Positions 1-64,000 of a stretch of DNA of 64,000 nt are shown piece by piece. The stretch's first letter is position 1; every line of letters starts with the position of its first letter. The notes beneath the pieces are model-generated. The model had not been told where the DNA came from. It ran no database searches and was given only the letters and a program-made list of their open reading frames with translations. This DNA comes from Halorubrum aquaticum (GTDB lineage: Archaea > Halobacteriota > Halobacteria > Halobacteriales > Haloferacaceae). The stretch spans positions 248,001 to 312,000 of the forward strand of contig NZ_FOPZ01000001.1 in NCBI RefSeq assembly GCF_900113615.1, read 5' to 3'. The translations under genes were made by a program, and so were the position numbers.

Positions 1-221
1 TCCCCCTGCATCTGTCGGTAGCGGCCCTCGTCGAGTTCGACGGCGACGACGTCGGGCTGCTCCCGCGTTATCGCCTCCTCGACCTCCTCGACGGAGCGCT
101 CCGAGACGTGTGCGGTGCCGACGACCGTCACCGACCCGGTCTCTCCGTCCTCGGCGGCGACGGGGGTGCTCTCGGAGGGGGCCGGCGCGGCGTCGGCCGA
201 TCCCTCGGGCGTCTCTGTCAT
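1..221 (-). CDS. TraB-family protein, N-terminal part (runs off the window)
   Basis: The first 73 codons are present; the rest lies beyond base 1. An acidic, low-complexity leader of about 28 residues is followed by a beta-strand with the motif GTAHVS and then [13 protein letters not shown], which is the start of the TraB/GumN-like domain. In archaea these are usually membrane proteins with C-terminal transmembrane helices, which cannot be checked here; TraB-domain proteins are proposed to be metalloproteases or signalling proteins, but the haloarchaeal members are uncharacterised. The ATG at 219-221 is the only plausible start, and the gene diverges from the winged-helix regulator at 375. 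Confidence 0.8.
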
Positions 222-339
222 CACCCCGACGTACTGCGTCCCGGCGTTTAGTGCTTGTGAGTCGGTATCGAGCGGTCGTGGGGCCCTCCTTTCCGTCGGA
301 TCGACACGTCGGTCGCTCGGACGTGGCGCGCGAGTCCCA

Positions 340-352
340 ACAGATTTGTATC
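340..352 (+). promoter_or_regulatory. Probable TATA box of the winged-helix regulator gene
   Basis: An AT-rich stretch (core TTGTATC near 345-351) in an otherwise GC-rich 153-bp divergent gap lies about 27 nt before the ATG at 375. That spacing fits a leaderless haloarchaeal transcript. It is a positional inference only. Confidence 0.45.
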
Positions 353-374
353 CACACCCCGCGCATACCCGCGT

Positions 375-1118
375 ATGTCGCGGCTGTTGCCCTCCCTGCC
401 GGACCCCGAACCCGACGACCGTGATCCGCGCGTCGTCGGCGTCGACGACGAGGAAGCCGAAGAGCTGCTCGCGGCGCTCGGCTCCGAGACCGCCCGGAAC
501 GTCCTCTCGACGCTTCACGAGCGGCCGGCGACGACCTCCGAACTCGCCGACGAGCTCGACACCTCCCTCCAGAACGTTCAGTACCACCTCTCGAACCTCA
601 AGGACGCGGACGTCGTCGACGTCATCGACACGACCTACTCCGAGAAGGGTCGCGAGATGAACGTGTACGCGCCGGCCGACGAGCCGCTGGTGTTGTTCGC
701 GGGAAGCGAGGAGCAGTCCTCCGGGATCAAGACGGCGCTGAAGCGGCTCCTCGGCGGGTACGCGCTCCTCGGGGTCGCCGCGTTCGCCGTCCAACGCCTC
801 GCGGCGATGGCGACACCCGACGCCACGGCCGAGCGGTACACCGGGGCCGCCGACGGCGACGACGCCGGCGGCGGTTCCGGAGACGGCGGCGACGTGGGGA
901 TCGCCACCACGGAGCCGGACGCGTCTCCCGAGGAGCCGACGGTGGACGCGGAGGCGAGCGACGGGGTCCTCGACGTCGCCGGCGATCTCACGACGGACCT
1001 CCTCACCGACCCCGCGGCGGTGCTCGCGGAGCCCGGCGTCGTCTTCTTTCTGGGAGCCGCGCTCGTGTTCTCGCTCGGGGTGCTCTACTGGTACCGGCGG
1101 GGCCGAACTGCTCCCTGA
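375..1118 (+). CDS. Membrane-anchored ArsR-like winged-helix regulator
   Basis: A 247-residue protein. Residues about 30-100 form an ArsR-type winged helix-turn-helix, with the pattern [14 protein letters not shown] followed by a recognition helix around [14 protein letters not shown] hydrophobic segment lies at 127-145, a Gly/Asp-rich linker at 155-205, and a clear C-terminal transmembrane helix at about 220-241 followed by an Arg-rich end. The layout suggests a DNA-binding domain tethered to the membrane and possibly responding to a membrane or surface signal; the ligand and targets are unknown. Such membrane-linked ArsR proteins recur in haloarchaea. No metal-binding cysteine pair is visible, so metal sensing is not supported. 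Confidence 0.8.
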
Positions 1119-1163
1119 TGTCGCCGGGGACAGCTATTCATGCGCGTGCCACCATCCACCCGT

Positions 1164-1616
1164 ATGGAACACGAAGCCGAGGTCGTCGGGGTCGGAGCCG
1201 GGTCGGCACCCGGCGGCGACGTCCCGGCGGTGGTCCTGAGCGTCCGCGACGAGTACGTCCCCATCTTCGTCAGCGGCGACCAGGCCCGATCGATCGGGAC
1301 GGTCCTGGAGGGAGAACCGTTCGACCGGCCGCTCACGCACGACCTCCTCGTGGAGATCCTCACCGAGTTCGGCGGGGCGATAGACCGGGTCCGGATCGAC
1401 GACCTCGCGGACGGGACCTTCTACGCGAAGGTCGACGCCGAGCGCTACGAGTCGGGCGAGCCGGAGCGGTTCGTCTTCGACGCGCGACCCTCCGACGCGC
1501 TGGCGCTCGCCGTCCGCGTCGAGTGTCCCATCGTCGTCTCCGAGGAGGTGATAGACGAGGCGGGTCGGCCGCCCGACTCGATCCGTTTCGGCGACGGTAG
1601 CCGCGACGGTCCGTAG
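1164..1616 (+). CDS. Bifunctional nuclease (BFN/DUF151) domain protein
   Basis: A 150-residue single-domain protein. The family hallmark, DARPSDALALAVR, is at residues 106-118, preceded by a strand-rich region typical of the BFN fold (LSVRDEYVPIFVS, then LTHDLLVEILTEFG). Plant members have RNase and DNase activity in vitro; the role of archaeal copies is unknown. I chose the ATG at 1164 because the eight residues upstream of it (from 1140) are unrelated to the family. The length is normal for the family. Confidence 0.85.
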   Translation: MEHEAEVVGVGAGSAPGGDVPAVVLSVRDEYVPIFVSGDQARSIGTVLEGEPFDRPLTHDLLVEILTEFGGAIDRVRIDDLADGTFYAKVDAERYESGEPERFVFDARPSDALALAVRVECPIVVSEEVIDEAGRPPDSIRFGDGSRDGP

Positions 1617-1700
1617 CCGCGACCACACGCGGCCACGGCGATCCACCCCCGCGACGTGCCGGTGCCGCGGATTCAAGTGAGCGCCCGCCGGAGCGGACGC

Positions 1701-2234
1701 ATGAGCGACCTCGACGCGGAACCGTCGGAGGACGGATCGGACCCGGCCGTCAGCGCGAACGACGCGACGCTGGCCGACTCCCACACCGAGATGACCGAGA
1801 TGCTCCTGCCGAACGACACCAACAACCTCGGGCGGGCGCTCGGCGGGACGGTGTTGCACTGGATGGACGTCTGCGGCGCGATAGCGGGAATGCGCTTCTC
1901 GAGCCGGCAGGTGGTCACGGCGTCGATGGACCACGTCGACTTCATCGCCCCCATCGAGACCGGCGAGGTCGTCGTGATCGAGGGATACGTGTTCAACACC
2001 GGACGGACGAGCCTCGACGTGAAAGTCGACGTCCGCGCCGAGAACCCGCGAACCGGCGAGGAGCGGCGCACGACCGCGTCGTATTTCACGTTCGTCGCGC
2101 TCGACGACGAGGGCCGGCCGACGGAGGTCCCCGACCTCGCGTGCCCGACCGACGCGGAGGAGGCCCTCCGAACGCGCGCCGTCGACGGACGCCGCGAACA
2201 GCTCCGCGAGGTCGTCGACCGGTACGACGTCTAG
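1701..2234 (+). CDS. Hotdog-fold acyl-CoA thioesterase
   Basis: A 177-residue protein of the cytosolic acyl-CoA hydrolase group, predicted to release CoA from acyl-CoA esters. The conserved run NDTNNLGRALGGTVLHWMD, with the catalytic-type Asn/Asp in the N-terminal strand-helix unit, is present, followed by VTASMDHVDFIAPIETGE and a C-terminal strand TASYFTFVALDD. The N-terminal 25 residues are an acidic extension. The ATG at 1701 is preferred over the earlier start at 1656, whose extension is Arg-rich and non-conserved. Its stop overlaps the stop of the convergent gene at 2231. Confidence 0.85.
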   Translation: MSDLDAEPSEDGSDPAVSANDATLADSHTEMTEMLLPNDTNNLGRALGGTVLHWMDVCGAIAGMRFSSRQVVTASMDHVDFIAPIETGEVVVIEGYVFNTGRTSLDVKVDVRAENPRTGEERRTTASYFTFVALDDEGRPTEVPDLACPTDAEEALRTRAVDGRREQLREVVDRYDV

Positions 2235-2749
2235 CCGTCGACGTCCGCGATCCGGATGCTCGCCCCCTCGGCGTCGTACGCGCGGATCACCTGCCCGGCC
2301 AAGTCGTCGAGGCTCGCCGCGGCCGCGAGGTGGCTCGGGCACTCACAGTCGGACGCGCCGAACCCGTCGACCGGTCCTTCCGGGAGCCGCGCGGCCACCG
2401 CGCACTCGGCGTCGACGCCGGGCGCGTGGACGACCCGGTCGATCCGGGCGTCCGTCTCGCCGAGCAGGTAGTCGACGTGCCAGTGGCGCACGTCGTGGTC
2501 GCCGCGGGCGGTCCGGCGGTGCCGGCGAACGCGCGAGAACCCGCCGGAGCCGAGCGCGCTGCCCGTGTACGCGTACCCGCCGGCGGGGAACCGACGCGCT
2601 CCGAGCGCGCCGACGGACGGGGTCGTCGCGGACGGGAGGTCGACGAGGAGGGTGTAGGTCCCGCCGGGGGCGTCCGCGGGGAGGTCGCGGTCGGGTTCCG
2701 TCCGCTCCGGCTCCGTCCTCGACGACGCGACCGCGTTCGGTTCGGTCAT
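2231..2749 (-). CDS. DUF123 (GIY-YIG-like) protein
   Basis: 172 residues. After a charged N-terminal leader the protein reads GGTYTLLVDLPS, FPAGGYAYTGSALG, then HWHVDYLL and a Cys-containing end (SDCECPSHL), which is the DUF123 pattern. DUF123 is related to GIY-YIG endonuclease folds and often occurs with endonuclease III; no nuclease activity has been shown for the stand-alone archaeal form. The start at 2749 lies 4 bp after the stop of the DCC-family gene, so the two are probably co-transcribed. Confidence 0.8.
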   Translation of the reverse strand: MTEPNAVASSRTEPERTEPDRDLPADAPGGTYTLLVDLPSATTPSVGALGARRFPAGGYAYTGSALGSGGFSRVRRHRRTARGDHDVRHWHVDYLLGETDARIDRVVHAPGVDAECAVAARLPEGPVDGFGASDCECPSHLAAAASLDDLAGQVIRAYDAEGASIRIADVDG

Positions 2750-2753
2750 CCAC

Positions 2754-3188
2754 TCACGCCGTCGGTTCCGGCGGCTCGCTCGCGGCCGGTCGAAGCGTCT
2801 CCACCAGCGCTGCGGCCTCGTCGGTGAGATCGTAGGCGTCGTGGAAGTCGTCGGGGTCGCGGTCGCGTCCCGACAGTGCGCCGACGACGCCGGCGATCCG
2901 GTCGTAGTTGTCGCGGACGAGCCCGCCGACGATCCCGGGCGTCCCGGCCCGCTCGGCGAGCTCCTCGGCCGCCGCCCGGCCCGCGTACACCCGCCGCTCG
3001 TCGGGGTCGACGAGCACCATCGCGAACGGCCGCGCGCCGAACTGCGCGTCGAGGAACGGGCCGACGGGATCGGCCTCCCACGGCACCGCCGCCACGTCGT
3101 CGAGCCGGCGGAGCGCGACCGCCGCGATCGAGCAGTACGGACAGTCACCGTCGAAGATCAACACCGGTGAGTCCGTCGGGTCACTCAT
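2754..3188 (-). CDS. DCC-family (DUF393) thiol-disulfide oxidoreductase-like protein
   Basis: 144 residues with the family signature FDGDCPYC near the N-terminus (Cys16 and Cys19), which gives the DCC family its name and suggests a thioredoxin-like redox site. The following WEADPVGPFLDAQFG and the helical C-terminal region fit the family length of 130-150 residues. Substrate unknown. It is the upstream member of a two-gene unit with the DUF123 gene. Confidence 0.85.
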   Translation of the reverse strand: MSDPTDSPVLIFDGDCPYCSIAAVALRRLDDVAAVPWEADPVGPFLDAQFGARPFAMVLVDPDERRVYAGRAAAEELAERAGTPGIVGGLVRDNYDRIAGVVGALSGRDRDPDDFHDAYDLTDEAAALVETLRPAASEPPEPTA

Positions 3189-3285
3189 GGGTGAAGGTAC
3201 GTTCCGACCCGACTTAAGAAGTCGCCCGCGGTCGGTGGCGATCGCCGGCCCCTCCGAACCGCGAAGTCGGACCGGCTCGACCCGA

Positions 3286-3570
3286 CTAGTGCGAGTGGCC
3301 GAGCGCGTCCTCGAGCGACTGGCCGAACCGCTCCTCGAAGAGCTCCTCCGCGGTCTCGTTCATCTCGGCGATGTCGTCGGGGACGCCGCCCTCGCTGTGG
3401 TGGGCGATGACGTGCGCCTGCTGGGCCATCGCCTGGACGATGACGTCGCTGACGACGCGGGTCGACGGCTCGCCCTGCTCGCTGAGCACGTCGACGAGGC
3501 CGGCGGGTAGCTCGAACGACTCCTCCTCGCCGTCGGGTCCGGTGACGGTGTAGGTCTCTGTCTCTCCCAT
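3286..3570 (-). CDS. Small conserved haloarchaeal protein (DUF7545-like)
   Basis: 94 acidic residues with no transmembrane segment: an N-terminal strand region (ETYTVTGPDGEEESFELP), a helical middle, and a C-terminal FEERFGQSLEDALGHSH. The ending resembles a haloarchaeal small-protein family that I recall as DUF7545; this match is from memory. The ATG at 3568-3570 was preferred over an in-frame ATG eight codons upstream. No function can be assigned. Confidence 0.65.
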   Translation of the reverse strand: MGETETYTVTGPDGEEESFELPAGLVDVLSEQGEPSTRVVSDVIVQAMAQQAHVIAHHSEGGVPDDIAEMNETAEELFEERFGQSLEDALGHSH

Positions 3571-3681
3571 ACCTCCGACTCGCGGTCGGGACATAAGGGT
3601 CTGTGGAAACCGTGCTCGGTGCGCGCACGGACGACCGGACGATACACGGGCCGTCGACCCGTGACGGCGATGACCCGGCGA

Positions 3682-4749
3682 TCAGCCGTGTGCGGAGATC
3701 GCCCGGACGGAGAAGCCGGAGGCGGCGACGGTGAGGAGGTAGATCGCGATCGCGACGACCACGATCGACCCGCCGGAGGGCAGCTCCCCGCCGATCGCGA
3801 GCGCGAACCCGCCGATCACCGACAGCTGGCCGAAGATCACCGAGAGGTACGTCGTCTCCCGGAAGCTCCGGGCGATCTGGGAGGCCGCGGCGACGGGGAC
3901 GACGAGCATCGCGGCGACTAAGATCACGCCGAGCACCTGCATCGCGCCCACGACGACCACCGCGGTCAACACCACGAGCAACGTGTTGTAACCCGTCACG
4001 TTCAATCGAGCGACGCGGGCGGCCTGTTCGTCGAAGGTGATGAAGAGCAGCTGCTTGTACGTGGCCGCGACCGCGACGACGACGACGACGGAGAGTCCGG
4101 CCATCAGCCGCGCGCCCTCGACGGTCACCACCCCGAGGTTGCCGAAGAGGTACCCCTCGATGGCGATCCCGGTGAGCCCGCGGCCGTAACTGACGATCAG
4201 CGTCCCCACCGCGAAGCTCCCCGAGAGCATGATCGCGATGGGCACGTCGCCGTAGGCGTCGGTCCGTTCCGTGAGCCACTGGACGCCGATCGCGCCGACG
4301 ATACCGACGACGAGGGCGACGAGAAGTAGCGGGGCGTCCCAGCCCGTGACCGCGTTCAGGAGGAAGCCGAAGGCGACCCCCGCGAAGGCCGTGTGCGCGA
4401 GCGTCTCGCCGATGAGCGCCATCTCGCGGTGGACGAGGAACGTTCCGACGAGTGGGGCCACGACGCCGATGAGCACGCCGGTCGCCATCGACTGCCACAT
4501 GAACGGGTGTCTGAACACGTTGGTTCCGAACGCGGCGTCCATCGAGCGTCCGAGCGCGCGGAAGCCGGCGTACAGGTCGCTCGCGACCGGCAGGTCCTGC
4601 GCCCAGTAGAGGAGCACGAACCCGATCATGGCGGCCGAGAGGGCGGTCGTGGCGGCCATGCCGGCGAGTTCGACGGTCCGGCGACGGCCGCGCGCCGGGG
4701 CGTTCTCCGGGGTCGTCGGCTTTCCCGAGTTCGGTCCGTCGCCGCTCAT
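3682..4749 (-). CDS. znuB: Zinc-type metal ABC transporter permease (ZnuB family)
   Basis: 355 residues with eight or nine hydrophobic helices. The ABC-3 permease pattern is clear: VHREMALIGETLAHTAFAGV, a central GYLFGNLG segment, and DEQAARVARLNV before the last helices. It forms the membrane channel of the importer encoded with the two upstream genes. Its ATG overlaps the znuC stop in an ATGA arrangement (4746-4749), so translation is probably coupled. Metal identity (zinc versus manganese or iron) is inferred from the histidine-rich binding protein. Confidence 0.88.
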   Translation of the reverse strand: MSGDGPNSGKPTTPENAPARGRRRTVELAGMAATTALSAAMIGFVLLYWAQDLPVASDLYAGFRALGRSMDAAFGTNVFRHPFMWQSMATGVLIGVVAPLVGTFLVHREMALIGETLAHTAFAGVAFGFLLNAVTGWDAPLLLVALVVGIVGAIGVQWLTERTDAYGDVPIAIMLSGSFAVGTLIVSYGRGLTGIAIEGYLFGNLGVVTVEGARLMAGLSVVVVVAVAATYKQLLFITFDEQAARVARLNVTGYNTLLVVLTAVVVVGAMQVLGVILVAAMLVVPVAAASQIARSFRETTYLSVIFGQLSVIGGFALAIGGELPSGGSIVVVAIAIYLLTVAASGFSVRAISAHG

Positions 4750-5576
4750 GGGTGGTGGTGGTGGACGACCTGTCCGGTCGCGCCGTAGGCGTCCGCCAGG
4801 GCGTCGCTCTCGACGAACGACTCGGTGTCGCCGTGGTGGTACAGTTCGGTGTTGATACACGCGACGTGGTCGGCGCGGTCGGTGACAACGCCGATGTCGT
4901 GTTCGATCAACACGATCGTGATCCCGTCGTCGTTGAGCCGGTCGAGGAGCGCGTAGAAGGCGTCACGCGACTCGGCGTCCACGCCGACGGTCGGCTCGTC
5001 GAGCGCGAGCAGGTCCGCCTCGCTCGCCAGCGCCCGGGCGATGTACGCGCGCTGGCGCTGGCCGCCCGAGAGTTCGTTCATCAGCCGGTCCGCGAGGTCG
5101 ACGATGCCGACCGTCTCCATCGCGGTCGCGACCGCCTCCCGATCCTCTCCACCGAGCCGACCGTGTCCGACGTGGGCGAACCGTCCCATCGTGACGCACT
5201 CGCGGACGGTGACCGGCATCGCCCCGCCGCGGTTCGTCGCCTGCTGGGAGACGTACCCGATCCGGCTCCCGTCGTCGACCTCGTCGATCGGCCGGTCGAA
5301 CAGCCTGACCGTCCCCTCGTCGGGAGCGTGAAGGCCCAACATGAGATGGAGGAGCGTGGTCTTCCCGGAGCCGTTCGGGCCGACGAGCCCCAGGAAGTCC
5401 CCCGCCTCCACCGTGAGCGAGACGTCTCTCACGGCGGGGGTGTCGCCGTACGCGAACGTCACGTCCTCGAGTTCGATGGCCGGGTCCACTGTGTGTGCCG
5501 ACGTTCCGTCCTCCGAACGTTTAGCTCTTCCATTCGAATCGACGACGCGGTCGATGTGGGCGTCGAACGCCCCCAT
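4746..5576 (-). CDS. znuC: Zinc-type metal ABC transporter ATP-binding protein (ZnuC family)
   Basis: 276 residues. Walker A GPNGSGKT is at about 66-73, the signature LSGGQRQR follows, then Walker B LLALDEPTVGVD and the switch His in VLIEHDIGVV. The first 30 residues are a non-conserved leader. The protein ends in a natural run of four His (VVHHHHP), which may be a metal-binding tail or chance. The start codon overlaps the znuA stop as TGATG at 5574-5578. Confidence 0.9.
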   Translation of the reverse strand: MGAFDAHIDRVVDSNGRAKRSEDGTSAHTVDPAIELEDVTFAYGDTPAVRDVSLTVEAGDFLGLVGPNGSGKTTLLHLMLGLHAPDEGTVRLFDRPIDEVDDGSRIGYVSQQATNRGGAMPVTVRECVTMGRFAHVGHGRLGGEDREAVATAMETVGIVDLADRLMNELSGGQRQRAYIARALASEADLLALDEPTVGVDAESRDAFYALLDRLNDDGITIVLIEHDIGVVTDRADHVACINTELYHHGDTESFVESDALADAYGATGQVVHHHHP

Positions 5577-6640
5577 CACTCCGCGCCGAGCGCGCGCCCG
5601 AAGGCGGGGACGTTGACCTCGAGCATCTGTTCGCGGTAGCCGTATCCCGCCTCGTTCCACTCCCGGGTCGACCCGCCCGCGGACGTCACCGCCATCGTCT
5701 CCGTCGCGTTACTGTTCTCGACGACGGTCTCGGCGAGGTTCGGCGACTCGAACCGGTCGTACAACACCACGTCGATGTCGTTCTCGTCGACGACCGCGAT
5801 CGTGTCCGCGATGTCGCTCCCGCTCGGCTCGTTCTGCGGTGAAACGCCGACCGGCGAGTGGATCTCGAAGCCGTACCGCTCGGAGAGGTACTGAAAGGAG
5901 TCGTGGCCGGCGAGCACGACGACGTCGCGCTCGGCGGCGTCGACGGTGGAGGCGAACGCCTCGTCCACCTCGTCGAGTTCCGCGGTGTACGCCTCGGCGT
6001 TCGCGGCGTAGTCGTCCGCGTTGTCCGGGTCCGCCTCGCCCAGTTCGGCCGCGATCGTGTCGACGACCCCCTTCGCGAGGACCGGGTCGACCCAGACGTG
6101 CGGGTCGATCTCGTCCCCGTGGTCGTGGTCGTCTTCCGCTTCGTGGTCGCCCTCCTCCTGGTGTTCTCCTTCCTCTTGCTGTTCTCCTTCCCCCTCGTGT
6201 GACTCCTCCCCGTGATCCCAGGCGAGCAGCTGCTCGTCGAGGCCGCTCAGTCCGTCGATGACGGCCACGCCGTCGTAGTCCGACTCGAGCGTCGACGCCA
6301 CGTCCTGTGCCCACGTGAACTCGGGCGTGTCGAAGTAGACGAACGCGTCGCTCGACGCCACCTCGGCCGTGAGGTTCCCGCTCGGCTCCCATCCGTGGCC
6401 GAGCTGTCCCACGTCGACCGGGTTCGTGAACGTCGCGTGGTCGCCGGCGACCCTGTTCGTCCAGTCGTGGAGGGGGAAGAACATCGCGTAGCCGGAGTCG
6501 ATCCCCGCGGCGCTCCCGTCCGATCCGCCGCCGGCACCCGACCCGCCACCCGCGCCGGCACACCCGGCGAGGGATCCGGCGGCGCCGACGCCGAGGAGTC
6601 CTCCGCTCCGCCGCAACACCGATCTGCGCGTGTCGCCCAT
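5576..6640 (-). CDS. znuA: Zinc-type metal ABC transporter substrate-binding lipoprotein (ZnuA family)
   Basis: 354 residues. A twin-arginine type N-terminus (RRSVLRRSGG) runs into a lipobox LAGC with Cys27, then a Gly/Ser linker: exported and lipid-anchored. Likely metal ligands are His58 (PLHDW), His181 (DPHVW) and His246 (AGHDSF), as in cluster A-I binding proteins. Between about 143 and 175 lies a Glu/His-rich loop typical of zinc-specific members and thought to feed or sense the metal. It is the first gene of znuA-znuC-znuB. Confidence 0.9.
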   Translation of the reverse strand: MGDTRRSVLRRSGGLLGVGAAGSLAGCAGAGGGSGAGGGSDGSAAGIDSGYAMFFPLHDWTNRVAGDHATFTNPVDVGQLGHGWEPSGNLTAEVASSDAFVYFDTPEFTWAQDVASTLESDYDGVAVIDGLSGLDEQLLAWDHGEESHEGEGEQQEEGEHQEEGDHEAEDDHDHGDEIDPHVWVDPVLAKGVVDTIAAELGEADPDNADDYAANAEAYTAELDEVDEAFASTVDAAERDVVVLAGHDSFQYLSERYGFEIHSPVGVSPQNEPSGSDIADTIAVVDENDIDVVLYDRFESPNLAETVVENSNATETMAVTSAGGSTREWNEAGYGYREQMLEVNVPAFGRALGAE

Positions 6641-6688
6641 GCCGATCGATACGCGCGATTAACACAAAAGAATTGTTATTTCACAAGA

Positions 6689-6703
6689 CAAATTTAATAA
6701 AAC
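6689..6703 (-). promoter_or_regulatory. AT-rich promoter region of the znu operon
   Basis: Read on the minus strand, the sequence TTTATTAAATTTG (about 6691-6702) is the best TATA candidate, 50-60 nt upstream of the znuA ATG. The stretch 6660-6700 is strikingly AT-rich for this genome. I saw no DtxR/SirR-type palindrome that I would defend. Confidence 0.45.
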
Positions 6704-6754
6704 GGATCGAGTATGGCCGCCCGAGTTAACAACGCCCGCCGGGTCGTCCCGTGA

Positions 6755-7732
6755 CTACTCGTCGAACGCCCGGTCGAGGGCGTTCACGCGCGCCTGCCAC
6801 GTCTCCCGTGAGATCCGCGCCTCGGGCGCGAACGTCTCGTAGGCGTGGTACGCGCCGGGCCAGAGGTGGAACTCGGTCTCCACCCCGCCGCCGAGCAGCC
6901 GCTCGGCGTACGCGCTCGTCTCGTCGCGGAAGACGTCGTGGGTCCCGATGTCGAGGTACGTCGGCGGCAGTCCCGAGAGGTCCTCGACCCGCCCCGGCGC
7001 GGCGTAGGGCGGAAGGTCGTCCGTGCCGCTCAGATCACCGAGGTACGCCTCCCAGGCTCGGACGTTCATCTCCCGGTCCCAGATCCCGATGTCGGTGACC
7101 TGCTCGCTCGACTCGGTGACGTTCCGGTCGTCCAACATCGGGTAGATCAGGTGTTGGTGACACAGGTCGGGGCCGCCCTCGTCGCGCGCGCGGAGCGCGA
7201 CGGCCGCCGCGAGCCCGCCGCCGGCGCTCTGGCCGCCGACCGCGATCCGGGAGGGATCCACCTCGAGGTCTGCGGTGTTTCCAGCGACCCACTCCAGTCC
7301 GGCGTAGCAGTCGTCGACGGGGGCGGGGTAGGGGTGTTCGGGCGCGAGCCGGTAGTCGACCGAGACGACGACGCAGCCGACCTCCTCGACGAGCCGCTCA
7401 CACGTCGGGTCGTCCTGGTCCAAGTCGCCCAACACCATGCCGCCGCCGTGGATCCAGTACACGCAGGGAAGGGGCCCCTCGGCGTCGACGGGCCGGTAGA
7501 TCCGGAGCGGGAGGTCCCGGTCCTCCGCCGGCCCGGGGACGGTCACGTCCTCGGACTCGACGCCGGGCCGGTCGGGCACCTCCTCCAGCATCGTCTCCAT
7601 CAACTGCGTCATCCGCTCGCGCGTCGCTGGCAGGTCGTCGAAGTCGACGACGGTCGCGAGCAGGAACTCGTCCGGGATCGCCTCGAGCGTCGCCGACAGC
7701 TCCGGATCCATCGGTGGTAGGTCTCGTGCCAT
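6755..7732 (-). CDS. Alpha/beta hydrolase, hormone-sensitive-lipase family esterase
   Basis: 325 residues. The oxyanion-hole motif HGGG is at 95-98, the nucleophile elbow GQSAGG at 167-172 with Ser169, and the Asp and His partners lie near 268 (IGTHDVFRDE) and 298 (GAYHAYE). These give a complete catalytic triad. Family members hydrolyse short-chain carboxyl esters. No signal peptide, so cytoplasmic. Transcribed alone; no pathway is indicated by its neighbours. Confidence 0.87.
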   Translation of the reverse strand: MARDLPPMDPELSATLEAIPDEFLLATVVDFDDLPATRERMTQLMETMLEEVPDRPGVESEDVTVPGPAEDRDLPLRIYRPVDAEGPLPCVYWIHGGGMVLGDLDQDDPTCERLVEEVGCVVVSVDYRLAPEHPYPAPVDDCYAGLEWVAGNTADLEVDPSRIAVGGQSAGGGLAAAVALRARDEGGPDLCHQHLIYPMLDDRNVTESSEQVTDIGIWDREMNVRAWEAYLGDLSGTDDLPPYAAPGRVEDLSGLPPTYLDIGTHDVFRDETSAYAERLLGGGVETEFHLWPGAYHAYETFAPEARISRETWQARVNALDRAFDE

Positions 7733-7829
7733 GGTACCGATTGGCTCGATGATGCGATAAACGTCAGGATCGATCGGGCATGTTGCCGCTTCGACTCCGG
7801 CGGGTCTCCGCCGGGGACGACCCCGCGGC

Positions 7830-8309
7830 CTACGACTCCGTCAGGTCGACGACCGTCGCGTCCGCCAGGTCGGCGAGGCGCCCCGGTTCGATCGCGAACA
7901 CCGCGCTCGGGGTCCCCGCGGCCCCGTACACCGTCTCGAACGTCTCGAGCGTCGGGTCCATCACCGTCGGGATCGCCTCGTCGTGGCAGATCGGCGGGAC
8001 GCCACCGATGCTCCAGCCGACGACCTCGCGGATCCGTTCGGGGTCGCCCATCGAGGCGGACGACGCGCCGAAGTGCTCGGCGACGGCGTCCAGATCGAGG
8101 CGGTTCGCCCCGCTCGTGATCGCGGCGACGAGGTCGTCGCCGCCCGACAGCGAGACGACGATGGTCGAGGCGATCGCCGCGGTCTCACAGCCGACCGCGT
8201 CCGCCGCGGCCGCCGCCGTCTTCGTGCCCGCGTCGAACTCGAGGACTTCGAGGTCGACGCCGTATCGGTCGTGCGCCCGCTCCGCGAACTCCGAGGCTCG
8301 CTGATGCAT
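7830..8309 (-). CDS. YbaK/EbsC-family aminoacyl-tRNA deacylase
   Basis: 159 residues of the YbaK/ProX editing-domain fold, which hydrolyses mischarged tRNA in trans (for example Cys-tRNAPro or Ala-tRNAPro). Visible hallmarks are TKTAAAAADAVGC, IASTIVVSLSGGDDLVAAITSGANRLD and the loop WSIGGVPPICH. The exact substrate cannot be told from sequence alone. The ATG at 8307-8309 is chosen over a start ten codons upstream because the extension is Arg-rich. Confidence 0.85.
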   Translation of the reverse strand: MHQRASEFAERAHDRYGVDLEVLEFDAGTKTAAAAADAVGCETAAIASTIVVSLSGGDDLVAAITSGANRLDLDAVAEHFGASSASMGDPERIREVVGWSIGGVPPICHDEAIPTVMDPTLETFETVYGAAGTPSAVFAIEPGRLADLADATVVDLTES

Positions 8310-8385
8310 GCCGGATCCCGCGCGGTCGCGCGGCATCAAGCCTCGGGATGCGGTGAACGTCGGACGATCCGGAGGCGGGGGACCC

Positions 8386-9111
8386 TCACCGCGTCCGCAA
8401 CTCGTCCTTGTCCTTGATCACGCGGGCGTCCCCCTCCCCGGAGGTGACCTCGTTGACGAGGTCGTAGAGGTCGTTTTGAAGCCCGGCGGGGAAGGTGAGC
8501 ACGCCGACCCACGAGCCGTCGTTCTGCCACTCCTCGCGCTCCAGATCGCCGAACTCCCGGATCTGTGCCTGTCCGGAGCCCGCGTAGTCCGCGGGGAGTT
8601 GGACCGCCATCGTCACCTCCTCGAACCGGATGGGGATGACGGGCCGGAGCGCCTCGAGCGCGTCGTCAACCTGGTTCTCGACCGGCTCCATCGGGTCGAT
8701 CTGGAAGCCCGCCTCCTCCAACGCCCGCTCGATCCGCTCGGGCGGGTGCGGCGAGTCGTCCATCTGCGGGTTCACGGCGTTGCGCGTGATCGTGTTCACG
8801 AGCTGTCTGTGCTTGCGCGCTTGCATCTCCTCGCGCTGCTCGGCGGTGATCTGTATCTCGCCGCGCTCGACCACCTGCGGGATGATCTCGAGCGGGTCGG
8901 TCGTCTCGAAGACGGTCTCGAGGTCCTCCTCGGCGGGCCGGTCGCCCCGGGAGGCGTTCTCGAAGACGTCCTCGGCGGCGATCACGTCCTCGAGTTCGCC
9001 CTCGAACTCCCCGCGTTTCATCGCCAGCGCGGCGTCCGGGTCGATGAGGACCTCGAATCGCTCCCCGTGTGACTCAAGTCTCGCGGTCACCGCTTCGTCG
9101 AGTGATATCAT
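8386..9111 (-). CDS. Ribosome assembly factor SBDS homologue
   Basis: 241 residues, the usual archaeal length. The N-terminal FYSH-type domain contains FEVLIDPDAAL and IAAEDVFENASRG, the central helical domain RKHRQLVNTITRNAVNP, and the C-terminal ferredoxin-like domain RPVIPIRFEEVTMAVQLP. SBDS helps release the anti-association factor eIF6/aIF6 from the large ribosomal subunit. In many archaea it neighbours exosome genes, but here it stands apart from them. Confidence 0.92.
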   Translation of the reverse strand: MISLDEAVTARLESHGERFEVLIDPDAALAMKRGEFEGELEDVIAAEDVFENASRGDRPAEEDLETVFETTDPLEIIPQVVERGEIQITAEQREEMQARKHRQLVNTITRNAVNPQMDDSPHPPERIERALEEAGFQIDPMEPVENQVDDALEALRPVIPIRFEEVTMAVQLPADYAGSGQAQIREFGDLEREEWQNDGSWVGVLTFPAGLQNDLYDLVNEVTSGEGDARVIKDKDELRTR

Positions 9112-9153
9112 ACGGAACGGTTCTCACCCCGTAGTAAAAAGCCTCCCGCGCTT

Positions 9154-9327
9154 TCACCCCCACTCCTCTCGACACGCCTCCCCGCAGAAGTGCCGTCGTT
9201 CGACCGAGCCGCCCGCCACCCACGTCACCGTCCGTCTCTCGACGCCGAGGGCGGGCTCCCCGCAGGACGCACACCGCGGCGCGGACGCCTCGTCCTCCTC
9301 GCCGAGGTCGGATGTCGGATCCACCAT
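9154..9327 (-). CDS. Small zinc-binding protein
   Basis: 57 residues. After an acidic leader there are two cysteine pairs, CASC and CGEAC, separated by ALGVERRTVTW and a short strand, ending in REEWG. This is a treble-clef or TRASH-like small zinc finger common in haloarchaea. No function is known. The ATG at 9325-9327 is preferred because the extension upstream of it is not acidic. Confidence 0.7.
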   Translation of the reverse strand: MVDPTSDLGEEDEASAPRCASCGEPALGVERRTVTWVAGGSVERRHFCGEACREEWG

Positions 9328-9406
9328 ACCCGTCCGTGGGCTCCCGGCCACTTGAACCCGCGAAGCGCGGCAGTTCTGGCCGGCCGGGATTCGCACCGCA
9401 GTCCGG

Positions 9407-10816
9407 TCACTCGCCGACGACCGTCGGGTGCGCCACGTCGAGTTCGACGTTCGGCTCCGGGTCGACGATCGTCCGCTCGCGGCCGTCCGGCCAGCGCACG
9501 ACGGCCCGTAACGGCTCCGCGTCTCCCACCCCGAAGTGTGCGACCGGCTCGGTCTGACAGAGGTACCCGCCGCCGGCGTCGATCACCCGACGCTGGGTTC
9601 CACCGCCCGCGACGTGGAGCCTCACGATCGCTCCCCGGGCCGGCGCGCCTTGCGGCGTCGTCGGGCGGACGCGAAGCCAGTCGTTCTCGGCCGCTTCGGG
9701 CGCGGCGTACACCGAGATCGGCTGGGCGGCGACCTCGCCGTGGACGACGACGAGTTCCAAGATCCCATCGCCGTCGACGTCCGCGGCGACCGCGCCCGTT
9801 CCGAACCCTCTCGGCTCGGCCGCCGCTCCGGTCTCCGTGGGAGCCCACCGCGGCTCGGCCGACCCGGCGTTCTCCGCGGGATCGACCCGCTCGAACAGGC
9901 GGTTCGTCTCCCCGAACCCGTTACAGAACAGCTCCTGTCGTCCGTCGTTGTCGAAGTCGGCGGCGACCACGGAACGAACGCCCTCGGCCGCGCGGAGCTC
10001 CGACGGGGCGACGTCGCGGTACCGTCCCGAGGAGTCCGGCCTGAGGAGCCGGCTGTGCCCCTCCCAGTTGCCGACCGCGAGCGCGAAGGACCCGTCCTCG
10101 TCGACCAGCGCGACCCCTCGGGCGTCCCCGGCGGGGTCGGCGAGGTCGGGCCCGCCGTCGACCGCCTCGTAGTGGCCGCCATCGTTGCGGAACAGCCGGT
10201 TCGGCCCGGACTCGACGCCGACGAACAGGTCGGTCCCCGCCGAGCACAGGGGGCCGGGAAGCAACGACCGGCAGCCGTCCTCGACCGCCAGCCCGACAGC
10301 ATCGGCCATGTCCGAGGCCTCGCCGTCGTCGCCGAGTTCGTAGAAGGCCAGCGGCGCACCGTAGCTCGCGACGGCGACGCCGTACCGACCGGTTCCGAGC
10401 CGGTCGAGCGCGGCGACCGACCGGCCGGCCCGGAAGTTGAGCCGGTCGGCGTTGACGGGCAGCGCGAAGGCGTCGGTCCACCGGTATCGGTCGGCCTCCA
10501 ACCGGTCCAGGAGGAGGTCGGAGTCGCCGGCGACGCCGACGCTGTTGGCGCAGTTGTGGACGTATATCTCCTCGCAGCCGTCCGCGTCGACGTCGGCCGC
10601 ACAGACGCCCATCGCGTGTCTGTCGCCGTCGGCCACGATCCCGCATGCGGTGTCGGCGAACCGACCGGATCCGCCGTTCTCGCGTGCGTAGAGCCGGTTT
10701 GGCTTCCCGTATCCGGCGACGAAGACCAGCGGTCCGTCCCGTCCCGGCGTCACGGCGACCCCGTATCCGCGGACGGGGTCGGCATCGGCGAGCAGGTCGG
10801 AACGGTCCGCGAACAT
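9407..10816 (-). CDS. FG-GAP/VCBS repeat protein with ASPIC/UnbV C-terminal domain
   Basis: 469 residues. Several beta-propeller repeats carry the calcium-binding-type signature D-x-D-x-D-G (VDADGCEEIYV, FDNDGRQELFC, VDGDGILELVV), and the C-terminal 80 residues match the ASPIC/UnbV module (PRGAIVRLHVAGG-like, then VVRWPDGRERT). Bacterial and eukaryotic relatives (CRTAC1) are extracellular, but no signal peptide is visible here, so localisation is unclear; a missed upstream start is possible but not evident. Role unknown. Confidence 0.82.
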   Translation of the reverse strand: MFADRSDLLADADPVRGYGVAVTPGRDGPLVFVAGYGKPNRLYARENGGSGRFADTACGIVADGDRHAMGVCAADVDADGCEEIYVHNCANSVGVAGDSDLLLDRLEADRYRWTDAFALPVNADRLNFRAGRSVAALDRLGTGRYGVAVASYGAPLAFYELGDDGEASDMADAVGLAVEDGCRSLLPGPLCSAGTDLFVGVESGPNRLFRNDGGHYEAVDGGPDLADPAGDARGVALVDEDGSFALAVGNWEGHSRLLRPDSSGRYRDVAPSELRAAEGVRSVVAADFDNDGRQELFCNGFGETNRLFERVDPAENAGSAEPRWAPTETGAAAEPRGFGTGAVAADVDGDGILELVVVHGEVAAQPISVYAAPEAAENDWLRVRPTTPQGAPARGAIVRLHVAGGGTQRRVIDAGGGYLCQTEPVAHFGVGDAEPLRAVVRWPDGRERTIVDPEPNVELDVAHPTVVGE

Positions 10817-11366
10817 GGCCGCCCGTCACCGCCCAGGGGTAATGAACGCACGGGTTGGATACCCCGACGTGCCGTTTATTGACTTCGTCGCCCCGCGTTT
10901 CGCCGTGGGATCGTCGCGGTCGGCTCAGCCGCCCGTGGTCGCAGGCTTCGCCCGACGTGCCGGTTGATCGCCGTGAGTCTGTCGAGATCCGCCCCTCCCG
11001 ACGGGATTCCCTCCGGGTGGCGTTTACGGCGACACCGGTGTCGCCGACGCGGAACCTCCGTCACGCGTCGGTTGGTAGGGATTACTCCCCGTGTCAGGGA
11101 TCCTGAACGCCCGGTGATCCTCCGGGGTAATCCGGGCGATACCGCCGGAACTCGCTACTAAGCGATGCTTATCGGTCACGACAGAGGCCCGGCCGTTAGC
11201 GGAGAACATCGGGCGAGAGTAAGCTGATCGAAATCGAACCACCGCGTTGCATAACAAAGCAAGGCCGGGTCGTGCTGTGTTTGTGGTTCACACGAGGGTC
11301 GTAGACGAGCGAGCGGAGGACAGTTCGACGGACGAAACGCGACGGTTGAGCTGAGTTACAACACAC
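10817..11366. other. 550-bp non-coding stretch with palindromes and a gene remnant
   Basis: No reading frame here has coding character. It holds a decayed DICT-gene 3' end (10925-10995), a perfect 18-bp palindrome with core GACACCGGTGTC at 11028-11045, and an imperfect inverted repeat (GGATTACTCCCC at 11079-11090 with GGGGTAATCC at 11123-11132). The promoter of the secreted protein at 11367 must also lie here, but I see no convincing TATA box. Confidence 0.6.
10925..10995 (-). pseudogene. Remnant of the 3' end of a DICT-domain gene
   Basis: About 70 bp align with the 3' end of the intact DICT gene (13282-13350), including the aligned TGA stop and a shared stretch GGTTGATCGCCGTGAG. The translation DLDRLTAINRHV matches DPDRLTAINRYI of the intact protein. 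The remnant has one base less between the stop and the shared block, so it is frameshifted. Both copies point the same way and flank the DUF7282-like gene, suggesting a duplication followed by decay of one copy. Confidence 0.7.
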
Positions 11367-13019
11367 ATGGAAGATTCAACGAAGAAACTCATCGCGATCG
11401 TACTCGCGGCGGTGATGATGAGCTCCGTCGCGGGGATGGTCGGAGCCCAAGAACTGCGGCCACAGGTCGATGCTCCGGCGGGCAACGACGCCACGGTGGC
11501 GTTCTCCGACCAGACGACGGACGGCACGTCGGTGACCGTCGATTCGGTGAACACGTCCGACGGCGGGTTCGTGGTTATCCACGACGACAGCCTGCTCGAC
11601 GGGGAGGTCACCGGGAGCGTGATCGGCGTCTCGGAGTACCTCGAACCCGGGGAAAACGAGAACGTAACGGTCACGCTGTTCGACGGCGTTCCGGGAGCGA
11701 CGTTCGACCGGACGGAACTAACCGAAAACGAGACGCTGATCGCGATGCCGCATCGCGACACGAACGGGAACGAGACCTACGACTTCGTCGCGAGCGACGG
11801 GTCGGAGGACGGCCCGTACGCCGCCGACGGGTCGGCGATAACCGATTCGGCGAACGTCACCGTGGAAACCGCGGAGACCACCGGTGAATCGTTCGTCGTG
11901 GCTGACCTGACCGCCTCCGAGGTCGTCGAACGGGGCGACACGCTGAACGTCAGTGCGACCGTCGAGAACCCCAACGACGAGGCGGACACACAGACCGTGG
12001 AGTACCGGTTCGACGGTAACGTGTCTGCCCGCGAGCGGGTCAGCCTCGATGCCGGCGAATCGACCGACTTCACTGCCTCCGTCGACACGTCGGAGGTCGC
12101 TTCCGACGCGTACATCCACGGCGTGTACACGCGTGAGGACGGGCAGCCGGCTCAGGTCCTGATCGTCGACGAGATCGTCTCCTTCGAGATCTCGGACCTC
12201 ACCGCACCCGACTCGGCGACCGCAGGCGACGACGTCACCGTGAGCGCCACCGTCTCGAATCCCAACGAGTTCGCCCACGAACAGCCGGTCCAGTTCCGGT
12301 TCGACGGCGACCTCGTGGAGACTCGAAACGTCGAGCTCGACGGCGAGACCTCGACGGACGTTCAGTTCGAGATAGCCACCGACGGGACTCCCGCAGGCAT
12401 GTACATCCACAGCGTCTTCTCGAACGATTTCGGGCAAGACGCGATCATCACGATCGAAGCCCCGGACGACGACGATGAAGATGCCGATGACGGAGATGCC
12501 GATGACGGAGATGATGCTGACGACGATGATTCCGATGAAGACGGCGGCGCTGACGACAGCGACGCTGACGACGGCGATGCTGACGACGGCGACGCTGACG
12601 ACGGCGATTCCGGTGAAGACGAGAGCGATTCCGGTGAAGATGAGAGCGACGACGGCAATGCGAACGACGGAGAGGATGCTGAAGACGGCGAGAATGCGGA
12701 CGATGGTGACGCTGACAGCGATGATGATGCTGGCGACGACGACTCCGGTGAAGACGGAGACGCTGACAACGGTGACGATGTCGACGACGGCGATGCTGAA
12801 GACGGCGACTCCGGTGAAGACGAGAGCGACGACGGCGAAGATGGAGATGCCGACGATGACTCCGGTGAAGACGGCGATGCTGACGACGGTGCGGATGCTG
12901 ATGACGGCGAAGACGGCGACGACTCCGATGCTGGCGACGACGACTCCGATGCTGGCGACGACGACTCCGATGCTGACGAGAGCGACGAGGAGCAGCCGGA
13001 AACTCCTGAGGACGGGTAG
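11367..13019 (+). CDS. Secreted DUF7282/CARDB-like protein with long acidic repeat tail
   Basis: 550 residues. A signal peptide (residues 1-27, ending VGAQ) precedes a domain with SVTVDSVNTSDGGFVVIHD and GSVIGVSEYLEPGENENV, a haloarchaeal DUF7282-type module. Two CARDB-like immunoglobulin-type domains follow at about 175-265 and 270-365 (each with NVSATVENPN or TVSATVSNPN and YIHxVxxxxDG-like ends). From 367 to the end the chain is almost only Asp, Glu, Ser, Gly and Ala. Proteins of this layout usually end with a PGF-CTERM anchor; here none is present and the next 250 bp do not encode one out of frame, so it is probably released or held by charge and cations. Flanked by DICT sequences on both sides. 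Confidence 0.78.
   Translation: MEDSTKKLIAIVLAAVMMSSVAGMVGAQELRPQVDAPAGNDATVAFSDQTTDGTSVTVDSVNTSDGGFVVIHDDSLLDGEVTGSVIGVSEYLEPGENENVTVTLFDGVPGATFDRTELTENETLIAMPHRDTNGNETYDFVASDGSEDGPYAADGSAITDSANVTVETAETTGESFVVADLTASEVVERGDTLNVSATVENPNDEADTQTVEYRFDGNVSARERVSLDAGESTDFTASVDTSEVASDAYIHGVYTREDGQPAQVLIVDEIVSFEISDLTAPDSATAGDDVTVSATVSNPNEFAHEQPVQFRFDGDLVETRNVELDGETSTDVQFEIATDGTPAGMYIHSVFSNDFGQDAIITIEAPDDDDEDADDGDADDGDDADDDDSDEDGGADDSDADDGDADDGDADDGDSGEDESDSGEDESDDGNANDGEDAEDGENADDGDADSDDDAGDDDSGEDGDADNGDDVDDGDAEDGDSGEDESDDGEDGDADDDSGEDGDADDGADADDGEDGDDSDAGDDDSDAGDDDSDADESDEEQPETPEDG
12469..12984 (+). repeat. Degenerate 15-bp coding repeats (Asp/Gly/Ala/Ser tail)
   Basis: About 500 bp built from variants of a unit like GCTGACGACGGCGAT, with insertions of GATTCCGGTGAAGACGAGAGC-type units. 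The repeat encodes DADDG and DSGEDES motifs. Base composition is less GC-rich than the surrounding genes. Such arrays expand and contract easily, so the length may vary between strains. Confidence 0.85.
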
Positions 13020-13281
13020 CTAACCCGGTTTCCTCAGATCCGTTCCTTCTGCCGAGTTCACGGGCTCGGTCGTCTAACGTAGCCTTTATCCTCACGAGAG
13101 AACGGCTTTCGAAACCCGAGTAACGATTCAAACGGTGACGGAGCGATCGGTCCTAACGGGACGACCGTCGTGAGCGAATGCGAGGGCCAACTCGATGGCA
13201 TCGTTCCCGGCGAGGTGAACGATGGAACGACGGGTAGCGATCCGCGAACCGGTTGTGCGATCGTTCGGTCCCGTCGCGGCG

Positions 13282-14190
13282 TCACCCGCCCGCGGCCGAG
13301 AGGTTTCGCCTGATGTACCGGTTGATCGCCGTGAGCCGGTCGGGATCGAACGTCCAGACGCCGCGCCAGACCCGCGGCTCCGTCTCCACCGCGAGCAGCC
13401 CGACGCCGCCGTCCGCCGCCCGCTCGAGGTCCGTCTCCGCATCGACGACCCTCGGCCCGTCCGGCGGGTCGAACACGACGAACCAACTTTTCGTGAAGTC
13501 GCTCGAACGCCCGCCGTGGATCGTGGCCCCGAGGTCGGTCGGCGGGTCGTCGGGAACGCCGTAGAGGTGCGTGTCGATGCCGTCGGAAGCGACGCGGTCG
13601 TACACCCGTCGCGTGCCGAGTTCGTCCTCGAGCCGTGAGAGCCGCTGGAACGACGACCGGAGCGTGCCGGAACCGGCGGTCAGGGCAGCCCGCTCGATGA
13701 ACCGCGAGACGGTTATCAAAAGCAGCTTCTGTCGGTTCGACTCCGGATAGCCGCGCAGGGTGAACACCGTGTCGTCGAGGCCGGTTATCACCGAGGGCAA
13801 CTCGAGATCGTCCAGCCCGCGAGCGCCGGTGGTGTACAGGTCCGAGTTCACGAACAGGATGGCGTCGCCGAGCTCCTCGAGCGTCGATCCGGCGACCACC
13901 TCGTCGCCCTCGATCAGCAACACGAGGTTCTCCGCGTTCGCGACGTCGTCGCCGACGCCGTCACCGAACGAGAGCGTGTCGGCCTCGACGGAACCGCCTG
14001 CGGCGATCGCCTCGAGAACGTCCGCCGCGGCTCCCCCGTCGCCTCGGAGGTCCTCTTCGGTCACACGGACGGTCCCGTCGCCGAACGTCTCGACGAGCAT
14101 GTTCCGAACCGGGTCCGGATCGCTCCGGTTGACGACGACGATCGATCGCTCCGCGCTCTCGAAGCGATCGACGAGCTGTCCGAGGGTCAC
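13282..14190 (-). CDS. DICT sensory domain protein
   Basis: 302 residues. The pattern SFQRLSRLEDELGTRRVYDR, then IDTHLYGVPDD, SDFTKSWFVVFDPPDGP and a C-terminal DPDRLTAINRYI fits haloarchaeal stand-alone DICT proteins. DICT domains occur in diguanylate cyclases and two-component systems and are thought to sense light or redox signals, often beside bacterio-opsin activator regulators; none is visible here. No output domain is attached. The 3' end is duplicated as a remnant at 10925. Confidence 0.75.
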   Translation of the reverse strand: MTLGQLVDRFESAERSIVVVNRSDPDPVRNMLVETFGDGTVRVTEEDLRGDGGAAADVLEAIAAGGSVEADTLSFGDGVGDDVANAENLVLLIEGDEVVAGSTLEELGDAILFVNSDLYTTGARGLDDLELPSVITGLDDTVFTLRGYPESNRQKLLLITVSRFIERAALTAGSGTLRSSFQRLSRLEDELGTRRVYDRVASDGIDTHLYGVPDDPPTDLGATIHGGRSSDFTKSWFVVFDPPDGPRVVDAETDLERAADGGVGLLAVETEPRVWRGVWTFDPDRLTAINRYIRRNLSAAGG

Positions 14191-14271
14191 GTACTCGGAT
14201 CAGCCGGCTATCGGAGATAAACGTTGGTCCTCCGTTATCGGATCTGAAAACGAAGGTGACGATCGGCCCGC

Positions 14272-15837
14272 CTACGCCACGAGCGTCTCCTCGAGCAGCT
14301 GGAGCGGGTGTTCGATCTCGTAACCGGTGCCGTGTTCCATCTGCATCGCGCAGGTCGGACACTCCGTCATCCCCACCTCGCCCTCCGCGTCCTCCATGTG
14401 CCCGAACATCTCCTCGCCGATCTGCATCGACTTCTCGTACTTCTCGCTCTTCCAGCCGTACGTGCCGGAGATACCCGAACAGGAGTCCCCCACGTCCTCC
14501 ATCTCGACGCCGTCGACGTCGCGGAACGTCTCGACGGCCTGCCGGGCGAGCCCCTGGTTCCGGGCGTGACACGGCGCGTGGTACGCGAACGACCGGTCGT
14601 CCTCCGGGCGCGCCTCGGCCAGCTCGTCGTTCAGGTCCTCGTGGATCCGGAGGTACTCCAGCGCCTCGAAGGTGTGATCGGAGACGTCCTCGATGCCGTG
14701 GATGTCGAACAGTTCGGGGTACTCCTGCCGCAGCGACATCGAACAGGAGGTACACGACGCGATCACGTCCGCGCCGTCGCCGATCGCCTCGATCAGGTTC
14801 TCGACGTTGGTCTCGGCGTGCCGGCGGGCGTCCTTCAACATCCCGTTGGCGAACATCGGCGTCCCCGAGCACTTCTGGGGCGGCACCATGACCTCGTAGC
14901 CGAAGTGCTCGTACACCCGCACCATCGCCTTGCCGACCTCCGGCGTGTTGTAGTTGGAGTAACAGCCGTGGAAGTACGCCACGCGCTTGTCGGGGTTCTC
15001 GACCTGCGCGCCGCCGCGGTCGCGCCACCACTCGCGGAACGTCGTCGTCGCGAACTCGGGGAACTCCCGCTCCTTCGGGATCCCGAGCACCTTGTCCATC
15101 GCCCAGCGTGCGGGTCCGAAGTTCATCGCGAACGAGGAGAGCCGCGGGACCACGCTCGCCAGCCGCGCCGAGGTCCGGTAGTTCGCGAGGATGCGGTTGC
15201 GGACGTACTCCAGCGAGAGCTTCTCCATCTGTTCCTCGACGAACTGGCCGCGCGCCTCGTTGTGCATCTGCGAGAGCGGCACGGAGGAGGGACACGCGTC
15301 GTCACACCGCATGCAGTTCGAACAGGAAGTGATCGACTCGTCGATGTCGTGGTCGTCCTTCCGCTTGAGCCGCCACTGCTCGGGCCCCTGGAACTTCGGG
15401 CCGGGGAACTCGTCGTCGACCTCCGCGACCGGACAGGACGTGTCACACGACGTACATTTATAACAGGAGTCGGCCCCGTCGCGCAGGTCGAGGTCCCCCT
15501 CGGGGAACACGTCGATCGGGTCGTAGGCGTCGGGGTCGAGTTCGGTCGAGTCGCTGCCGCCGGTCGCGCTCTCGACGCCCCCGTCGGTCGCCGTTCGGGG
15601 GGCGTCCGCCGCGGGCGACCCGGTCCGTCCGTCCGCTGCGGACGATTCTGCGGCGGTTCCCGCCTCCTCCCCGTCGTCGGGCACGAAGATCGCCGGCCGC
15701 TCGTCGCGGCCGATCTCCGGAACGTTCGGCTGCGGCGACGACCCACAGCCGCAGCGGTCGTCGCCGTTCGTTCGACCGTCTCGGTTCGATCCGTCGATCC
15801 CGTCCGTCTCGTCGTCGCTCCCTGTGTGTCGTGTCAT
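14272..15837 (-). CDS. glpC: Anaerobic-type glycerol-3-phosphate dehydrogenase subunit C
   Basis: 521 residues. Two [4Fe-4S] ferredoxin motifs bind at Cys125/128/131/135 and Cys172/175/178/182. Two CCG-type domains follow (HGCYSNYNTPEVGKAM with QKCSGTPMF, and HAPCHARNQG with CSGISGTYG), which probably pass electrons to menaquinone. The first 120 residues are an acidic, low-complexity extension longer than in bacterial GlpC. The start overlaps the glpB stop as ATGA (15834-15837). GlpC anchors the GlpAB dehydrogenase to the electron transport chain. Confidence 0.93.
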   Translation of the reverse strand: MTRHTGSDDETDGIDGSNRDGRTNGDDRCGCGSSPQPNVPEIGRDERPAIFVPDDGEEAGTAAESSAADGRTGSPAADAPRTATDGGVESATGGSDSTELDPDAYDPIDVFPEGDLDLRDGADSCYKCTSCDTSCPVAEVDDEFPGPKFQGPEQWRLKRKDDHDIDESITSCSNCMRCDDACPSSVPLSQMHNEARGQFVEEQMEKLSLEYVRNRILANYRTSARLASVVPRLSSFAMNFGPARWAMDKVLGIPKEREFPEFATTTFREWWRDRGGAQVENPDKRVAYFHGCYSNYNTPEVGKAMVRVYEHFGYEVMVPPQKCSGTPMFANGMLKDARRHAETNVENLIEAIGDGADVIASCTSCSMSLRQEYPELFDIHGIEDVSDHTFEALEYLRIHEDLNDELAEARPEDDRSFAYHAPCHARNQGLARQAVETFRDVDGVEMEDVGDSCSGISGTYGWKSEKYEKSMQIGEEMFGHMEDAEGEVGMTECPTCAMQMEHGTGYEIEHPLQLLEETLVA

Positions 15838-17234
15838 TGTCGAACCTCCCGTGCCGCCTCGCGGCCGGCCACGAGGCCGGTCGCGAGCGAGACGCCGCTC
15901 GCGGACTTCTCCCGCGCCACGTCCGCGCCGCCGACGACCGCGCCGGCGACCCGAACGTTCCCGTACGCCACCTCCCCCGTCTCGTCGAGCGGGCGCAGCC
16001 GCTCGTCCGGTCGTACCCCGAACCGCGCGTACGGCTGCTCGCCGAACGCGTCGTCGACGAACCACTCGTAGCGGTCCGCCGGCTGCGGGACGTGTAGGTC
16101 GAGGACCGGCTCGCGCACTCCGTCGCGGTCCGAGTCGAGCCCCTTCCCGACCAGCCCGCCCGTCGCGAGCACGACCGCCTCCGCGCCGTAGGGCACCTCG
16201 CTGCCCTTCCGGTCCATCACGAGGTGGTCGATCCGGTCGCCGCTCCCGTCACCCTCGACCTCGTCGTCGACCGCGTATCCCACCACGGGCGTCCCGGTCT
16301 CGAACCGGACGCCCGCGTCGTCGAGCGCGTCGTACAGCAGGTCCTCGAGCCGGAGTCCCGGCAGGCTCGGCGGCCCCATCGGGACCTCGAAGACGTCCGC
16401 GCCGAGCCGGTCGGCGAGGTCCGCGCGGACCTCGGCCGCGTGGTCGTCCCCGAGGAACGCCGGGAACCCGACTCGCTCGACGCGGTCGACGCCGCCCTCC
16501 TCGTCGACCACGTCGTGGAGGTGCGGGCCGACCGCCTTCGCCAGCGCCTCGCGGGCGGGCGTCCCGTCGATCTCCTCGTCGCGGTCGAGCGCCTTCGCGA
16601 GGCGGGTGATCTTCGCGTCCGCGCGGAACGCCTCCGCGAACTCGACCTCCGTGCCGGCCACGTCGAACGGGACGCCCGCGGCGTCGAGCCGGTCCGCGAA
16701 CGCCCGCGCGTCGTACTCGGTGAGCGACCGGAACCCCACGATCAGCGTCGGGCGGTCGTCGCTCGCGACCCCGGCCGCCGCCGACGCCGGGTAGCGGGCG
16801 GTGGGTTTGACGCTGCCGCCGAACGTCGGGACCAGCGCGTTCCGGTCGGTGTGGCCCCCGAGGTACGCGTCGCCGACGAGCTCGTCGAACAGTTCGAGCC
16901 CCTCCCGGAGCGCGTCCGCGCCGACGAGCCGGTACGGGTGGTCCTCCGGGAGCCGGTCGATCGCCTCGAACGGGTCCGAGAGCGGCCCCTCCGGGTCGGG
17001 CCACTCGTCGGGGTCGAGGTTCCGGCCCGCGGTCGGCGGCCCCTCCCGCAGCGGCTTCGCCGGCTCGGTCGCGGGGAGGTAGCCGAGCGCGTCGATCAGC
17101 CCGGACGCCTGCCGGAGCGTGCTCGCCTTGTGCGAGACGAGCCGCGTGTCGGCCCCCTCGCGGGCGGACGCGATCGCGGCCGTGATCCCCGCGATCCCGC
17201 CGCCGACGACGAGGACCTCGCTATCGATCGCCAT
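15834..17234 (-). CDS. glpB: Anaerobic-type glycerol-3-phosphate dehydrogenase subunit B
   Basis: 466 residues. The N-terminal FAD-binding Rossmann motif [16 protein letters not shown] is intact, followed by [11 protein letters not shown], and the C-terminal half has the second flavin-contact region [15 protein letters not shown]. GlpB is the flavoprotein subunit that links GlpA to GlpC. Overlaps glpA by 14 bp and glpC by 4 bp, so the three are translated as an operon in the order A-B-C. Confidence 0.93.
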
Positions 17235-19038
17235 CGATCCCCCCGTCGGTCGCGTCGGGACTTCCGGTCGCGTCGAGCCCGCCGTCGGTCGCCGTGACGC
17301 CCGCGGGCGAGTCGTCCGACCCCGAGTCGTCCGACGACGAGCCGTCGCCTGCGGACTCGCCGGACCCCGCGGGCCCCGCGTCGAACGCGCCGAAGTCCAC
17401 GTCCGCGTCGGTCGTCGCCGGGTCGCCGTCGCGGTTCATCGTCGTCGCGTGGAGCAGGTGGTTCAACATCGCCTGCGAGAGCTGGCGGCCCCACAGCGCG
17501 TGTCGCTGGCCCTTCCAGCGCTCCTGGTAGAGCTCGTCCTCGGCGTCGCGGACGACGGGTCCGGGGTACTCCGCAGCCAGTTCCGAGGCGATCCGGTGGG
17601 TACAGAAGCCGCCCTGGCAGTTCCCCATCGAGGCGCGGGTCCGCAGCCGGACCGCGTTCAGGTCGGAGCCGGCCTCCTCGATGCCGTTCCGGACCTCCGC
17701 GCGGGTGACGCCCTCGCACTCGCAGACGACGGGGTTGGGGTCCGTCCCTCCCAACACGTCGTCGGTCCGCGAGCCGAGCCGTTGGGCCGACCGGCGGCCG
17801 ATCGGCGATCGGATCCCGAACTCCTCCATGTAGTCGCGCAGGACGCTGAAGTCCTCGGAGCCGGGCAGCGGCGCGTCGGCGGTGTCACAGTCGGCGTCGT
17901 GATCGAGCTTCTCACAGACGTGGTCGGTGATCGACTCGGCCATCATCCGGTAGGTGGTGAGCTTCCCGCCGACGATGCTCGTCATGCCGGGGAGGTCGTC
18001 GCGCTCGGCGTGGTCGAGGAGGAAGTAGTCGCGCGTGATGTCGGTCGGGTCGTCGGTGCCCGTTCCGGGCGGCTCGTAGAGGGGTCTGACGCCCCAGAAC
18101 GACCGGAGCGTGCGGGCGTCCTTCAGCGCGGGGACGAGCTCCGAGAGCGTCTCGATCATCAGGTCGACCTCCCACTCCTCCTCCGGGTAGTCCTCGGGGT
18201 CGTCGACCTCCTCGTCGGTCGTTCCGAGGATACAGGCGGTCTCGTGGGGGACCACGATGTCGGCGTCGCCCTTCGGCCGGCAGCGGTTGATCACGGTGTC
18301 GACCTGCCGGGTGTTCATCACGGTCATCACGCCCTTCGACGGCCGGACCTCCACGTCGACGCCGGCCATCTCGCCGATCTGCCCGGCCCACGCACCGGTC
18401 GCGTTGACGACGTAGCGCGCGCGGATCTCCTCGGTGGTGCCCGGCTCGCGGTGGACGCGCTTGCCGGGTCCCGTGTCGTGTTCGATCTCGACGCCGACGA
18501 CCTCGTCGTCCTCGACGAGCACGTCGGTCACCGCCGCGTGGGTCTCGACGCGCGCGCCGTGTTCGCGGGCGTCGGCCGCGTTGGCCACGCAGAGACGGAA
18601 GGGATCGACCGCGCCGTCGGGGACGACGATGGCCTTCTCCACGTCGCGCGCGAGGTACGGCTCGCGCCTGCGCGCCTCCTCCCCGTCTATCACCTCCGCC
18701 GGGATGTCGCACGCGCGGCAGCCCTCGAGTTTCTCCTGGAAGTACTCTTCGGAGTCCTCGGGCCGCTTGACGAACATCCCCCCGGTCTCCTCGACGCAGT
18801 GGGCGGCGATGTCGCGGAGCACCCGGTTCTCCTCGATACACTCGCGCGCGCTCTTCTGGTCCGAGACGGCGTATCTCCCGCCGCTGTGGAGGAGCCCGTG
18901 CATCCGCCCGGTCGTCCCGTGCGTGAGGTTCCCCTTCTCGACGAGGACCGCGTCGAGCCCCCGGCGCGCGAGGTCCCGTATCACGCCACAGCCGGTCGAC
19001 CCCCCACCGACGACGACGACGTCCACTTGATCGTCCAT
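17221..19038 (-). CDS. glpA: Anaerobic-type glycerol-3-phosphate dehydrogenase subunit A
   Basis: 605 residues. FAD motif [20 protein letters not shown] at the N-terminus, active-site region [13 protein letters not shown], and a BFD-like [2Fe-2S] domain with [11 protein letters not shown] and NCQGGFC near residue 440-490. It oxidises glycerol-3-phosphate to dihydroxyacetone phosphate. The last 70 residues are an acidic disordered tail. It is the first gene of glpABC and diverges from glpK, as in Haloferax, where the corresponding genes are essential for growth on glycerol. Confidence 0.94.
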
Positions 19039-19138
19039 GTCATAGGGCTTGGACCGGGATCACTTTACTTTACCTCTCGCACCGACCCGTTCATAACTAT
19101 CAGGGATATCCACACCGACTCGCCGGGGGATTCACCCA

Positions 19139-19156
19139 CATATTTATATATAAGTC
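19139..19156. promoter_or_regulatory. Strong AT-rich TATA region between glpA and glpK
   Basis: The sequence TTTATATATAA (19143-19153) is by far the most AT-rich point of the 384-bp divergent gap and is nearly symmetric, so it could serve either direction. It lies 101-117 bp from the glpA start and about 270 bp from the glpK start. The motif GATATCC occurs on both sides, as the palindrome GGATATCC at 19104-19111 and again at 19172-19178, and could be a regulator site. GlpR-type control is known in Haloferax; I could not match its published motif here. Confidence 0.55.
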
Positions 19157-19422
19157 TTTTTTATGCGAGGTGATATCCGGATTTTAACAGGAAGATTATT
19201 ATGGTAGTACATTATGTTCACGGATGGCGTGGTAGCTTCCGTGAAGATATGCCGTGGCGGCGACGACAGCGACCCCGCGTTCCCGGTCTACGGGCCGACG
19301 CGTGGCCCGGACGCGACGTTTCGGGGCGGGGTGGGAGACGGATTCGGTCCCGGATCGGATCGGGACACGGACGGTGGCGTCGTCGTTTCGGCCGGACCAG
19401 CGCCGCAGGAGGGATCCAGAAC
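19157..19422 (+). other. Long leader upstream of glpK, no supported gene
   Basis: About 265 bp separate the TATA region from the glpK start. Two frames are open here, one beginning at 19214 and overlapping glpK's start, but neither has a recognisable product or acidic composition. It may be a long 5' untranslated region, unusual for haloarchaea, or hold an unseen second promoter nearer to glpK. Confidence 0.5.
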
Positions 19423-20964
19423 ATGACACAGTACGTCGGTGCGATAGACCAGGGGACGACCGGAACCCGCTTCATGGTGTTCGACCACGGCGGGCAGGTC
19501 GTCGCGAACGCCTACGAACAGCACGAACAGATCTATCCCAACCCGGGATGGGTCGAACACGACCCGATAGAGATCTGGGAGAACACGCAGGAGGTCGTCC
19601 TCGACGGGCTCGCGGACGCGGGCCTGGAGGCGAGCCAGCTCGATGCGATCGGGATCACGAACCAGCGCGAGACCACGATCGTGTGGGACCGCGAGACCGG
19701 CAAGCCGGTCCACAACGCCCTCGTCTGGCAGGACCGCCGGACGACCGACCGCGTCGAGGAACTACAGGAGGCGGACAAGGTCGAGGAGATCCGCGAGAAG
19801 ACGGGCCTCGAGGCCGACGCGTACTTCTCCGCGACCAAGACCGAGTGGATCCTCGACAACGCCGAGCCGCTCAAGATGCAGAGCTCCCGCGGCGGCGACC
19901 TCCGCGACCGAGCCCGCGAGGGCGAACTCGTCATGGGCACGATCGACTCGTGGCTCATCTACAACCTCACGGGCAACCACATCACGGACGTGACGAACGC
20001 GTCCCGGACGATGCTGTACAACATCCGGGAGCTGGAGTGGGACGACGAGCTCTTAGACGAGTTCGACGTGCCGAAGGAGATGGTCCCCGAGGTTCGGCCC
20101 TCCTCCGACGAGGAGTACTACGGCCACACCGACGCGGACGGCTTCCTCGGCGAGGAGGTCCCGGTCGCCGGCGCGCTCGGCGACCAGCAGGCCGCGCTGT
20201 TCGGCCAGACCTGTTTCGACGAGGGCGACGCGAAGAACACCTACGGCACCGGCTCGTTCTACCTGATGAACACGGGCACCGAGGCCGTCGAGTCCGACCA
20301 CGGACTCCTGACGACCATCGGCTTCCAGATGTCCGGAGAGCCGGTCCAGTACGCGCTCGAGGGCTCGATCTTCATCACCGGCGCGGCGATCGAGTGGCTC
20401 GAGGACGTCGACCTGATCAACAACGCGGCCCAGACCGCCGAACTCGCACGGTCGGTCGAGTCGACCGACGGCGTCTACATGGTCCCGGCGTTCACGGGGC
20501 TCGGCGCGCCCCACTGGGACGGCCGCGCGCGCGGGACCATCGTCGGGATGACCCGCGGGACGAGCAAGGAACACATCGTGCGGGCGACGCTCGAGTCGAT
20601 CGCCTACCAGACCCGCGACGTGGCGGAGGCGATGGAGGCCGACTCCGGCGTGGAGACGACGAGCCTCCGCGTCGACGGCGGCGCGGTCAAGAACAACTTC
20701 CTCTGTCAGCTCCAGTCGGACATCATCCAGACGGAGATCGCGCGGCCGGAGGTCGACGAGACGACCGCGCTCGGCTCGGCGTATGCGGCCGGGCTGGCGG
20801 TCGGCTACTGGGACACCGTCGACGAGCTTCGCGACAACTGGCAGGTCGACCGCGAGTTCAACCCCGAGAAGAGCCAAGCGGAGGTCGACAAACTGTACAG
20901 CCGGTGGGGCGACGCGGTCGAGAAGTCGCTCGACTGGGCGAAAGACGACGAGGGGGACGAGTAG
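19423..20964 (+). CDS. glpK: Glycerol kinase
   Basis: 513 residues, the standard length. FGGY-kinase motifs are complete: VGAIDQGTTGTRFMVFD at the N-terminus, WVEHDPIEIWE, YGTGSFYLMNTG, then GLGAPHWDGRARGTIVGMTR and the C-terminal ATP site VDGGAVKNNFLCQLQSD. It phosphorylates glycerol to glycerol-3-phosphate, the substrate of GlpABC. The ATG at 19423 is chosen because family similarity begins there; the in-frame extension upstream is Arg-rich. The stop abuts the next ATG directly. Confidence 0.96.
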   Translation: MTQYVGAIDQGTTGTRFMVFDHGGQVVANAYEQHEQIYPNPGWVEHDPIEIWENTQEVVLDGLADAGLEASQLDAIGITNQRETTIVWDRETGKPVHNALVWQDRRTTDRVEELQEADKVEEIREKTGLEADAYFSATKTEWILDNAEPLKMQSSRGGDLRDRAREGELVMGTIDSWLIYNLTGNHITDVTNASRTMLYNIRELEWDDELLDEFDVPKEMVPEVRPSSDEEYYGHTDADGFLGEEVPVAGALGDQQAALFGQTCFDEGDAKNTYGTGSFYLMNTGTEAVESDHGLLTTIGFQMSGEPVQYALEGSIFITGAAIEWLEDVDLINNAAQTAELARSVESTDGVYMVPAFTGLGAPHWDGRARGTIVGMTRGTSKEHIVRATLESIAYQTRDVAEAMEADSGVETTSLRVDGGAVKNNFLCQLQSDIIQTEIARPEVDETTALGSAYAAGLAVGYWDTVDELRDNWQVDREFNPEKSQAEVDKLYSRWGDAVEKSLDWAKDDEGDE

Positions 20965-22059
20965 ATGAGCGCCGAGGCTTCGGCGTTGCTCGCGTCGGGA
21001 GACGTGCTCGCACAGTCGGCCGGCTGGAACGCCGGATCGATCGACGCGGTTCTCAACATCCTCCTCGACCCGACGTACTGGCTCGGTGCGGCGGCCGGCG
21101 GCGCGTTCGGCGCCGCCCTCGGTGCGCTGCCGGCGTTCATCTTCACCGGATTCCTCGTCATCGCCGGCGTCTTCGGCGGCGACGCGGCATCGGGGGTCGG
21201 CGTCGGCGTCGGCTTCGGTCCGGTGTTCGGCCCGCACATCTCCTTCGCCGGCGGTGCGGCCGCGGCGGCGTACGCCGCAAAGAACGGCGAGATGGAGTCC
21301 GGGTTCGACTACCACAACGCGAAGGACATCGGCTTCGCGCTCGGCAGCAAGCCGGACATCCTCGCGGTCGGGGCGCTCTTCGGGGTGTTCGGGATCGTGC
21401 TCGAACAGACCCTTCGGAACCTCGCCATCCCGACCGACCCGATCGCGTTCACGGTCGTCGCCAGCGCCCTGTTACACCGGGCGGTGTTCGGCTACTCGGT
21501 GATCGGCGTCGTCAGCGACAAGGCGAACGGGTTCATGGACATGGGTCCCTTCGAGCGCGGAGAGATGCGGGAACCCGGCGAGATGCCCGGTGACGGCGAG
21601 AAGGACAGCGAGGACCGCCTCGCCGTCGAGCCGTGGCTGCCGAACATGTACAAGTGGTCGCACGTCGCGGCGATCGGAGCGGTCGCCGGACTGGCGGCCG
21701 CCTACGCCACGATCCAGACCGGCAACGTGTTCCTCGGGTTCGGGATCAGCGCGGCGACGCTGCTCTTCTTGAACCTCGGCGTGGACCGGATCCCGGTCAC
21801 CCACCACATGACGCTTCCGGGGGCGACCGCGTGGGCCGCGTTCACGGGAGCGGGCTTCAGCCCGACGGTCGGGCTGTTGGCCGGCGCCGGGTTCGGACTG
21901 CTCGGCGCGGTCATCGGCGAGGCGTTCCAGCGCGTGTTCTACGCTCACGGGGACACCCACGTGGACCCGCCCGCGGCGGCGATCTTCATTACGTCCTCGA
22001 TCCTCGCGCTCCTGTCGATCCTCGGGATCCTCGGATCGATCTGGGTACCCGGAGCCTGA
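20965..22059 (+). CDS. GlpX-like membrane protein, putative glycerol facilitator
   Basis: 364 residues with about eight hydrophobic helices and Gly/Ala-rich packing (GAAAGGAFGAALGALPAF and similar). Its ATG follows the glpK stop with no gap, and the same partner is found after glpK in Haloferax, where the gene called glpX has been suggested to be a glycerol facilitator. It has no similarity to bacterial fructose-bisphosphatase GlpX or, by eye, to aquaporin NPA motifs. The transport role is inferred from topology and context. Confidence 0.75.
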   Translation: MSAEASALLASGDVLAQSAGWNAGSIDAVLNILLDPTYWLGAAAGGAFGAALGALPAFIFTGFLVIAGVFGGDAASGVGVGVGFGPVFGPHISFAGGAAAAAYAAKNGEMESGFDYHNAKDIGFALGSKPDILAVGALFGVFGIVLEQTLRNLAIPTDPIAFTVVASALLHRAVFGYSVIGVVSDKANGFMDMGPFERGEMREPGEMPGDGEKDSEDRLAVEPWLPNMYKWSHVAAIGAVAGLAAAYATIQTGNVFLGFGISAATLLFLNLGVDRIPVTHHMTLPGATAWAAFTGAGFSPTVGLLAGAGFGLLGAVIGEAFQRVFYAHGDTHVDPPAAAIFITSSILALLSILGILGSIWVPGA

Positions 22060-22074
22060 GCCGACGCGCGTTTT

Positions 22075-22476
22075 TTATTGAGCCGGAAGCGCCGAAGAAA
22101 GCATCACATAGGAGACAACACCAGAGATGATCCCGACACCGATCGAGGTGACGAGTCCGTGAGTGAAGACGAACGCGGCGACCGCGACGACCGACAGGAC
22201 GACCAGACCGATACCGGCGGCACCGTGGTGGTATTCGCCCGCGGTCGGATGTTCGCTGAGCGGCGTCCGCTCCGGCTCCGGAACCCGGATGCTCGCGTGG
22301 TACGGAATGTACAGACGGGTACCGATGCCGGCGGTCGCGGCGACGATCGACGCGAACTGGACGTCATCGACGAGCTCGCGGACGAGAAGGAACGCGGCGA
22401 TCGCGACGAGCAGCGCGATCACCTTGCTCCGCTTGTCGGCGGCGACTACCGACTCGTGGAACGGCTGTTCCGACAT
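22075..22476 (-). CDS. Uncharacterised four-helix membrane protein
   Basis: 133 residues with hydrophobic segments at about 19-36, 42-58, 87-108 and 111-128, joined by a short acidic loop (VPEPERTPLSEHPTAGEYHH). I do not recognise a family. The gene converges on the glpX-like gene with 15 bp between stops and has no partner on its strand. Confidence 0.6.
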   Translation of the reverse strand: MSEQPFHESVVAADKRSKVIALLVAIAAFLLVRELVDDVQFASIVAATAGIGTRLYIPYHASIRVPEPERTPLSEHPTAGEYHHGAAGIGLVVLSVVAVAAFVFTHGLVTSIGVGIISGVVSYVMLSSALPAQ

Positions 22477-22597
22477 ACCCCCGGAGACGCGTTCGGGTGG
22501 GTTAAGTGTGTGGTCGGAACGTCGCCCTTCACGATCGCCCGACCCGGGACGATCCCGGCTGGGGTGGATTTAACCGATCTCACGCCGATCGGCGGAC

Positions 22598-22798
22598 ATG
22601 AACACGCTCGGTCTCGAGAGACGCGACGGACGGAACATGCTGCTCGTCGCGGCCGTCGTCACGGTCGTGATGGCCGTGACCGCCGAGGGGCCGCTCGGCG
22701 TGCGGGTCGTGGCCGGCGTGCTCGCCGGCGCGATAAGCGGCATCGTCTTCGTCGTCTCGACGCTTCTCATCAACCGGTACAAGCCGAACCACTGGTAG
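22598..22798 (+). CDS. Small two-helix membrane protein
   Basis: 66 residues with two transmembrane segments (about 13-30 and 35-58) and a basic end (NRYKPNHW). Composition and the stop 85 bp before the next gene support a real small protein, but the family is unknown to me. Confidence 0.6.
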   Translation: MNTLGLERRDGRNMLLVAAVVTVVMAVTAEGPLGVRVVAGVLAGAISGIVFVVSTLLINRYKPNHW

Positions 22799-22870
22799 GG
22801 GAGCGTCGCCGAGCCGGTCGGCGGCCGGAACGAGCCGACCGCGGTTCGTGCCGGTTTTATTCCCGTACCC

Positions 22871-22880
22871 AGGAGGAGGT
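22871..22880 (+). promoter_or_regulatory. Strong Shine-Dalgarno-like site for the Cdc6-like gene
   Basis: AGGAGGAGG ends four to five bases before the GTG at 22884. Most genes in this window have no such site, so it both decides the start and suggests a leadered transcript. Confidence 0.65.
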
Positions 22881-22883
22881 AGC

Positions 22884-24053
22884 GTGAACATCGACGACCG
22901 GATCGAGCGGCGACTCGGATACGACACCGGGGCGGGCGTCTTCGTCGACTTTGACGCCGTCTCCCCGGTGTTCCACCTCGAGTCGCCGATCGGGCGGGGG
23001 CCGGCGCTCGAGCGCTTGCTCGACGCGTTCAGTCCGGCCTTCTCCGGCGCGCTGCCGCCGAGCACCTACGTCCACGGCCCGAAGGGCAGCGGCAAGTCCG
23101 CCGTCGTCTCCGCGCTGTTCTCCCGGCTCGCGACCCACAGCGGCCCGCCGCAGGCGATCCAGACGTCGACGCGGGCGGTCGAGCCGACGCTTCCGGGCTT
23201 CGTCTACGTGGACGCCAGACGGGCCTCGACGCGGTTCCGGCTCTACCACGACGCGCTCGCGGCCGTCGGCGACGAGACGGTCCCCGACCACGGTATCGGG
23301 ACCGACGACCTCGCCGAGTCGCTCCGGGACGCGGTCCGGACGGGTCCGGACGTCGTGGTCGCGGTCGACCACACCAACGAGCCCGAGACGCCGAGCGCGT
23401 CGACCGTCGTCGAGTGGCTCACCGACGTGAGCGGCCACATCGTTCCGGTGTGTCTCGGCCGCGAGCCGCCCGAGGAGATCGACTGGGACCCGGACGAGTC
23501 GGTCGCGCTCTCGCGGTACCGGCGGCACGTGCTCGTCGAACTGCTGACGAGCCGGTGTTCGACGGGGCTCGGCCGCGACGCGCTCAGCCACGACCAGGTC
23601 CGGGAGATCGGCGAGTGGGCCTCCGGCGACGCCCACGACGCGCTCGCGGCGATCTCGGGTGCCGCCATCCGCGCCGAGCGGGCGGGCGTCTCGACGATCC
23701 GTCCCGAGGACGTCGACGCGGGGATAGAGGAGGTCCCGAAGCCGTGCGTCACGCTGGGTCGCGTCCTGTCGCTCTCGGAGAGCCGCCGCCGGCTCCTCTA
23801 CGAACTCGTGACGCTGCCCGAGTCCGACCGGTCCTCGGTGAGCGCCGCGACGGAGACGATCGCCTCGCGGCGGCGCGTCGACCTGTCGGCGTCCACGGTG
23901 CGGCGCGTGCTCTACGAGCTCGCGGACGCCGGGCTGCTCGACCGAGTGACCGTCCGGCGGAGCGACGGCAAGGGACGGCCGCCGAGCCGGCTCGTCCCGC
24001 GGTTTCCGACGCTCGTCTACCGCGAGCTGTTCGACCGGTCGGCCCGCGCCTGA
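22884..24053 (+). CDS. Cdc6/Orc1-like AAA ATPase, divergent
   Basis: 389 residues. Walker A HGPKGSGKS is at 65-72, followed by an AAA-like core and a C-terminal winged helix (about 300-385: RRLLYELVTLP, SASTVRRVLYELADAGLLDRV). The usual Walker B Asp-Glu is replaced by VVAVDHTNEP, so ATP hydrolysis may be lost. I start it at GTG 22884 because a strong Shine-Dalgarno-like AGGAGGAGG sits at 22871-22879; the ATG at 22848 would precede that site. Haloarchaeal genomes carry many Orc1/Cdc6 paralogues and some have no origin; no origin-recognition repeats are visible nearby. Confidence 0.75.
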   Translation: MNIDDRIERRLGYDTGAGVFVDFDAVSPVFHLESPIGRGPALERLLDAFSPAFSGALPPSTYVHGPKGSGKSAVVSALFSRLATHSGPPQAIQTSTRAVEPTLPGFVYVDARRASTRFRLYHDALAAVGDETVPDHGIGTDDLAESLRDAVRTGPDVVVAVDHTNEPETPSASTVVEWLTDVSGHIVPVCLGREPPEEIDWDPDESVALSRYRRHVLVELLTSRCSTGLGRDALSHDQVREIGEWASGDAHDALAAISGAAIRAERAGVSTIRPEDVDAGIEEVPKPCVTLGRVLSLSESRRRLLYELVTLPESDRSSVSAATETIASRRRVDLSASTVRRVLYELADAGLLDRVTVRRSDGKGRPPSRLVPRFPTLVYRELFDRSARA

Positions 24054-24127
24054 ATCCCGACCTCCGTCCTTCTCTCCGGCCCCGTCGAACGGAAGACAGT
24101 TGCCTCCGCGGTTCCGGAGGCTCGCGT

Positions 24128-24829
24128 ATGGTTCCGCCCCTCGTGCTGGACATCGACGGGACGCTGACGACGGTCGACGGCCGGCTCGATCCCCGCGTCC
24201 TCGAGCTGCTGCCCGACTGGGAGGCCCCCGTGGTGCTCGCGACCGGCAAGGCGTTCCCGTATCCGGTCGCGCTCGCGGGATTCCTCGGCCGCGACGCGAC
24301 CGTGATCGCCGAGAACGGCGGGGTCGTCCACGTCGACGACGAGACGAGCCTCCTCGCGGACCCTTCCGCTCCTCGCGCCGTGATCGAGGCGTTCCTCGAA
24401 CGTGGCGGCGACCTGGGTTGGGGCGGGGACGAGACCGTGAACCGGTGGCGCGAGACCGAGGTGGCGGTCTCCGTCGACGCCGACGAGGCGCTGTTGCGCG
24501 AGGTCGCCGCGGCCGCGGGCGACGAGGTGGAGGTCGTCGACACCGGCTACGCGTTCCACGTCAAATCGCCGGACGTGAACAAGGGCGAGGGGCTCGCGCG
24601 GGTCGCCGGCTCGCTCGGCGTCGACCCGGAGGCGTTCGTCGCGGTCGGCGACAGCGAGAACGACGTCTCGACGTTCGAGGTCGCCGGGACCGCCTACGCC
24701 GTCGCCAACGCGGATCCGGCGGCGACCGCGGCGGCGGACGTCGTCCTCGAGGCGGGCTACATGGACGGCACCGCGGCGGTCCTCGAGGCGCTGGCGGCGG
24801 GCGAGACGCCGCCCGGACGACGGCGTTGA
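24128..24829 (+). CDS. Archaeal-type phosphoglycolate phosphatase (HAD family)
   Basis: 233 residues. The HAD motif I, LDIDGTLT, has nucleophile Asp7; motif II is VLATGKAFP, Lys in HVKSPDVNKGEGL, and motif III/IV GDSENDVSTFEVAG. The IIB-type cap sits between. It dephosphorylates 2-phosphoglycolate, arising for example from DNA repair, and is the archaeal counterpart of Gph. The last codons lie inside a 22-bp tandem repeat. Confidence 0.88.
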   Translation: MVPPLVLDIDGTLTTVDGRLDPRVLELLPDWEAPVVLATGKAFPYPVALAGFLGRDATVIAENGGVVHVDDETSLLADPSAPRAVIEAFLERGGDLGWGGDETVNRWRETEVAVSVDADEALLREVAAAAGDEVEVVDTGYAFHVKSPDVNKGEGLARVAGSLGVDPEAFVAVGDSENDVSTFEVAGTAYAVANADPAATAAADVVLEAGYMDGTAAVLEALAAGETPPGRRR

Positions 24830-24906
24830 TCCCGGTCGACCGGCGACGTTGATCCCGTCGATCGGCGACGTTGATCCCGTCGATCGGCGGCGTTGATCCC
24901 GCTCGG
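24821..24906. repeat. Four tandem 22-bp repeats between convergent genes
   Basis: Units at 24821-24840 (20 bp variant), 24841-24862, 24863-24884 and 24885-24906 share the core GTTGATCCCG; the middle two are identical. The first contains the stop codon of the phosphoglycolate phosphatase gene, and the array ends 13 bp before the stop of the RNase P gene. They may act as a bidirectional terminator spacer or be a simple slippage product. Confidence 0.85.
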
Positions 24907-24919
24907 ATCGTTCGTCCGA

Positions 24920-25198
24920 TCAGGCGTACGGGTACCGACCCGTCGCGCCGCACTCGCGACAGCGGACGACCACGCGACCGGGCCCGAGCCGGACTCGGCT
25001 CGTCCTTCCCGGCCGGAGGTACACGTCGCAGTCGTCACAGGTCTTCCGCTCGAACTCGCGGGGAACGCCACAGCGGTTCCGTTCGGCGATCCGCCGCGCC
25101 AGGCGGACGTACTCCCGCGCGCGGTCGTACTCGTCGTCGACGACCGCCTCGCGGGCGAGCCCGAACAGCCGCTCGATCCGTTCCTCGGGGATCCCCAT
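24920..25198 (-). CDS. rnp4: Ribonuclease P protein component 4
   Basis: 92 residues matching the archaeal Rpp21 homologue. N-terminal helices (IERLFGLAREAVVDDEYDRA, then YVRLARRIAERN) precede a zinc ribbon with CDDC and CREC. It binds the RNase P RNA together with component 3 (Rpp29 relative) and supports tRNA 5' maturation. The ATG at 25196-25198 gives the family length; longer in-frame starts add an Arg-rich extension. Confidence 0.88.
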   Translation of the reverse strand: MGIPEERIERLFGLAREAVVDDEYDRAREYVRLARRIAERNRCGVPREFERKTCDDCDVYLRPGRTSRVRLGPGRVVVRCRECGATGRYPYA

Positions 25199-25314
25199 AC
25201 GCGTTCGGGGCGACCGCGGCACAAAGGCGTTGTCGTCGGCGGCGGGACCGACTCCCCGGTCCGAAACCCGGCCGACCCGCATCCTTTTTGAACGGTCCAC
25301 GCCAACCGGGCGGC

Positions 25315-25515
25315 ATGAAGGAATCCCTGATGGACGTGATCTGCTGTCCGCTCGAGAAGGCCGACCTCGAACTCGATGTCGACGAGCGGGACGACGAGGA
25401 GGTCCTCGAGGGGACGCTCACGTGTACGGAGTGCGGTGAGGTCTACCCGATCGAGGACGGGATCCCGAACCTCCTCCCGCCGGACATGCGCGAGGAGGAG
25501 GAGGCCGCGGCGTAA
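25315..25515 (+). CDS. Trm112-like zinc-binding methyltransferase activator
   Basis: 66 residues with the Trm112/YcaR layout: MDVICCPLEKADLEL at the N-terminus with Cys10/Cys11, CTEC at 37-40, and YPIEDGIPNLLP. Archaeal Trm112 activates several RNA and protein methyltransferases by binding them as a small zinc partner. The ATG at 25315 gives the right length; a much longer upstream frame is not homologous. Several methyltransferase genes lie within the window but none adjoins it. Confidence 0.85.
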   Translation: MKESLMDVICCPLEKADLELDVDERDDEEVLEGTLTCTECGEVYPIEDGIPNLLPPDMREEEEAAA

Positions 25516-25541
25516 CCGTCGAGTCGTCGCCTTCTCCGCTC

Positions 25542-26411
25542 TCACTCCCGCACCGTGAGGACCGGGACCGGCGCGGTCCGCACGGTCCGCTCCGCGACGC
25601 TCCCGAGCAGGACTCGATCGTCGCCGTGCTCCCCGGTCGCACCCATCACGACCGCGTCCGCGCCGTCCGCGGAGACGCGGTCGCGGATCGCCTCGACGGG
25701 GTCCCCGCGTTCGACGTGTCGCTCGACGCGATCGACCCCGTACTCCTCCGCCGCGGCGACGACGTCGTCGAGGGCGGCGTTCGCGGCGGCCGTCGCCTCG
25801 TCCTCGTCCGCGTCGGTGCCGAGGAGGCCCTCAAGCGGGTCGAAGGCGTCGTCGACGACGGCGAGCGCGTGGACCGTCGCGTCGAGGGCGGCGGCGAGCG
25901 CGAGGCCGTGGTCGACCCCGGCGTCCGCCCCGACGCTTCCGTCCGTCGGGACCACGATCCCCTCGTAGGGGAACGCGAGCCGCTCGTCTGGGCGGGTCCG
26001 CGCCGTGAGCACCGGAACCGACGCGTTCCGCACGACCTTCTCCGAGACGCTGCCGAGGAGGCGCCGGGAGAGCCCCCGCCGACCGCGCGTCGGCATCACG
26101 ATCAGGTCGTGGCCCTCCCGTTCGGCGTGATCGACGATCGTCGGCGCGGGGTTCCCCTGACGGACCTCGGCGTCGTGGTCGACGCCCGCCGCCGCGAGTT
26201 CCTCGGTCGCCTCCGAGACGACGCGCTCGCCCCGTCGTTCGAGCGCGTCGACGGTCTCGCCCTCGATCACGGTGACGCTGTCGCGCGCGGTGTCCGCGAC
26301 GAACAGGACGTGGACCGTCGCGTCCGCGAAGCGCGCGATGTCGGCGGCGTGTTCGAGAACGTCGGCGGCCCCGTCGCTCCCGTCGAACGGCAGCAGGACG
26401 TCGTCGTACAT
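25542..26411 (-). CDS. Tandem universal stress protein (UspA)
   Basis: 289 residues with two Usp domains (about 1-140 and 145-289). Each ends in the ATP-binding pattern G-x2-G-x9-G-S: GRRGLSRRLLGSVSEK in the first and GEHGDDRVLLGSVAER in the second, so both could bind nucleotide. Usp proteins respond to stress; the physiological signal is unknown. The gene diverges from the membrane protein gene at 26515. Confidence 0.9.
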   Translation of the reverse strand: MYDDVLLPFDGSDGAADVLEHAADIARFADATVHVLFVADTARDSVTVIEGETVDALERRGERVVSEATEELAAAGVDHDAEVRQGNPAPTIVDHAEREGHDLIVMPTRGRRGLSRRLLGSVSEKVVRNASVPVLTARTRPDERLAFPYEGIVVPTDGSVGADAGVDHGLALAAALDATVHALAVVDDAFDPLEGLLGTDADEDEATAAANAALDDVVAAAEEYGVDRVERHVERGDPVEAIRDRVSADGADAVVMGATGEHGDDRVLLGSVAERTVRTAPVPVLTVRE

Positions 26412-26514
26412 GGTCGCCGAGGGCTACGAGCCCGAGGGGCTAATGGGTTCGCATCGGTCCGATTCGCCCTCAATTAACTGAATCTTTTTTTGACCGCGGC
26501 GTGAGCTACTACGC

Positions 26515-27096
26515 GTGTCGACCCTCGCCGTCGAACTGAACGGGGACGAAGTCCACTCGATCAGCGCCCCCGACCGGTTCGCCACGACCGCTCCGTTCTC
26601 CATCGAGCTCGCGAACCGCGGCCGATCGACCCACGTCCACCTCCACCTCGACGACGACCTCGATCGGGTCGCCTCGATCGCCGAGGTGAACCACTACGTC
26701 GAGGACGACGCGGTCAAACGCGTTCACGTCTCGGCCGTCGAGGTCGACGAGCCGGTCCGCGGGAAGCTGAAGGTCGTGACGGGGTACGGATCGAACACGG
26801 CGTACGTCGACGTGCGGATCGAGCCGCCGCCGGAGGTGGCCCCGGACGAGGTCGTCGTCGACGAGCGGCTCTCGAAACCGCCCGAGCGCAGCCCGCCGGC
26901 TCCGCTGTCGAGCCGAGTCGTCGCCGGGCTCGAACGGGCGATAGAACGCGGCGGCGTGCCGGCGCTCCTCGTCTCGTTTCTCGCGGTCGCGCTCGGCGTC
27001 GCGGCCGCGTTCGCGATCGATAGCGTGCTCGTCTTCCTCGCCGTCGGCGTCGTCCTCGCGGTGACGCTCGCGGCCGCGCTGTACCTGCTGTGGTGA
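26515..27096 (+). CDS. Conserved haloarchaeal protein with C-terminal membrane hairpin (DUF7524-like)
   Basis: 193 residues with GTG start. The first 120 form a beta-rich soluble domain (FSIELANRGRSTHVHLHLDDDL), a proline-rich linker follows at about 118-132, and two transmembrane segments lie at about 152-170 and 172-192. The family seems specific to haloarchaea; I recall it as DUF7524 without being able to confirm. A shared AT-rich gap with the UspA gene carries both promoters. Confidence 0.65.
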   Translation: MSTLAVELNGDEVHSISAPDRFATTAPFSIELANRGRSTHVHLHLDDDLDRVASIAEVNHYVEDDAVKRVHVSAVEVDEPVRGKLKVVTGYGSNTAYVDVRIEPPPEVAPDEVVVDERLSKPPERSPPAPLSSRVVAGLERAIERGGVPALLVSFLAVALGVAAAFAIDSVLVFLAVGVVLAVTLAAALYLLW

Positions 27097-27169
27097 GGAG
27101 CGGAACCCCGAAGACTGCCGCTCGGGGTGGATCCGCGCGCTTTTAAGCGTCCCGGCGGAACCGTGAGAC

Positions 27170-27358
27170 ATGAGCTTCGAGAAGGAAGACGAGGTCGTCC
27201 TCCACGACAAACACAGCGAGTACGACGGCGAGACCGGGCGGATCACGCAGGTGATGGAGACGATGTTCGGCGACGCGACCTACACGGTGAGCTTCGAGGA
27301 CGGCCAGGAGACGGGCGTTCCGGAGGAGTCGCTCGAGGCCGTCGAGAGCGAGGAGTAA
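27170..27358 (+). CDS. Small acidic SH3-like (KOW/Tudor-like) protein
   Basis: 62 residues whose strand pattern, EVVLHDKHSEYDGETGRITQ then ATYTVSFEDGQETGVPEESL, looks like a small SH3-type barrel. No cysteines and no membrane segment. The fold is inferred from the Gly/Asp turns only; partners are unknown. The next gene begins 12 bp downstream. Confidence 0.6.
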   Translation: MSFEKEDEVVLHDKHSEYDGETGRITQVMETMFGDATYTVSFEDGQETGVPEESLEAVESEE

Positions 27359-27370
27359 CCCCCCTCGCCC

Positions 27371-27808
27371 GTGCCCGCAGTCCCGTTCCACTACGTCGAC
27401 CTCCGGGCGTTCTCGTACGCGACCGAGGATGAGAAGCGCGTGGAGGAGGCGCTCCGCTCGCTGCTGCCCGAGGACGCCGAGCTCGACCGCGTCGAGAACG
27501 TGGGGCATCACGGCGACCGGATCGTCGTCCTCTCCGCGCGGATCGAACGCGCCGACGGGATGCGCCACGTGCTCGACCGGATCGCCGAGCTCGACGACCT
27601 CGACCGCGTGCTCGAGGAGCTCGACCAGCGGGTCGACGACAACTGCGCGCTGTTCATGCGGCTCGACAAACAGGCCGCGTTCCGCGGCGACGTGCGGCTC
27701 GGCCCCGGGATCACCGTCCGGGCGAAGGTCGAGGCGTACCCGGCGAAGAAAGAGGCGGCCGTCGAGAACGCCCGCGAGACGCTCTCCCGGCTCGCCGACG
27801 CGTCGTAG
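27371..27808 (+). CDS. RNA-binding protein of the archaeal exosome-associated family (COG1325-type)
   Basis: 145 residues with GTG start. PFHYVDLRAFSYATEDEKRV at the N-terminus, then NVGHHGDRIVVLSARIERAD and the C-terminal FRLDKQAAFRGD-like region (MRLDKQAAFRGDVRLG) fit the family annotated as exosome-subunit or RNA-binding protein. Involvement in RNA processing is the family-level expectation. It lies in a tight pair with the upstream 62-residue protein. Confidence 0.75.
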   Translation: MPAVPFHYVDLRAFSYATEDEKRVEEALRSLLPEDAELDRVENVGHHGDRIVVLSARIERADGMRHVLDRIAELDDLDRVLEELDQRVDDNCALFMRLDKQAAFRGDVRLGPGITVRAKVEAYPAKKEAAVENARETLSRLADAS

Positions 27809-27822
27809 CGGCGGTCGGGGGA

Positions 27823-28119
27823 CTACCCGTCCAGCCGGTCCGTGTCGATGCCGGTCCCGGGAGGTGAGACGATAAGGAACCCGCGGAAGTGCATCAGCTC
27901 GCCGCCCATGTCCTTGATCTCGCGGGCGAAGCCGGCAGCGAGCTCGTTGAGGTCGCCCTCGACGGACAACACGAGCGTGTTGCCGTAGTCGACGCTGCGG
28001 ATCCACGTCTCCGGGTCGGTCGTCCCGTCGAGGACGCCGAGGACGACGTCGCCGGCGTCGGCGAACGCCTCGTCCATCTGCTCTTCGGCGTCGCGTAAGT
28101 CGAGGTCCCAGTCGCTCAT
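27823..28119 (-). CDS. Conserved small protein (DUF5779-like)
   Basis: 98 residues, no transmembrane helix. It opens MSDWDLDLRDAEEQMDEA, which is a recurrent haloarchaeal N-terminus, and continues with VVLGVLDGTTDPETWIRSVD and a C-terminal FRGFLIVSPPG. I associate this with DUF5779, from memory. It converges on the preceding RNA-binding protein gene. Function unknown. Confidence 0.65.
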   Translation of the reverse strand: MSDWDLDLRDAEEQMDEAFADAGDVVLGVLDGTTDPETWIRSVDYGNTLVLSVEGDLNELAAGFAREIKDMGGELMHFRGFLIVSPPGTGIDTDRLDG

Positions 28120-28328
28120 ACCCGAGCGACGACTCACGCCGGCAAAAGCGTTCGGGGGAGGGCCCCGGCGCGGAACGAGGCTCGGCGGTCGGTCTCGAGC
28201 CGGCTACGGAGATCACGACGCCGAATCAGCCCGTCACTGACGTGAGCAGTTTCCCCTCAACGGACTCGCTGGTGACAGAAACCGATCGGCGACGGTGAAC
28301 CGGGATACTCGACCGCCGAGGTGGGTTA

Positions 28329-28508
28329 TCACTCCTGTTGGTGGACCCAATTTTCGGTCGGAACCATCTCGGACCCGCCACACACGCCGCAGGATTCGGG
28401 TGGTTCGAACGCATGCCCGCCGGATGAACTCTGAACCGGCGTACCCGCATGGATCACTTGGCAGTCCTCGCAAACGAACTCCTCGACGTGTTCTGGGCTA
28501 TGCGCCAT
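28329..28508 (-). CDS. Small zinc-ribbon protein
   Basis: Translation of the minus strand from the ATG at 28506-28508 gives 59 residues with two CxxC pairs, CEDC (13-16) and CGVC (40-43), about 23 residues apart, and an end NWVHQQE. This is a complete zinc ribbon. The codons are less GC-biased than in the neighbours, a sign of recent transfer or low expression. A TATA-like element lies about 27 bp upstream, so a leaderless mRNA is likely. Function unknown. Confidence 0.75.
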   Translation of the reverse strand: MAHSPEHVEEFVCEDCQVIHAGTPVQSSSGGHAFEPPESCGVCGGSEMVPTENWVHQQE

Positions 28509-28526
28509 GATTCGGTCTCAAATCCC

Positions 28527-28555
28527 GTACGTATAGTTAATGTGTACGTATACGT
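28527..28555 (-). promoter_or_regulatory. Promoter with direct repeat GTACGTATA and palindrome
   Basis: GTACGTATA occurs at 28527-28535 and again at 28544-28552, 17 bp apart; the second overlaps the perfect palindrome ACGTATACGT at 28546-28555. Read on the minus strand, TTAACTATA between the two is a suitable TATA box for the zinc-ribbon gene. Overlap of the repeats with the promoter suggests regulator binding. Confidence 0.55.
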
Positions 28556-28631
28556 TTCTTCAAAATACCCCTCAGGGGAGAAGTCCTCGTCAGTCGCAAA
28601 GGCGAGACGACGACCTCACGAAGACGGGAGG

Positions 28632-28690
28632 ACGACCGACTCGCGATGCGGTGGCGCGCCTCCGAGCGCCCGCGAGGCCCTTCGAAACAG
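28632..28690. repeat. Possible partial copy of the 52-kb repeat element
   Basis: The 12-mer GTGGCGCGCCTC at 28651-28662 and the following GAGCGCCCGCGAGG resemble 52118-52151, where GTGGCGCGCCTC also precedes a GCGAGG block. Similarity then stops. The match is short but lies in an otherwise unexplained 197-bp intergenic stretch. Confidence 0.4.
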
Positions 28691-28705
28691 GGAGCAGGTC
28701 AACGG

Positions 28706-29725
28706 TCACTCGATCCGGTCGTCCGACTCGACGCGTGCGAGCACGTCGAGGTTGTGCGCGCCGAAGGTCAGTCGACCCTCCGTGATCCCGCGGTGTCTCG
28801 CCTCGGCCCACTCCGAGACCGCTTCCGGCGAGAGCCGGGCGGCGGCGTCCGCGCCGGCGACGCTTGACGAACCGTCCACGTCTCCGTCGTCCGCGATCGC
28901 CTCGCTGACGGCCCCCTCGATCCCGTCGACGAGGTAGTGGAGGAAGTACGCCTCGTCGTCGGGGTACGGCGGCGTCACGAGCCAGTCCGAGCCGCCGCCG
29001 GCGACGACCTCGCCTCCCGCGGCGGGCAGCGCCTCGAGCAGTTCCCGTCCGGTGCGGCTCCCGCCCGGACGGTCCGGCGCGTCCATCGTCGCGTGGTAGA
29101 CATCGAGGACGGCCCGTTCGATCGAACCGTCGATAGTCCCGTCTCCCCCGAACGACGGGCGGAGGAACGTCTCCCCGTCGAAGGTGATCGGGAAGTACGC
29201 GAGCCCGTCCGGGACCAGTCCGAGGAGCGGGCCGAGCGCCCGGTCGAGGTCGACGATGTCGAGGAACGCACAGCCGACGAGCAGGTCGTACTCCGCGTCG
29301 GTTCGACGGGCGACCTCGACCGCGTCCGCCGCGGCGAACGTCGCGGTCGCGGACGAGTCGTCCTCGCCCGATAGACGGAGCGTTCGACCCGGACCCGCGT
29401 CGGGACCGGTCGATCCCTCCTCGATCTCGAGGACGTAGCCCGCGCCGTCGGCCCACGTCGCGATCCCGCCGACCGCGCGGTCGATCGCCTCCTCGCGGAG
29501 GTCGTATCCGCGGTAGACCACCTCGTCGGGCAGGATCCCCCACGCGAGGAGTCGCCGGAGCATCGTTCCCGTTCCACAGCCCGCCTCGACGACGCGGAGG
29601 GGGGCGGACCGACCCGCGAGCGACTCCCGAAGCCGGTCGAGCGTCGGGCGGTGGAGCGCGCGGTCGTCGACGGTGCGTTTGGCCTCCAGGTACCGGGAGT
29701 GTTCGTACGTCGACGGTCGGGTCAC
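28706..29725 (-). CDS. Class I SAM-dependent methyltransferase
   Basis: 339 residues. SAM motif I is VVEAGCGTGT at about 45-54, motif II-like YRGYDLREEAIDRAV, and a later acidic strand DLLVGCAFLDIVDLDRAL. The C-terminal third is poorly conserved. I start it at GTG (29723-29725), giving VTRPSTYEHSRYLEAKRTV; the frame remains open far upstream but becomes a shadow of the DsbA-like gene. The substrate is unknown. It diverges from the DsbA-like gene at 29780. Confidence 0.78.
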   Translation of the reverse strand: MTRPSTYEHSRYLEAKRTVDDRALHRPTLDRLRESLAGRSAPLRVVEAGCGTGTMLRRLLAWGILPDEVVYRGYDLREEAIDRAVGGIATWADGAGYVLEIEEGSTGPDAGPGRTLRLSGEDDSSATATFAAADAVEVARRTDAEYDLLVGCAFLDIVDLDRALGPLLGLVPDGLAYFPITFDGETFLRPSFGGDGTIDGSIERAVLDVYHATMDAPDRPGGSRTGRELLEALPAAGGEVVAGGGSDWLVTPPYPDDEAYFLHYLVDGIEGAVSEAIADDGDVDGSSSVAGADAAARLSPEAVSEWAEARHRGITEGRLTFGAHNLDVLARVESDDRIE

Positions 29726-29779
29726 GTCCGCTCCGAGGCTCTCGGTGTGGTTAAGTGCGTCCCACCCCGAGCCGACGAC

Positions 29780-30454
29780 ATGGAACACACGCGGCGGGCG
29801 ATGCTCTCCGGCGTCGCGGCGGGCGGCGTCGTCGGGGTGACCGGCTGTCTCGGCGGGAGCGGAGGAAGCGGCGGCGACGGCGGGAACTCGCTCGAGACGG
29901 GCGAGTACGGCTGTGAGTTGACCGAACCGTCCGACCCGGACCTCGAGTACCGCCCGACGCTCGGCGACCCCGAGGCGGACGTCGTCGTCCGGGCGTTCGA
30001 GGACTTCACCTGCCCCCACTGTGCGACCTACAAGCTCGAGCACTTCCCGGCGGTCCGCGAGGAGTTCGTCGCCTCCGGCGAGATCCGGTACGAACACTGG
30101 GACTTCCCGATCCCGGTGAACGAGACGTGGGCGGTCCCCGTCGCCAGCGCGGCCCGCGGCGTCGGCGAACGTGCCGGCGACGAGGCCTTCTTCGAGTTCT
30201 CCTCGGCCGCCTACGAGTCGCAGGGCGACTACGACGGTCCGACGCTCGGTGCCGCCGCGGAGGCCGCGGGCGCGGACCCCTGTGCGGCCATCGCCGACGC
30301 CCAGTTCTCGACGTACGAGGAGGCGTCGATGGACGACCGCGACGAGGGCGAGTCGATGGGCGTCTCCGGAACGCCGACGATATTCGTGAACGGCGAGGCG
30401 GTCGACGGCTACGACTCGGGGGCGATCATCGACGCCATCGAGTCGGCGCTCTGA
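29780..30454 (+). CDS. DsbA-like thioredoxin-fold lipoprotein
   Basis: 224 residues. A Tat-like start with lipobox VTGC (Cys23) shows export and lipid anchoring. The thioredoxin domain has the active site CPHC at 78-81 in FEDFTCPHCATYK and the cis-Pro loop VSGTPTIFVNG near 195. Expected role: thiol oxidation, reduction or disulfide isomerisation at the outer face of the membrane. The closest general annotation is DsbA family or thioredoxin domain protein. The gene has its own short promoter gap with the divergent methyltransferase. Confidence 0.9.
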   Translation: MEHTRRAMLSGVAAGGVVGVTGCLGGSGGSGGDGGNSLETGEYGCELTEPSDPDLEYRPTLGDPEADVVVRAFEDFTCPHCATYKLEHFPAVREEFVASGEIRYEHWDFPIPVNETWAVPVASAARGVGERAGDEAFFEFSSAAYESQGDYDGPTLGAAAEAAGADPCAAIADAQFSTYEEASMDDRDEGESMGVSGTPTIFVNGEAVDGYDSGAIIDAIESAL

Positions 30455-30531
30455 GCCGTCGACCGCGAGACGAGGGACACGGCGACCCCCGAACGTCGGC
30501 CTTTTGACCGTTCGACCCGTTTTATAAACCA

Positions 30532-31761
30532 ATGACGAGCGACGACCGCGGGGACCGTCGACGGCTCGTCGCCGTCGTGCTCGCGGTGCTGGTCTCGCAG
30601 GTGCTGTTGTATCCCGGCGTTCCCGACCTCGTGGTCGAACTCGGCGCGCCGGCGGGCATCGACGCGGGGATGTGGTTCCTCGTCGCGGAGTTCGCGGCGT
30701 TCGTGACGTTCGCCGTGGCCTGGGGGGCCGCGAGCGACGCGCTCGGTCGACGCGTGCCGCTGGTCGTGGTCGGCGCGCTCGGCGGGGCCGCCTCCTACGC
30801 CGCGCTCGCCGCGGTGCCGCGGCTCGGCTTCGGGTTTCCGGCGGTCCTCCTCGTCCGCGTCGTCGGCGGATCGCTCACGATCGGGGCGTTCTCGCTCGCG
30901 ATCACGATGCTGATGGACCTGGGCGGCGGCAACGGACGGAACATGGGGGCCGCCGGCCTCGCCATCGGTCTCGGCGCGGCGGTCGGCTCCGTCGTCGGCG
31001 GGGCGCTCGCCGACCTCGGACCGTTCTACCCCGTGTACGCCGGCGCAGTCGTGCTCGCGGGTGCGGGGCTGCTCGCGGCGACCGTCGACGACCGCGCCGC
31101 CGGAGACGCCGTTGAAACGGGCGACGACCCCGACCCCGGGTTCCGGGAGGTGCTCTCCCGCGCCCGGGAGACGCCCGGACTCCTCGTTCCCTTCGCGTTC
31201 GGCTTCGTCGACCGCCTGACCGCCGGCTTCTTCGCGCTGGTCGGGGTGTACTACTTCCAGGACCCGGCCACCTTCGGGCTCTCGGCGACCGGGGCCGGCG
31301 CGACCCTCGCGCTCTTCTTCGTCCCGTTCGCGCTGTTACAGTCCCCGTTCGGAACGCTGTCGGACCGGATCGGGCGGTTCTTTCCGGTCGTCCTCGGGTC
31401 GATCGCCTACGGGATCGTCACGATCGGCGTCGGCGTCGCGCCCGTCTACCCGGTCGCGGCCGGGCTGATGGTGCTCGTCGGGGTCTGCGGCGCGCTGATG
31501 GCTCCGGCAACGATGGCGCTCGTCACCGACCTCGTCGACCCGGCCGCCCGCGGGGCGGCGATGGGGGCGTTCAACGTGTTCGGCTCGCTCGGGTTCCTGA
31601 CGGGCTTTCTCGTCGGCGGCGGCGCGACCGGCGCGTTCGGCTACCGGGCCGCCTTCCTCGCCGTGGGGGGACTCGAGCTCGCCATCGCGCTGGCGTTGCT
31701 TCCGGCCGTTCGCGCGGTCGCGCCGCGGGTCGGTTCCGCCCCGTCGACCGGGAGCGATTGA
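30532..31761 (+). CDS. MFS transporter
   Basis: 409 residues with twelve hydrophobic helices. The loop 2-3 signature appears as WGAASDALGRRVPLVVVG and its repeat as FGTLSDRIGRFFPVVLGS. Arg and Asp in these loops match drug:H+ antiporter-like MFS members. The substrate cannot be deduced. A TATA-like TTTTATAAAC just before the ATG fits a leaderless promoter. Confidence 0.88.
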   Translation: MTSDDRGDRRRLVAVVLAVLVSQVLLYPGVPDLVVELGAPAGIDAGMWFLVAEFAAFVTFAVAWGAASDALGRRVPLVVVGALGGAASYAALAAVPRLGFGFPAVLLVRVVGGSLTIGAFSLAITMLMDLGGGNGRNMGAAGLAIGLGAAVGSVVGGALADLGPFYPVYAGAVVLAGAGLLAATVDDRAAGDAVETGDDPDPGFREVLSRARETPGLLVPFAFGFVDRLTAGFFALVGVYYFQDPATFGLSATGAGATLALFFVPFALLQSPFGTLSDRIGRFFPVVLGSIAYGIVTIGVGVAPVYPVAAGLMVLVGVCGALMAPATMALVTDLVDPAARGAAMGAFNVFGSLGFLTGFLVGGGATGAFGYRAAFLAVGGLELAIALALLPAVRAVAPRVGSAPSTGSD

Positions 31762-31840
31762 GCCGGGTGGTGGAACGACCGGACCGAACGGGGCGAGTCG
31801 AGCCTTTTTACCGCTCGCGTGTCCTCGACTCGAGTGACGA

Positions 31841-32614
31841 ATGGATATGCTCGTCGTCGGCGCGGGAGAGATCGGCCGCTGGGTGGCGGACACCCTCACA
31901 GCCGACGGCTCGCCGGTCGACGCGAGCGTGACCTTCACCGACCGCGACCCCGCCGTCGCGGCCGACGCGGCCGCCGGACGCGACGCCGGGACCGTCCCGG
32001 TCGACGCGGAGACCACGCACGACGCCGTCTGTCTCTCCGTCCCGATGTCGGCGGTGCCCGACGCGGTCGCGGCGTACGCGTCGCGGGCCGACCGGGCGAT
32101 CCTCGACGTCTCCGGCGAGATGACGGCGTCGATCGCGGCGATGCGCGAGCACGCCCCCGACCTCGAACGAGCGAGCTACCACCCGCTGTTCGCGCCGCCG
32201 CGGGTCCCCGGCAACGTCGCCGCCGTCGTCGACGAACCCGGACCGGCGATCGAGGCGGTCTCCGAAGCGATCGAGGCCGGCGGGAACGAGGTCTTCGAGA
32301 CCACGGCGGCCGAACACGACCGCGCGATGGAGACGGTTCAGGCGGGCGCACACGCCGCGGTGCTCGCGTGGCGGCTCGCCGGAGGGGCGGTTCGAGAGGA
32401 GTTCCACACCCCGGTCTCGGCCGCCCTCGACGACGTCGCCGACACGGTCACGGAGGGGTCACCGGCGGTGTACGCCGAGATACAGCGCGCCTTCGACGGG
32501 GCCGACGACGTCGCCGAGGCGGCCCGCGAGATCGCCGACGCCGACCCGGACCGGTTCGCCGAACTCTACGAGCGCGCCCGCGGCGAGCGCGACCCCCGCG
32601 AACGACACGACTGA
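31841..32614 (+). CDS. tyrA: Prephenate/arogenate dehydrogenase-family protein
   Basis: 257 residues. NAD(P)-binding motif VGAGEIGRW at 6-14, VCLSVPMSAV, then the catalytic-type region ERASYHPLFAPPRVPG with His in YHPLF. It would convert prephenate to 4-hydroxyphenylpyruvate in tyrosine synthesis. At 257 residues it is shorter than bacterial TyrA, as in other haloarchaea. The gene is followed closely by the Rsm22-like gene. Confidence 0.85.
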   Translation: MDMLVVGAGEIGRWVADTLTADGSPVDASVTFTDRDPAVAADAAAGRDAGTVPVDAETTHDAVCLSVPMSAVPDAVAAYASRADRAILDVSGEMTASIAAMREHAPDLERASYHPLFAPPRVPGNVAAVVDEPGPAIEAVSEAIEAGGNEVFETTAAEHDRAMETVQAGAHAAVLAWRLAGGAVREEFHTPVSAALDDVADTVTEGSPAVYAEIQRAFDGADDVAEAAREIADADPDRFAELYERARGERDPRERHD

Positions 32615-32667
32615 CCCGCCACGACCCGACCGGAACCCCTCCACACCGAACCCGACCGACACCATCC

Positions 32668-34149
32668 ATGATCGACAGAACGGCGGTCCGCGACACGGCC
32701 AACTACCTGCGCCGGGTCCGCCCCATCGACCCCGAGGAGATAACGGAGTACATCGAGGGGACGCCCCATCCAGCCGTCGTCCGCGAGACGCTTCGCGAGG
32801 AGGCGTTCGACCTCCGGCTTCGCGAACGCGAGGACGGTTGCTTCGTCCCCGTCGACGACGACCCGGTCCGCCCGCCGGGGTGGGCTCCGAACGCCTTCCC
32901 CGAGGAGTACGCCTTCGCCCTGGAGGACCTCCTCGTCGCGGAGTTCGGCGCGAACTGGCACGTCGGCGACTCCGGCGACGAGCTCCGCGAGACGATCCGC
33001 CGGCTCAAGGCCGACTACCTCTACGGCAACGACGTCGAGTACGACCGGATCGCCGCGCTCGGCTACGCGATCTATCACCTCCCCGGCTACTACGCCGCGA
33101 TCGGCTACGTCCTCGACGACCTCGCCGAGAACGGCCTGCTCGACCGGACGCTCCGGGTCCTCGATATCGGCGCGGGCGTCGGCGGCCCGGCGCTCGGCCT
33201 CCACGACTACCTCCCCGAGGACGCGGTCGTGGAGTACCACGCCGTCGAGCCCAGCGCCGCCGCCGACGTGCTCGACCGACTGCTCGAGGAGACCGGCCGG
33301 AACTTCCGATCGTCGATCCACCGGACCACCGCAGAGTCGCTGTTCGGACTGAACGACTCCTCGAAGGCGGACGCGACGGACGATCGAGCCGCCGTCACCG
33401 CGGACGCGTCTCCCCTCGAGGAACCCTTCGATCTGGTGGTCTTCGGCAACGTCCTCTCCGAGCTCGAGGACCCGGTGGCCGTCCTTGAGGCCGCCGTGGA
33501 CGCGCTGGCCGCCGACGGGAGCCTCCTCGCGCTCGCGCCGGCCGACCGCGAGACCGCGATCGGGCTCCGTGAGGCGGAGCGGGCGGTCGCGACCCCCGAG
33601 AGCGGGATCGAGGTCTACTCGCCGGGGATCCGACTCTGGTCCGACGCGTCCCCGAGCGACCGAGGATGGTCCTTCGACGTCCGCGGGGACCTCGCCGTCC
33701 CGCCGTTCCAGCGCCGGCTCGACGAGGCGGCCGCCCGCGAGGCGACCGACGAGCCGGGCGAGTTCCGCAACGTCGACGTCCAGTTCGCCTACTCGGTCCT
33801 GCGGACCGACGGGAAACGCCGCGTCGACGTCCGTGCGAGCGACGACCGCTGTGCGCGGATGGCCGACTCGGAGGACCACGTCACGGACCGGGTGAACCTC
33901 CTCGCGGTGAAGCTCAGCCACGACCTCAGCGACGGGTCGAACGCGGTGTACCGCGTCGGCGACGGCTCCCAGCGGGTCGACCACTACCTCGTCTGTACGC
34001 GCGAGACGGTCCTCAACGACGGGCTCCGCGGGGCCGACTACGGCGCTGTCCTCTTCGTCGAGAACGGGCTCGTGCTCTGGAACGACGACGAGGGCGCGTA
34101 CAACGTCGTCGTGGACGACGAGACCGTCGTGGACGTCGTCGCGCCCTGA
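32668..34149 (+). CDS. Rsm22-family methyltransferase-like protein
   Basis: 493 residues. The N-terminal helical part (YLYGNDVEYDRIAALGYAIY, LPGYYAAIGYVLDDL) precedes a SAM-type motif LDIGAGVGGPALGLHDYLP near 165 and a motif II acidic strand VVEYHAVEPS. This order matches the small-subunit Rsm22 family. Mitochondrial Rsm22 has Fe-S cysteines; I see no equivalent cysteine set, so that feature may be absent. Activity is uncertain, with a role in ribosome assembly expected. The ATG at 32668 gives conserved length. Confidence 0.75.
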   Translation: MIDRTAVRDTANYLRRVRPIDPEEITEYIEGTPHPAVVRETLREEAFDLRLREREDGCFVPVDDDPVRPPGWAPNAFPEEYAFALEDLLVAEFGANWHVGDSGDELRETIRRLKADYLYGNDVEYDRIAALGYAIYHLPGYYAAIGYVLDDLAENGLLDRTLRVLDIGAGVGGPALGLHDYLPEDAVVEYHAVEPSAAADVLDRLLEETGRNFRSSIHRTTAESLFGLNDSSKADATDDRAAVTADASPLEEPFDLVVFGNVLSELEDPVAVLEAAVDALAADGSLLALAPADRETAIGLREAERAVATPESGIEVYSPGIRLWSDASPSDRGWSFDVRGDLAVPPFQRRLDEAAAREATDEPGEFRNVDVQFAYSVLRTDGKRRVDVRASDDRCARMADSEDHVTDRVNLLAVKLSHDLSDGSNAVYRVGDGSQRVDHYLVCTRETVLNDGLRGADYGAVLFVENGLVLWNDDEGAYNVVVDDETVVDVVAP

Positions 34150-34236
34150 CCGGCGGGAACCGGGCGATCGAAGGCGAACGGTGGCGAAAACGGGTCGGAC
34201 CGACATCCTGATTGGTCCTCTCGACCTCCCTCCGAC

Positions 34237-35091
34237 ATGGACACACCACCGGCCGCAGGCGACCGGACGCTCCCTGCGGCGACGTGTATCGGCCGGGTCG
34301 CGCTCCGCGTCGGCGACCTCGAGTCGACGATCACCTTCTACCGGGACGTGATCGGCCTCTCGGTGCTCGAACGGAACGACGCGGCCGCGACGCTCGGCGC
34401 GGGCGGGACGCCGCTTCTCGAGTTGGCCGCGGATCCCGACGCACCCGAGCGCGGCCGAGGGGACGCGGGACTGTTCCACACGGCGTTTCGGGTCCCCTCC
34501 CGTGGCGCGCTGGGCGACGCCCTGGAGCGGATCCGGGACCGGTGGGAGCTCGACGGCGCGTCCGATCACGACGTGAGCGAGGCGCTGTACCTCGCCGATC
34601 CGGAGGGTAACGGCGTCGAGGTGTACCGCGACCGCCCCCGCGAGGAGTGGTCGACGGTCGGCGACGGACAGGTCCGCATGGTGACCGAGCCGCTCGATCT
34701 CGAGGGGGTCGCCGCGTCCGCGACCGGCGAGGACCGAGCCCCGGCCGACACCGACGTCGGCCACGTCCACCTCGAGGTCACCTCGATCGACGCCTTCGAG
34801 CGGTTCTATATAGCGGGATTCGGTTTCGACCTCCGGGCGACCTACCCCGACGCGCGGTTCGTCGCCGCCGGCGGGTATCACCACCACGTCGGGGCGAACA
34901 CGTGGAACGGACGCACCGAACCGGCCGCGGGACGCGGGATCGACTGGTACGAGGTCGTCGTCCCGGACGACGAGGCCCGCCGCGCCCTCCGAGAACGGCT
35001 CCCGGAGGACGTCTCGGAATCGCTCGCCGGAAACGGGTTCGCGGTCATCGACCCGGACGGGATCGAGATACGGGTGATCGACGGGTCGTAG
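34237..35091 (+). CDS. Two-domain VOC-family dioxygenase-like protein (CatE-like)
   Basis: 284 residues with two glyoxalase/bleomycin-resistance units. The first starts GRVALRVGDLESTITFYRDV, the second HVHLEVTSIDAFERFYIAGF. Probable metal ligands in the second are His in GHVHLEV, His in the YHHHVGANTW loop and the Glu in DGIEIRV. The overall pattern resembles bacterial CatE, an extradiol dioxygenase. The true substrate is unknown. Confidence 0.82.
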   Translation: MDTPPAAGDRTLPAATCIGRVALRVGDLESTITFYRDVIGLSVLERNDAAATLGAGGTPLLELAADPDAPERGRGDAGLFHTAFRVPSRGALGDALERIRDRWELDGASDHDVSEALYLADPEGNGVEVYRDRPREEWSTVGDGQVRMVTEPLDLEGVAASATGEDRAPADTDVGHVHLEVTSIDAFERFYIAGFGFDLRATYPDARFVAAGGYHHHVGANTWNGRTEPAAGRGIDWYEVVVPDDEARRALRERLPEDVSESLAGNGFAVIDPDGIEIRVIDGS

Positions 35092-35124
35092 CCGGGGTGA
35101 CGGCGAGGTCGTCGAGACTTCCCG

Positions 35125-36063
35125 TCAGTCCTCGGCGCTCGACCGTGAGAGCCGACGACGAACCGCGAATCCGACGCCGAGGAGCGGCAGACTGACCGCG
35201 AGCAGGTACGGCGCGGCGTAGGCGGCACCGACGACGATCGCCCGAAGGACCGTTGCGAGGCCGTGGACGGATTCCACGAACGCGGCGACGACCCCGGTGT
35301 CGTACCACGCGGTCGAGACGGTCGAGGGCTCGGGCGGCTCCTCGCGGAGTTCGACCCGGATCGTCGACAGCGCGACGCGCTCCTCGAGGGACGCCAACTG
35401 CGTCTCCATCCGTTCTATCTCCGTTTGAACGTCGGCGAGTTCCGACTGGACCGCCAGCACGTCCTCCGTCGTGTTGGCGTCCTCGTAGAGTTCCCTGAGC
35501 CGATCGCGCTCCGCTCGGCGATTCTCCAAGCGCGCCTCGAGGTCCGTGATCCGGTCCGTGACGTCCCGGCTCTCCGTCGTCGCACGCTCGACCTCGCCGA
35601 GCGACTCCAGGTCGGCCATCGTGGCGTCGAACTCCTCGCTCGGGACGCGAAGCGTGAGCTCCCCGACGGTGTAGTTCTCGTCGCCCCGTTCGCGTGTCTC
35701 CCGCGTCGCGTCGCTCACGAACCCGCCACGCTCATCGACGATCGAGCGTGCCTCGGCGTCGGCCTCCGCGAAGGAATCGACGGTGAGCCGGACGTCGCCG
35801 GTCCGGATCAGTCGCCGCTCCGCCACCGCCGCGACCGTCTCGCCGTCCTCGCTCACGGCGTAGGAGGCCTCGGCCGTATCGCCCCCGCCGTCCTCGCCTC
35901 CGTTCGACGCACCGGCTCCGTCCCCCTCGAGGGATCGCGATTCGGGCGTGTCGCCGCCGGCGTCCGCGCCCCCTCCGGCACCTCCCGTTCCGGCACCGGC
36001 ACAGCCGGCGAGCGCCACGAGGCCCGCGACCGTCACGACGAGCAGCAGTCGTCTCGTGTCCAT
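35125..36063 (-). CDS. DUF4349 lipoprotein
   Basis: 312 residues. Signal and lipobox LAGC with Cys21; an acidic Gly-rich linker; the DUF4349 domain from about 85 (RLIRTGDVRLTVDSF, FVSDATRETRER, LRVPSEEFDATMADLESLG); a coiled coil at about 165-235 (ARLENRRAERDRLRELYEDA); and a C-terminal transmembrane helix near 285-303 followed by RRRLSRS. DUF4349 proteins are surface-associated and their function is unknown. The ATG at 36061-36063 places the signal at the N-terminus. Confidence 0.88.
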   Translation of the reverse strand: MDTRRLLLVVTVAGLVALAGCAGAGTGGAGGGADAGGDTPESRSLEGDGAGASNGGEDGGGDTAEASYAVSEDGETVAAVAERRLIRTGDVRLTVDSFAEADAEARSIVDERGGFVSDATRETRERGDENYTVGELTLRVPSEEFDATMADLESLGEVERATTESRDVTDRITDLEARLENRRAERDRLRELYEDANTTEDVLAVQSELADVQTEIERMETQLASLEERVALSTIRVELREEPPEPSTVSTAWYDTGVVAAFVESVHGLATVLRAIVVGAAYAAPYLLAVSLPLLGVGFAVRRRLSRSSAED

Positions 36064-36193
36064 GTGCGTGAGACGCGTCGCGATCGCGGTAAAGGCTCGC
36101 AAGACACAAACGGGCGCTTGTCCCTCGGATCCGACGCGTTCGGCCTCGTCGGCGGTTTCAGCGACGTTCTCGCCGAGGTCCTCGCCTAAGCCC

Positions 36194-36922
36194 TCACTCC
36201 GCACCCACCGGTTCGATCAGCGCCGCGCCGTCGGTTCCGGCGCCGTTCACGCGCGTCGAGACCGGGTACGCCTCCATCTCCGAGGCCGGATGCGGGTCCA
36301 TGAGTTCCGCCGCCTCGTCGGGATCGCCGTGGAGCCACTCCTCCTCCTCGTCGGGCGAGAGTATCACCGCCATCCGGTGATGGAGGTCGGCGATCAGGTC
36401 GTTCGGGTCGGTCGTCACGACGGTGAACGTCTCGCGGACCGCGTCGTCCTCGCTTCCGTCGCCACCGTCTCCACCCGCCCCGCCGCCGAACGCGCCGAGC
36501 CCGGTCTGTGTCGTCTCCGGTTCGGGCGGCTCCCACCGCTCGTACAGGCCCGCCATCGCGAACGGACGGTCGCCCTCGAAGGCGACGCGGTACGGCCGCT
36601 TCCCGGCGCCGTCCTCGTCGACCCACTCGTAGAAGCCGTCCGCGGGGACGAGACATCGACGGGACTCGTAGGCGTCCGCGAAGCTCCGCTTGCGCCGGAC
36701 GGTCTCCGCTCGGGCGTTGATCAGGTCGAACGGCTCCTCGGCCCACGACGGGGTCAACCCCCACGTCATCCGGGTCGCTCGCTCCGGTTCCTCGCACGTC
36801 ACGACCGGGAGGTCCTCGCCGGGCGCGCGGTTGTAGCTGGGCTCGAAGCCGTCCCCGAACGTCACGCCGAAACGGGACTCGAGTTCCGACTCGGGCGTGA
36901 ACAGGGTGTAGCGGCCACACAT
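36194..36922 (-). CDS. SRAP (HMCES/YedK-type) DNA-protein crosslink repair protein
   Basis: 242 residues. The N-terminal Met is followed by the catalytic Cys2 (MCGRYTLF), and the other SRAP residues are present: Asn31 in SYNRAPG, Glu99 in ADGFYEW and His181 in LHHRMAVIL. SRAP proteins cap abasic sites in single-stranded DNA through Cys2. A Gly-rich insertion at about 141-160 is unusual but outside the active site. The gene lies just upstream of the DUF4349 gene with no evident functional link. Confidence 0.93.
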   Translation of the reverse strand: MCGRYTLFTPESELESRFGVTFGDGFEPSYNRAPGEDLPVVTCEEPERATRMTWGLTPSWAEEPFDLINARAETVRRKRSFADAYESRRCLVPADGFYEWVDEDGAGKRPYRVAFEGDRPFAMAGLYERWEPPEPETTQTGLGAFGGGAGGDGGDGSEDDAVRETFTVVTTDPNDLIADLHHRMAVILSPDEEEEWLHGDPDEAAELMDPHPASEMEAYPVSTRVNGAGTDGAALIEPVGAE

Positions 36923-36980
36923 CGGGATCTCGTTCGGCTCGCGTGGGCTTAAACGGTCGAGTCTCGCCCACGGGTCCCGA

Positions 36981-38345
36981 TCAGCGGTACGCCTCGAACT
37001 CCTTCCCGAAGACCAGGAAGTATCCCGTGCCGACGACGCCGATCGCCGCCGCGACGGTGAACGCGACCTCGGGGTTCACGTACTCCCAGAGGTAGCCGCC
37101 GAGCGCGGCGCTCGGGATCACGATCGTGTTTCGCAACAGGTAGTACGACCCGGTGACGCGACCGCCGGCACCCCGCTCGGCGGGGCCGACGATCAGCGCC
37201 TTGTGGGAGGGGAGCCCCGCGAATCGGAGCCCGGAGAACGCGAAGACGAGGACCATCGCCCACGGGAGCGGCATCACCCCCGTGAGGACCTCCGGGCCGG
37301 CGATGAGGACGACGGGGAAGAGGGCGTAGACCGCGAACCCCAAGGCGACGACCGGCTTGAGGCCGACGCGCTCCGCGGCCTTCGCGGCGGGTGCCATCGT
37401 GAGGAGCGCGACGAGCATCTCGACGCCGAGCAGATAGCCGAAGAAGGCCTCCGGCGAGAGGTCGATGCCGTAGGAGAACTCGCCAAGCGCGACCGTCGTC
37501 TCGAGGCCGACCTCGTAGAACTGGGTGATCACCAACACGAAGAAGACGTAGACCATCCCGTTCGCGAACCGGACGAGCGTGTCACCCACCAGGAGCGGCC
37601 GGAGCGGCTCGGGCATCTCGCGCAGATCCCGTCCGATCTGCTCGATCCCCTCGAAGGAGTCGCCGATGGAGTCCTCGTCGACGTCGTAGAGGACGTGCTG
37701 GGCGACCGTCCCGACGACCCCGAAGACGACCGCCACGGCGAGAACGTACCGAAAGCTCACCGTGAACTCCGGGTGGAAGCCGATCAGCACGGCCGCGAGC
37801 ACCGGCCCGACGAGGAACGCCGTCCGACGGAACGTCTCGGTGCTGGCGAATCCGGCGGCCAACCGCGAGGGGTCGGTCGCTTGCTTGACGACCGCGAACG
37901 TCGCGCCGAGCCCGAACGACTTCCAGCCCTGTGCGAAGAGCAGGCCGACGAAGACCCAGACCCATGGCCGGATCGCCACGCCGGCGACGGTGACGACGCC
38001 CAGGTTCGGCGCGACAAGCCAGACGCCGAACCCGAGCGTCGAGACCAGCCCGAACAGCGTGAGCGCGTACCGCGAACCGATCCGGTCCGAGATCGCGCCG
38101 CCCGGATACGGGAACACCGCCGAGACGACGTTTCCGACCGTTCCGAAGAGGCCGACGACGAACCCGGACGCCCCCAAGGCGACCAGGTACTCCGGGAGGA
38201 ACCGGTTGGTCATCTGGAAGCCGAGGCTGAACGCGAACATCGCCAGCGACAACACCAGCACGTCCCGCTCGAGAGCGAAGAACCGCCGAAACACGTCCAG
38301 CGGTCCCGATCCCTCCGATCCTCCCGCGGATCGTTCCCGACTCAT
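36981..38345 (-). CDS. MFS transporter
   Basis: 454 residues with twelve hydrophobic segments. The loop signature GAISDRIGSRYALTLFG and its weaker repeat are present, with a soluble central loop (DEDSIGDSFEGIEQIGRDLRE) and a charged N-terminus. Not closely related to the MFS protein at 30532. Substrate unknown. Confidence 0.88.
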   Translation of the reverse strand: MSRERSAGGSEGSGPLDVFRRFFALERDVLVLSLAMFAFSLGFQMTNRFLPEYLVALGASGFVVGLFGTVGNVVSAVFPYPGGAISDRIGSRYALTLFGLVSTLGFGVWLVAPNLGVVTVAGVAIRPWVWVFVGLLFAQGWKSFGLGATFAVVKQATDPSRLAAGFASTETFRRTAFLVGPVLAAVLIGFHPEFTVSFRYVLAVAVVFGVVGTVAQHVLYDVDEDSIGDSFEGIEQIGRDLREMPEPLRPLLVGDTLVRFANGMVYVFFVLVITQFYEVGLETTVALGEFSYGIDLSPEAFFGYLLGVEMLVALLTMAPAAKAAERVGLKPVVALGFAVYALFPVVLIAGPEVLTGVMPLPWAMVLVFAFSGLRFAGLPSHKALIVGPAERGAGGRVTGSYYLLRNTIVIPSAALGGYLWEYVNPEVAFTVAAAIGVVGTGYFLVFGKEFEAYR

Positions 38346-38454
38346 GATCGAGTGCGTATCGAACGCCTCGGGTGTTATCGATTCCGTTGCCGTGGGTCGG
38401 AGGCGAAGACGTTCGTGACGATCCGTACGTGGCTCGGGAGCCTACTCGGGCCAC

Positions 38455-38955
38455 ATGTCGGGACTGCGACCCCACGACGTTCCGGAGGAGGTCGACCCGA
38501 GCGACTGGACGCTCCGTGTCACCGGTGCGGTCTCCGAACCGCTTCACATCGAGCGGGAGGAGTCGTCGGAGTTTCCCCTCGAGACGGTGACGGACGAGTT
38601 CGAGTGCGTCGAGGGGTGGGTCGCGGAGGACCTCTCGTGGCGGGGGATACGCGTCGGGTCCGTGTTGGATCGCGCCGACCCCGACGGCGACGCGGATCAC
38701 GTGCTCGTCCGAGCGATGGACGACGGGTACGCGTGTTCGTTCCCGAGGAGTCGCGCGGCCGACGCGCTCCTCGCGGTCGAACTCGACGGTCGATCGCTGT
38801 CGGTGGTACACGGCGGTCCGGCCCGACTCGTGCCGACCGCCGCCGGGTCGGACTGCTGGGAGAGCGTCAAGTGGGTGCGGTCGCTGGACGTCCGCGATTC
38901 CGAACCGATCGCGGACGATACCGCCGAGGGGATCGCGCTCGGGGATGCGGAGTGA
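38455..38955 (+). CDS. Small sulfite-oxidase-fold (molybdopterin-binding) protein
   Basis: 166 residues. The core reads FECVEGWVAEDLSWRGIRV, with Cys51 in the position that ligates molybdenum in sulfite oxidases, and ends with VHGGPARLVPTA. Family enzymes are oxidoreductases; at 166 residues this is a minimal domain without heme or dimerisation parts. The substrate is unknown. The neighbouring MOSC gene 94 bp downstream supports a cofactor-linked role. Confidence 0.8.
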   Translation: MSGLRPHDVPEEVDPSDWTLRVTGAVSEPLHIEREESSEFPLETVTDEFECVEGWVAEDLSWRGIRVGSVLDRADPDGDADHVLVRAMDDGYACSFPRSRAADALLAVELDGRSLSVVHGGPARLVPTAAGSDCWESVKWVRSLDVRDSEPIADDTAEGIALGDAE

Positions 38956-39049
38956 GCGGTCCGCCCGCGCGGACGAACCGTCTCGAGTGTCGCGTCTCGT
39001 GAACGGGGTTCGAAGGAAGGTTATTGGGACCGGCGCACCGACGTGAACC

Positions 39050-39829
39050 ATGGCCCGTTTGGAGCGGCTCACGGTGTACCCGGTGAAGGGGTTGGACGGG
39101 ATCGACGTCGAAACGACCTCGATCCTCGATGGCGGGACCCTGAAACACGACCGCGAGTTCGCGCTGTTCGACGACGACGGGGACGTGATCAACGGAAAAC
39201 GGACCGATCGGGTACACGACCTCGCGACCGATTACTCTCCCGAGTCACGCACGCTGCGGGTCGAAACCCCCGACGGCGACGCCCATCGATTCGATCTGGA
39301 CGCGGATCGGACGCGGGCGGCGGAGTGGTTCGGCGACTTCTTCGACACGGAACTGGCGCTTCGGCGGGACGCGTCGCTGGGATTCGTCGATCGCCGGGAG
39401 ATGGGGCCGTCGATCATCAGCACGGCCACGCTCGAGACCGTCGCCTCGTGGTTCGATTCGATGACGGTGGAGGGCGCACGCCGGCGCCTCCGGGCGAACG
39501 TCGAGGTGTCGGGCGTGCCGGCGTTTTGGGAGGACCGGTTCGTCGGCGAAGGGGCTCCCGGCTTCGAGGTCGGCGGGGTCCGGATCGAGGGCGTGACGCC
39601 GTGCGGTCGATGCGTCGTTCCGGAGCGCGATCCCGACACCGGCGACTCGATCCCCGAGTTCCGCGAACGGTTCGTGGAGCGACGCGAGGCCACGTTCCCC
39701 GAGTGGGCGGACCCGGACGCGTTCGACCACCTATTTACGCTCATGATCATCGCTCGAGTTCCGGAACACGACCGGGGAGAGACGCTCCGCGTCGGCGACG
39801 ACGTTTCATGGCAACCATCGAGTGGATAG
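39050..39829 (+). CDS. MOSC domain protein
   Basis: 259 residues. N-terminal MOSC beta-barrel domain (LTVYPVKGLDGIDVETTSIL, HDREFALFDDDGDVINGK) and the C-terminal MOSC domain with the likely catalytic Cys185 in TPCGRC. MOSC proteins handle the sulfurated molybdenum cofactor, and eukaryotic relatives (mARC) reduce N-hydroxylated compounds. No iron-sulfur or PLP domain is attached. Located directly after the sulfite-oxidase-fold gene. Confidence 0.85.
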   Translation: MARLERLTVYPVKGLDGIDVETTSILDGGTLKHDREFALFDDDGDVINGKRTDRVHDLATDYSPESRTLRVETPDGDAHRFDLDADRTRAAEWFGDFFDTELALRRDASLGFVDRREMGPSIISTATLETVASWFDSMTVEGARRRLRANVEVSGVPAFWEDRFVGEGAPGFEVGGVRIEGVTPCGRCVVPERDPDTGDSIPEFRERFVERREATFPEWADPDAFDHLFTLMIIARVPEHDRGETLRVGDDVSWQPSSG

Positions 39830-39867
39830 GTATCGACGGCGGTAACACGGACTTCGAGACCGATACC
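39829..39867 (+). terminator. Hairpin after the MOSC gene, possible terminator
   Basis: GGTATCG at 39829-39835 is complementary to CGATACC at 39861-39867, immediately after the stop codon, with a 25-nt loop. No T-run follows, so the terminator call is weak. Confidence 0.3.
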
Positions 39868-39950
39868 GTGCCCACCAAGTGGACGACTCATCCTCCGTGG
39901 TGCGGGTCCAACTCCCGGACGCTCCGAGCTTCGGTCACGGCCGAATATTG

Positions 39951-40002
39951 ATATAGCGCCATATGATTCATACGGACGAAACACGACGAACTCCCGTCGT
40001 GT
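39951..40002. repeat. Two inverted repeats downstream of the recombinase gene
   Basis: ATATAGCGCCATAT (39951-39964) is an imperfect palindrome, and ACACGACG (39981-39988) pairs with CGTCGTGT (39995-40002) across six bases. They lie between the recombinase stop and the MOSC gene in AT-rich DNA. They could be a terminator or a recombinase core site; the sequence alone does not say. Confidence 0.45.
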
Positions 40003-40047
40003 CGGAAACGACTAAATACGAACTCGCCACGAGAAGACCGGTACCGT

Positions 40048-41082
40048 TCACCCGAACAGTCGATACACGTTGGCTTCGTAGGTCTCTCGAACCCGGTCGC
40101 CCCAGTTGTGCGTGTACGTGTCGATCACGTCGTCGGCGACGTCCCCCCGGAGGTACTTCACGACGCCCCGATCGCCGGTCCTATCCCGGAGATGCGTCGT
40201 GAAGAAGTGTCTGAAGTAGTGTGGCGTGACGTTCTCGCCGGCTCCGCCGCCCGTTCGATACCATCCCTCCTCGCGCGCGTAGCGCTCGACGACGTGCCGC
40301 ACGGACTGCGGGTCGACCCGTTCGCCCCACCCTTCCGACGTGCCGACGAAGAGCGGTTCGGCCGGAGACGTCGCGTCGGGCCGTATCGCGAGCCAGCGTT
40401 TCAAAACCGCCCGGAGTTCGTCGTCGACCGGGATCACCGTCTCCCGCTTGCGCTTGTTCGAGGCGGTTCGCACCTCGCCGTTCAACTCCTCACCGACCGT
40501 CGCGTCGGGAGTCACGTACAGGGAGTTCGGTCGATCCGTCAGCGTCGGGCGCGTGCCCAACGGATACGCCGACTCGAGTTCCGGGTCCGATATCGCCAAG
40601 TCACGAAGGTCGAGGTTACACAGCTCCCCGACCCGCATCCCCGTCTTCAACAGCGTACAGACGAGCGCGCGGTGGAGCGGATGGGTGATCCCGGCCACGA
40701 ACGACCGCATCCGCGGGATCGAGACGTCCCGACGAGCGGGGTCCTTGTCTATCGTCTCGTCCATCTCCTCCATCACGAGCGTCATCGGGTTCCCCTCGAA
40801 GACGCCGACTTCGGTCATGTATCCGTAGAACCGGTGGAGGTACGCCGCGTACGTCGCGACCGTGCTCTCCGTGACGTCGCCGCGTAGCGAGTGGACGAAC
40901 GCCATACAGTCGCGATGCGTCGCGGTCGACGGGACCGTCCCGTCGTCGAGAAACGCCTCGAATCGCCTGAGAACGCGCTCATAGGACTCCCTCGTCCGGT
41001 CGGCCTTTCCGTGATACATGAGGTCCTCGATGAAGTATCCCACCGGATCCTCGACGTCCGCTGCCGTCTCCGGGCTACTCAT
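40048..41082 (-). CDS. Tyrosine recombinase (XerC/D or phage-integrase family)
   Basis: 344 residues. N-terminal SAM-like core-binding domain (ESYERVLRRFEAFLDDG) and a C-terminal catalytic domain with Arg150 (KTGMRVGEL), Lys210 region, His288 and Arg291 (PHYFRHFF) and the nucleophile Tyr323 (DTYTHNW). The second His box, usually LGH, reads LRGD, as in many haloarchaeal integrases. It probably drives excision or integration of a mobile element. It overlaps the DUF5805-like gene by 8 bp. Confidence 0.88.
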   Translation of the reverse strand: MSSPETAADVEDPVGYFIEDLMYHGKADRTRESYERVLRRFEAFLDDGTVPSTATHRDCMAFVHSLRGDVTESTVATYAAYLHRFYGYMTEVGVFEGNPMTLVMEEMDETIDKDPARRDVSIPRMRSFVAGITHPLHRALVCTLLKTGMRVGELCNLDLRDLAISDPELESAYPLGTRPTLTDRPNSLYVTPDATVGEELNGEVRTASNKRKRETVIPVDDELRAVLKRWLAIRPDATSPAEPLFVGTSEGWGERVDPQSVRHVVERYAREEGWYRTGGGAGENVTPHYFRHFFTTHLRDRTGDRGVVKYLRGDVADDVIDTYTHNWGDRVRETYEANVYRLFG

Positions 41083-41455
41083 CGACGAGCGTGTACCCTC
41101 CTTCGCGTCCGCTGTACCGGACGCGGTCCCGTTCCTGTAACGAATCCAACGTCTCCTCCAATCGGTCCTCGAAGTCGTCGAACACCGCGTTCACGAGGTC
41201 GTCCCACGACGAGTGTCCCTCGGCGATCGCCGATTCGATCCGTGTCTCGAGGTCGTGACCCCCGGGGTCAGACCTCTCGGAGTGGCTCTCCTCCGGGCTA
41301 CTCTCCTCCGGGAGCGTGAAACCCCGTCTGCCGGCCTGTACCATCGTTCTGACGAACTCGCTCTGTGACATCCCGAGCTCGTCGGCGTGTCGTTGCCACC
41401 GCGTTTTCTGATCGGCCGGCACGTACGTCTTCACCGATCGGCGGTCGTCGCTCAT
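41075..41455 (-). CDS. DUF5805-like DNA-binding protein
   Basis: 126 residues, strongly acidic after the N-terminal 45. The start KTYVPADQKTRWQRHADELGM and SQSEFVRTMVQAGRRGFTLP resembles a ribbon-helix-helix-like domain typical of the haloarchaeal DUF5805 family, here matched from memory. The C-terminal half (DDLVNAVFDDFEDRLEETLD) looks like a winged helix. Co-transcribed with the recombinase, and the likely owner of the operator at 41533. Probable role: regulator or accessory factor of the recombinase. Confidence 0.75.
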   Translation of the reverse strand: MSDDRRSVKTYVPADQKTRWQRHADELGMSQSEFVRTMVQAGRRGFTLPEESSPEESHSERSDPGGHDLETRIESAIAEGHSSWDDLVNAVFDDFEDRLEETLDSLQERDRVRYSGREGGYTLVDE

Positions 41456-41532
41456 TCGTGACACCCGTCTCACCGGGCCGACTTGAATCTATCCCAGAAT
41501 CACGGATAAGGTCACTTATCGTCAGTTCTGAC

Positions 41533-41566
41533 ACCGTATCTGAACGGTGATACGGTACTATATTTT
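41533..41566 (-). promoter_or_regulatory. TATA box and palindromic operator of the recombinase operon
   Basis: On the minus strand the TATA-like AAAATATAGT (41557-41566) is followed two bases later by a perfect inverted repeat: ACCGTATC (41533-41540) and GATACGGT (41549-41556) with an 8-bp spacer. A repressor bound there would cover the TATA box and start site. Transcription would begin about 70-80 bp before the ATG at 41455. Confidence 0.65.
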
Positions 41567-41585
41567 CGGGATTATCCGATGTAAA

Positions 41586-41638
41586 GGTACAGATTTCTGG
41601 ATTAGCGTACATCTGCCGGTGGGTACGGATTTCCGGAT
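41586..41638. repeat. 17-bp direct repeat upstream of the recombinase operon
   Basis: GGTACAGATTTCTGGAT (41586-41602) and GGTACGGATTTCCGGAT (41622-41638) differ at two positions and start 36 bp apart. Each has partial dyad symmetry, as expected of a regulator or recombinase arm-binding site. Confidence 0.6.
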
Positions 41639-41940
41639 ATCTCACGGGCGGTACGACCCCGGTCGAAGCGCGTTCGCCGCGTGGTCGTCCTTCTGAATCG
41701 ACCGTTCGTCGACAGTTCCTCAGGCGGCCGATAGTCGAAGCCCACCTCGAGCACGATCGCCCGGAGCGGGTCGGTCCAAGACGGGTTCGTCTTACGGTAC
41801 TCGGCGCGACCGCTGTAGCGCCAGTTCCCTCGCCGGAGGGGTCACGTCGTCTCCGGTGGAGCGTGTCCGGCCATTGGACGTAGTCCCGTCGGGCAGACCG
41901 TCCGTCAACGCCGAGTGAAATGCGGCGACTATGGATCCGT
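41602..41940 (-). pseudogene. Decayed open reading frame
   Basis: From 41841 to the stop at 41602 the minus strand is open for 79 codons without a start and reads with coding-like content (NWRYSGRAEYRKTNPSWTD, then LRAIVLEVGFDYRPPEEL). Upstream, in another frame, RRDYVQWPDTLHRR continues the same character, suggesting one gene broken by a frameshift near 41840. I do not recognise the family. The remnant marks the island boundary. Confidence 0.4.
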
Positions 41941-42076
41941 CCCGGGGTGAGACCCCACTTGGTACGCGATGCTACGTCAGTTGATGGTCGAATCCGGGCG
42001 TATATATCGCATCTCGCGATACGGAGTCCGTCTAGGCGTGGAGGCGATCGACCCGAGATCGACCGTTCGGATCCGA
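41842..42076. other. Non-coding DNA at the end of the recombinase island
   Basis: No supported gene. It contains an AT-rich point (GCGTATATATCGC near 41998-42010), possibly the old promoter of the decayed frame, and no recognised site besides. Confidence 0.4.
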
Positions 42077-42982
42077 TCAGACGGCGAGTTCCGATTCGGC
42101 GTCCAATCCGTCGAACAACGCGAGCGCGCGCTTCAGGTCGGGGTGGTCCTCCGCGGTGTTGCGCATCACGACAGTCTCGCTCGGGAAGAGATGTTCGCCC
42201 AGCACGAGACCGTGATCCCGTGCCGTCGAACCGGTGACGGTGAGGTACACGCCCATCCCCGCGTCGGCGATGGCCGCCTCCTCGGATCGTTCGGGACCCG
42301 GATAGACGAAATCGACGTTCTCGAGCGTGTCCGTCCCCAACACGGCGGTGACGAGCCGCTCGTATCGCGGCGAGATACAGAGCGGCCCCTCGTAGCTCGC
42401 GAGGAACTCCCGACCCAACTCCTGGCCTGGCGCGAGCGAGTCGGGACGGCCCATCAGCGTGTGATACACGGTGTCTCCGAGCCCGCTCACCACGCGGACG
42501 TCGGTATCGACGGGATCGATCCGGTCGTTGACGTCCGCGAGCCCCGCGAGCCCGGTCGGTCGGATCCCGACCACCTCCTCCAACACGAGGTCCGCGGAGT
42601 CGAATCCGAGCGCGAACTCGTGTGTGCGAAGCGCCCGGAAGGGCTCCTCGCGACCGACGAGTTTGAGCTCGACGCCGTCCACCGTCACGGTCGCCGCGTC
42701 GAAGACGATCCGGCGCGGCTTCCCCTCGCGGTCGTCGCGAAGCAGCGTGAACTCCGGCTTGCTCGGATCCGACGGGTCGGAGTACTCCGCCAGTCGGTGG
42801 TAGGGGCCGTCGTCGGCCTCGATTGAGCCCTTCGTCACGGCCTTCTCGTAGCGAAGCGTGTTGCTCACCCGATCGGCGAGCGCGTCGAGCTCGTCGGTTC
42901 GGCCGGCGTCGGCGATCCGCTCGAGGACGGCTTCCAGCGGACGACCCTTGCGGGGAACGGCCACCGGGAGCGGGTGCGTCAT
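42077..42982 (-). CDS. Uncharacterised protein with HisG-like N-terminus
   Basis: 301 residues. PLPVAVPRKGRPLEAVL at the N-terminus resembles the start of ATP phosphoribosyltransferase (HisG) and the periplasmic-binding-type fold, and later GLDF-like strands alternate with GIRPTGLAGLADV and LTVTGSTARDHGLVLGEHLF. It does not keep the PRPP-binding pattern well enough for me to call HisG. The gene is 48 bp downstream of the coiled-coil gene and probably in the same transcript. Confidence 0.5.
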   Translation of the reverse strand: MTHPLPVAVPRKGRPLEAVLERIADAGRTDELDALADRVSNTLRYEKAVTKGSIEADDGPYHRLAEYSDPSDPSKPEFTLLRDDREGKPRRIVFDAATVTVDGVELKLVGREEPFRALRTHEFALGFDSADLVLEEVVGIRPTGLAGLADVNDRIDPVDTDVRVVSGLGDTVYHTLMGRPDSLAPGQELGREFLASYEGPLCISPRYERLVTAVLGTDTLENVDFVYPGPERSEEAAIADAGMGVYLTVTGSTARDHGLVLGEHLFPSETVVMRNTAEDHPDLKRALALFDGLDAESELAV

Positions 42983-43030
42983 TACCCGTGGTGGGTCGCC
43001 GCGGCTAAAACGGGTTGCGCTTTCGATCGA

Positions 43031-44722
43031 CTACGGGCCGAACGCCTCGTTGAGTCGCTTCCGGAAGGCCTCGAGCTCCTCGAGGTGGTCGTTGATCTCC
43101 GAGATCTCCGTCTCGACGTCCTCGAGGTCGTCCCCGAGCCGTCCCTCGATATCGGTCAGGCGCGAATCGACCTCCGCGAGGTCGTCCCACAGGTCGTCGA
43201 ACTCCTCGTCGAAGCGGCCGAACCGGTCTTCCACCTCGTCGACCCGTTCGTCGGTCCGTTCGATCCCGGCCGCCGCGTCGTCGACCTCCTCGTAGAGGGT
43301 CTCGACGTCGTCATCGACGTCGTCGAGCGCGTCGTCGAGTCCGGCGATATCGGCCTCGAGAGAGGTCACGTCCGCGGCGACGCCCTCGACGGTCTCCTCG
43401 AGACCGTGGGTCGTCGCCTGAACCGCCGAAACGGTCTCTTCGAGGTCCTCGACCGTCGTCTCGACTCCGTCGACGTCCTCGCGTACGACGGCGAGGTCGT
43501 CCTCCACGCTCCCGACGGTCTCGGAGAGGTCGTCGGTGGTCGTTTCGACCGTCTCGACGGACGCTTCCACCTCGTCCACGGTCGTTTCGACCGCCTCGAC
43601 GTCGTCCGAGAGTTCTCCGTGAGCCCGCTCGCCGGCCGTGACTCGGGTGTCGAGGGACTCGACCGTGGATTCGACCTCGTCCACGCGGGCATCGAGTCCG
43701 TCGAGTACCTCCTTCGCCGTTCCCTCCTCGTCGATGAATTCGGCGAGCGCGTCGGCGTACGCCTCGATGTCGGCCACGCTCGATTGGAGCCTGCTGATCC
43801 GGACGTCGACGCTTCTCGGAACGCCGAGATCGAGTTCCGATCGGAGGACTTCCATGTCCTCCTCCTCGACCGCTCCCGACCGGATCTCCTCCGCGAGGGC
43901 GGCGGCGATCCCGCCCTGGGGAGCGGAAGCCGCGGTCGCGTCCGTATCGGGTTCGCCGTCCTCGTCCGACTCGCCGTCCCCTGCCGATTCGACGCCCTCC
44001 GCCGGTTCGGCGTCCTCCGTCGGCTCAACGTCCGCATCGGCCTCGTCGTCCGCGTCCTCGACCGACTCCGCCGTCTCCGCGTCCTTCCGTCGGGTGACCG
44101 CTGCCGTCGTTCCGTCGTCGACGCTTCGCGGCTCGGGGGTCGTGACGGGATCGGCGACCGCATCCGTGTCGTCGGTCGATTCGACGGCCGTATCCGCGTC
44201 GTCGGCGTCCTCCGAGTCGGTCACGTCGTCCTCGTCGTCCGTTGCGTCTCGGTCCGCTTCGGGCGCGTCCTCCATGCCGGGAAGCGTCGCACGGTCCCCC
44301 GAGAGCACCTCGCGGACCGCGTCGGTCTCGCCGGTTCCGAGCACGTCGCCGATCTCCTCGCCGACCGGGACGTGTTCGATGACCGGCGTCCCGAGGAATC
44401 CGTCCAAGTCGGGGTCGTCGTCGCGGATCCCGAAGACCGTCTCGACGGACTCCCCGGGCTCGAGCACGCGTTCGAACTCCACGCGGTGGTCCTTGTAGGC
44501 CGTCCAGTTCTCGCTCTCGTAGTCGGGGTGAAAGCCCACGCGGTCCATGGGGAACTCCTCGGGGATCCGGTCGACTATCCGTACCCGAACCGCGTCCTCG
44601 CGGCGGGAGGAGAGATCGAAGGTCACCGCGGGCACCGGGAACGCGTCGTCGGTGAAGGACTTCTCGACGCGGACGCCGTCCTCCTCGACGGTCGTCGTCG
44701 CTTCCGTCGTCCGTTCGTTCAT
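43031..44722 (-). CDS. Long coiled-coil protein with beta-sandwich head
   Basis: 563 residues. The first 130 form a beta-rich head (TVEEDGVRVEKSFTDDAFPV, then GFHPDYESENWTAYKDHRVE). Residues about 150-260 are an acidic disordered linker. From about 275 to the end a long heptad-like coiled coil runs with repeated hydrophobic Val/Leu every 3-4 residues (ETTVDEVEASVETVETTTDD and similar). No membrane segment or ATPase motif, so not an SMC. It may be a rod or scaffold; the same head appears in other haloarchaeal proteins, but its function is unknown to me. Confidence 0.65.
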   Translation of the reverse strand: MNERTTEATTTVEEDGVRVEKSFTDDAFPVPAVTFDLSSRREDAVRVRIVDRIPEEFPMDRVGFHPDYESENWTAYKDHRVEFERVLEPGESVETVFGIRDDDPDLDGFLGTPVIEHVPVGEEIGDVLGTGETDAVREVLSGDRATLPGMEDAPEADRDATDDEDDVTDSEDADDADTAVESTDDTDAVADPVTTPEPRSVDDGTTAAVTRRKDAETAESVEDADDEADADVEPTEDAEPAEGVESAGDGESDEDGEPDTDATAASAPQGGIAAALAEEIRSGAVEEEDMEVLRSELDLGVPRSVDVRISRLQSSVADIEAYADALAEFIDEEGTAKEVLDGLDARVDEVESTVESLDTRVTAGERAHGELSDDVEAVETTVDEVEASVETVETTTDDLSETVGSVEDDLAVVREDVDGVETTVEDLEETVSAVQATTHGLEETVEGVAADVTSLEADIAGLDDALDDVDDDVETLYEEVDDAAAGIERTDERVDEVEDRFGRFDEEFDDLWDDLAEVDSRLTDIEGRLGDDLEDVETEISEINDHLEELEAFRKRLNEAFGP

Positions 44723-44826
44723 ACGGTACCCTCCGTAAGCGAGGGCTTAAATTCCACGGGCGACCTCTCAAGCGTGATAACTGATCTCGGCGCGCGTCGA
44801 CCGTGAAACGCCTACAGCCCGGACGC

Positions 44827-45660
44827 CTACAGTTCGATCCGGTCGCCGATCTCGACGACCTGTAGTCGCTCCGGATGCTCGAAGCTGCGGACGTGTTCGT
44901 GGAGCGCCGTCGGGTCCGCGGTGAGCCCCTTCCACATGTCCCAGTGGGTGGGCACGAGCCGGTCGAGCTCCAGCGCGCTCGCGGCCTCGACTATCTCGTT
45001 CTCGTCGCTGTACCACTTGGTTCGGACCGGCTCACCGGTCTCCTTGTCCGGGATCGTCCCGATCGACCCGAACGCGAGGATCCCGAGATCGATGTCGTAC
45101 TCCTCGGCGAGCGCCGGGAACGCCGGGGAAGGCTTGCTGTCCCCGGCGTGGAACACCGTCCCCGTCGGGTGGTCGATCACGTATCCGACCGGGTGCGTGG
45201 CGTCCGCGTCGTGGGTCTCGACGACGTGGACGGTGAACTCGCCGATTCGGAGCTCGTCGCCCTCCGTCACCTCGCTGAACTGCTCGTCGTCGACGTCCCA
45301 CTCCTCCGTCCAGGACTCCTCCTCGTGCGCGACCGTAAGCGAGTCGTCCGGCGCGATGAACTCCGCGTCGGTGTTCGCGAGGATCGGGGCCTGTGAGGGG
45401 CCGTGGACGTGGTCGGTGTGTTCGTGGGTCGCGAGCACCGCGTCGGCGCTCTCGACGTCCTCCGGATCGAACGGGACCGGGATCATGCGGACCGTCCGCG
45501 GCGGATCGCCCGTGCCCACGTACGGGTCGATCCAGAGGACCGTTCCGTCGCGGCCCTTGATCGCGAAGCCGTTACAGCCGAGGTACCACAGCGACACCGT
45601 CTCGGGGTCGGCCTCCGCGACCGCGCGCGGGAGCCAGTCGCCCCAGTCGGAACTCGTCAT
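44827..45660 (-). CDS. MBL-fold metal-dependent hydrolase (UlaG/UPF0173-like)
   Basis: 277 residues. The metallo-beta-lactamase signature THEHTDHVHG carries His79, His81, Asp83 and His84; further ligands are in the DAGDSKPSP-like segment (VFHAGDSKPSP) and the later THWDMWKGL. The chain is typical of UlaG-like L-ascorbate lactonases and UPF0173 hydrolases. Substrate unknown. It stands alone and diverges from nnr. Confidence 0.85.
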   Translation of the reverse strand: MTSSDWGDWLPRAVAEADPETVSLWYLGCNGFAIKGRDGTVLWIDPYVGTGDPPRTVRMIPVPFDPEDVESADAVLATHEHTDHVHGPSQAPILANTDAEFIAPDDSLTVAHEEESWTEEWDVDDEQFSEVTEGDELRIGEFTVHVVETHDADATHPVGYVIDHPTGTVFHAGDSKPSPAFPALAEEYDIDLGILAFGSIGTIPDKETGEPVRTKWYSDENEIVEAASALELDRLVPTHWDMWKGLTADPTALHEHVRSFEHPERLQVVEIGDRIEL

Positions 45661-45762
45661 GTATGACCCTGTCTCGGCTCGCCCCCTAACCGTTCCGGAG
45701 TCGGTGGGGATCGATCGAGTCGAAACTCGCGTCCGAACCCGATCAATTAAACTTCATTTCGC

Positions 45763-45770
45763 TATATAAA
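45763..45770 (+). promoter_or_regulatory. TATA box of the nnr-moaC operon
   Basis: TATATAAA at 45763-45770 lies 30-37 nt upstream of the ATG at 45800, a textbook haloarchaeal core promoter for a nearly leaderless mRNA. The whole stretch 45740-45780 is AT-rich. Confidence 0.75.
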
Positions 45771-45799
45771 ATAGAGAGTTAGCGTCGGCCACCACCGTT

Positions 45800-47326
45800 A
45801 TGACCGTCACCGGCGGATCTCTCGACGTGATCTCCAGTGAACGGATGGCGGCCGTCGACGCCAACGCGGCCGCGCTCGGCGTTCCACGGAAACAGCTGAT
45901 GGAGTCGTCCGGCAACGCCGTCGCCCGGGCGGTCCGGTCGGCGAGCGACCCCGGCGAGAGGGTCGCGCTCGTGTGTGGCCGCGGGAACAACGGCGGGGAC
46001 GCGTTCGTCGCGGCCCGCTTCCTCGGCGACCGCGACGTGGCGGTCCATCTGCTCGGGCGACCGGAGTCGATCGGGACCGCGATCGCCCGCGAGAACTGGG
46101 AGACGCTCCGGGCGGCCGAGGTCCCGACCGTCACGGTCACGGACTCCGCGGCCCTCGATCTCGGCTCGCCGGACGTCGTCGTCGACGCGGTGCTCGGCAC
46201 CGGCGTCTCGGGGGAGCTACGCGAGCCGGCACGGACCGCGGCCGAACGGATGAACGCGCTGCGGTCGGCCGGGAGCGACGAGGGAGGGACCGGCACGACT
46301 GTGATCGCCGTCGACGTACCCTCGGGGATCGACGCCGACACGGGGAAGCCGACGGGCGGGGACGGGGCGGTCGCCGTCGAGGCGGACCGCGTCGTGACCT
46401 TCCACGACGCGAAGCCGGGGCTCGAGCGGCTCGAGGCGAGCGTAACGGTCGCCGACATCGGGATCCCGGCGGCCGCGGAGCGGTACACCGGCCCCGGCGA
46501 CCTCCTCGGGCTCGGCCGGAGCCCCGACTCACACAAGGGCGAGAACGGGGAGGTCCTCGTCGTCGGCGGCGGTCCCTACACCGGCGCGCCGGCGCTGTCC
46601 GCGCGGGCCGCGCTGCGGGCCGGAGCCGACCTCGTCAGGGTGGCGTGTCCAGCGAGCGTCGCCGACGAGGTCCAGGGTTACTCCGCGGACCTCATCGTCC
46701 GGGAGCTCCCGGGGGATGCGCTCGCACCCGATCACCTCGATCGGATCGCCGACCTCGCCGCCGACCGGGACGTCGTCGTGATCGGGCCGGGGATGGGGAC
46801 CGGGGACGGGTCGATCGAACTGGTCCGACGGTTCCTCGACGACTTCGCCCGCCGGGCGGTGGTCGACGCCGACGCCCTCCGAGTCGTCCCCGAGGTCGAC
46901 ACGGACGCTGAGCTGATCTGTACGCCACACCAGGGGGAGCTGCGCGGGATGGGAGGCGAGACCGCCGCGGACCCGGCGGAGCGGGCGGAACTGGTTCGGG
47001 ACTTCGCCGCGGACGTGGGCCACACCCTCCTCGTGAAGGGGCGGTACGACGTGATAGCGAGTGACGACGGGGAGCGGGTTCGACAGAACAGAACCGGAAA
47101 TCCGGGAATGACCGTCGGCGGCACCGGTGACGTGCTCGCGGGGACGGTCGGCGCGCTCGCGGCTCAAACGGACCCGCGAACGGCTCAAACGGACCCGTTT
47201 CAGGCGGCCGCGGCGGGCGCGTACGTCAACGGGCTCGCCGGCGACGCGGCCGCGGAGGCGAACGGACACGGGCTCGTGGCGACGGACTTAATCGACCGGC
47301 TCCCGCACGCGCTGTACGATGAGTGA
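45800..47326 (+). CDS. nnr: Bifunctional NAD(P)H-hydrate repair enzyme
   Basis: 508 residues. The N-terminal NnrE epimerase domain (about 1-220) has LVCGRGNNGGDAFVAARFL and VPSGIDADTGKPT; the C-terminal NnrD dehydratase domain (about 230-505) has the kinase-like NPGMTVGGTGDVLAGTVGAL and DADALRVVPE. Together they epimerise and dehydrate NADHX/NADPHX back to NAD(P)H. The stop overlaps the moaC start by 8 bp. Confidence 0.93.
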   Translation: MTVTGGSLDVISSERMAAVDANAAALGVPRKQLMESSGNAVARAVRSASDPGERVALVCGRGNNGGDAFVAARFLGDRDVAVHLLGRPESIGTAIARENWETLRAAEVPTVTVTDSAALDLGSPDVVVDAVLGTGVSGELREPARTAAERMNALRSAGSDEGGTGTTVIAVDVPSGIDADTGKPTGGDGAVAVEADRVVTFHDAKPGLERLEASVTVADIGIPAAAERYTGPGDLLGLGRSPDSHKGENGEVLVVGGGPYTGAPALSARAALRAGADLVRVACPASVADEVQGYSADLIVRELPGDALAPDHLDRIADLAADRDVVVIGPGMGTGDGSIELVRRFLDDFARRAVVDADALRVVPEVDTDAELICTPHQGELRGMGGETAADPAERAELVRDFAADVGHTLLVKGRYDVIASDDGERVRQNRTGNPGMTVGGTGDVLAGTVGALAAQTDPRTAQTDPFQAAAAGAYVNGLAGDAAAEANGHGLVATDLIDRLPHALYDE

Positions 47327-47825
47327 GGAGCCGAACCCGGAGACGACTCGGGACGACGAGCTGACCCACACGACCGCCGACGGCGACGTCCAGATGGTCG
47401 ACGTGGGCGAAAAGCCCGACACGGCCCGACGGGCGGTCGCACGCGGCGAGATCCGGCTCACGCCCTCCACGGTCGAGGCGATCCGCGCCGACGGGATCGG
47501 GAAGGGCGACGTGCTCGCGACCGCGCGGATCGGCGCGATACAGGCCGTCAAACACACCTGGGAGACGATCCCGATGTGTCACCAGATCCCGATCACGAAC
47601 GTCGACACCGAGTTCGCCGTCGACGACGACCGGGTCGAGTTGACCGTCACCGTGGAGACGACCGGCAAGACCGGCTGCGAGATGGAGGCGCTCGAGGGCG
47701 TCACGACCGGGCTCAACACCGTCTGGGACATGGTGAAGGCCGCGGAGAAGGACGCCGACGGCGACTACCCGGACACGCGTATCTCTGACGTCGAGGTCGT
47801 CTCGAAGGAGAAGCGAACGATATAG
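47319..47825 (+). CDS. moaC: Cyclic pyranopterin monophosphate synthase
   Basis: 168 residues, normal length. Family motifs MVDVGEKPDTARRAVARGEI, CHQIPITNVD, and the catalytic MEALEGVTTGLNTVWDMVKA are complete. It makes cyclic pyranopterin monophosphate, the second step of molybdenum cofactor synthesis. Translationally linked to nnr by an 8-bp overlap. The molybdenum enzymes at 38455 and 49649 would use the product. Confidence 0.95.
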   Translation: MSEEPNPETTRDDELTHTTADGDVQMVDVGEKPDTARRAVARGEIRLTPSTVEAIRADGIGKGDVLATARIGAIQAVKHTWETIPMCHQIPITNVDTEFAVDDDRVELTVTVETTGKTGCEMEALEGVTTGLNTVWDMVKAAEKDADGDYPDTRISDVEVVSKEKRTI

Positions 47826-47844
47826 GACGGGGTGAACCGACGGG

Positions 47845-49557
47845 CTAGAACAGTCCGGAGACGTTCCCGTCCGCGTCGACGTCGATCTCCTCGGCGGCCG
47901 GCTCGGCGGGGAGCCCCGGCATCGTCATCACGTCGGCGGTCTTCGCCACGAGGAATCCCGCGCCGGCCGAGGGCGTCACCTCCCTGATCGTGAGCGTCCA
48001 TCCCTTCGGAACGCCGGTCAGCGAGGCGTCGTCCGAGAAGGAGTACGGCGTCTTCGAGAGACAGACCGGGAGGTCGCCGTATCCCCACTCCTCGAGGCGG
48101 TCGACGTCGTCCCCCGCGCCGTCGACGTACTCCACGCCGTCCGCGCCGTACACCTCGCGGGCGACCGTCTCGATCTTCTCCCGTACCGGCCGCTCGACGT
48201 CGTACAGCGGCGCGAACTCGCCGGACCCTGCCAGGTCTCGGACCCGCTCGGCGAGGTCGGTCGCCCCGTCACCGCCGTCGCGGTACGCCGTCGACCGGGA
48301 GACGGCGATCCCGTCCTCGTCGAGCGCCGATTCCAGCGCGGCGAGTTCGGCCTCCGTGTCGTCCGGGAACACGTTGATCGCGACGACCGTCGGGACTCCG
48401 AACGACTCGACGATCTCGACGTGTCGTCGGACGTTGTCGACGCCCGCACGCACGGCGTCGGGGTCGGGGTCCGCGAGCGCGTCGAAGTCGGCCGGCCACA
48501 TCTCCAGTCCGTGGCGTTTGGCCCCGCGAACCGTCGCGACGACGACCGCGACGTCCGGGACGATCCCCTCCCGGGCGACGATGTGTGCGAACTTCTCCGC
48601 GCCCAGATCAGCGCCGAAGCCGGCCTCGGTGACGAGGAAGTCCGAGAGCGACGCGCCGACGCGGTCGGCCACGAGGGTGTTGGTGCCGTGTGCGATGTTC
48701 GCGAACGGGCCGCCGTGGACGAGCGCCGGAACGCCCTCGACCGTCTGGACGAGGTTCGGTCGGAACGCGTCCCGGAGCAGCGCCGCGACCGCGCCGGTGA
48801 CGCCGAGGTCCGCCGGGGTAACGGGCTCGCCGTCGTCGTCCTCCGCGAGGACGATCCGGCCGATCCGCGCCTTCAGGTCCTCGAGGTCGGTCGCGAGCCC
48901 GAGCACCGCCATCAGCTCGGAGGCCGCGGTGATGACGAACTCGTCCTCTCTGGGGACGCCGCGGGTGGGACCGCCGAGCCCGAGCACCGTCTCTCGGAGC
49001 GCCCGGTCGTTGACGTCGAGCGCCCGCGGCCAGTCGATCCGTCGTACGTCGATCCCGAGCTCGTTCCCCTGGTGGAGGTGGTTGTCGAGCGCCGCGGCGA
49101 TCAGGTCGTGTGCGGCCGTCAGCGCGTGGATGTCGCCAGTGAAGTGGAGGTTGATCGCCTCCATCGGCAACACCTGTGAGTAGCCGCCGCCGGCCGCGCC
49201 ACCCTTGATCCCGAAGACCGGGCCCAGCGAGGGTTCGCGGAGCGCGACCGTCGTCGACTCGCCGAGCCCCGCGAGCGCCTGTCCGAGCCCGACCGTCGTC
49301 ACCGTCTTCCCCTCGCCCTTCGGCGTCGGCGTCATCCCCGTCACGAGGACGGTCGTGCCGTCGGCGTCGTCCGCGGTCGCCGACCGAACCGCCTCCTGTG
49401 TGAGCTTCGCGACGCCCTCGCCTCGCGGCTCGATGTCCTCGGGCGTCAGGCCGAGGTCCCCGGCCACCTCCTCGATGGGGCGCGTGTCGGTCGCGCGCGC
49501 GACGGCGAGGTCGGATTCCGGGGCTCCATCGTCGACGTCCGTATCGGTCGTCACCAT
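47845..49557 (-). CDS. fhs: Formate-tetrahydrofolate ligase
   Basis: 570 residues, the usual length. The ATP-binding TPTPKGEGKTVTTVGL, EPSLGPVFGIKGGAAGGGYS, and the C-terminal VPKGWTLTIREVTPSAGAGF, then MTMPGLP are diagnostic. It ligates formate to tetrahydrofolate to give 10-formyl-THF for purine and one-carbon metabolism. Convergent with moaC and followed by formate dehydrogenase on the same strand. Confidence 0.96.
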   Translation of the reverse strand: MVTTDTDVDDGAPESDLAVARATDTRPIEEVAGDLGLTPEDIEPRGEGVAKLTQEAVRSATADDADGTTVLVTGMTPTPKGEGKTVTTVGLGQALAGLGESTTVALREPSLGPVFGIKGGAAGGGYSQVLPMEAINLHFTGDIHALTAAHDLIAAALDNHLHQGNELGIDVRRIDWPRALDVNDRALRETVLGLGGPTRGVPREDEFVITAASELMAVLGLATDLEDLKARIGRIVLAEDDDGEPVTPADLGVTGAVAALLRDAFRPNLVQTVEGVPALVHGGPFANIAHGTNTLVADRVGASLSDFLVTEAGFGADLGAEKFAHIVAREGIVPDVAVVVATVRGAKRHGLEMWPADFDALADPDPDAVRAGVDNVRRHVEIVESFGVPTVVAINVFPDDTEAELAALESALDEDGIAVSRSTAYRDGGDGATDLAERVRDLAGSGEFAPLYDVERPVREKIETVAREVYGADGVEYVDGAGDDVDRLEEWGYGDLPVCLSKTPYSFSDDASLTGVPKGWTLTIREVTPSAGAGFLVAKTADVMTMPGLPAEPAAEEIDVDADGNVSGLF

Positions 49558-49648
49558 ACCGGCCCTTCACGGGGACGGGTCAAGAGCGTTGGAGGTCGTT
49601 CCGATCGCGTGGGAGGGAGGAACCGATCGCTCCCGGCACCGAGACGGC

Positions 49649-51799
49649 TCAGTCGTCGGCGGGTTCGGGGTCGTCGCCGGCCGGCTCGCCGCCGTCGGAG
49701 ACGGTGACGGCGATGTCCGCGGCGGCGGCCTTGTACTCGGGGATCTTCGCGCGGTCGTCGAGCACGTCGTTCGTGAGCCGGTTCGCGGAGGCGGCCGCGA
49801 AGTGCGGCGTCGTCCAGACGACGCCCTCCTTGATGTCCTCCGTCACCTGTGCTTTCACCTCGATCTCGCCGCGTCGCGACCGGAGCGTCACCATGTCGCC
49901 GTCCTCGATCCCGTAGCTCTCGGCGTCGTTCGGGTGGACGTCGACGAAGTTCTCCGGGTGCTGTCGCGAGAGCGTGGGCGAGCGCCGGCTCATCGTTCCC
50001 GTGTTGTAGTGCTCCTCGAGCCGCGCGGTGGTGAGGATCAGCGGGTACTCCTCGTCGGGGACCTCCGCGGGCGGCTGGTGGCGGACGCCCTCGATCTGCC
50101 CGAGCCCGCTCTCCGTGTCGAAGGAGTCCTCGTAGAGGAACTGGTCGCCCTCGTCGCCCTCCTCGTAGCAGGGCCAGTGGAGCCCCTCCTCGCCGAGCCC
50201 GTCGTAGGTCATCCCGTGGTAGATCGGACAGACCTCCCGCAACTCCTCGAAGACGGCCTCCACGTCCTCGAAGCGGAACTCGTCCTCGCTGAAGAGGCGG
50301 CTACCGACCTCCATCAGGATCTCGAGGTCGTGTTTGGTGTTCTCGTGGACCTTCTCGACCCCGCGCATCCGCTGGACGCGGCGGTCGGTGTTGGTGACGG
50401 TGCCGCCGCGTTCGGCCCACGTCGTCGCCGGGAGGACGACGTCGGCGAACTCGGCGGTCTCCGTCATGAAGATGTCCTGAGCGACCATGAACTCGAGCGA
50501 TTTCAGCCGCTCCTCGACCTCGTTGCCGTCGGGCTCGCTCATCACGGGGTTCTCGCCCATCACGTAGAGACCGTGGACCGAGTGGCCCGCCTCGTGGGAG
50601 ATCTCGACGTTGGTGAGTCCGGGCTCGTCGGGTACCTCGAAGCCCCAGACCTCCTCGACCGACTCGCGGGCCTCGTCGTCGTCGACGAGTTGGTAGCCGG
50701 GCAGGACGTTCGGCATCGCGCCCACGTCGCTCGTCCCCTGGACGTTGTTCTGTCCGCGGAGCGGGTTGACGCCGGTGCCCGGCTTGCCGAGGTTGCCCGT
50801 GATCAACGCGAGGTTGATCTCGTTCTGGACGTTGTCGACGCCGCAGGTGTGCTGGCTCATCCCCATCCCGGTGAAGATGGCGGCGTTGTTCGCCATCGCG
50901 TACTTCTCGGCGGCGAGCTCGATGTCCTCGAGCGGGACGCCCGCCTCCTCCGCGGCTTCCTCCTTGTCGAAGTCCGCGAGCGTCTCCTTGAGGTGCTCGA
51001 ACCCCTCGGTCCGCTCCTCGATGAAGTCCTCGTCGATCCAGCCCGCGTCGGGCTCGGCCTCGTGGCGCTCGAGGATCGTCTTGAGCACGACGTTCAAGAG
51101 CGGGATGTCGGCGCCCGGATTCAACTGGAGGTGCATGTGGCGGTCGGTCTCCTCGATGTCGAACGAGCGCGTGGTCTTGTTGGCGTGGGGGTCGACCTGG
51201 ATGACGGTCGCGCCCTCCAGGACCGCCTGTCGGAAGTACTGGCTGTTGGCGATCGGGTGCTGCTCGCCGGGGTTCGCGCCCTGGATCCAGAACACGTCCG
51301 CGGCCTCCTCCAAGTCCTCCATGCTGTTCGTCATCGCGCCCGCGCCGAGGCTGGTCCGGAGCGCCCAGACGGTCGAGGCGTGGCACATCCGGGTACAGTT
51401 GTCGACGTTGTTGGTACCGTATCGGCGCGCGAGCTTCTGGAGGAGGTAGTTCTCCTCGTTCATCGTCTTCGAGGAGCCGTAAAAGCCCATCCCGTCGGGG
51501 CCGTGCTCCTCGCGGATCCGCTCCATCTCCGAGACGATCCGGTCGTAGGCCTCCTCCCACGTCGCCTCGCGGAACTCGCCGTCCTCCTTTATCAGGGGTT
51601 CCGTGAGTCGGTCCTCGTGGTCGATGACCTGCGTCGCCGCGCCGCCCTTGATACAGATCCGGCCCTCGTTGACCGGGGCGTCACCCCACGGCCTGAAGTT
51701 CACGTCGCCGAGGTCCTCTCCCTGCTGTATCTGGATCCCGCACCCGACGCCACAGTACGGGCAGATCGTCTTGACCGCGTCGTCCCCTTCACTGGACAT
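49649..51799 (-). CDS. Formate dehydrogenase-like molybdopterin oxidoreductase, alpha subunit
   Basis: 716 residues. An N-terminal [4Fe-4S] site uses Cys13/16/20/49 (CPYCGVGC and GRICIKG). The molybdenum ligand is Cys139 in RMCHASTVWAL, the cysteine form of the site that holds selenocysteine in other FDHs. The molydopterin-binding motifs GANPGEQHP, RGQNNVQGTSDVG and SRRSPTLSRQHPENFVDVHP follow. There is no Tat signal, so it is cytoplasmic. Expected reaction: formate to CO2; other small oxidoreductases of this family cannot be excluded. No beta or gamma subunit is nearby. Start chosen at 51799. Confidence 0.85.
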   Translation of the reverse strand: MSSEGDDAVKTICPYCGVGCGIQIQQGEDLGDVNFRPWGDAPVNEGRICIKGGAATQVIDHEDRLTEPLIKEDGEFREATWEEAYDRIVSEMERIREEHGPDGMGFYGSSKTMNEENYLLQKLARRYGTNNVDNCTRMCHASTVWALRTSLGAGAMTNSMEDLEEAADVFWIQGANPGEQHPIANSQYFRQAVLEGATVIQVDPHANKTTRSFDIEETDRHMHLQLNPGADIPLLNVVLKTILERHEAEPDAGWIDEDFIEERTEGFEHLKETLADFDKEEAAEEAGVPLEDIELAAEKYAMANNAAIFTGMGMSQHTCGVDNVQNEINLALITGNLGKPGTGVNPLRGQNNVQGTSDVGAMPNVLPGYQLVDDDEARESVEEVWGFEVPDEPGLTNVEISHEAGHSVHGLYVMGENPVMSEPDGNEVEERLKSLEFMVAQDIFMTETAEFADVVLPATTWAERGGTVTNTDRRVQRMRGVEKVHENTKHDLEILMEVGSRLFSEDEFRFEDVEAVFEELREVCPIYHGMTYDGLGEEGLHWPCYEEGDEGDQFLYEDSFDTESGLGQIEGVRHQPPAEVPDEEYPLILTTARLEEHYNTGTMSRRSPTLSRQHPENFVDVHPNDAESYGIEDGDMVTLRSRRGEIEVKAQVTEDIKEGVVWTTPHFAAASANRLTNDVLDDRAKIPEYKAAAADIAVTVSDGGEPAGDDPEPADD

Positions 51800-51932
51800 T
51801 CCGATCACCCGCTCGGAGCGTGTTCATGTGTCACGATCTATGCCGCTAGTTCCATGAGTGTGTCGGTGGCGCTCCTTTTTCCGAACCGATCTCCCGAGAG
51901 ACCGGGTCGGATCCGGTCCGATCAACACCCAC

Positions 51933-52038
51933 CTTTTTCTCGTCGGGTTCCGCCGCTCACTACGTTCGCTTCGGGAACCACTCCTCGAAAACCCTGGAGG
52001 GAAAAAGCCGACTCCGCCGTCTTCGACGGCTCCGTCGG
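51933..52038 (+). repeat. 5' part of structured element: stacked hairpins
   Basis: CTTTTTC (51933-51939) pairs with GAAAAAG (52001-52007). Nested inside, GGTTCC (51946-51951) pairs with GGAACC (51974-51979) and CTCC (51981-51984) with GGAG (51996-51999). Next, CCGAC (52008-52012) pairs with GTCGG (52034-52038) and CCGTC (52017-52021) with GACGG (52025-52029), loop TTC. The segments lie side by side and nested, as in a folded RNA. Confidence 0.6.
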
Positions 52039-52116
52039 TGAACCGCTCGCTTCGCTCGCGGATGCTCGATCCCCACTGTTCAATACAGTCGAAACAACGA
52101 CCGATTCTGCTGTGCT

Positions 52117-52350
52117 GTGGCGCGCCTCGAGTGGCCCGAAGGGCCGCGAGGAGCCCGCGAGGGACGCTGCGAGCGCTTGGAAAGCGCGAGCAGCGAGGCT
52201 GGGGAGGTCTGAGGTGCGGTCGCGGGGAGGGAGAGACGCAAAGAGGCAGTCGAGAGGACGCCGCAGGCGACGTAAGGACCGCAGGGAGCGAACACAGTGA
52301 GCGACCGAGGACCACAGCGAGCGTGCGGCGTCCTCTCGGCTGGGGCTTTG
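52117..52350 (+). ncRNA. Candidate structured RNA, three hairpins
   Basis: Hairpin A: CCTCG/CGAGG (52125-52129/52147-52151) outside GGCCC-GAA-GGGCC (52133-52145). Hairpin B (52165-52195): CGCTGC and GCAGCG close an inner GCGCTT-GGA-AAGCGC, with GA on both sides as a symmetric 2x2 internal loop, the pattern of tandem sheared G-A pairs. Hairpin C: an 18-bp stem (52247-52264 with 52325-52342; one G-T) extended by CAAAG/CTTTG at 52239-52243 and 52346-52350. The G-A positions make sense on the plus strand. Could equally be a palindromic transposable repeat; expression is not known. Confidence 0.5.
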
Positions 52351-52523
52351 GATGTGTTCACCGCCGAAGTAGCGATCTCATCCCGAACGACTTGATCGTT
52401 CTATAAGCACACGACGTGTCGCGACGCGTCTCGTCCGAAGGATTCACCCGCGTCTCGGACTCCGTCTCCCGGCCCGATCCGTCGCGCGGAAGCGTTAGGT
52501 GTGCGGCGACCGACCGCGACGAC

Positions 52524-53102
52524 ATGGAGCTCTCGCGAGCCGACGTCGAGGCCGCCCTCGAGGCGTATCGGTCGACGGAGCCGCTGTACACCGTCGAATC
52601 CGAGGCCGTCGAGACCATGCCCGACGCGTTCCGGAGCGGCGAGTACGGCCGTCGGGACGCCCAGTGGGTGGTACGGTGGTACGGTCGTCGGTACCTCGGC
52701 GACGAGCCGGCGGACATGGACCGCAGCCGACGGGAGGACGCGTTCGAGGGAGCCGACTTCGAGGCGGTTCGCGACGCGATCTCGACCGCGGTCGAGGCGG
52801 ATCGCGGGGCGTACGGAGCGGCGATCGACGCGCTGACCACGCTGCCGGGCGTCGACCTCCCGGTCGCTTCGGCGTTCCTCGCGTTCGTCCACCCGAACCG
52901 GTTCGTCGTCGTCGGCCCCGACGAGTGGGCGGTCGTCCGTGAACTGACGGGTCTCGAGGGGACGTACCCGGACCCGCCCTCCATCGACGAGTACGACGAG
53001 TACCTCGCGGCGTGCGACGAACTCGCGGAACGGTGCGAGATCGACCCGTGGGAGGTGTACATGCTGGTCTGGCGGCGTCGAACGGAACACGCCGAGCCGT
53101 GA
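52524..53102 (+). CDS. Conserved haloarchaeal protein with helix-hairpin-helix-like region
   Basis: 192 residues. The segment LTTLPGVDLPVASAFLAFVHPNRFVVV resembles the helix-hairpin-helix and following strand of HhH-GPD DNA glycosylases, but the catalytic Asp-Lys pair is not evident. The rest is helical and acidic. The ATG at 52524 is chosen because conserved character begins there; the earlier in-frame ATG adds a Ser/Arg-rich leader. A DNA-binding role is an inference. Confidence 0.6.
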   Translation: MELSRADVEAALEAYRSTEPLYTVESEAVETMPDAFRSGEYGRRDAQWVVRWYGRRYLGDEPADMDRSRREDAFEGADFEAVRDAISTAVEADRGAYGAAIDALTTLPGVDLPVASAFLAFVHPNRFVVVGPDEWAVVRELTGLEGTYPDPPSIDEYDEYLAACDELAERCEIDPWEVYMLVWRRRTEHAEP

Positions 53103-53147
53103 CGTGACTTCGTGGAGCGGGGTTCGGCCTCCCGGGTCGGTCGGATC

Positions 53148-53315
53148 TCAGGCCCTGAGCCACGCCTTCGGGTGGTCCTCCCTGAGATGTCGCTGGTAGG
53201 CGCCGATCAGCTCCGGATAGGAGTCGGCGACGGCGTGCCAGCCGCAGTGTTCACACTCCCGTTCGACCCCGTCGTCGCCGTTCCGGACGTATCCGCCCCG
53301 CCGATAGCTCACCAT
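53148..53315 (-). CDS. Small C2H2-type zinc finger protein
   Basis: Translation from the ATG at 53313-53315 gives 55 residues. CEHC (21-24) is followed by a helix with His43 and His48 (YQRHLREDHPK), spacing C-x2-C-x18-H-x4-H. This is a single complete zinc finger with a basic N-terminus. It converges on the gene at 52524. Function unknown; haloarchaeal genomes hold many such small zinc fingers. Confidence 0.75.
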   Translation of the reverse strand: MVSYRRGGYVRNGDDGVERECEHCGWHAVADSYPELIGAYQRHLREDHPKAWLRA

Positions 53316-53426
53316 GTCCTTCCCGTTCCCCGCGTGAGAGTCATTCGATCACATGGAAGCGCTCGAAAGGTTTGAACCTCGCGGCGCGATCGGCGGTCCC
53401 GCCGTCGACTCGTCACACGACGTCGG

Positions 53427-53530
53427 TCCATCGACGATCCCGGTCCGTTCCATCGACGATATCGATCCATCGGCGACACTATTGCTATCGATCGTTACAG
53501 TATTGTTAATGGTAACTGACTTGTAAATAG
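53427..53530 (+). promoter_or_regulatory. Promoter region of the formaldehyde dehydrogenase gene with three repeats
   Basis: TCCATCGACGAT occurs at 53427-53438 and 53449-53460, and the near copy TCCATCGGCGAC at 53466-53477; start spacings are 22 and 17 bp. An AT-rich TATA candidate (TTGTAAATAG, 53521-53530) follows, about 45 bp before the ATG at 53571. The repeats sit where an activator would bind. Confidence 0.55.
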
Positions 53531-53570
53531 ACTTACGTCACATGCTGCCCACTGTTGTCATGGATCACTT

Positions 53571-54740
53571 ATGAAAGCAGTAGTGTACCAGGGACCGTAC
53601 GAGGTCGCTGTCGAGGACGTGGAGGAACCGGAGATCGAACACCCGAACGACGTAGTCGTGGACATCACGACGTCGTGCATCTGTGGATCGGACCTCCACA
53701 TGTACGAGGGCCGAACCGCGGCCGAGGAAGGGATCGTCTTCGGCCACGAGAACATGGGGATCGTAAGCGAGGTCGGCGAGGCCGTCTCCACGCTCGAGGA
53801 GGGCGACCGCGTGGTGATGCCCTTCAACGTCTCCTGCGGATTCTGTCAGAACTGTGAGGAGGGATACACCGGCTTCTGTACCAACGTCAACCCCGGATTC
53901 GCGGGCGGCGCGTACGGGTACGTCGCCATGGGACCGTACCCGGGCGGACAGGCGGAGAAGCTCCGCGTCCCGTACGCCGACCACAACGCGCTGAAGCTGC
54001 CGGAGGGACGCGAACACGAGGACGCGTTCTCGCTTCTCGCCGACATCTTCCCGACGGGATGGCACGGCACCGAGCTGGCCGACCTCCAGCCCGGCGAGTC
54101 CGTCGCCATCTTCGGAGCCGGTCCGGTCGGGCTGATGGCCGCCTACAGCGCCAAGATCAAGGGCGCGGCCGAGATCTACGTGGTCGACCAGGTTCCGAGC
54201 CGGCTCGAGTTGGCCGAGGAGCACTGTGACGCCCACGCGATCGACTTCTCGGAGGGCGACCCGGTCGATCAGATCCTCGAGGAACACGGCGGAATGGTCG
54301 ACAAGGGCGTCGACGCGGTCGGGTACCAGGCGACGGACCCCGACGACGTCGACACCGACACCGAGGACTACTCCTACCAGCCGGCCAAGGAGAACCCGGC
54401 GGTCGTGATCAACAACCTGATCCGGGTCGTCCGGCCGACGGGACAGCTCGGCGTCCCCGGGCTGTACGTTCCCGAGGACCCCGGTGCGCCCGACGACATG
54501 GCCGCGCAGGGTCGACTCGGCATCGACTTCGGGAAGTTCTTCGAGAAGGGCCTCAAGTGCGGAACCGGCCAGTGTAACGTGAAGGCGTACAACCGGTACC
54601 TCCGCGACATGATCATCGAGGGCCGCGCGGACCCGAGCTGGGTCGTCTCCCATCGGGTCGACCTCGAGGAGGCCCCCGAGATGTACGAGGCGTTCGACGC
54701 CCGCGAGGAGGGCGTCACGAAGGTCCTGCTCGAGCCCTGA
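53571..54740 (+). CDS. Glutathione-independent formaldehyde dehydrogenase (zinc MDR family)
   Basis: 389 residues. Catalytic zinc ligands include Cys38 (CICGSD) and His59-Glu60 (FGHE); structural zinc is held by Cys89/92/95/103. The NAD-binding motif GAGPVG is at 182-187. The long insertion GKGVDAVGYQATDPDDVDTD-like region and CGTGQCNVKAYNRYLRD near the C-terminus are typical of the Pseudomonas FdhA type, which oxidises formaldehyde to formate without glutathione. Some members act on other alcohols or aldehydes. Confidence 0.87.
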   Translation: MKAVVYQGPYEVAVEDVEEPEIEHPNDVVVDITTSCICGSDLHMYEGRTAAEEGIVFGHENMGIVSEVGEAVSTLEEGDRVVMPFNVSCGFCQNCEEGYTGFCTNVNPGFAGGAYGYVAMGPYPGGQAEKLRVPYADHNALKLPEGREHEDAFSLLADIFPTGWHGTELADLQPGESVAIFGAGPVGLMAAYSAKIKGAAEIYVVDQVPSRLELAEEHCDAHAIDFSEGDPVDQILEEHGGMVDKGVDAVGYQATDPDDVDTDTEDYSYQPAKENPAVVINNLIRVVRPTGQLGVPGLYVPEDPGAPDDMAAQGRLGIDFGKFFEKGLKCGTGQCNVKAYNRYLRDMIIEGRADPSWVVSHRVDLEEAPEMYEAFDAREEGVTKVLLEP

Positions 54741-54830
54741 GTCCGGTCGACGCGTCGTCGATCCGCGACCCCGTTCTCACGTTTTTTCGACCCGCCAACG
54801 CTTATCACTCACCGACGCGTTTCCCGATAC

Positions 54831-54983
54831 ATGTGCCAATACTGTAACTGGGCGTTCCACGACGGGTGGGGCGAACTGCTCCAGTACGACGAGGTGTACC
54901 AGTCCGCCGTCGGCGCCGAGACCGAGTCGACCCACGGCTTCCACGAGGACTGGGACGACCTCCAGGCGGAACTCGGGATCTGA
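54831..54983 (+). CDS. Small protein with CxxC N-terminus
   Basis: The plus strand encodes 50 residues starting MCQYCNWAFHDGWGELL and ending DDLQAELGI. A CxxC and a His (FHEDWDDL) could bind zinc. It lies 90 bp after the formaldehyde dehydrogenase gene, preceded by a T-run (GTTTTTTCG) that may end that transcript. Family not recognised. Confidence 0.6.
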   Translation: MCQYCNWAFHDGWGELLQYDEVYQSAVGAETESTHGFHEDWDDLQAELGI

Positions 54984-55118
54984 GGCGGCTCTCGCGACCG
55001 CGATCGAGACGGCGACCCGGCGGTGTTCGACGGTCCCGCGGGACCGGTACGTTCGGATACGGATCCCTCCGGAGACCTCATAGCAGGTCCTATACACGGA
55101 ACGCGACACCGACGAGCC

Positions 55119-56183
55119 ATGACCCGATCCGACGACCCGGAGCGGTCGACGGCCGACGCGGGGGAGGCGAGTCGGGCGACCGAAACGTCCGAGACGTCCG
55201 ACGCGACCGGGACGCCCGTCGCCCGCCGTCGAACCCTCCTCGCGGGGACCGCCGGGATCGCGACCGCGGGAGCGGTCGGGCTCGCGTACACGGACGGCGG
55301 GTCGCGCGAGCCCGACCCGGAGACGACCGGGACGATCGAACCGCCCGATCCCCCGTCCGGGGACGAACCCGCGCTCATCGCCCACCGCGGGTTCGCCGGC
55401 GAGAACCCGGAGAACACGGTCGCGGCGGTGGAGGCGGCCGCAGGCCGCGACGTCCCCGAGGACCGACGGGCCGACATGGTCGAAGTCGACGCCGTCGCGA
55501 CCGCCGACGGCGACGTCGTCGTCTTTCACGACGACCGGCTCGCGGAACGTGCCGGCGGCGCGCTCGGACTCACCGACGCCGAGGGCGTCGTGTGGGAGAC
55601 GGACACCGAGACCGTCACGAGCGCCGAGGTGCTCGGAAGCGGCGAGACCGTGCCACTCCTGCGCGAGGTGCTCGAGGCGCTGCCCGCCGACGTCGGCGTC
55701 AACGTCGAGTTGAAGAACCCCGGCCGCGGGGACCTGCGGTTCGCCGAGAAGCTCTCGGGGGACGAGCTGGCCGACCGAACCGCGATCTGGCGGCCGTTCG
55801 TCGACCGCGTGTGTGCGGTCCTCGACGACTACGGCAACGAGGTCCTCCTCTCGTCGTTCCACGAGGCCGCGCTGGCGGCGAGTCGCGAGACCTCGTCGTA
55901 CGCGGTCGCGCCGATCCCGTACGAATCGGCCGAGGACGGTCTCGCGATCGCGCGGGCGTACGACGCCGAGGCGATCCATCCGCCGATCGACCTGATCCGC
56001 GGAACGCCCTTCGCCGCCGAGACGGAGAACGCGGGCGTCGACCTCGTCGAGACGGCCCACGAGGAGGGTCGCGAGGTGAACGTCTGGACGGTCGAGACGT
56101 GGTACGAGGCCCGGTGGCTCGCCGGCGTCGGCGTCGACGGGGTCATCGCCGATTACGCCGGGCTGCTCGAGGGATGGCCGTGA
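55119..56183 (+). CDS. Glycerophosphodiester phosphodiesterase
   Basis: 354 residues. A Tat signal (RRRTLLAG near residue 36-43) with a hydrophobic run and linker indicates export. The GDPD motif HRGFAGENPENTVAAVEAA has His89 and Arg90; Glu/Asp in VEVDAVA and His in FHDDRLAE complete the metal and catalytic set, and the C-terminal VNVWTVETWYEARWL is the family end. It splits glycerophosphodiesters into glycerol-3-phosphate and an alcohol outside the cell. The Ugp transporter directly downstream would import the product. Confidence 0.92.
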   Translation: MTRSDDPERSTADAGEASRATETSETSDATGTPVARRRTLLAGTAGIATAGAVGLAYTDGGSREPDPETTGTIEPPDPPSGDEPALIAHRGFAGENPENTVAAVEAAAGRDVPEDRRADMVEVDAVATADGDVVVFHDDRLAERAGGALGLTDAEGVVWETDTETVTSAEVLGSGETVPLLREVLEALPADVGVNVELKNPGRGDLRFAEKLSGDELADRTAIWRPFVDRVCAVLDDYGNEVLLSSFHEAALAASRETSSYAVAPIPYESAEDGLAIARAYDAEAIHPPIDLIRGTPFAAETENAGVDLVETAHEEGREVNVWTVETWYEARWLAGVGVDGVIADYAGLLEGWP

Positions 56184-56220
56184 CCCGCGAACACGCGACG
56201 ACGCGGGTCGACCGGGAACG

Positions 56221-56286
56221 GAGCCATATATATCGCTCCGTACGTCTCGAATCGGTCCGTACGGCTCTTAGCAGAGGCTTTTAGGC
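56221..56286 (+). promoter_or_regulatory. Promoter region of the ugp operon
   Basis: CCGTACG occurs at 56238-56244 and 56257-56263, 19 bp apart, next to an AT-rich CATATATATC (56225-56234). A second TATA candidate, TTTTAGG (56279-56285), lies 24-30 nt before the ATG at 56309, fitting a leaderless start. GAGCC at 56221-56225 and GGCTC at 56263-56267 make an outer inverted repeat. Confidence 0.55.
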
Positions 56287-56308
56287 GGCTTTCGTCACCT
56301 TCGGTCGC

Positions 56309-57664
56309 ATGACGTCGAACAACGACTCGACGCGCGGGATCTCACGCCGAAACACGCTCGCCACCGCCGGAGCGGCGCTGGGCGCGATGACCGGGCTGGC
56401 GGGATGTATGGGCGGGAGCGGGGGGAACGAGGCACAGTTCTCGCCGATCGCCGACGAGCTGACCGTCTGGCACGCAATGGGCGGGACGAACGGCGAGACG
56501 CTCGATTCGATCGCCGCCGACTTCGAGGAGGAACACGGGATCGAGGCGAACATGGAGTTCCAGGACTCCTACGAGAACGTCCTGACGAACACCCTCGCGG
56601 CGTTCGACTCGGGGAACGTCTCGGACATGCTCCAGGTCGACAGCCTGTTCGCCCAACAGGTGTTGGACACCGATCAGGTTCGGCCGGTCGCGGAGATCCT
56701 CCCCGACGACTTCGACACGGACGTCTTCCTCGACAACGTGGCCGAGTTCTTCACGGTCGACGGAGAGCTCGCCTCGCTGCCGTTCAACAACTCGAACGCG
56801 ATCATGTACATCAACCGCGACGCCTTCGAGGAGGCGGGTCTCGACCCCGACGACCCGCCGAGCACGCTCGCGGAGGTCAGGTCCGCCTCCGAGACGCTCG
56901 TCGACGAGGGCGTCACCCAGTACGGCATCACCTGGCCGAACCACGTCTGGTTCGTGGAGACGTGGTACGGCTTCGAGGGAGAGCTCATGACCGACGCCGA
57001 GAACGGCCACGCCGGCGACCCTTCGACGTTCTACGCCCCCGACGCCGTCTACGACCTCTACGAGTGGTGGAAGGGGATGGCCGACGACGGCCTCTACACC
57101 AATCCGGGGATCGAGGCGTGGGGCGAGGCGACCTCGCTGTTCATCGAAGGGGAGGCCGCGATGGTCCTCACGAGCACCGCGTCGGTCGCCGGACTGATCG
57201 CCGACTCCGAGGACTTCACCGTCGACGCCGCCCCGTATCCGAGCATCAGCGACACCCGGGTGGGGCCGGTCATCGGCGGCGCGTCCTTCTACGTTCCCGA
57301 GGGACTGCCGGAGGACCGATACGAGGAGATCGGGGAGTTGCTCCGGTACATGGCCCAACCGGAGGTCCAGACGGAGTGGCACAAGGGGTCGGGGTACTAC
57401 CCGATCACTCAACCCTCGGTCGACTCGCTCCGCGAGGAGGGGTGGTTCGAGGAGAACCCGATGTACAACGTCGCGCTCGAACAGCTCCAGAACGGCGACG
57501 CCTCCGACCCCGCCACGAAGCGGGCGCTCCTCGGTCCGGCCCGAAACGTCCAGACGGTGATACAGGACAAGTCGGTCGACGTCGTCAACTCTGACGACAT
57601 CGGTTCGGAGATCGAGGCGATGAAATCGGAGGTCGAGTCCGTGCTGACCGAGTACTACGAGTGA
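56309..57664 (+). CDS. ugpB: Glycerol-3-phosphate ABC transporter substrate-binding lipoprotein (UgpB-like)
   Basis: 451 residues. Tat-type RR at 13-14 and lipobox LAGC (Cys33). The mature protein begins ELTVWHAMGGTNGETLDSI, as in UgpB, and has the cluster D motifs FNNSNAIMYINRDAFEEAGLD and GEAAMVLTSTASVAG. Linkage to a glycerophosphodiesterase and two permeases supports glycerol-3-phosphate; other polyols or sugars are possible. First gene of ugpBAEC. Confidence 0.87.
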   Translation: MTSNNDSTRGISRRNTLATAGAALGAMTGLAGCMGGSGGNEAQFSPIADELTVWHAMGGTNGETLDSIAADFEEEHGIEANMEFQDSYENVLTNTLAAFDSGNVSDMLQVDSLFAQQVLDTDQVRPVAEILPDDFDTDVFLDNVAEFFTVDGELASLPFNNSNAIMYINRDAFEEAGLDPDDPPSTLAEVRSASETLVDEGVTQYGITWPNHVWFVETWYGFEGELMTDAENGHAGDPSTFYAPDAVYDLYEWWKGMADDGLYTNPGIEAWGEATSLFIEGEAAMVLTSTASVAGLIADSEDFTVDAAPYPSISDTRVGPVIGGASFYVPEGLPEDRYEEIGELLRYMAQPEVQTEWHKGSGYYPITQPSVDSLREEGWFEENPMYNVALEQLQNGDASDPATKRALLGPARNVQTVIQDKSVDVVNSDDIGSEIEAMKSEVESVLTEYYE

Positions 57665-57682
57665 TCGAGACCCACGGCCCAC

Positions 57683-58567
57683 ATGTCCACACGAGAGATA
57701 TTCGACGGTCGACTGGAGGCGGCCCTGCTCCTAGCGCCGACGCTTCTCGTCTCGGTCGTCTTCCTCTATTACCCGACCGCGCTCGCGTTCCGGACCAGCC
57801 TCTTCGATTCCGGCTTCGGCCGAGCCGAGGAGTTCGTCGGCCTCGAGAACTACCTCACGCTGTTGGGGAGTTCCGCGTACCACTCCAGCGTCGTGATATC
57901 GGTCGTCTTCGCGGCGCTCGTGGTCGCCGGCACGATCGCGGTCTCGCTGTATCTCACGTTCCTCATCCACGAGGTCGACACGGGACAGGGGTGGTACCTG
58001 ATCTCCGTGATCTGGCCGTACGCCCTCCCGCCCGCGGTCGCCGCGCTCGTGTTCCTGTTCGTTTTCCACCCGACGCTCGGCGTGCTCACCGGACCGATCG
58101 AGGCGCTCGGTCTCGAGGTCGACTGGTTCAACGACGGCCCGCAGGCGTTCCTCGTGGTGTTGCTCGTGGCGATCTGGAAGCAGATCGGGTACAACGTGAT
58201 CTTCATGATCGCGGCGATGAAGAACATCCCGGACGCGCTCACGGAGACCGCCGAGCTCGACGGCGTCGGCCGGCTCCACCGGCTCGTCTCGGTGTACGTC
58301 CCGATCATGACCCCGACGCTGTTCTTCCTCGTCATCATCAACACGATCTACGCGTTCTTCGGCACGTTCGCGTTCGTCGACCTGCTGACGAGCGGCGGAC
58401 CCGCGAACGCGACGAACGTCCTGATATTCGACCTCTATCGCGAGGGGTTCTCCTTTTTCAACTTCGGGGTCGCCTCGACGAAGTCGGTCGTGTTGTTCCT
58501 CGTCGTCGCGGTCCTGATGGTGATACAGTTCAGACTGACCGAGGAGTACTCCTACTACGGAGCATGA
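57683..58567 (+). CDS. ugpA: Glycerol-3-phosphate ABC transporter permease (UgpA-like)
   Basis: 294 residues with six transmembrane helices. The EAA loop reads ETAELDGVGRLHRLVSVYVP, binding the ATPase. It begins 18 bp after the ugpB stop and ends 4 bp before ugpE. Substrate inferred from context. Confidence 0.87.
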   Translation: MSTREIFDGRLEAALLLAPTLLVSVVFLYYPTALAFRTSLFDSGFGRAEEFVGLENYLTLLGSSAYHSSVVISVVFAALVVAGTIAVSLYLTFLIHEVDTGQGWYLISVIWPYALPPAVAALVFLFVFHPTLGVLTGPIEALGLEVDWFNDGPQAFLVVLLVAIWKQIGYNVIFMIAAMKNIPDALTETAELDGVGRLHRLVSVYVPIMTPTLFFLVIINTIYAFFGTFAFVDLLTSGGPANATNVLIFDLYREGFSFFNFGVASTKSVVLFLVVAVLMVIQFRLTEEYSYYGA

Positions 58568-58571
58568 GACG

Positions 58572-59477
58572 ATGAGCGCGATCCAGTACACGAAACGTCG
58601 GTTCGAGGCGTTGAGACGAGCGATCGGCGGAGACGACGAGGAGGAATCGGCGGCGCTGACCGGGTCCGAAGAGAGCGTCGGGGTCCACCTCCAGCTCTGG
58701 TTACTGGTCGGGATGGTGGCCTTCCCGATCCTCGTCGCGGTCGTCGTGAGCACCAAACAGCAGGGGATCGTGACGAGCCTCCCCGATCTCGTCCCCGGGA
58801 CGTACGCCGTCGAGAACTACCGGGAGGCGATCGTCGACTACGGCTTCGGCCGGTTCATGTGGAACTCGCTTCTGATGTCGGTCGTGGTCGTCGTCGGGAA
58901 GCTCGTGATCTCCGTGCTCGCCGCGATGGCGATCGTCTACTACCGGGTCCCGTACAAGGACCTCGTCTTCCTGTTCGTGCTGTTCACGCTGTTGTTGCCG
59001 GTGCCGGTCCGGTTCATCCCGCTGTTCCAGCTGATCAACGACCTCGGCTGGGGAAACAGCCTGCTCGCGATCACGGTCCCGTACCTCGCGAGCGCGACGA
59101 CCGTCTTCATCCTCCGGCAGCACTTCCTCTCCATTCCGACCTCGATCGTCGAGACGGCCAAGCTCGACGGCGTGGGACCCGTGAAGTTCACGCTTCAGGT
59201 CCTCGTTCCGATGTCGAAGGGCGTCCTCGTCGGCGTCTCGATCATCATGTTCGTCTACGCGTGGAACCAGTACCTCTGGCCGCTGGTGATCATCGACTCG
59301 GAGGCGAACCAGGTCGCACAGGTCGGCTTACAGCTGCTTCAAGGCGACGTTCAGGGGGGACAGCTCTCCTGGTCGCTCGTGATGGCCGGCTCGGTGCTGA
59401 CGCTTCTCCCCCCGCTGGCGCTCATGGTCCTCTTCCGGAAACCGCTCTTGGAAACGTTCGCGATCCAACAGAAATGA
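58572..59477 (+). CDS. ugpE: Glycerol-3-phosphate ABC transporter permease (UgpE-like)
   Basis: 301 residues with six transmembrane helices after a charged N-terminus. The EAA loop reads ETAKLDGVGPVKFTLQVLVP. Length and order after ugpA match the carbohydrate-uptake-1 transporter family. The next start is 1 bp after its stop. Confidence 0.88.
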   Translation: MSAIQYTKRRFEALRRAIGGDDEEESAALTGSEESVGVHLQLWLLVGMVAFPILVAVVVSTKQQGIVTSLPDLVPGTYAVENYREAIVDYGFGRFMWNSLLMSVVVVVGKLVISVLAAMAIVYYRVPYKDLVFLFVLFTLLLPVPVRFIPLFQLINDLGWGNSLLAITVPYLASATTVFILRQHFLSIPTSIVETAKLDGVGPVKFTLQVLVPMSKGVLVGVSIIMFVYAWNQYLWPLVIIDSEANQVAQVGLQLLQGDVQGGQLSWSLVMAGSVLTLLPPLALMVLFRKPLLETFAIQQK

Positions 59478-59478
59478 C

Positions 59479-60654
<1,176 letters not shown>

Positions 60655-60698
60655 ACGGCGCGGCCCGGGTCGGGCGTTCGACTCCACCCGGTTCGCAC

Positions 60699-61868
60699 TC
60701 AGATCGGGAAGACGTCCTCGACGGTCCGGTCGTCGCCGTCGGCGGTCCGGTCGTCGTCCGCTCCCCTCCCGTTTCCAACGGTCAAGTCGTCGAGCTCCGC
60801 CCGTAATCGACGCTCGTCCATGTCCTCCCCGATGAGGACGAGTCGCGTCCGGCGGTCGTCGTCGGGGTCCCACTCGCCGATCGGGCCGGCCTGGACCGAC
60901 GGGCCGGCCTGACTCACGCCGATCACCTCCTCGGAGTCCGCGACGGCGACGAACCCCTTCGCGCGGATCACGGAGCCGTCCCAGTCGCCGAGCCAGTCCG
61001 CGAACGGTCCCGCGGCGAGGGGGTCATCGCTGCGGTAGACGAACGAGTCGACGCCGTGGGCGGCGGCCGCGCCCTCGGCGTGGTCGTGTGCGTGACCGCC
61101 GTGTGCGTGGTCCTCGTCGTCGCCGCCCTCCGCCTCGCTCTCGGCGATGGCGCGCTTCCAGCCGGCCGAGCGCTTCGCCTCCTCGAAGTCGAACCGCCCC
61201 GTGTCGAGCACGCGCTCGGGGTCGACCTCGGAGTAGGTCGTCCGGATCCGCTCGGCGCGGGGGCCGAGCCTGTCGGCCACCGACTCGATCCGGTCCATCA
61301 CGTCGTCGGGGACCATGTCGGTCTTGTTCAAGAGCAGGACGTCACAGAACTCGATCCCCTCGACGAGCACGTCCGCGAGGGGCCGGTCCGCGCCCGCGCC
61401 GGCGTTCGCACCGCCGGGTAGGTCCTCGCCCGCGTCGAACTCCTTCCAGAACCCGTAGCTGTCGAGGACGGTCACCATCGTGTCCAGCCGGAACCGCTCC
61501 GTGGGGTCGATCTCCGACCCGTCGGTGCCCTCGAGGAACGCTCGCGCGACCGGGACCGGCTCGGAGATCCCCGAGGACTCGACGAGGAGGTAATCGAACT
61601 CGCGGGAGTCCGCGAGCGCGTCCGCCTCCGTCAACAGGTCGTCCTGAAGCCGGCAGCAGATACAGCCGTTCGAGAGGTCGATCACGCCCTCCTCGTCGTT
61701 CTCTCTCGCGATCAGTTCCGCGTCGACGTTCACCTCGCCCATGTCGTTCAGGATCACGGCGATCCGTCGGTCGCCCGGGTTCTCCAGCAGGTGGTTCACG
61801 AGCGTCGTCTTCCCGGCGCCGAGGTACCCGCTGAGGACGGTGACGGGGATCCGATCGTCGCGTGTCAT
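60699..61868 (-). CDS. CobW/COG0523-type G3E GTPase (metal chaperone)
   Basis: 389 residues. GTP P-loop GYLGAGKTT at 14-22, the metal-binding CxCC motif Cys69/71/72 (NGCICC), SGISEP and LNKTDMV, and a C-terminal CobW domain with GFVAVADSEEVIGVSQAG. A His-rich loop (DHAHGGHAHDHAEG, about 250-265) suggests zinc or another transition metal. It is a metallochaperone of the ZNG1/YeiR/CobW group; target unknown. Its promoter is opposite to the ferredoxin gene. Confidence 0.88.
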   Translation of the reverse strand: MTRDDRIPVTVLSGYLGAGKTTLVNHLLENPGDRRIAVILNDMGEVNVDAELIARENDEEGVIDLSNGCICCRLQDDLLTEADALADSREFDYLLVESSGISEPVPVARAFLEGTDGSEIDPTERFRLDTMVTVLDSYGFWKEFDAGEDLPGGANAGAGADRPLADVLVEGIEFCDVLLLNKTDMVPDDVMDRIESVADRLGPRAERIRTTYSEVDPERVLDTGRFDFEEAKRSAGWKRAIAESEAEGGDDEDHAHGGHAHDHAEGAAAAHGVDSFVYRSDDPLAAGPFADWLGDWDGSVIRAKGFVAVADSEEVIGVSQAGPSVQAGPIGEWDPDDDRRTRLVLIGEDMDERRLRAELDDLTVGNGRGADDDRTADGDDRTVEDVFPI

Positions 61869-61975
61869 GCGTACTCGTACCCAACCGTGCCGGCAGTATG
61901 AAACGATCGATCGGTCGGATCCAGCGCGGGGGCCGAGACATATCCCTCCGGATACCGGCGATGGACGGCGTTTGT

Positions 61976-61990
61976 GAGACGTTTATGTGT
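61976..61990 (+). promoter_or_regulatory. Probable TATA box of the J-domain-ferredoxin gene
   Basis: GACGTTTATGTG near 61978-61989 lies about 27-35 nt before the ATG at 62016 and fits a leaderless haloarchaeal promoter. Confidence 0.5.
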
Positions 61991-62015
61991 CTCGATCGGT
62001 TAGGGTTGACACCGA

Positions 62016-62679
62016 ATGGTCTCCCCGTTCGACGTGTTGGACCTCGACGAGGACGCCGAGGACGATGACGTCGAACGGGCCTACCGCGAGCGGGTGAAGG
62101 AGGCGCACCCGGACACGGGGGGGGTCGGTCGAGGAGTTCCAACTCGTCAGGCGGGCCTACCGGGAGCTGTCCGAGCGCGACCTGAACGGTACGGGAACGA
62201 ACGGAGCCGACGGGGACGATCCCGCCGATATCGACCTCACGGAAGGGGAGGGACGGGGATCGATCCGCGTGGAGTTCCTCGATTACGAGGCGATCGCCGA
62301 CCGCGGGTGGGACCTCGAGGACGCCGACCTCTTCGCGAAGGCGGCCGACGCCGACCTCGCCCCGGCCGACCACGGTCGCCTGCTCGTCGAACCCGACGAG
62401 AGCCTGCTCGAGGCCGCCGAGAACCGCGGGTTCTCCTGGCCCTTCTCGTGTCGCGGCGGCGCGTGCGCGAACTGCGCCGTCTACCTCGTCGAGGGCGAAC
62501 TCTCCCAGCCCGCGAACCACATCCTCTCGGAGGAACACGCGGAGCGCGGCTTCCGGCTCTCGTGTAACGGCTATCCGCTCTCCGAGGAGCTGAAGGTCGT
62601 CTTCAACGTCAAACACCTCCCGGAGCTCGACGAGCTCCGACTGCCGCCCGGCCCGTTCCGGCGGGCAGCCTCGGAGTGA
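62016..62679 (+). CDS. J-domain and [2Fe-2S] ferredoxin fusion, frameshifted
   Basis: The ATG at 62016 begins a J-domain (SPFDVLDLDEDAEDDDVERA; HPD at 31-33). A run of eight G at 62117-62124 then shifts the frame. With seven G the frame continues TGGSVEEFQLVRRAYREL without a stop into the ferredoxin part, which starts near 62269 and holds the plant-type cluster motif CRGGACANC and the later Cys in LSCNGYP. The restored protein would be about 220 residues, the known haloarchaeal J-domain-ferredoxin arrangement. The extra G is either a sequencing or assembly slip or a real mutation. As it stands, only the GTG at 62269 would give ferredoxin. Confidence 0.85.
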
Positions 62680-62723
62680 AAGGGACCCGGCCGCGAGGGG
62701 ATCGCGAAGGACGGGTATTCGTC

Positions 62724-64000
62724 CTAGAACTGCTCGGCGATGGCGGCGACGACGGCGTCCTCGACGGCGTCGCGCTCGCCGGAGAGGAAGCCGATCTTCC
62801 CCTCGCGGAGCCCGGCGGTCGAGACGTCCGCGGCGGGGGCGATCTCGTCCGCCCGGGCGGCGACCTCCCGTACCGACAGCTCCGCGGTCGACCGGACGTA
62901 CAGCTCGTCGGTGCCGATGCCGACCGTGGCGAGCGGGTCGCCGTTCGCGTGCCGCCGGTGGAGGTCGTCGAGAAGCAGCGGCGTCGGCGGGAAGTCGAAC
63001 CGGTGGGTGTACTCGTCGGTGTCGAGCAGCGCGAACTCGACGCCGTCGACGGACTCGGTGACGACGTTGGCGCTCGCGGTCTCGATCTCGGTCTCGAGCT
63101 TCTCGCGGAACTGCTCGGAGACGTGCGCGGCGAGGTCGCCGCCGTCCTCGAACAGCAGGTCGGCGATGAGCTCGCGTTTGTCCTGATACGACTGGTAGTA
63201 CGCCTCGAGCGCGACCGCCTCGCGAAGCTCCGCGATCCGCTCGCGGTCGTAGCCGGCGTCGTGCGCGAGGTCGACGTACCGCTCCGGCGCGTCCGCCCAG
63301 TAGCTCACGGCGGGCAGGTGGACGAGGTCCGAGCGGATCTCGTCGTTTATCGCCGACGCGAGCGACGCGACCAGCGCGCCCGTCGAGAGGTCGTCGTCGA
63401 CCTCGGCGAGCTCCGGCGACACGAGGGTGTCGACCTGATCGCGCGTCTCGGGGTCCGCGACCGCGGCGTCGACGACGACCGCCTCCACGCCGTAGACGGA
63501 GAGCAGGTCGAGCCCGTCGGCGGATTCGACGGTCGAGCCGGTGCCGACGAGCAGGAAGAGCGGGAGCTTCTCGTCGTGGCGGTCCCGGTCCTGGAGCATG
63601 CGGGTGACGTCGTTCGTCGCCGCGTCCATGTCGTAGACGGGCTCCTCGGTCGGCCGGCGGGTGAAGTAGTGGTACTCCGCGTCGCTCTTGGCGTGCTCGT
63701 CGCGGATGAGCGGGAGCACGGCGCGCTCGACGGCCGCGCCGGCGACGTAGCCGTCGGCGGTGGCGGGGTGACGCACCACGATGGGTCGCGACTCGAGAAC
63801 CGCGCGCCGGACGGCCTCGGCGGCGTCGAGCAGGCCCTCGCCGAGCCCGGCGACCGCCTCGTCGCCCGCGAGCGGCTGGAGCCCCTCGGGGCGGGCCTTC
63901 GCGGTGAGCGCCTCGGCGAGTCGGCGGCGGACCGCCTCGGCGTCCTCGCCCTCGAGCACCGCGAGCGCCTCCGTCTCGACCTGGATGTCGCCGCGACGGC
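62724..64000 (-). CDS. DHH-family phosphoesterase (RecJ-like), C-terminal part
   Basis: 425 codons are visible and the frame remains open to base 64000 (RRGDIQVETEALAVLEGED), so the N-terminus lies outside. The stretch VVRHPATADGYVAGAAVERAVLP has the DHH-type pattern (His/Asp in the metal site), with later VEAVVVDAAVADPE and a C-terminal domain FLSGERDAVEDAVVA. In haloarchaea this family is annotated as DHH or RecJ-like single-strand nuclease with an OB-fold; the OB domain would be upstream. The nuclease activity is inferred from the family. Confidence 0.75.
   Translation of the reverse strand, partial: RRGDIQVETEALAVLEGEDAEAVRRRLAEALTAKARPEGLQPLAGDEAVAGLGEGLLDAAEAVRRAVLESRPIVVRHPATADGYVAGAAVERAVLPLIRDEHAKSDAEYHYFTRRPTEEPVYDMDAATNDVTRMLQDRDRHDEKLPLFLLVGTGSTVESADGLDLLSVYGVEAVVVDAAVADPETRDQVDTLVSPELAEVDDDLSTGALVASLASAINDEIRSDLVHLPAVSYWADAPERYVDLAHDAGYDRERIAELREAVALEAYYQSYQDKRELIADLLFEDGGDLAAHVSEQFREKLETEIETASANVVTESVDGVEFALLDTDEYTHRFDFPPTPLLLDDLHRRHANGDPLATVGIGTDELYVRSTAELSVREVAARADEIAPAADVSTAGLREGKIGFLSGERDAVEDAVVAAIAEQF

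Follow-up and report, generated by a model that had tools for sequence, protein, structure and literature searches.

BOX repeats of Streptococcus pneumoniae are modular, intergenic, hairpin-forming and non-coding; they occur in more than 100 copies and have no transposase of their own. In Haloquadratum walsbyi, transposase-free repeats known as PATEs and SMRs occur in comparable numbers and are often nested, and the PATEs, which are remnants of transposons, have palindromes near their ends that are related to IS605 (PMC3119063). The intergenic repeats of the halovirus HF2 measure 56–58 bp, contain a TATA box and act as viral promoters (PMC8707807). Here we describe a non-coding, modular repeat family of haloarchaea, one copy of which lies at 52116–52367 in a 64,000-nucleotide stretch of Halorubrum aquaticum DNA (NZ_FOPZ01000001.1, positions 248,001 to 312,000), hereafter called the window. 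The Haloquadratum PATEs/SMRs (PMC3119063) and the pneumococcal BOX repeats (PMC3049150) are nearest to it in kind.

Two distinct repeats lie side by side next to fdhA

A first-pass annotation of the window, made without database searches, had described a single 420-bp element next to the formate dehydrogenase gene fdhA. The region at 51929–52367 instead consists of two distinct repeats. Module A (51929–52067, plus strand; CCACCTTTTTCTCGTCGGG...CTCCTCGAAAACCCTGGAGGGAAAAAGCCGAC...GCGAGCGGATG) is a separate low-copy repeat, found as the 5' portion of composite copies in one subclade, and it is followed by the element itself. All the stems that the annotation had named were found where it had placed them. 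Those carried by Module A (CTTTTTC/GAAAAAG, GGTTCC/GGAACC and CCGAC..CCGTC) are present, but the module folds at chance level (z -0.4 against shuffled sequence, for 51929–52067 and as far as about 52080), whereas the predicted folding beyond chance was borne out for 52116–52370 (z -7.3 as RNA, -4.6 as DNA). The interval 51900–52400 gives z -3.07 on the plus strand and -0.87 on the minus strand when compared to dinucleotide shuffles.

The element head (52116–52219, plus strand) comprises the P1 hairpin, a GCGAGGGA linker, the P2 hairpin and a conserved 26-nt core; it is matched by the covariance model R1 with an E-value of 9e-10 and is also recovered by the covariance model R2 (G000:C1:300116-300219). 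P1 (52125–52153, plus strand) reads CCTC-GA-GTGGCC...GGCCGC-GA-GGAG, with a tandem G.A internal loop, and includes GGCC-CGAA-GGCC at 52133–52145. P2 (52165–52195, plus strand) has the same kind of loop, CGCTGC-GA-GCGCTT-GGA-AAGCGC-GA-GCAGCG, and is followed by the core (52194–52219, plus strand; CGAGGCTGGGGAGGTCTGAGGTGCGG), of which copies with up to three mismatches were counted. P3 (52239–52350, plus strand) runs from CAAAG through an AGGxGGG internal loop, an 18-bp stem and an apical region to CTTTG. Its stem pairs 52247–52264 with 52325–52342, including one T.G pair, and is lengthened across the 3x3 loop (AGG/GGG) by CAAAG at 52239–52243 and CTTTG at 52346–52350. The conserved 3' end (52351–52367, plus strand; GATGTGTTCACCGCCGA) marks where similarity to most copies stops on the 3' side (at about query position 468), and in other species tandem 57-bp tail units, which contain a TTTATAA box, follow it. 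On the 5' side, the window copy has Module A where the AT box of the family would be.

No tRNA was found in the window, and ORFs overlapping the element had no Pfam match. Over 131 copies, element lengths show no preference for any remainder modulo 3; coding was rejected on these grounds, in agreement with the annotation, which had seen no plausible reading frame. Its further suggestion that the element is undescribed holds against the resources searched: none of the 4227 Rfam models scored above its gathering threshold on the window or on loci of its own and other genera (the best sub-threshold match had E>1, and relaxed thresholds gave none), and no description of the family was found in the open-access full texts searched, an earlier account in subscription papers or preprints being possible. 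Elsewhere in the window, 44062–44112 and 44282–44318 show short, weak similarity to the region (E 2e-4 and 0.013) and are possibly remnants or other haloarchaeal hairpins. The gene downstream of the insertion (52524–53102, plus strand) is conserved in many Halorubrum genomes and has no Pfam match.

The element belongs to a repeat family of the haloarchaeal order

When compared to its own genome by BLAST, the region gave 55 matches, with the 5' and 3' parts often apart, and it was matched in all 52 genomes of the genus. With up to three mismatches allowed, the 26-nt core (CGAGGCTGGGGAGGCGTGAGGTGCGG) has 106 copies in the window's genome and 157, the highest count, in the genome G021. It is present at least twice in each of the 52 genus genomes, with a copy number that differs strongly between Halorubrum species, while the reversed core pattern used as a control is absent from every one of them. 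Named records with copies are Halorubrum species and one called Halobellus captivus. In the genome bearing this last label (NZ_RDQE; L183, L193) the copies are of Halorubrum type and the loci match exactly those of a genome that the genome collection puts in the window's genus, and the label may therefore be outdated.

Covariance model R1 gave strong matches throughout the genus and weaker ones beyond it. With more candidates scored, G169 and G284 reached 68 and 54 matches, respectively, at E<=0.001; their sequences have the same block order, and P2 is a different perfect hairpin in each. The second model, R2, was built from these sequences. At E<=1e-5 it found matches in 126 of the 392 genomes sampled from the order, which represent 33 of its 95 sampled genera; only nine candidates were scored per genome, and the E-values are rough owing to a short calibration. 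Many haloarchaeal genera in the order sample had no match. In the phylum sample all 12 matching genomes fell within the same order, and R2 had no match outside it. Core patterns were absent from viral contigs, a BLAST search of the window copy against a phage collection returned nothing, and haloarchaeal plasmids gave few, partial and weak matches; a viral or plasmid origin was rejected on this basis. A 180-bp match on a Halorubrum salinarum plasmid weakens the notion of a chromosome-only element.

Module A has its own distribution. Nine copies were found in the window's genome, nine in G001, 13 in G011 and none or one in most others; the module alone recurs at 92–93% identity in the window's genome, and composite copies occur mainly in one subclade. 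In G115 and G118, from two further genera of the family, Module A (51929–52067 of the window; L383–L392) is also nearly identical, with one mismatch over 32 nt, and this near-identity suggests that the module spread horizontally in recent times.

Family copies share one architecture, about 250 bp plus a tail, in which conserved blocks are parted by three covarying hairpins. The 5' to 3' order in G021 is AT box, P1, GCGAGGGA, P2, core, G-rich linker, GACTCAAAGGGGCAG, P3, GGAGGTG and tail. The AT-rich TTTATAAAT-like box lies at a fixed distance of 15–17 nt upstream of GGTGGCGCG in most G021 copies, P1 contains the tandem G.A/G.A internal loop, and P3 is closed by CAAAG/CTTTG across a GGG/GGG loop. 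The tail is built from 57-bp units that all contain TTTATAA (135 of 154 steps between units measure 57 bp), and has up to seven extra units. Up to seven near-identical tail units (CTGGGGCTTTGGAGGTG...TATTTATAAGCGAGCGG) stand in a row at L080–L380 of G021, for example at 358886+, and each has a TATA-like box. Conserved G-runs (CTGGGGAGG, AAAGGGGCAG, CTGGGGCTTTGG) are present in all copies in the core (52194–52219 in the window) and in P3, and would allow a G-quadruplex on the plus strand.

Double-hairpin cassettes are inserted within P3 at fixed places, one family in 21 of 21 cases at CGTGG|CA and another in 12 of 12 at (A/G)GGCG|YGACG, and a third cassette family uses several insertion sites. 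Among these families, B (L324, L329, L347, L291 and others) and C (L330, L371, L116, L120) each keep to a constant site, while D (L003, L010, L013, L014) is found at several, sometimes outside the element; cassette linkers are conserved, e.g. TCGTCATCACGA.

Pairing is kept among copies

P2 is paired at 95.3% when compared to 68.6% after its 3' arms were shuffled among copies (maximum of 2000 shuffles, 75.0%), and P3 at 91.8% when compared to 71.5% (maximum 75.6%). Sixty-two of 79 P3 copies are fully complementary over 16 bp, while 3.5 would be expected from shuffled arms. In alignment A2, which contains 43 copies from one genome, 96.7% of the cells pair and 14 of 25 pairs have changed on both sides; the covariation score is 0.316 against 0.098±0.009 in the control, and sliding the partners abolishes it. 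Alignment A3, drawn from several genera and fitted to the structure, scores 0.457 against 0.125±0.011. By pair counts, P1b/P1c pairs also change on both sides across the family, while the outer stem P1a has the weakest covariation. As in structured RNAs, covarying pairs thus exceed both shuffled and slid controls, in tests that use related, not independent, copies and with A3 fitted to the structure. The structure of the element is under constraint.

Forty-eight family copies fold at a mean z of -5.4 on the plus strand and -5.0 on the minus strand (intergenic control, -0.2). Since both strands fold almost equally, folding energy alone is no proof of RNA, and we rejected it as such. Plus-strand G.T pairs outnumber A.C pairs (14:4 in A2, 35:18 in A3, 45:21 in P2/P3), which hints weakly at the plus strand as the folded molecule; the excess in P3 comes mostly from one position, and the copies are not independent. 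With less than 1% of P2/P3 pairs being G.T, the data fit DNA-level exchange better than step-wise compensation through G.U.

Copies are intergenic and inherited and seem to exchange hairpins

Placement was surveyed over 2.4 Mb of the G021 chromosome, using our own simple gene caller. All 146 copies lie between genes, though intergenic DNA makes up only 26% of the sequence, and of the gaps between genes, 11.9% of the convergent, 7.5% of the divergent and 6.2% of the tandem ones contain a copy; dispersed, high-copy, strictly intergenic palindromes of this kind correspond to REP/BIME-like repeats. Orientation is unbiased with respect to genes (31 same and 40 opposite in tandem gaps), on which grounds a UTR or terminator of the neighbouring genes was rejected. 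Copies occur about once per 16 kb, and their spacing is not more regular than that of random gaps (CV 0.88 against 0.98±0.08). Orientation is weakly associated with GC skew (p 0.02), and we did not rely on this association to propose a replication-strand function. Completeness, taken as P1, core and P3 end, was found for 142 of the 146 copies, and among 140 P3-start motifs the two without a recognised core apparently lie within complete elements.

At syntenic sites between species, a copy is present in both at 30 of 36 testable G021 sites, and orientation is the same in 63 cases and opposite in seven. Shared presence and shared orientation argue for vertical inheritance, and the 63:7 ratio disfavours independent reinsertion at hot spots as the explanation of shared sites. 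Of 51 orthologous P2 pairs, five are identical, six carry point changes and 40 have been replaced with complementarity kept, while 57% of the P2 hairpins of G021 have an identical P2 at another locus there. Because P2 is replaced at orthologous sites yet identical at other loci of one genome, hairpins seem to move between copies as cassettes.

In G001, G012, G011, G029 and others, the fdhA N-terminus and the downstream gene occur together with neither core nor Module A at the site, and in G006 and G022 both are missing from the surroundings of the downstream gene. The site is thus polymorphic for presence and absence, as is typical of mobile elements, and the window copy is a recent lineage-specific gain; repeated loss in all these relatives would be less parsimonious. 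Neither a target-site duplication nor a terminal inverted repeat could be defined, the ends not being sharp and the intergenic flanks of empty sites being too diverged. The insertion next to the formate dehydrogenase gene foreseen in the first-pass annotation is in this way confirmed by relatives that have the same neighbours and lack the element, and homologous copies with kept stems, the lack of which would have spoken against its proposal, do exist. The compensatory stem changes that it had named as support for RNA are seen in so far as pairing is kept, but most are wholesale hairpin replacements and not step-wise compensatory mutations. With homologous copies, maintained stems and a site empty in relatives, its proposal of a structured RNA or a palindromic mobile repeat is partly supported.

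Discussion

Many Halorubrum species carry more than 100 dispersed intergenic copies of the element per genome, which are complete and positionally stable and whose hairpins are swapped whole. We favour a mobile element over a host RNA family, a chromosomal DNA site or an insertion-sequence derivative, and consider with middling confidence that it is a persistent, non-autonomous, modular element of the BOX/BIME type, which is recognised by its fold and whose copies recombination keeps alike. We infer that such an element would be mobile without being autonomous and would work like BOX/BIME elements. The plus strand would fold, either as single-stranded DNA or as RNA transcribed from the element's own TATA-like box, and a putative protein that copies the element would recognise this fold together with the conserved blocks. 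New insertions would be rare, while ectopic recombination or gene conversion between copies would swap hairpins and keep the copies of a lineage intact and alike. Copy number, genus-wide presence, the lineage-specific gain, the subclade limits of Module A and cassette exchange count for mobility, as do structural constraint, the fixed sites of the double-hairpin cassettes, the invariably intergenic position, the lack of bias with respect to genes and the predominance of shared orientation at syntenic sites (63 same, seven opposite). The strongest point against it is the near absence of broken copies; a selfish element would not usually show so few truncated copies or 80% positional conservation, which agree equally well with a function for the host. 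It also counts against mobility that we identified no mobilising gene, that no target-site duplication or terminal inverted repeat is definable, and that viral contigs and the phage collection lack the family and plasmids seldom carry it. Mobile elements usually occur on viruses and plasmids too.

The completeness of nearly all copies and their conserved positions would suit a family of host-serving structured non-coding RNA genes, transcribed from the 5' TATA-like box and acting in trans, an explanation that we regard as possible but rather improbable. Its products would be folded RNAs with a common single-stranded core, binding for example a protein or the ribosome. Haloarchaeal promoters have TATA about 26 nt before the start (PMC8707807); most copies have the AT-rich box at its fixed place, and the start predicted at that spacing falls within P1a, the stem with weak covariation. 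The conserved tandem G.A loops, the plus-strand excess of G.T over A.C and the optional hairpins, whose sites are fixed in the manner of large structured RNAs, point the same way. However, the rarity of G.T in P2/P3 and the replacement of whole hairpins speak for exchange at the DNA level, one position accounts for most of the G.T excess in P3, A3 was fitted to the structure and both strands fold almost equally; the window copy, moreover, has Module A in place of the AT box, and copy number varies strongly between species. That haloarchaea alone might possess a new class of large structured RNA, with its own promoter and more than 100 vertically conserved loci per genome, in which hairpins are exchanged while blocks and pairing are selected, is a tentative idea that the sequences permit. 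Folding of both strands would also suit a chromosomal DNA site that serves in nucleoid organisation, segregation or recombination and whose recognised form is a cruciform or a single-stranded hairpin. A density of about one copy per 16 kb, always intergenic and unbiased with respect to genes, the chromosomal location with few plasmid matches and the weak tie of orientation to GC skew agree with such a site; we nevertheless find it unlikely, considering that many haloarchaeal genera have no match, that copy number varies widely within the genus, that the G.A loops are plus-strand-specific and that spacing is no more regular than random, and the skew association could reflect the G-richness of the element or chance. 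Least likely, in our judgement, is a MITE or PATE that descends from one of the known haloarchaeal insertion sequences (of IS200/IS605 or DDE type), as in Haloquadratum walsbyi, where comparable, often nested, transposase-free repeats are known (PMC3119063). The cassettes nested in the element resemble the PATE/SMR habit, but no terminal inverted repeat or target duplication was seen (with ends not sharp and flanks diverged), the multi-hairpin architecture is conserved across genera and almost no copies are truncated.

At about one copy per 16 kb, the element is a major non-coding part of Halorubrum genomes that is missing from the annotation resources searched. Its stable positions, combined with whole-hairpin replacement, make it a natural experiment on the upkeep of folded repeats, which may be due to structural selection, to gene conversion in the polyploid cells or to the two together. 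The covariance models permit systematic annotation, and the element is testable in culturable strains.

Comparison with known systems

With the structured non-coding RNA classes of Rfam, the element shares conserved blocks, covarying helices and tandem G.A loops, while it matches none of the 4227 families. It resembles the HF2 repeats in length and in the TATA/AT box, its tail being a 57-bp tandem unit with TTTATAA, but the HF2 class I motif (TCTTTAAGTC) differs from the tail and HF2 repeats are without the large folded head (PMC8707807); the 58-bp repeats of HF2 were rejected as the source of the tail on account of the differing motifs. PATEs and SMRs are likewise transposase-free haloarchaeal repeats with a nesting habit (PMC3119063), from whose description the element is set apart by an internal covarying architecture common to many genera. 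Like REP, BIME and REPIN sequences it consists of dispersed, high-copy extragenic palindromes with nested hairpin pairs, but it is much larger, multi-block and almost without orphan fragments, and neither a GTAG-type signature nor a RAYT partner, both of REP type, was established for it. The pneumococcal BOX repeats (PMC3049150) share with it a modular, intergenic, hairpin-bearing, non-coding and transposase-free organisation in more than 100 copies. The haloarchaeal element belongs to another domain of life and has another sequence, about 250 bp with three hairpins, and it is distinguished by cassette replacement at conserved positions and by a core found across the order.
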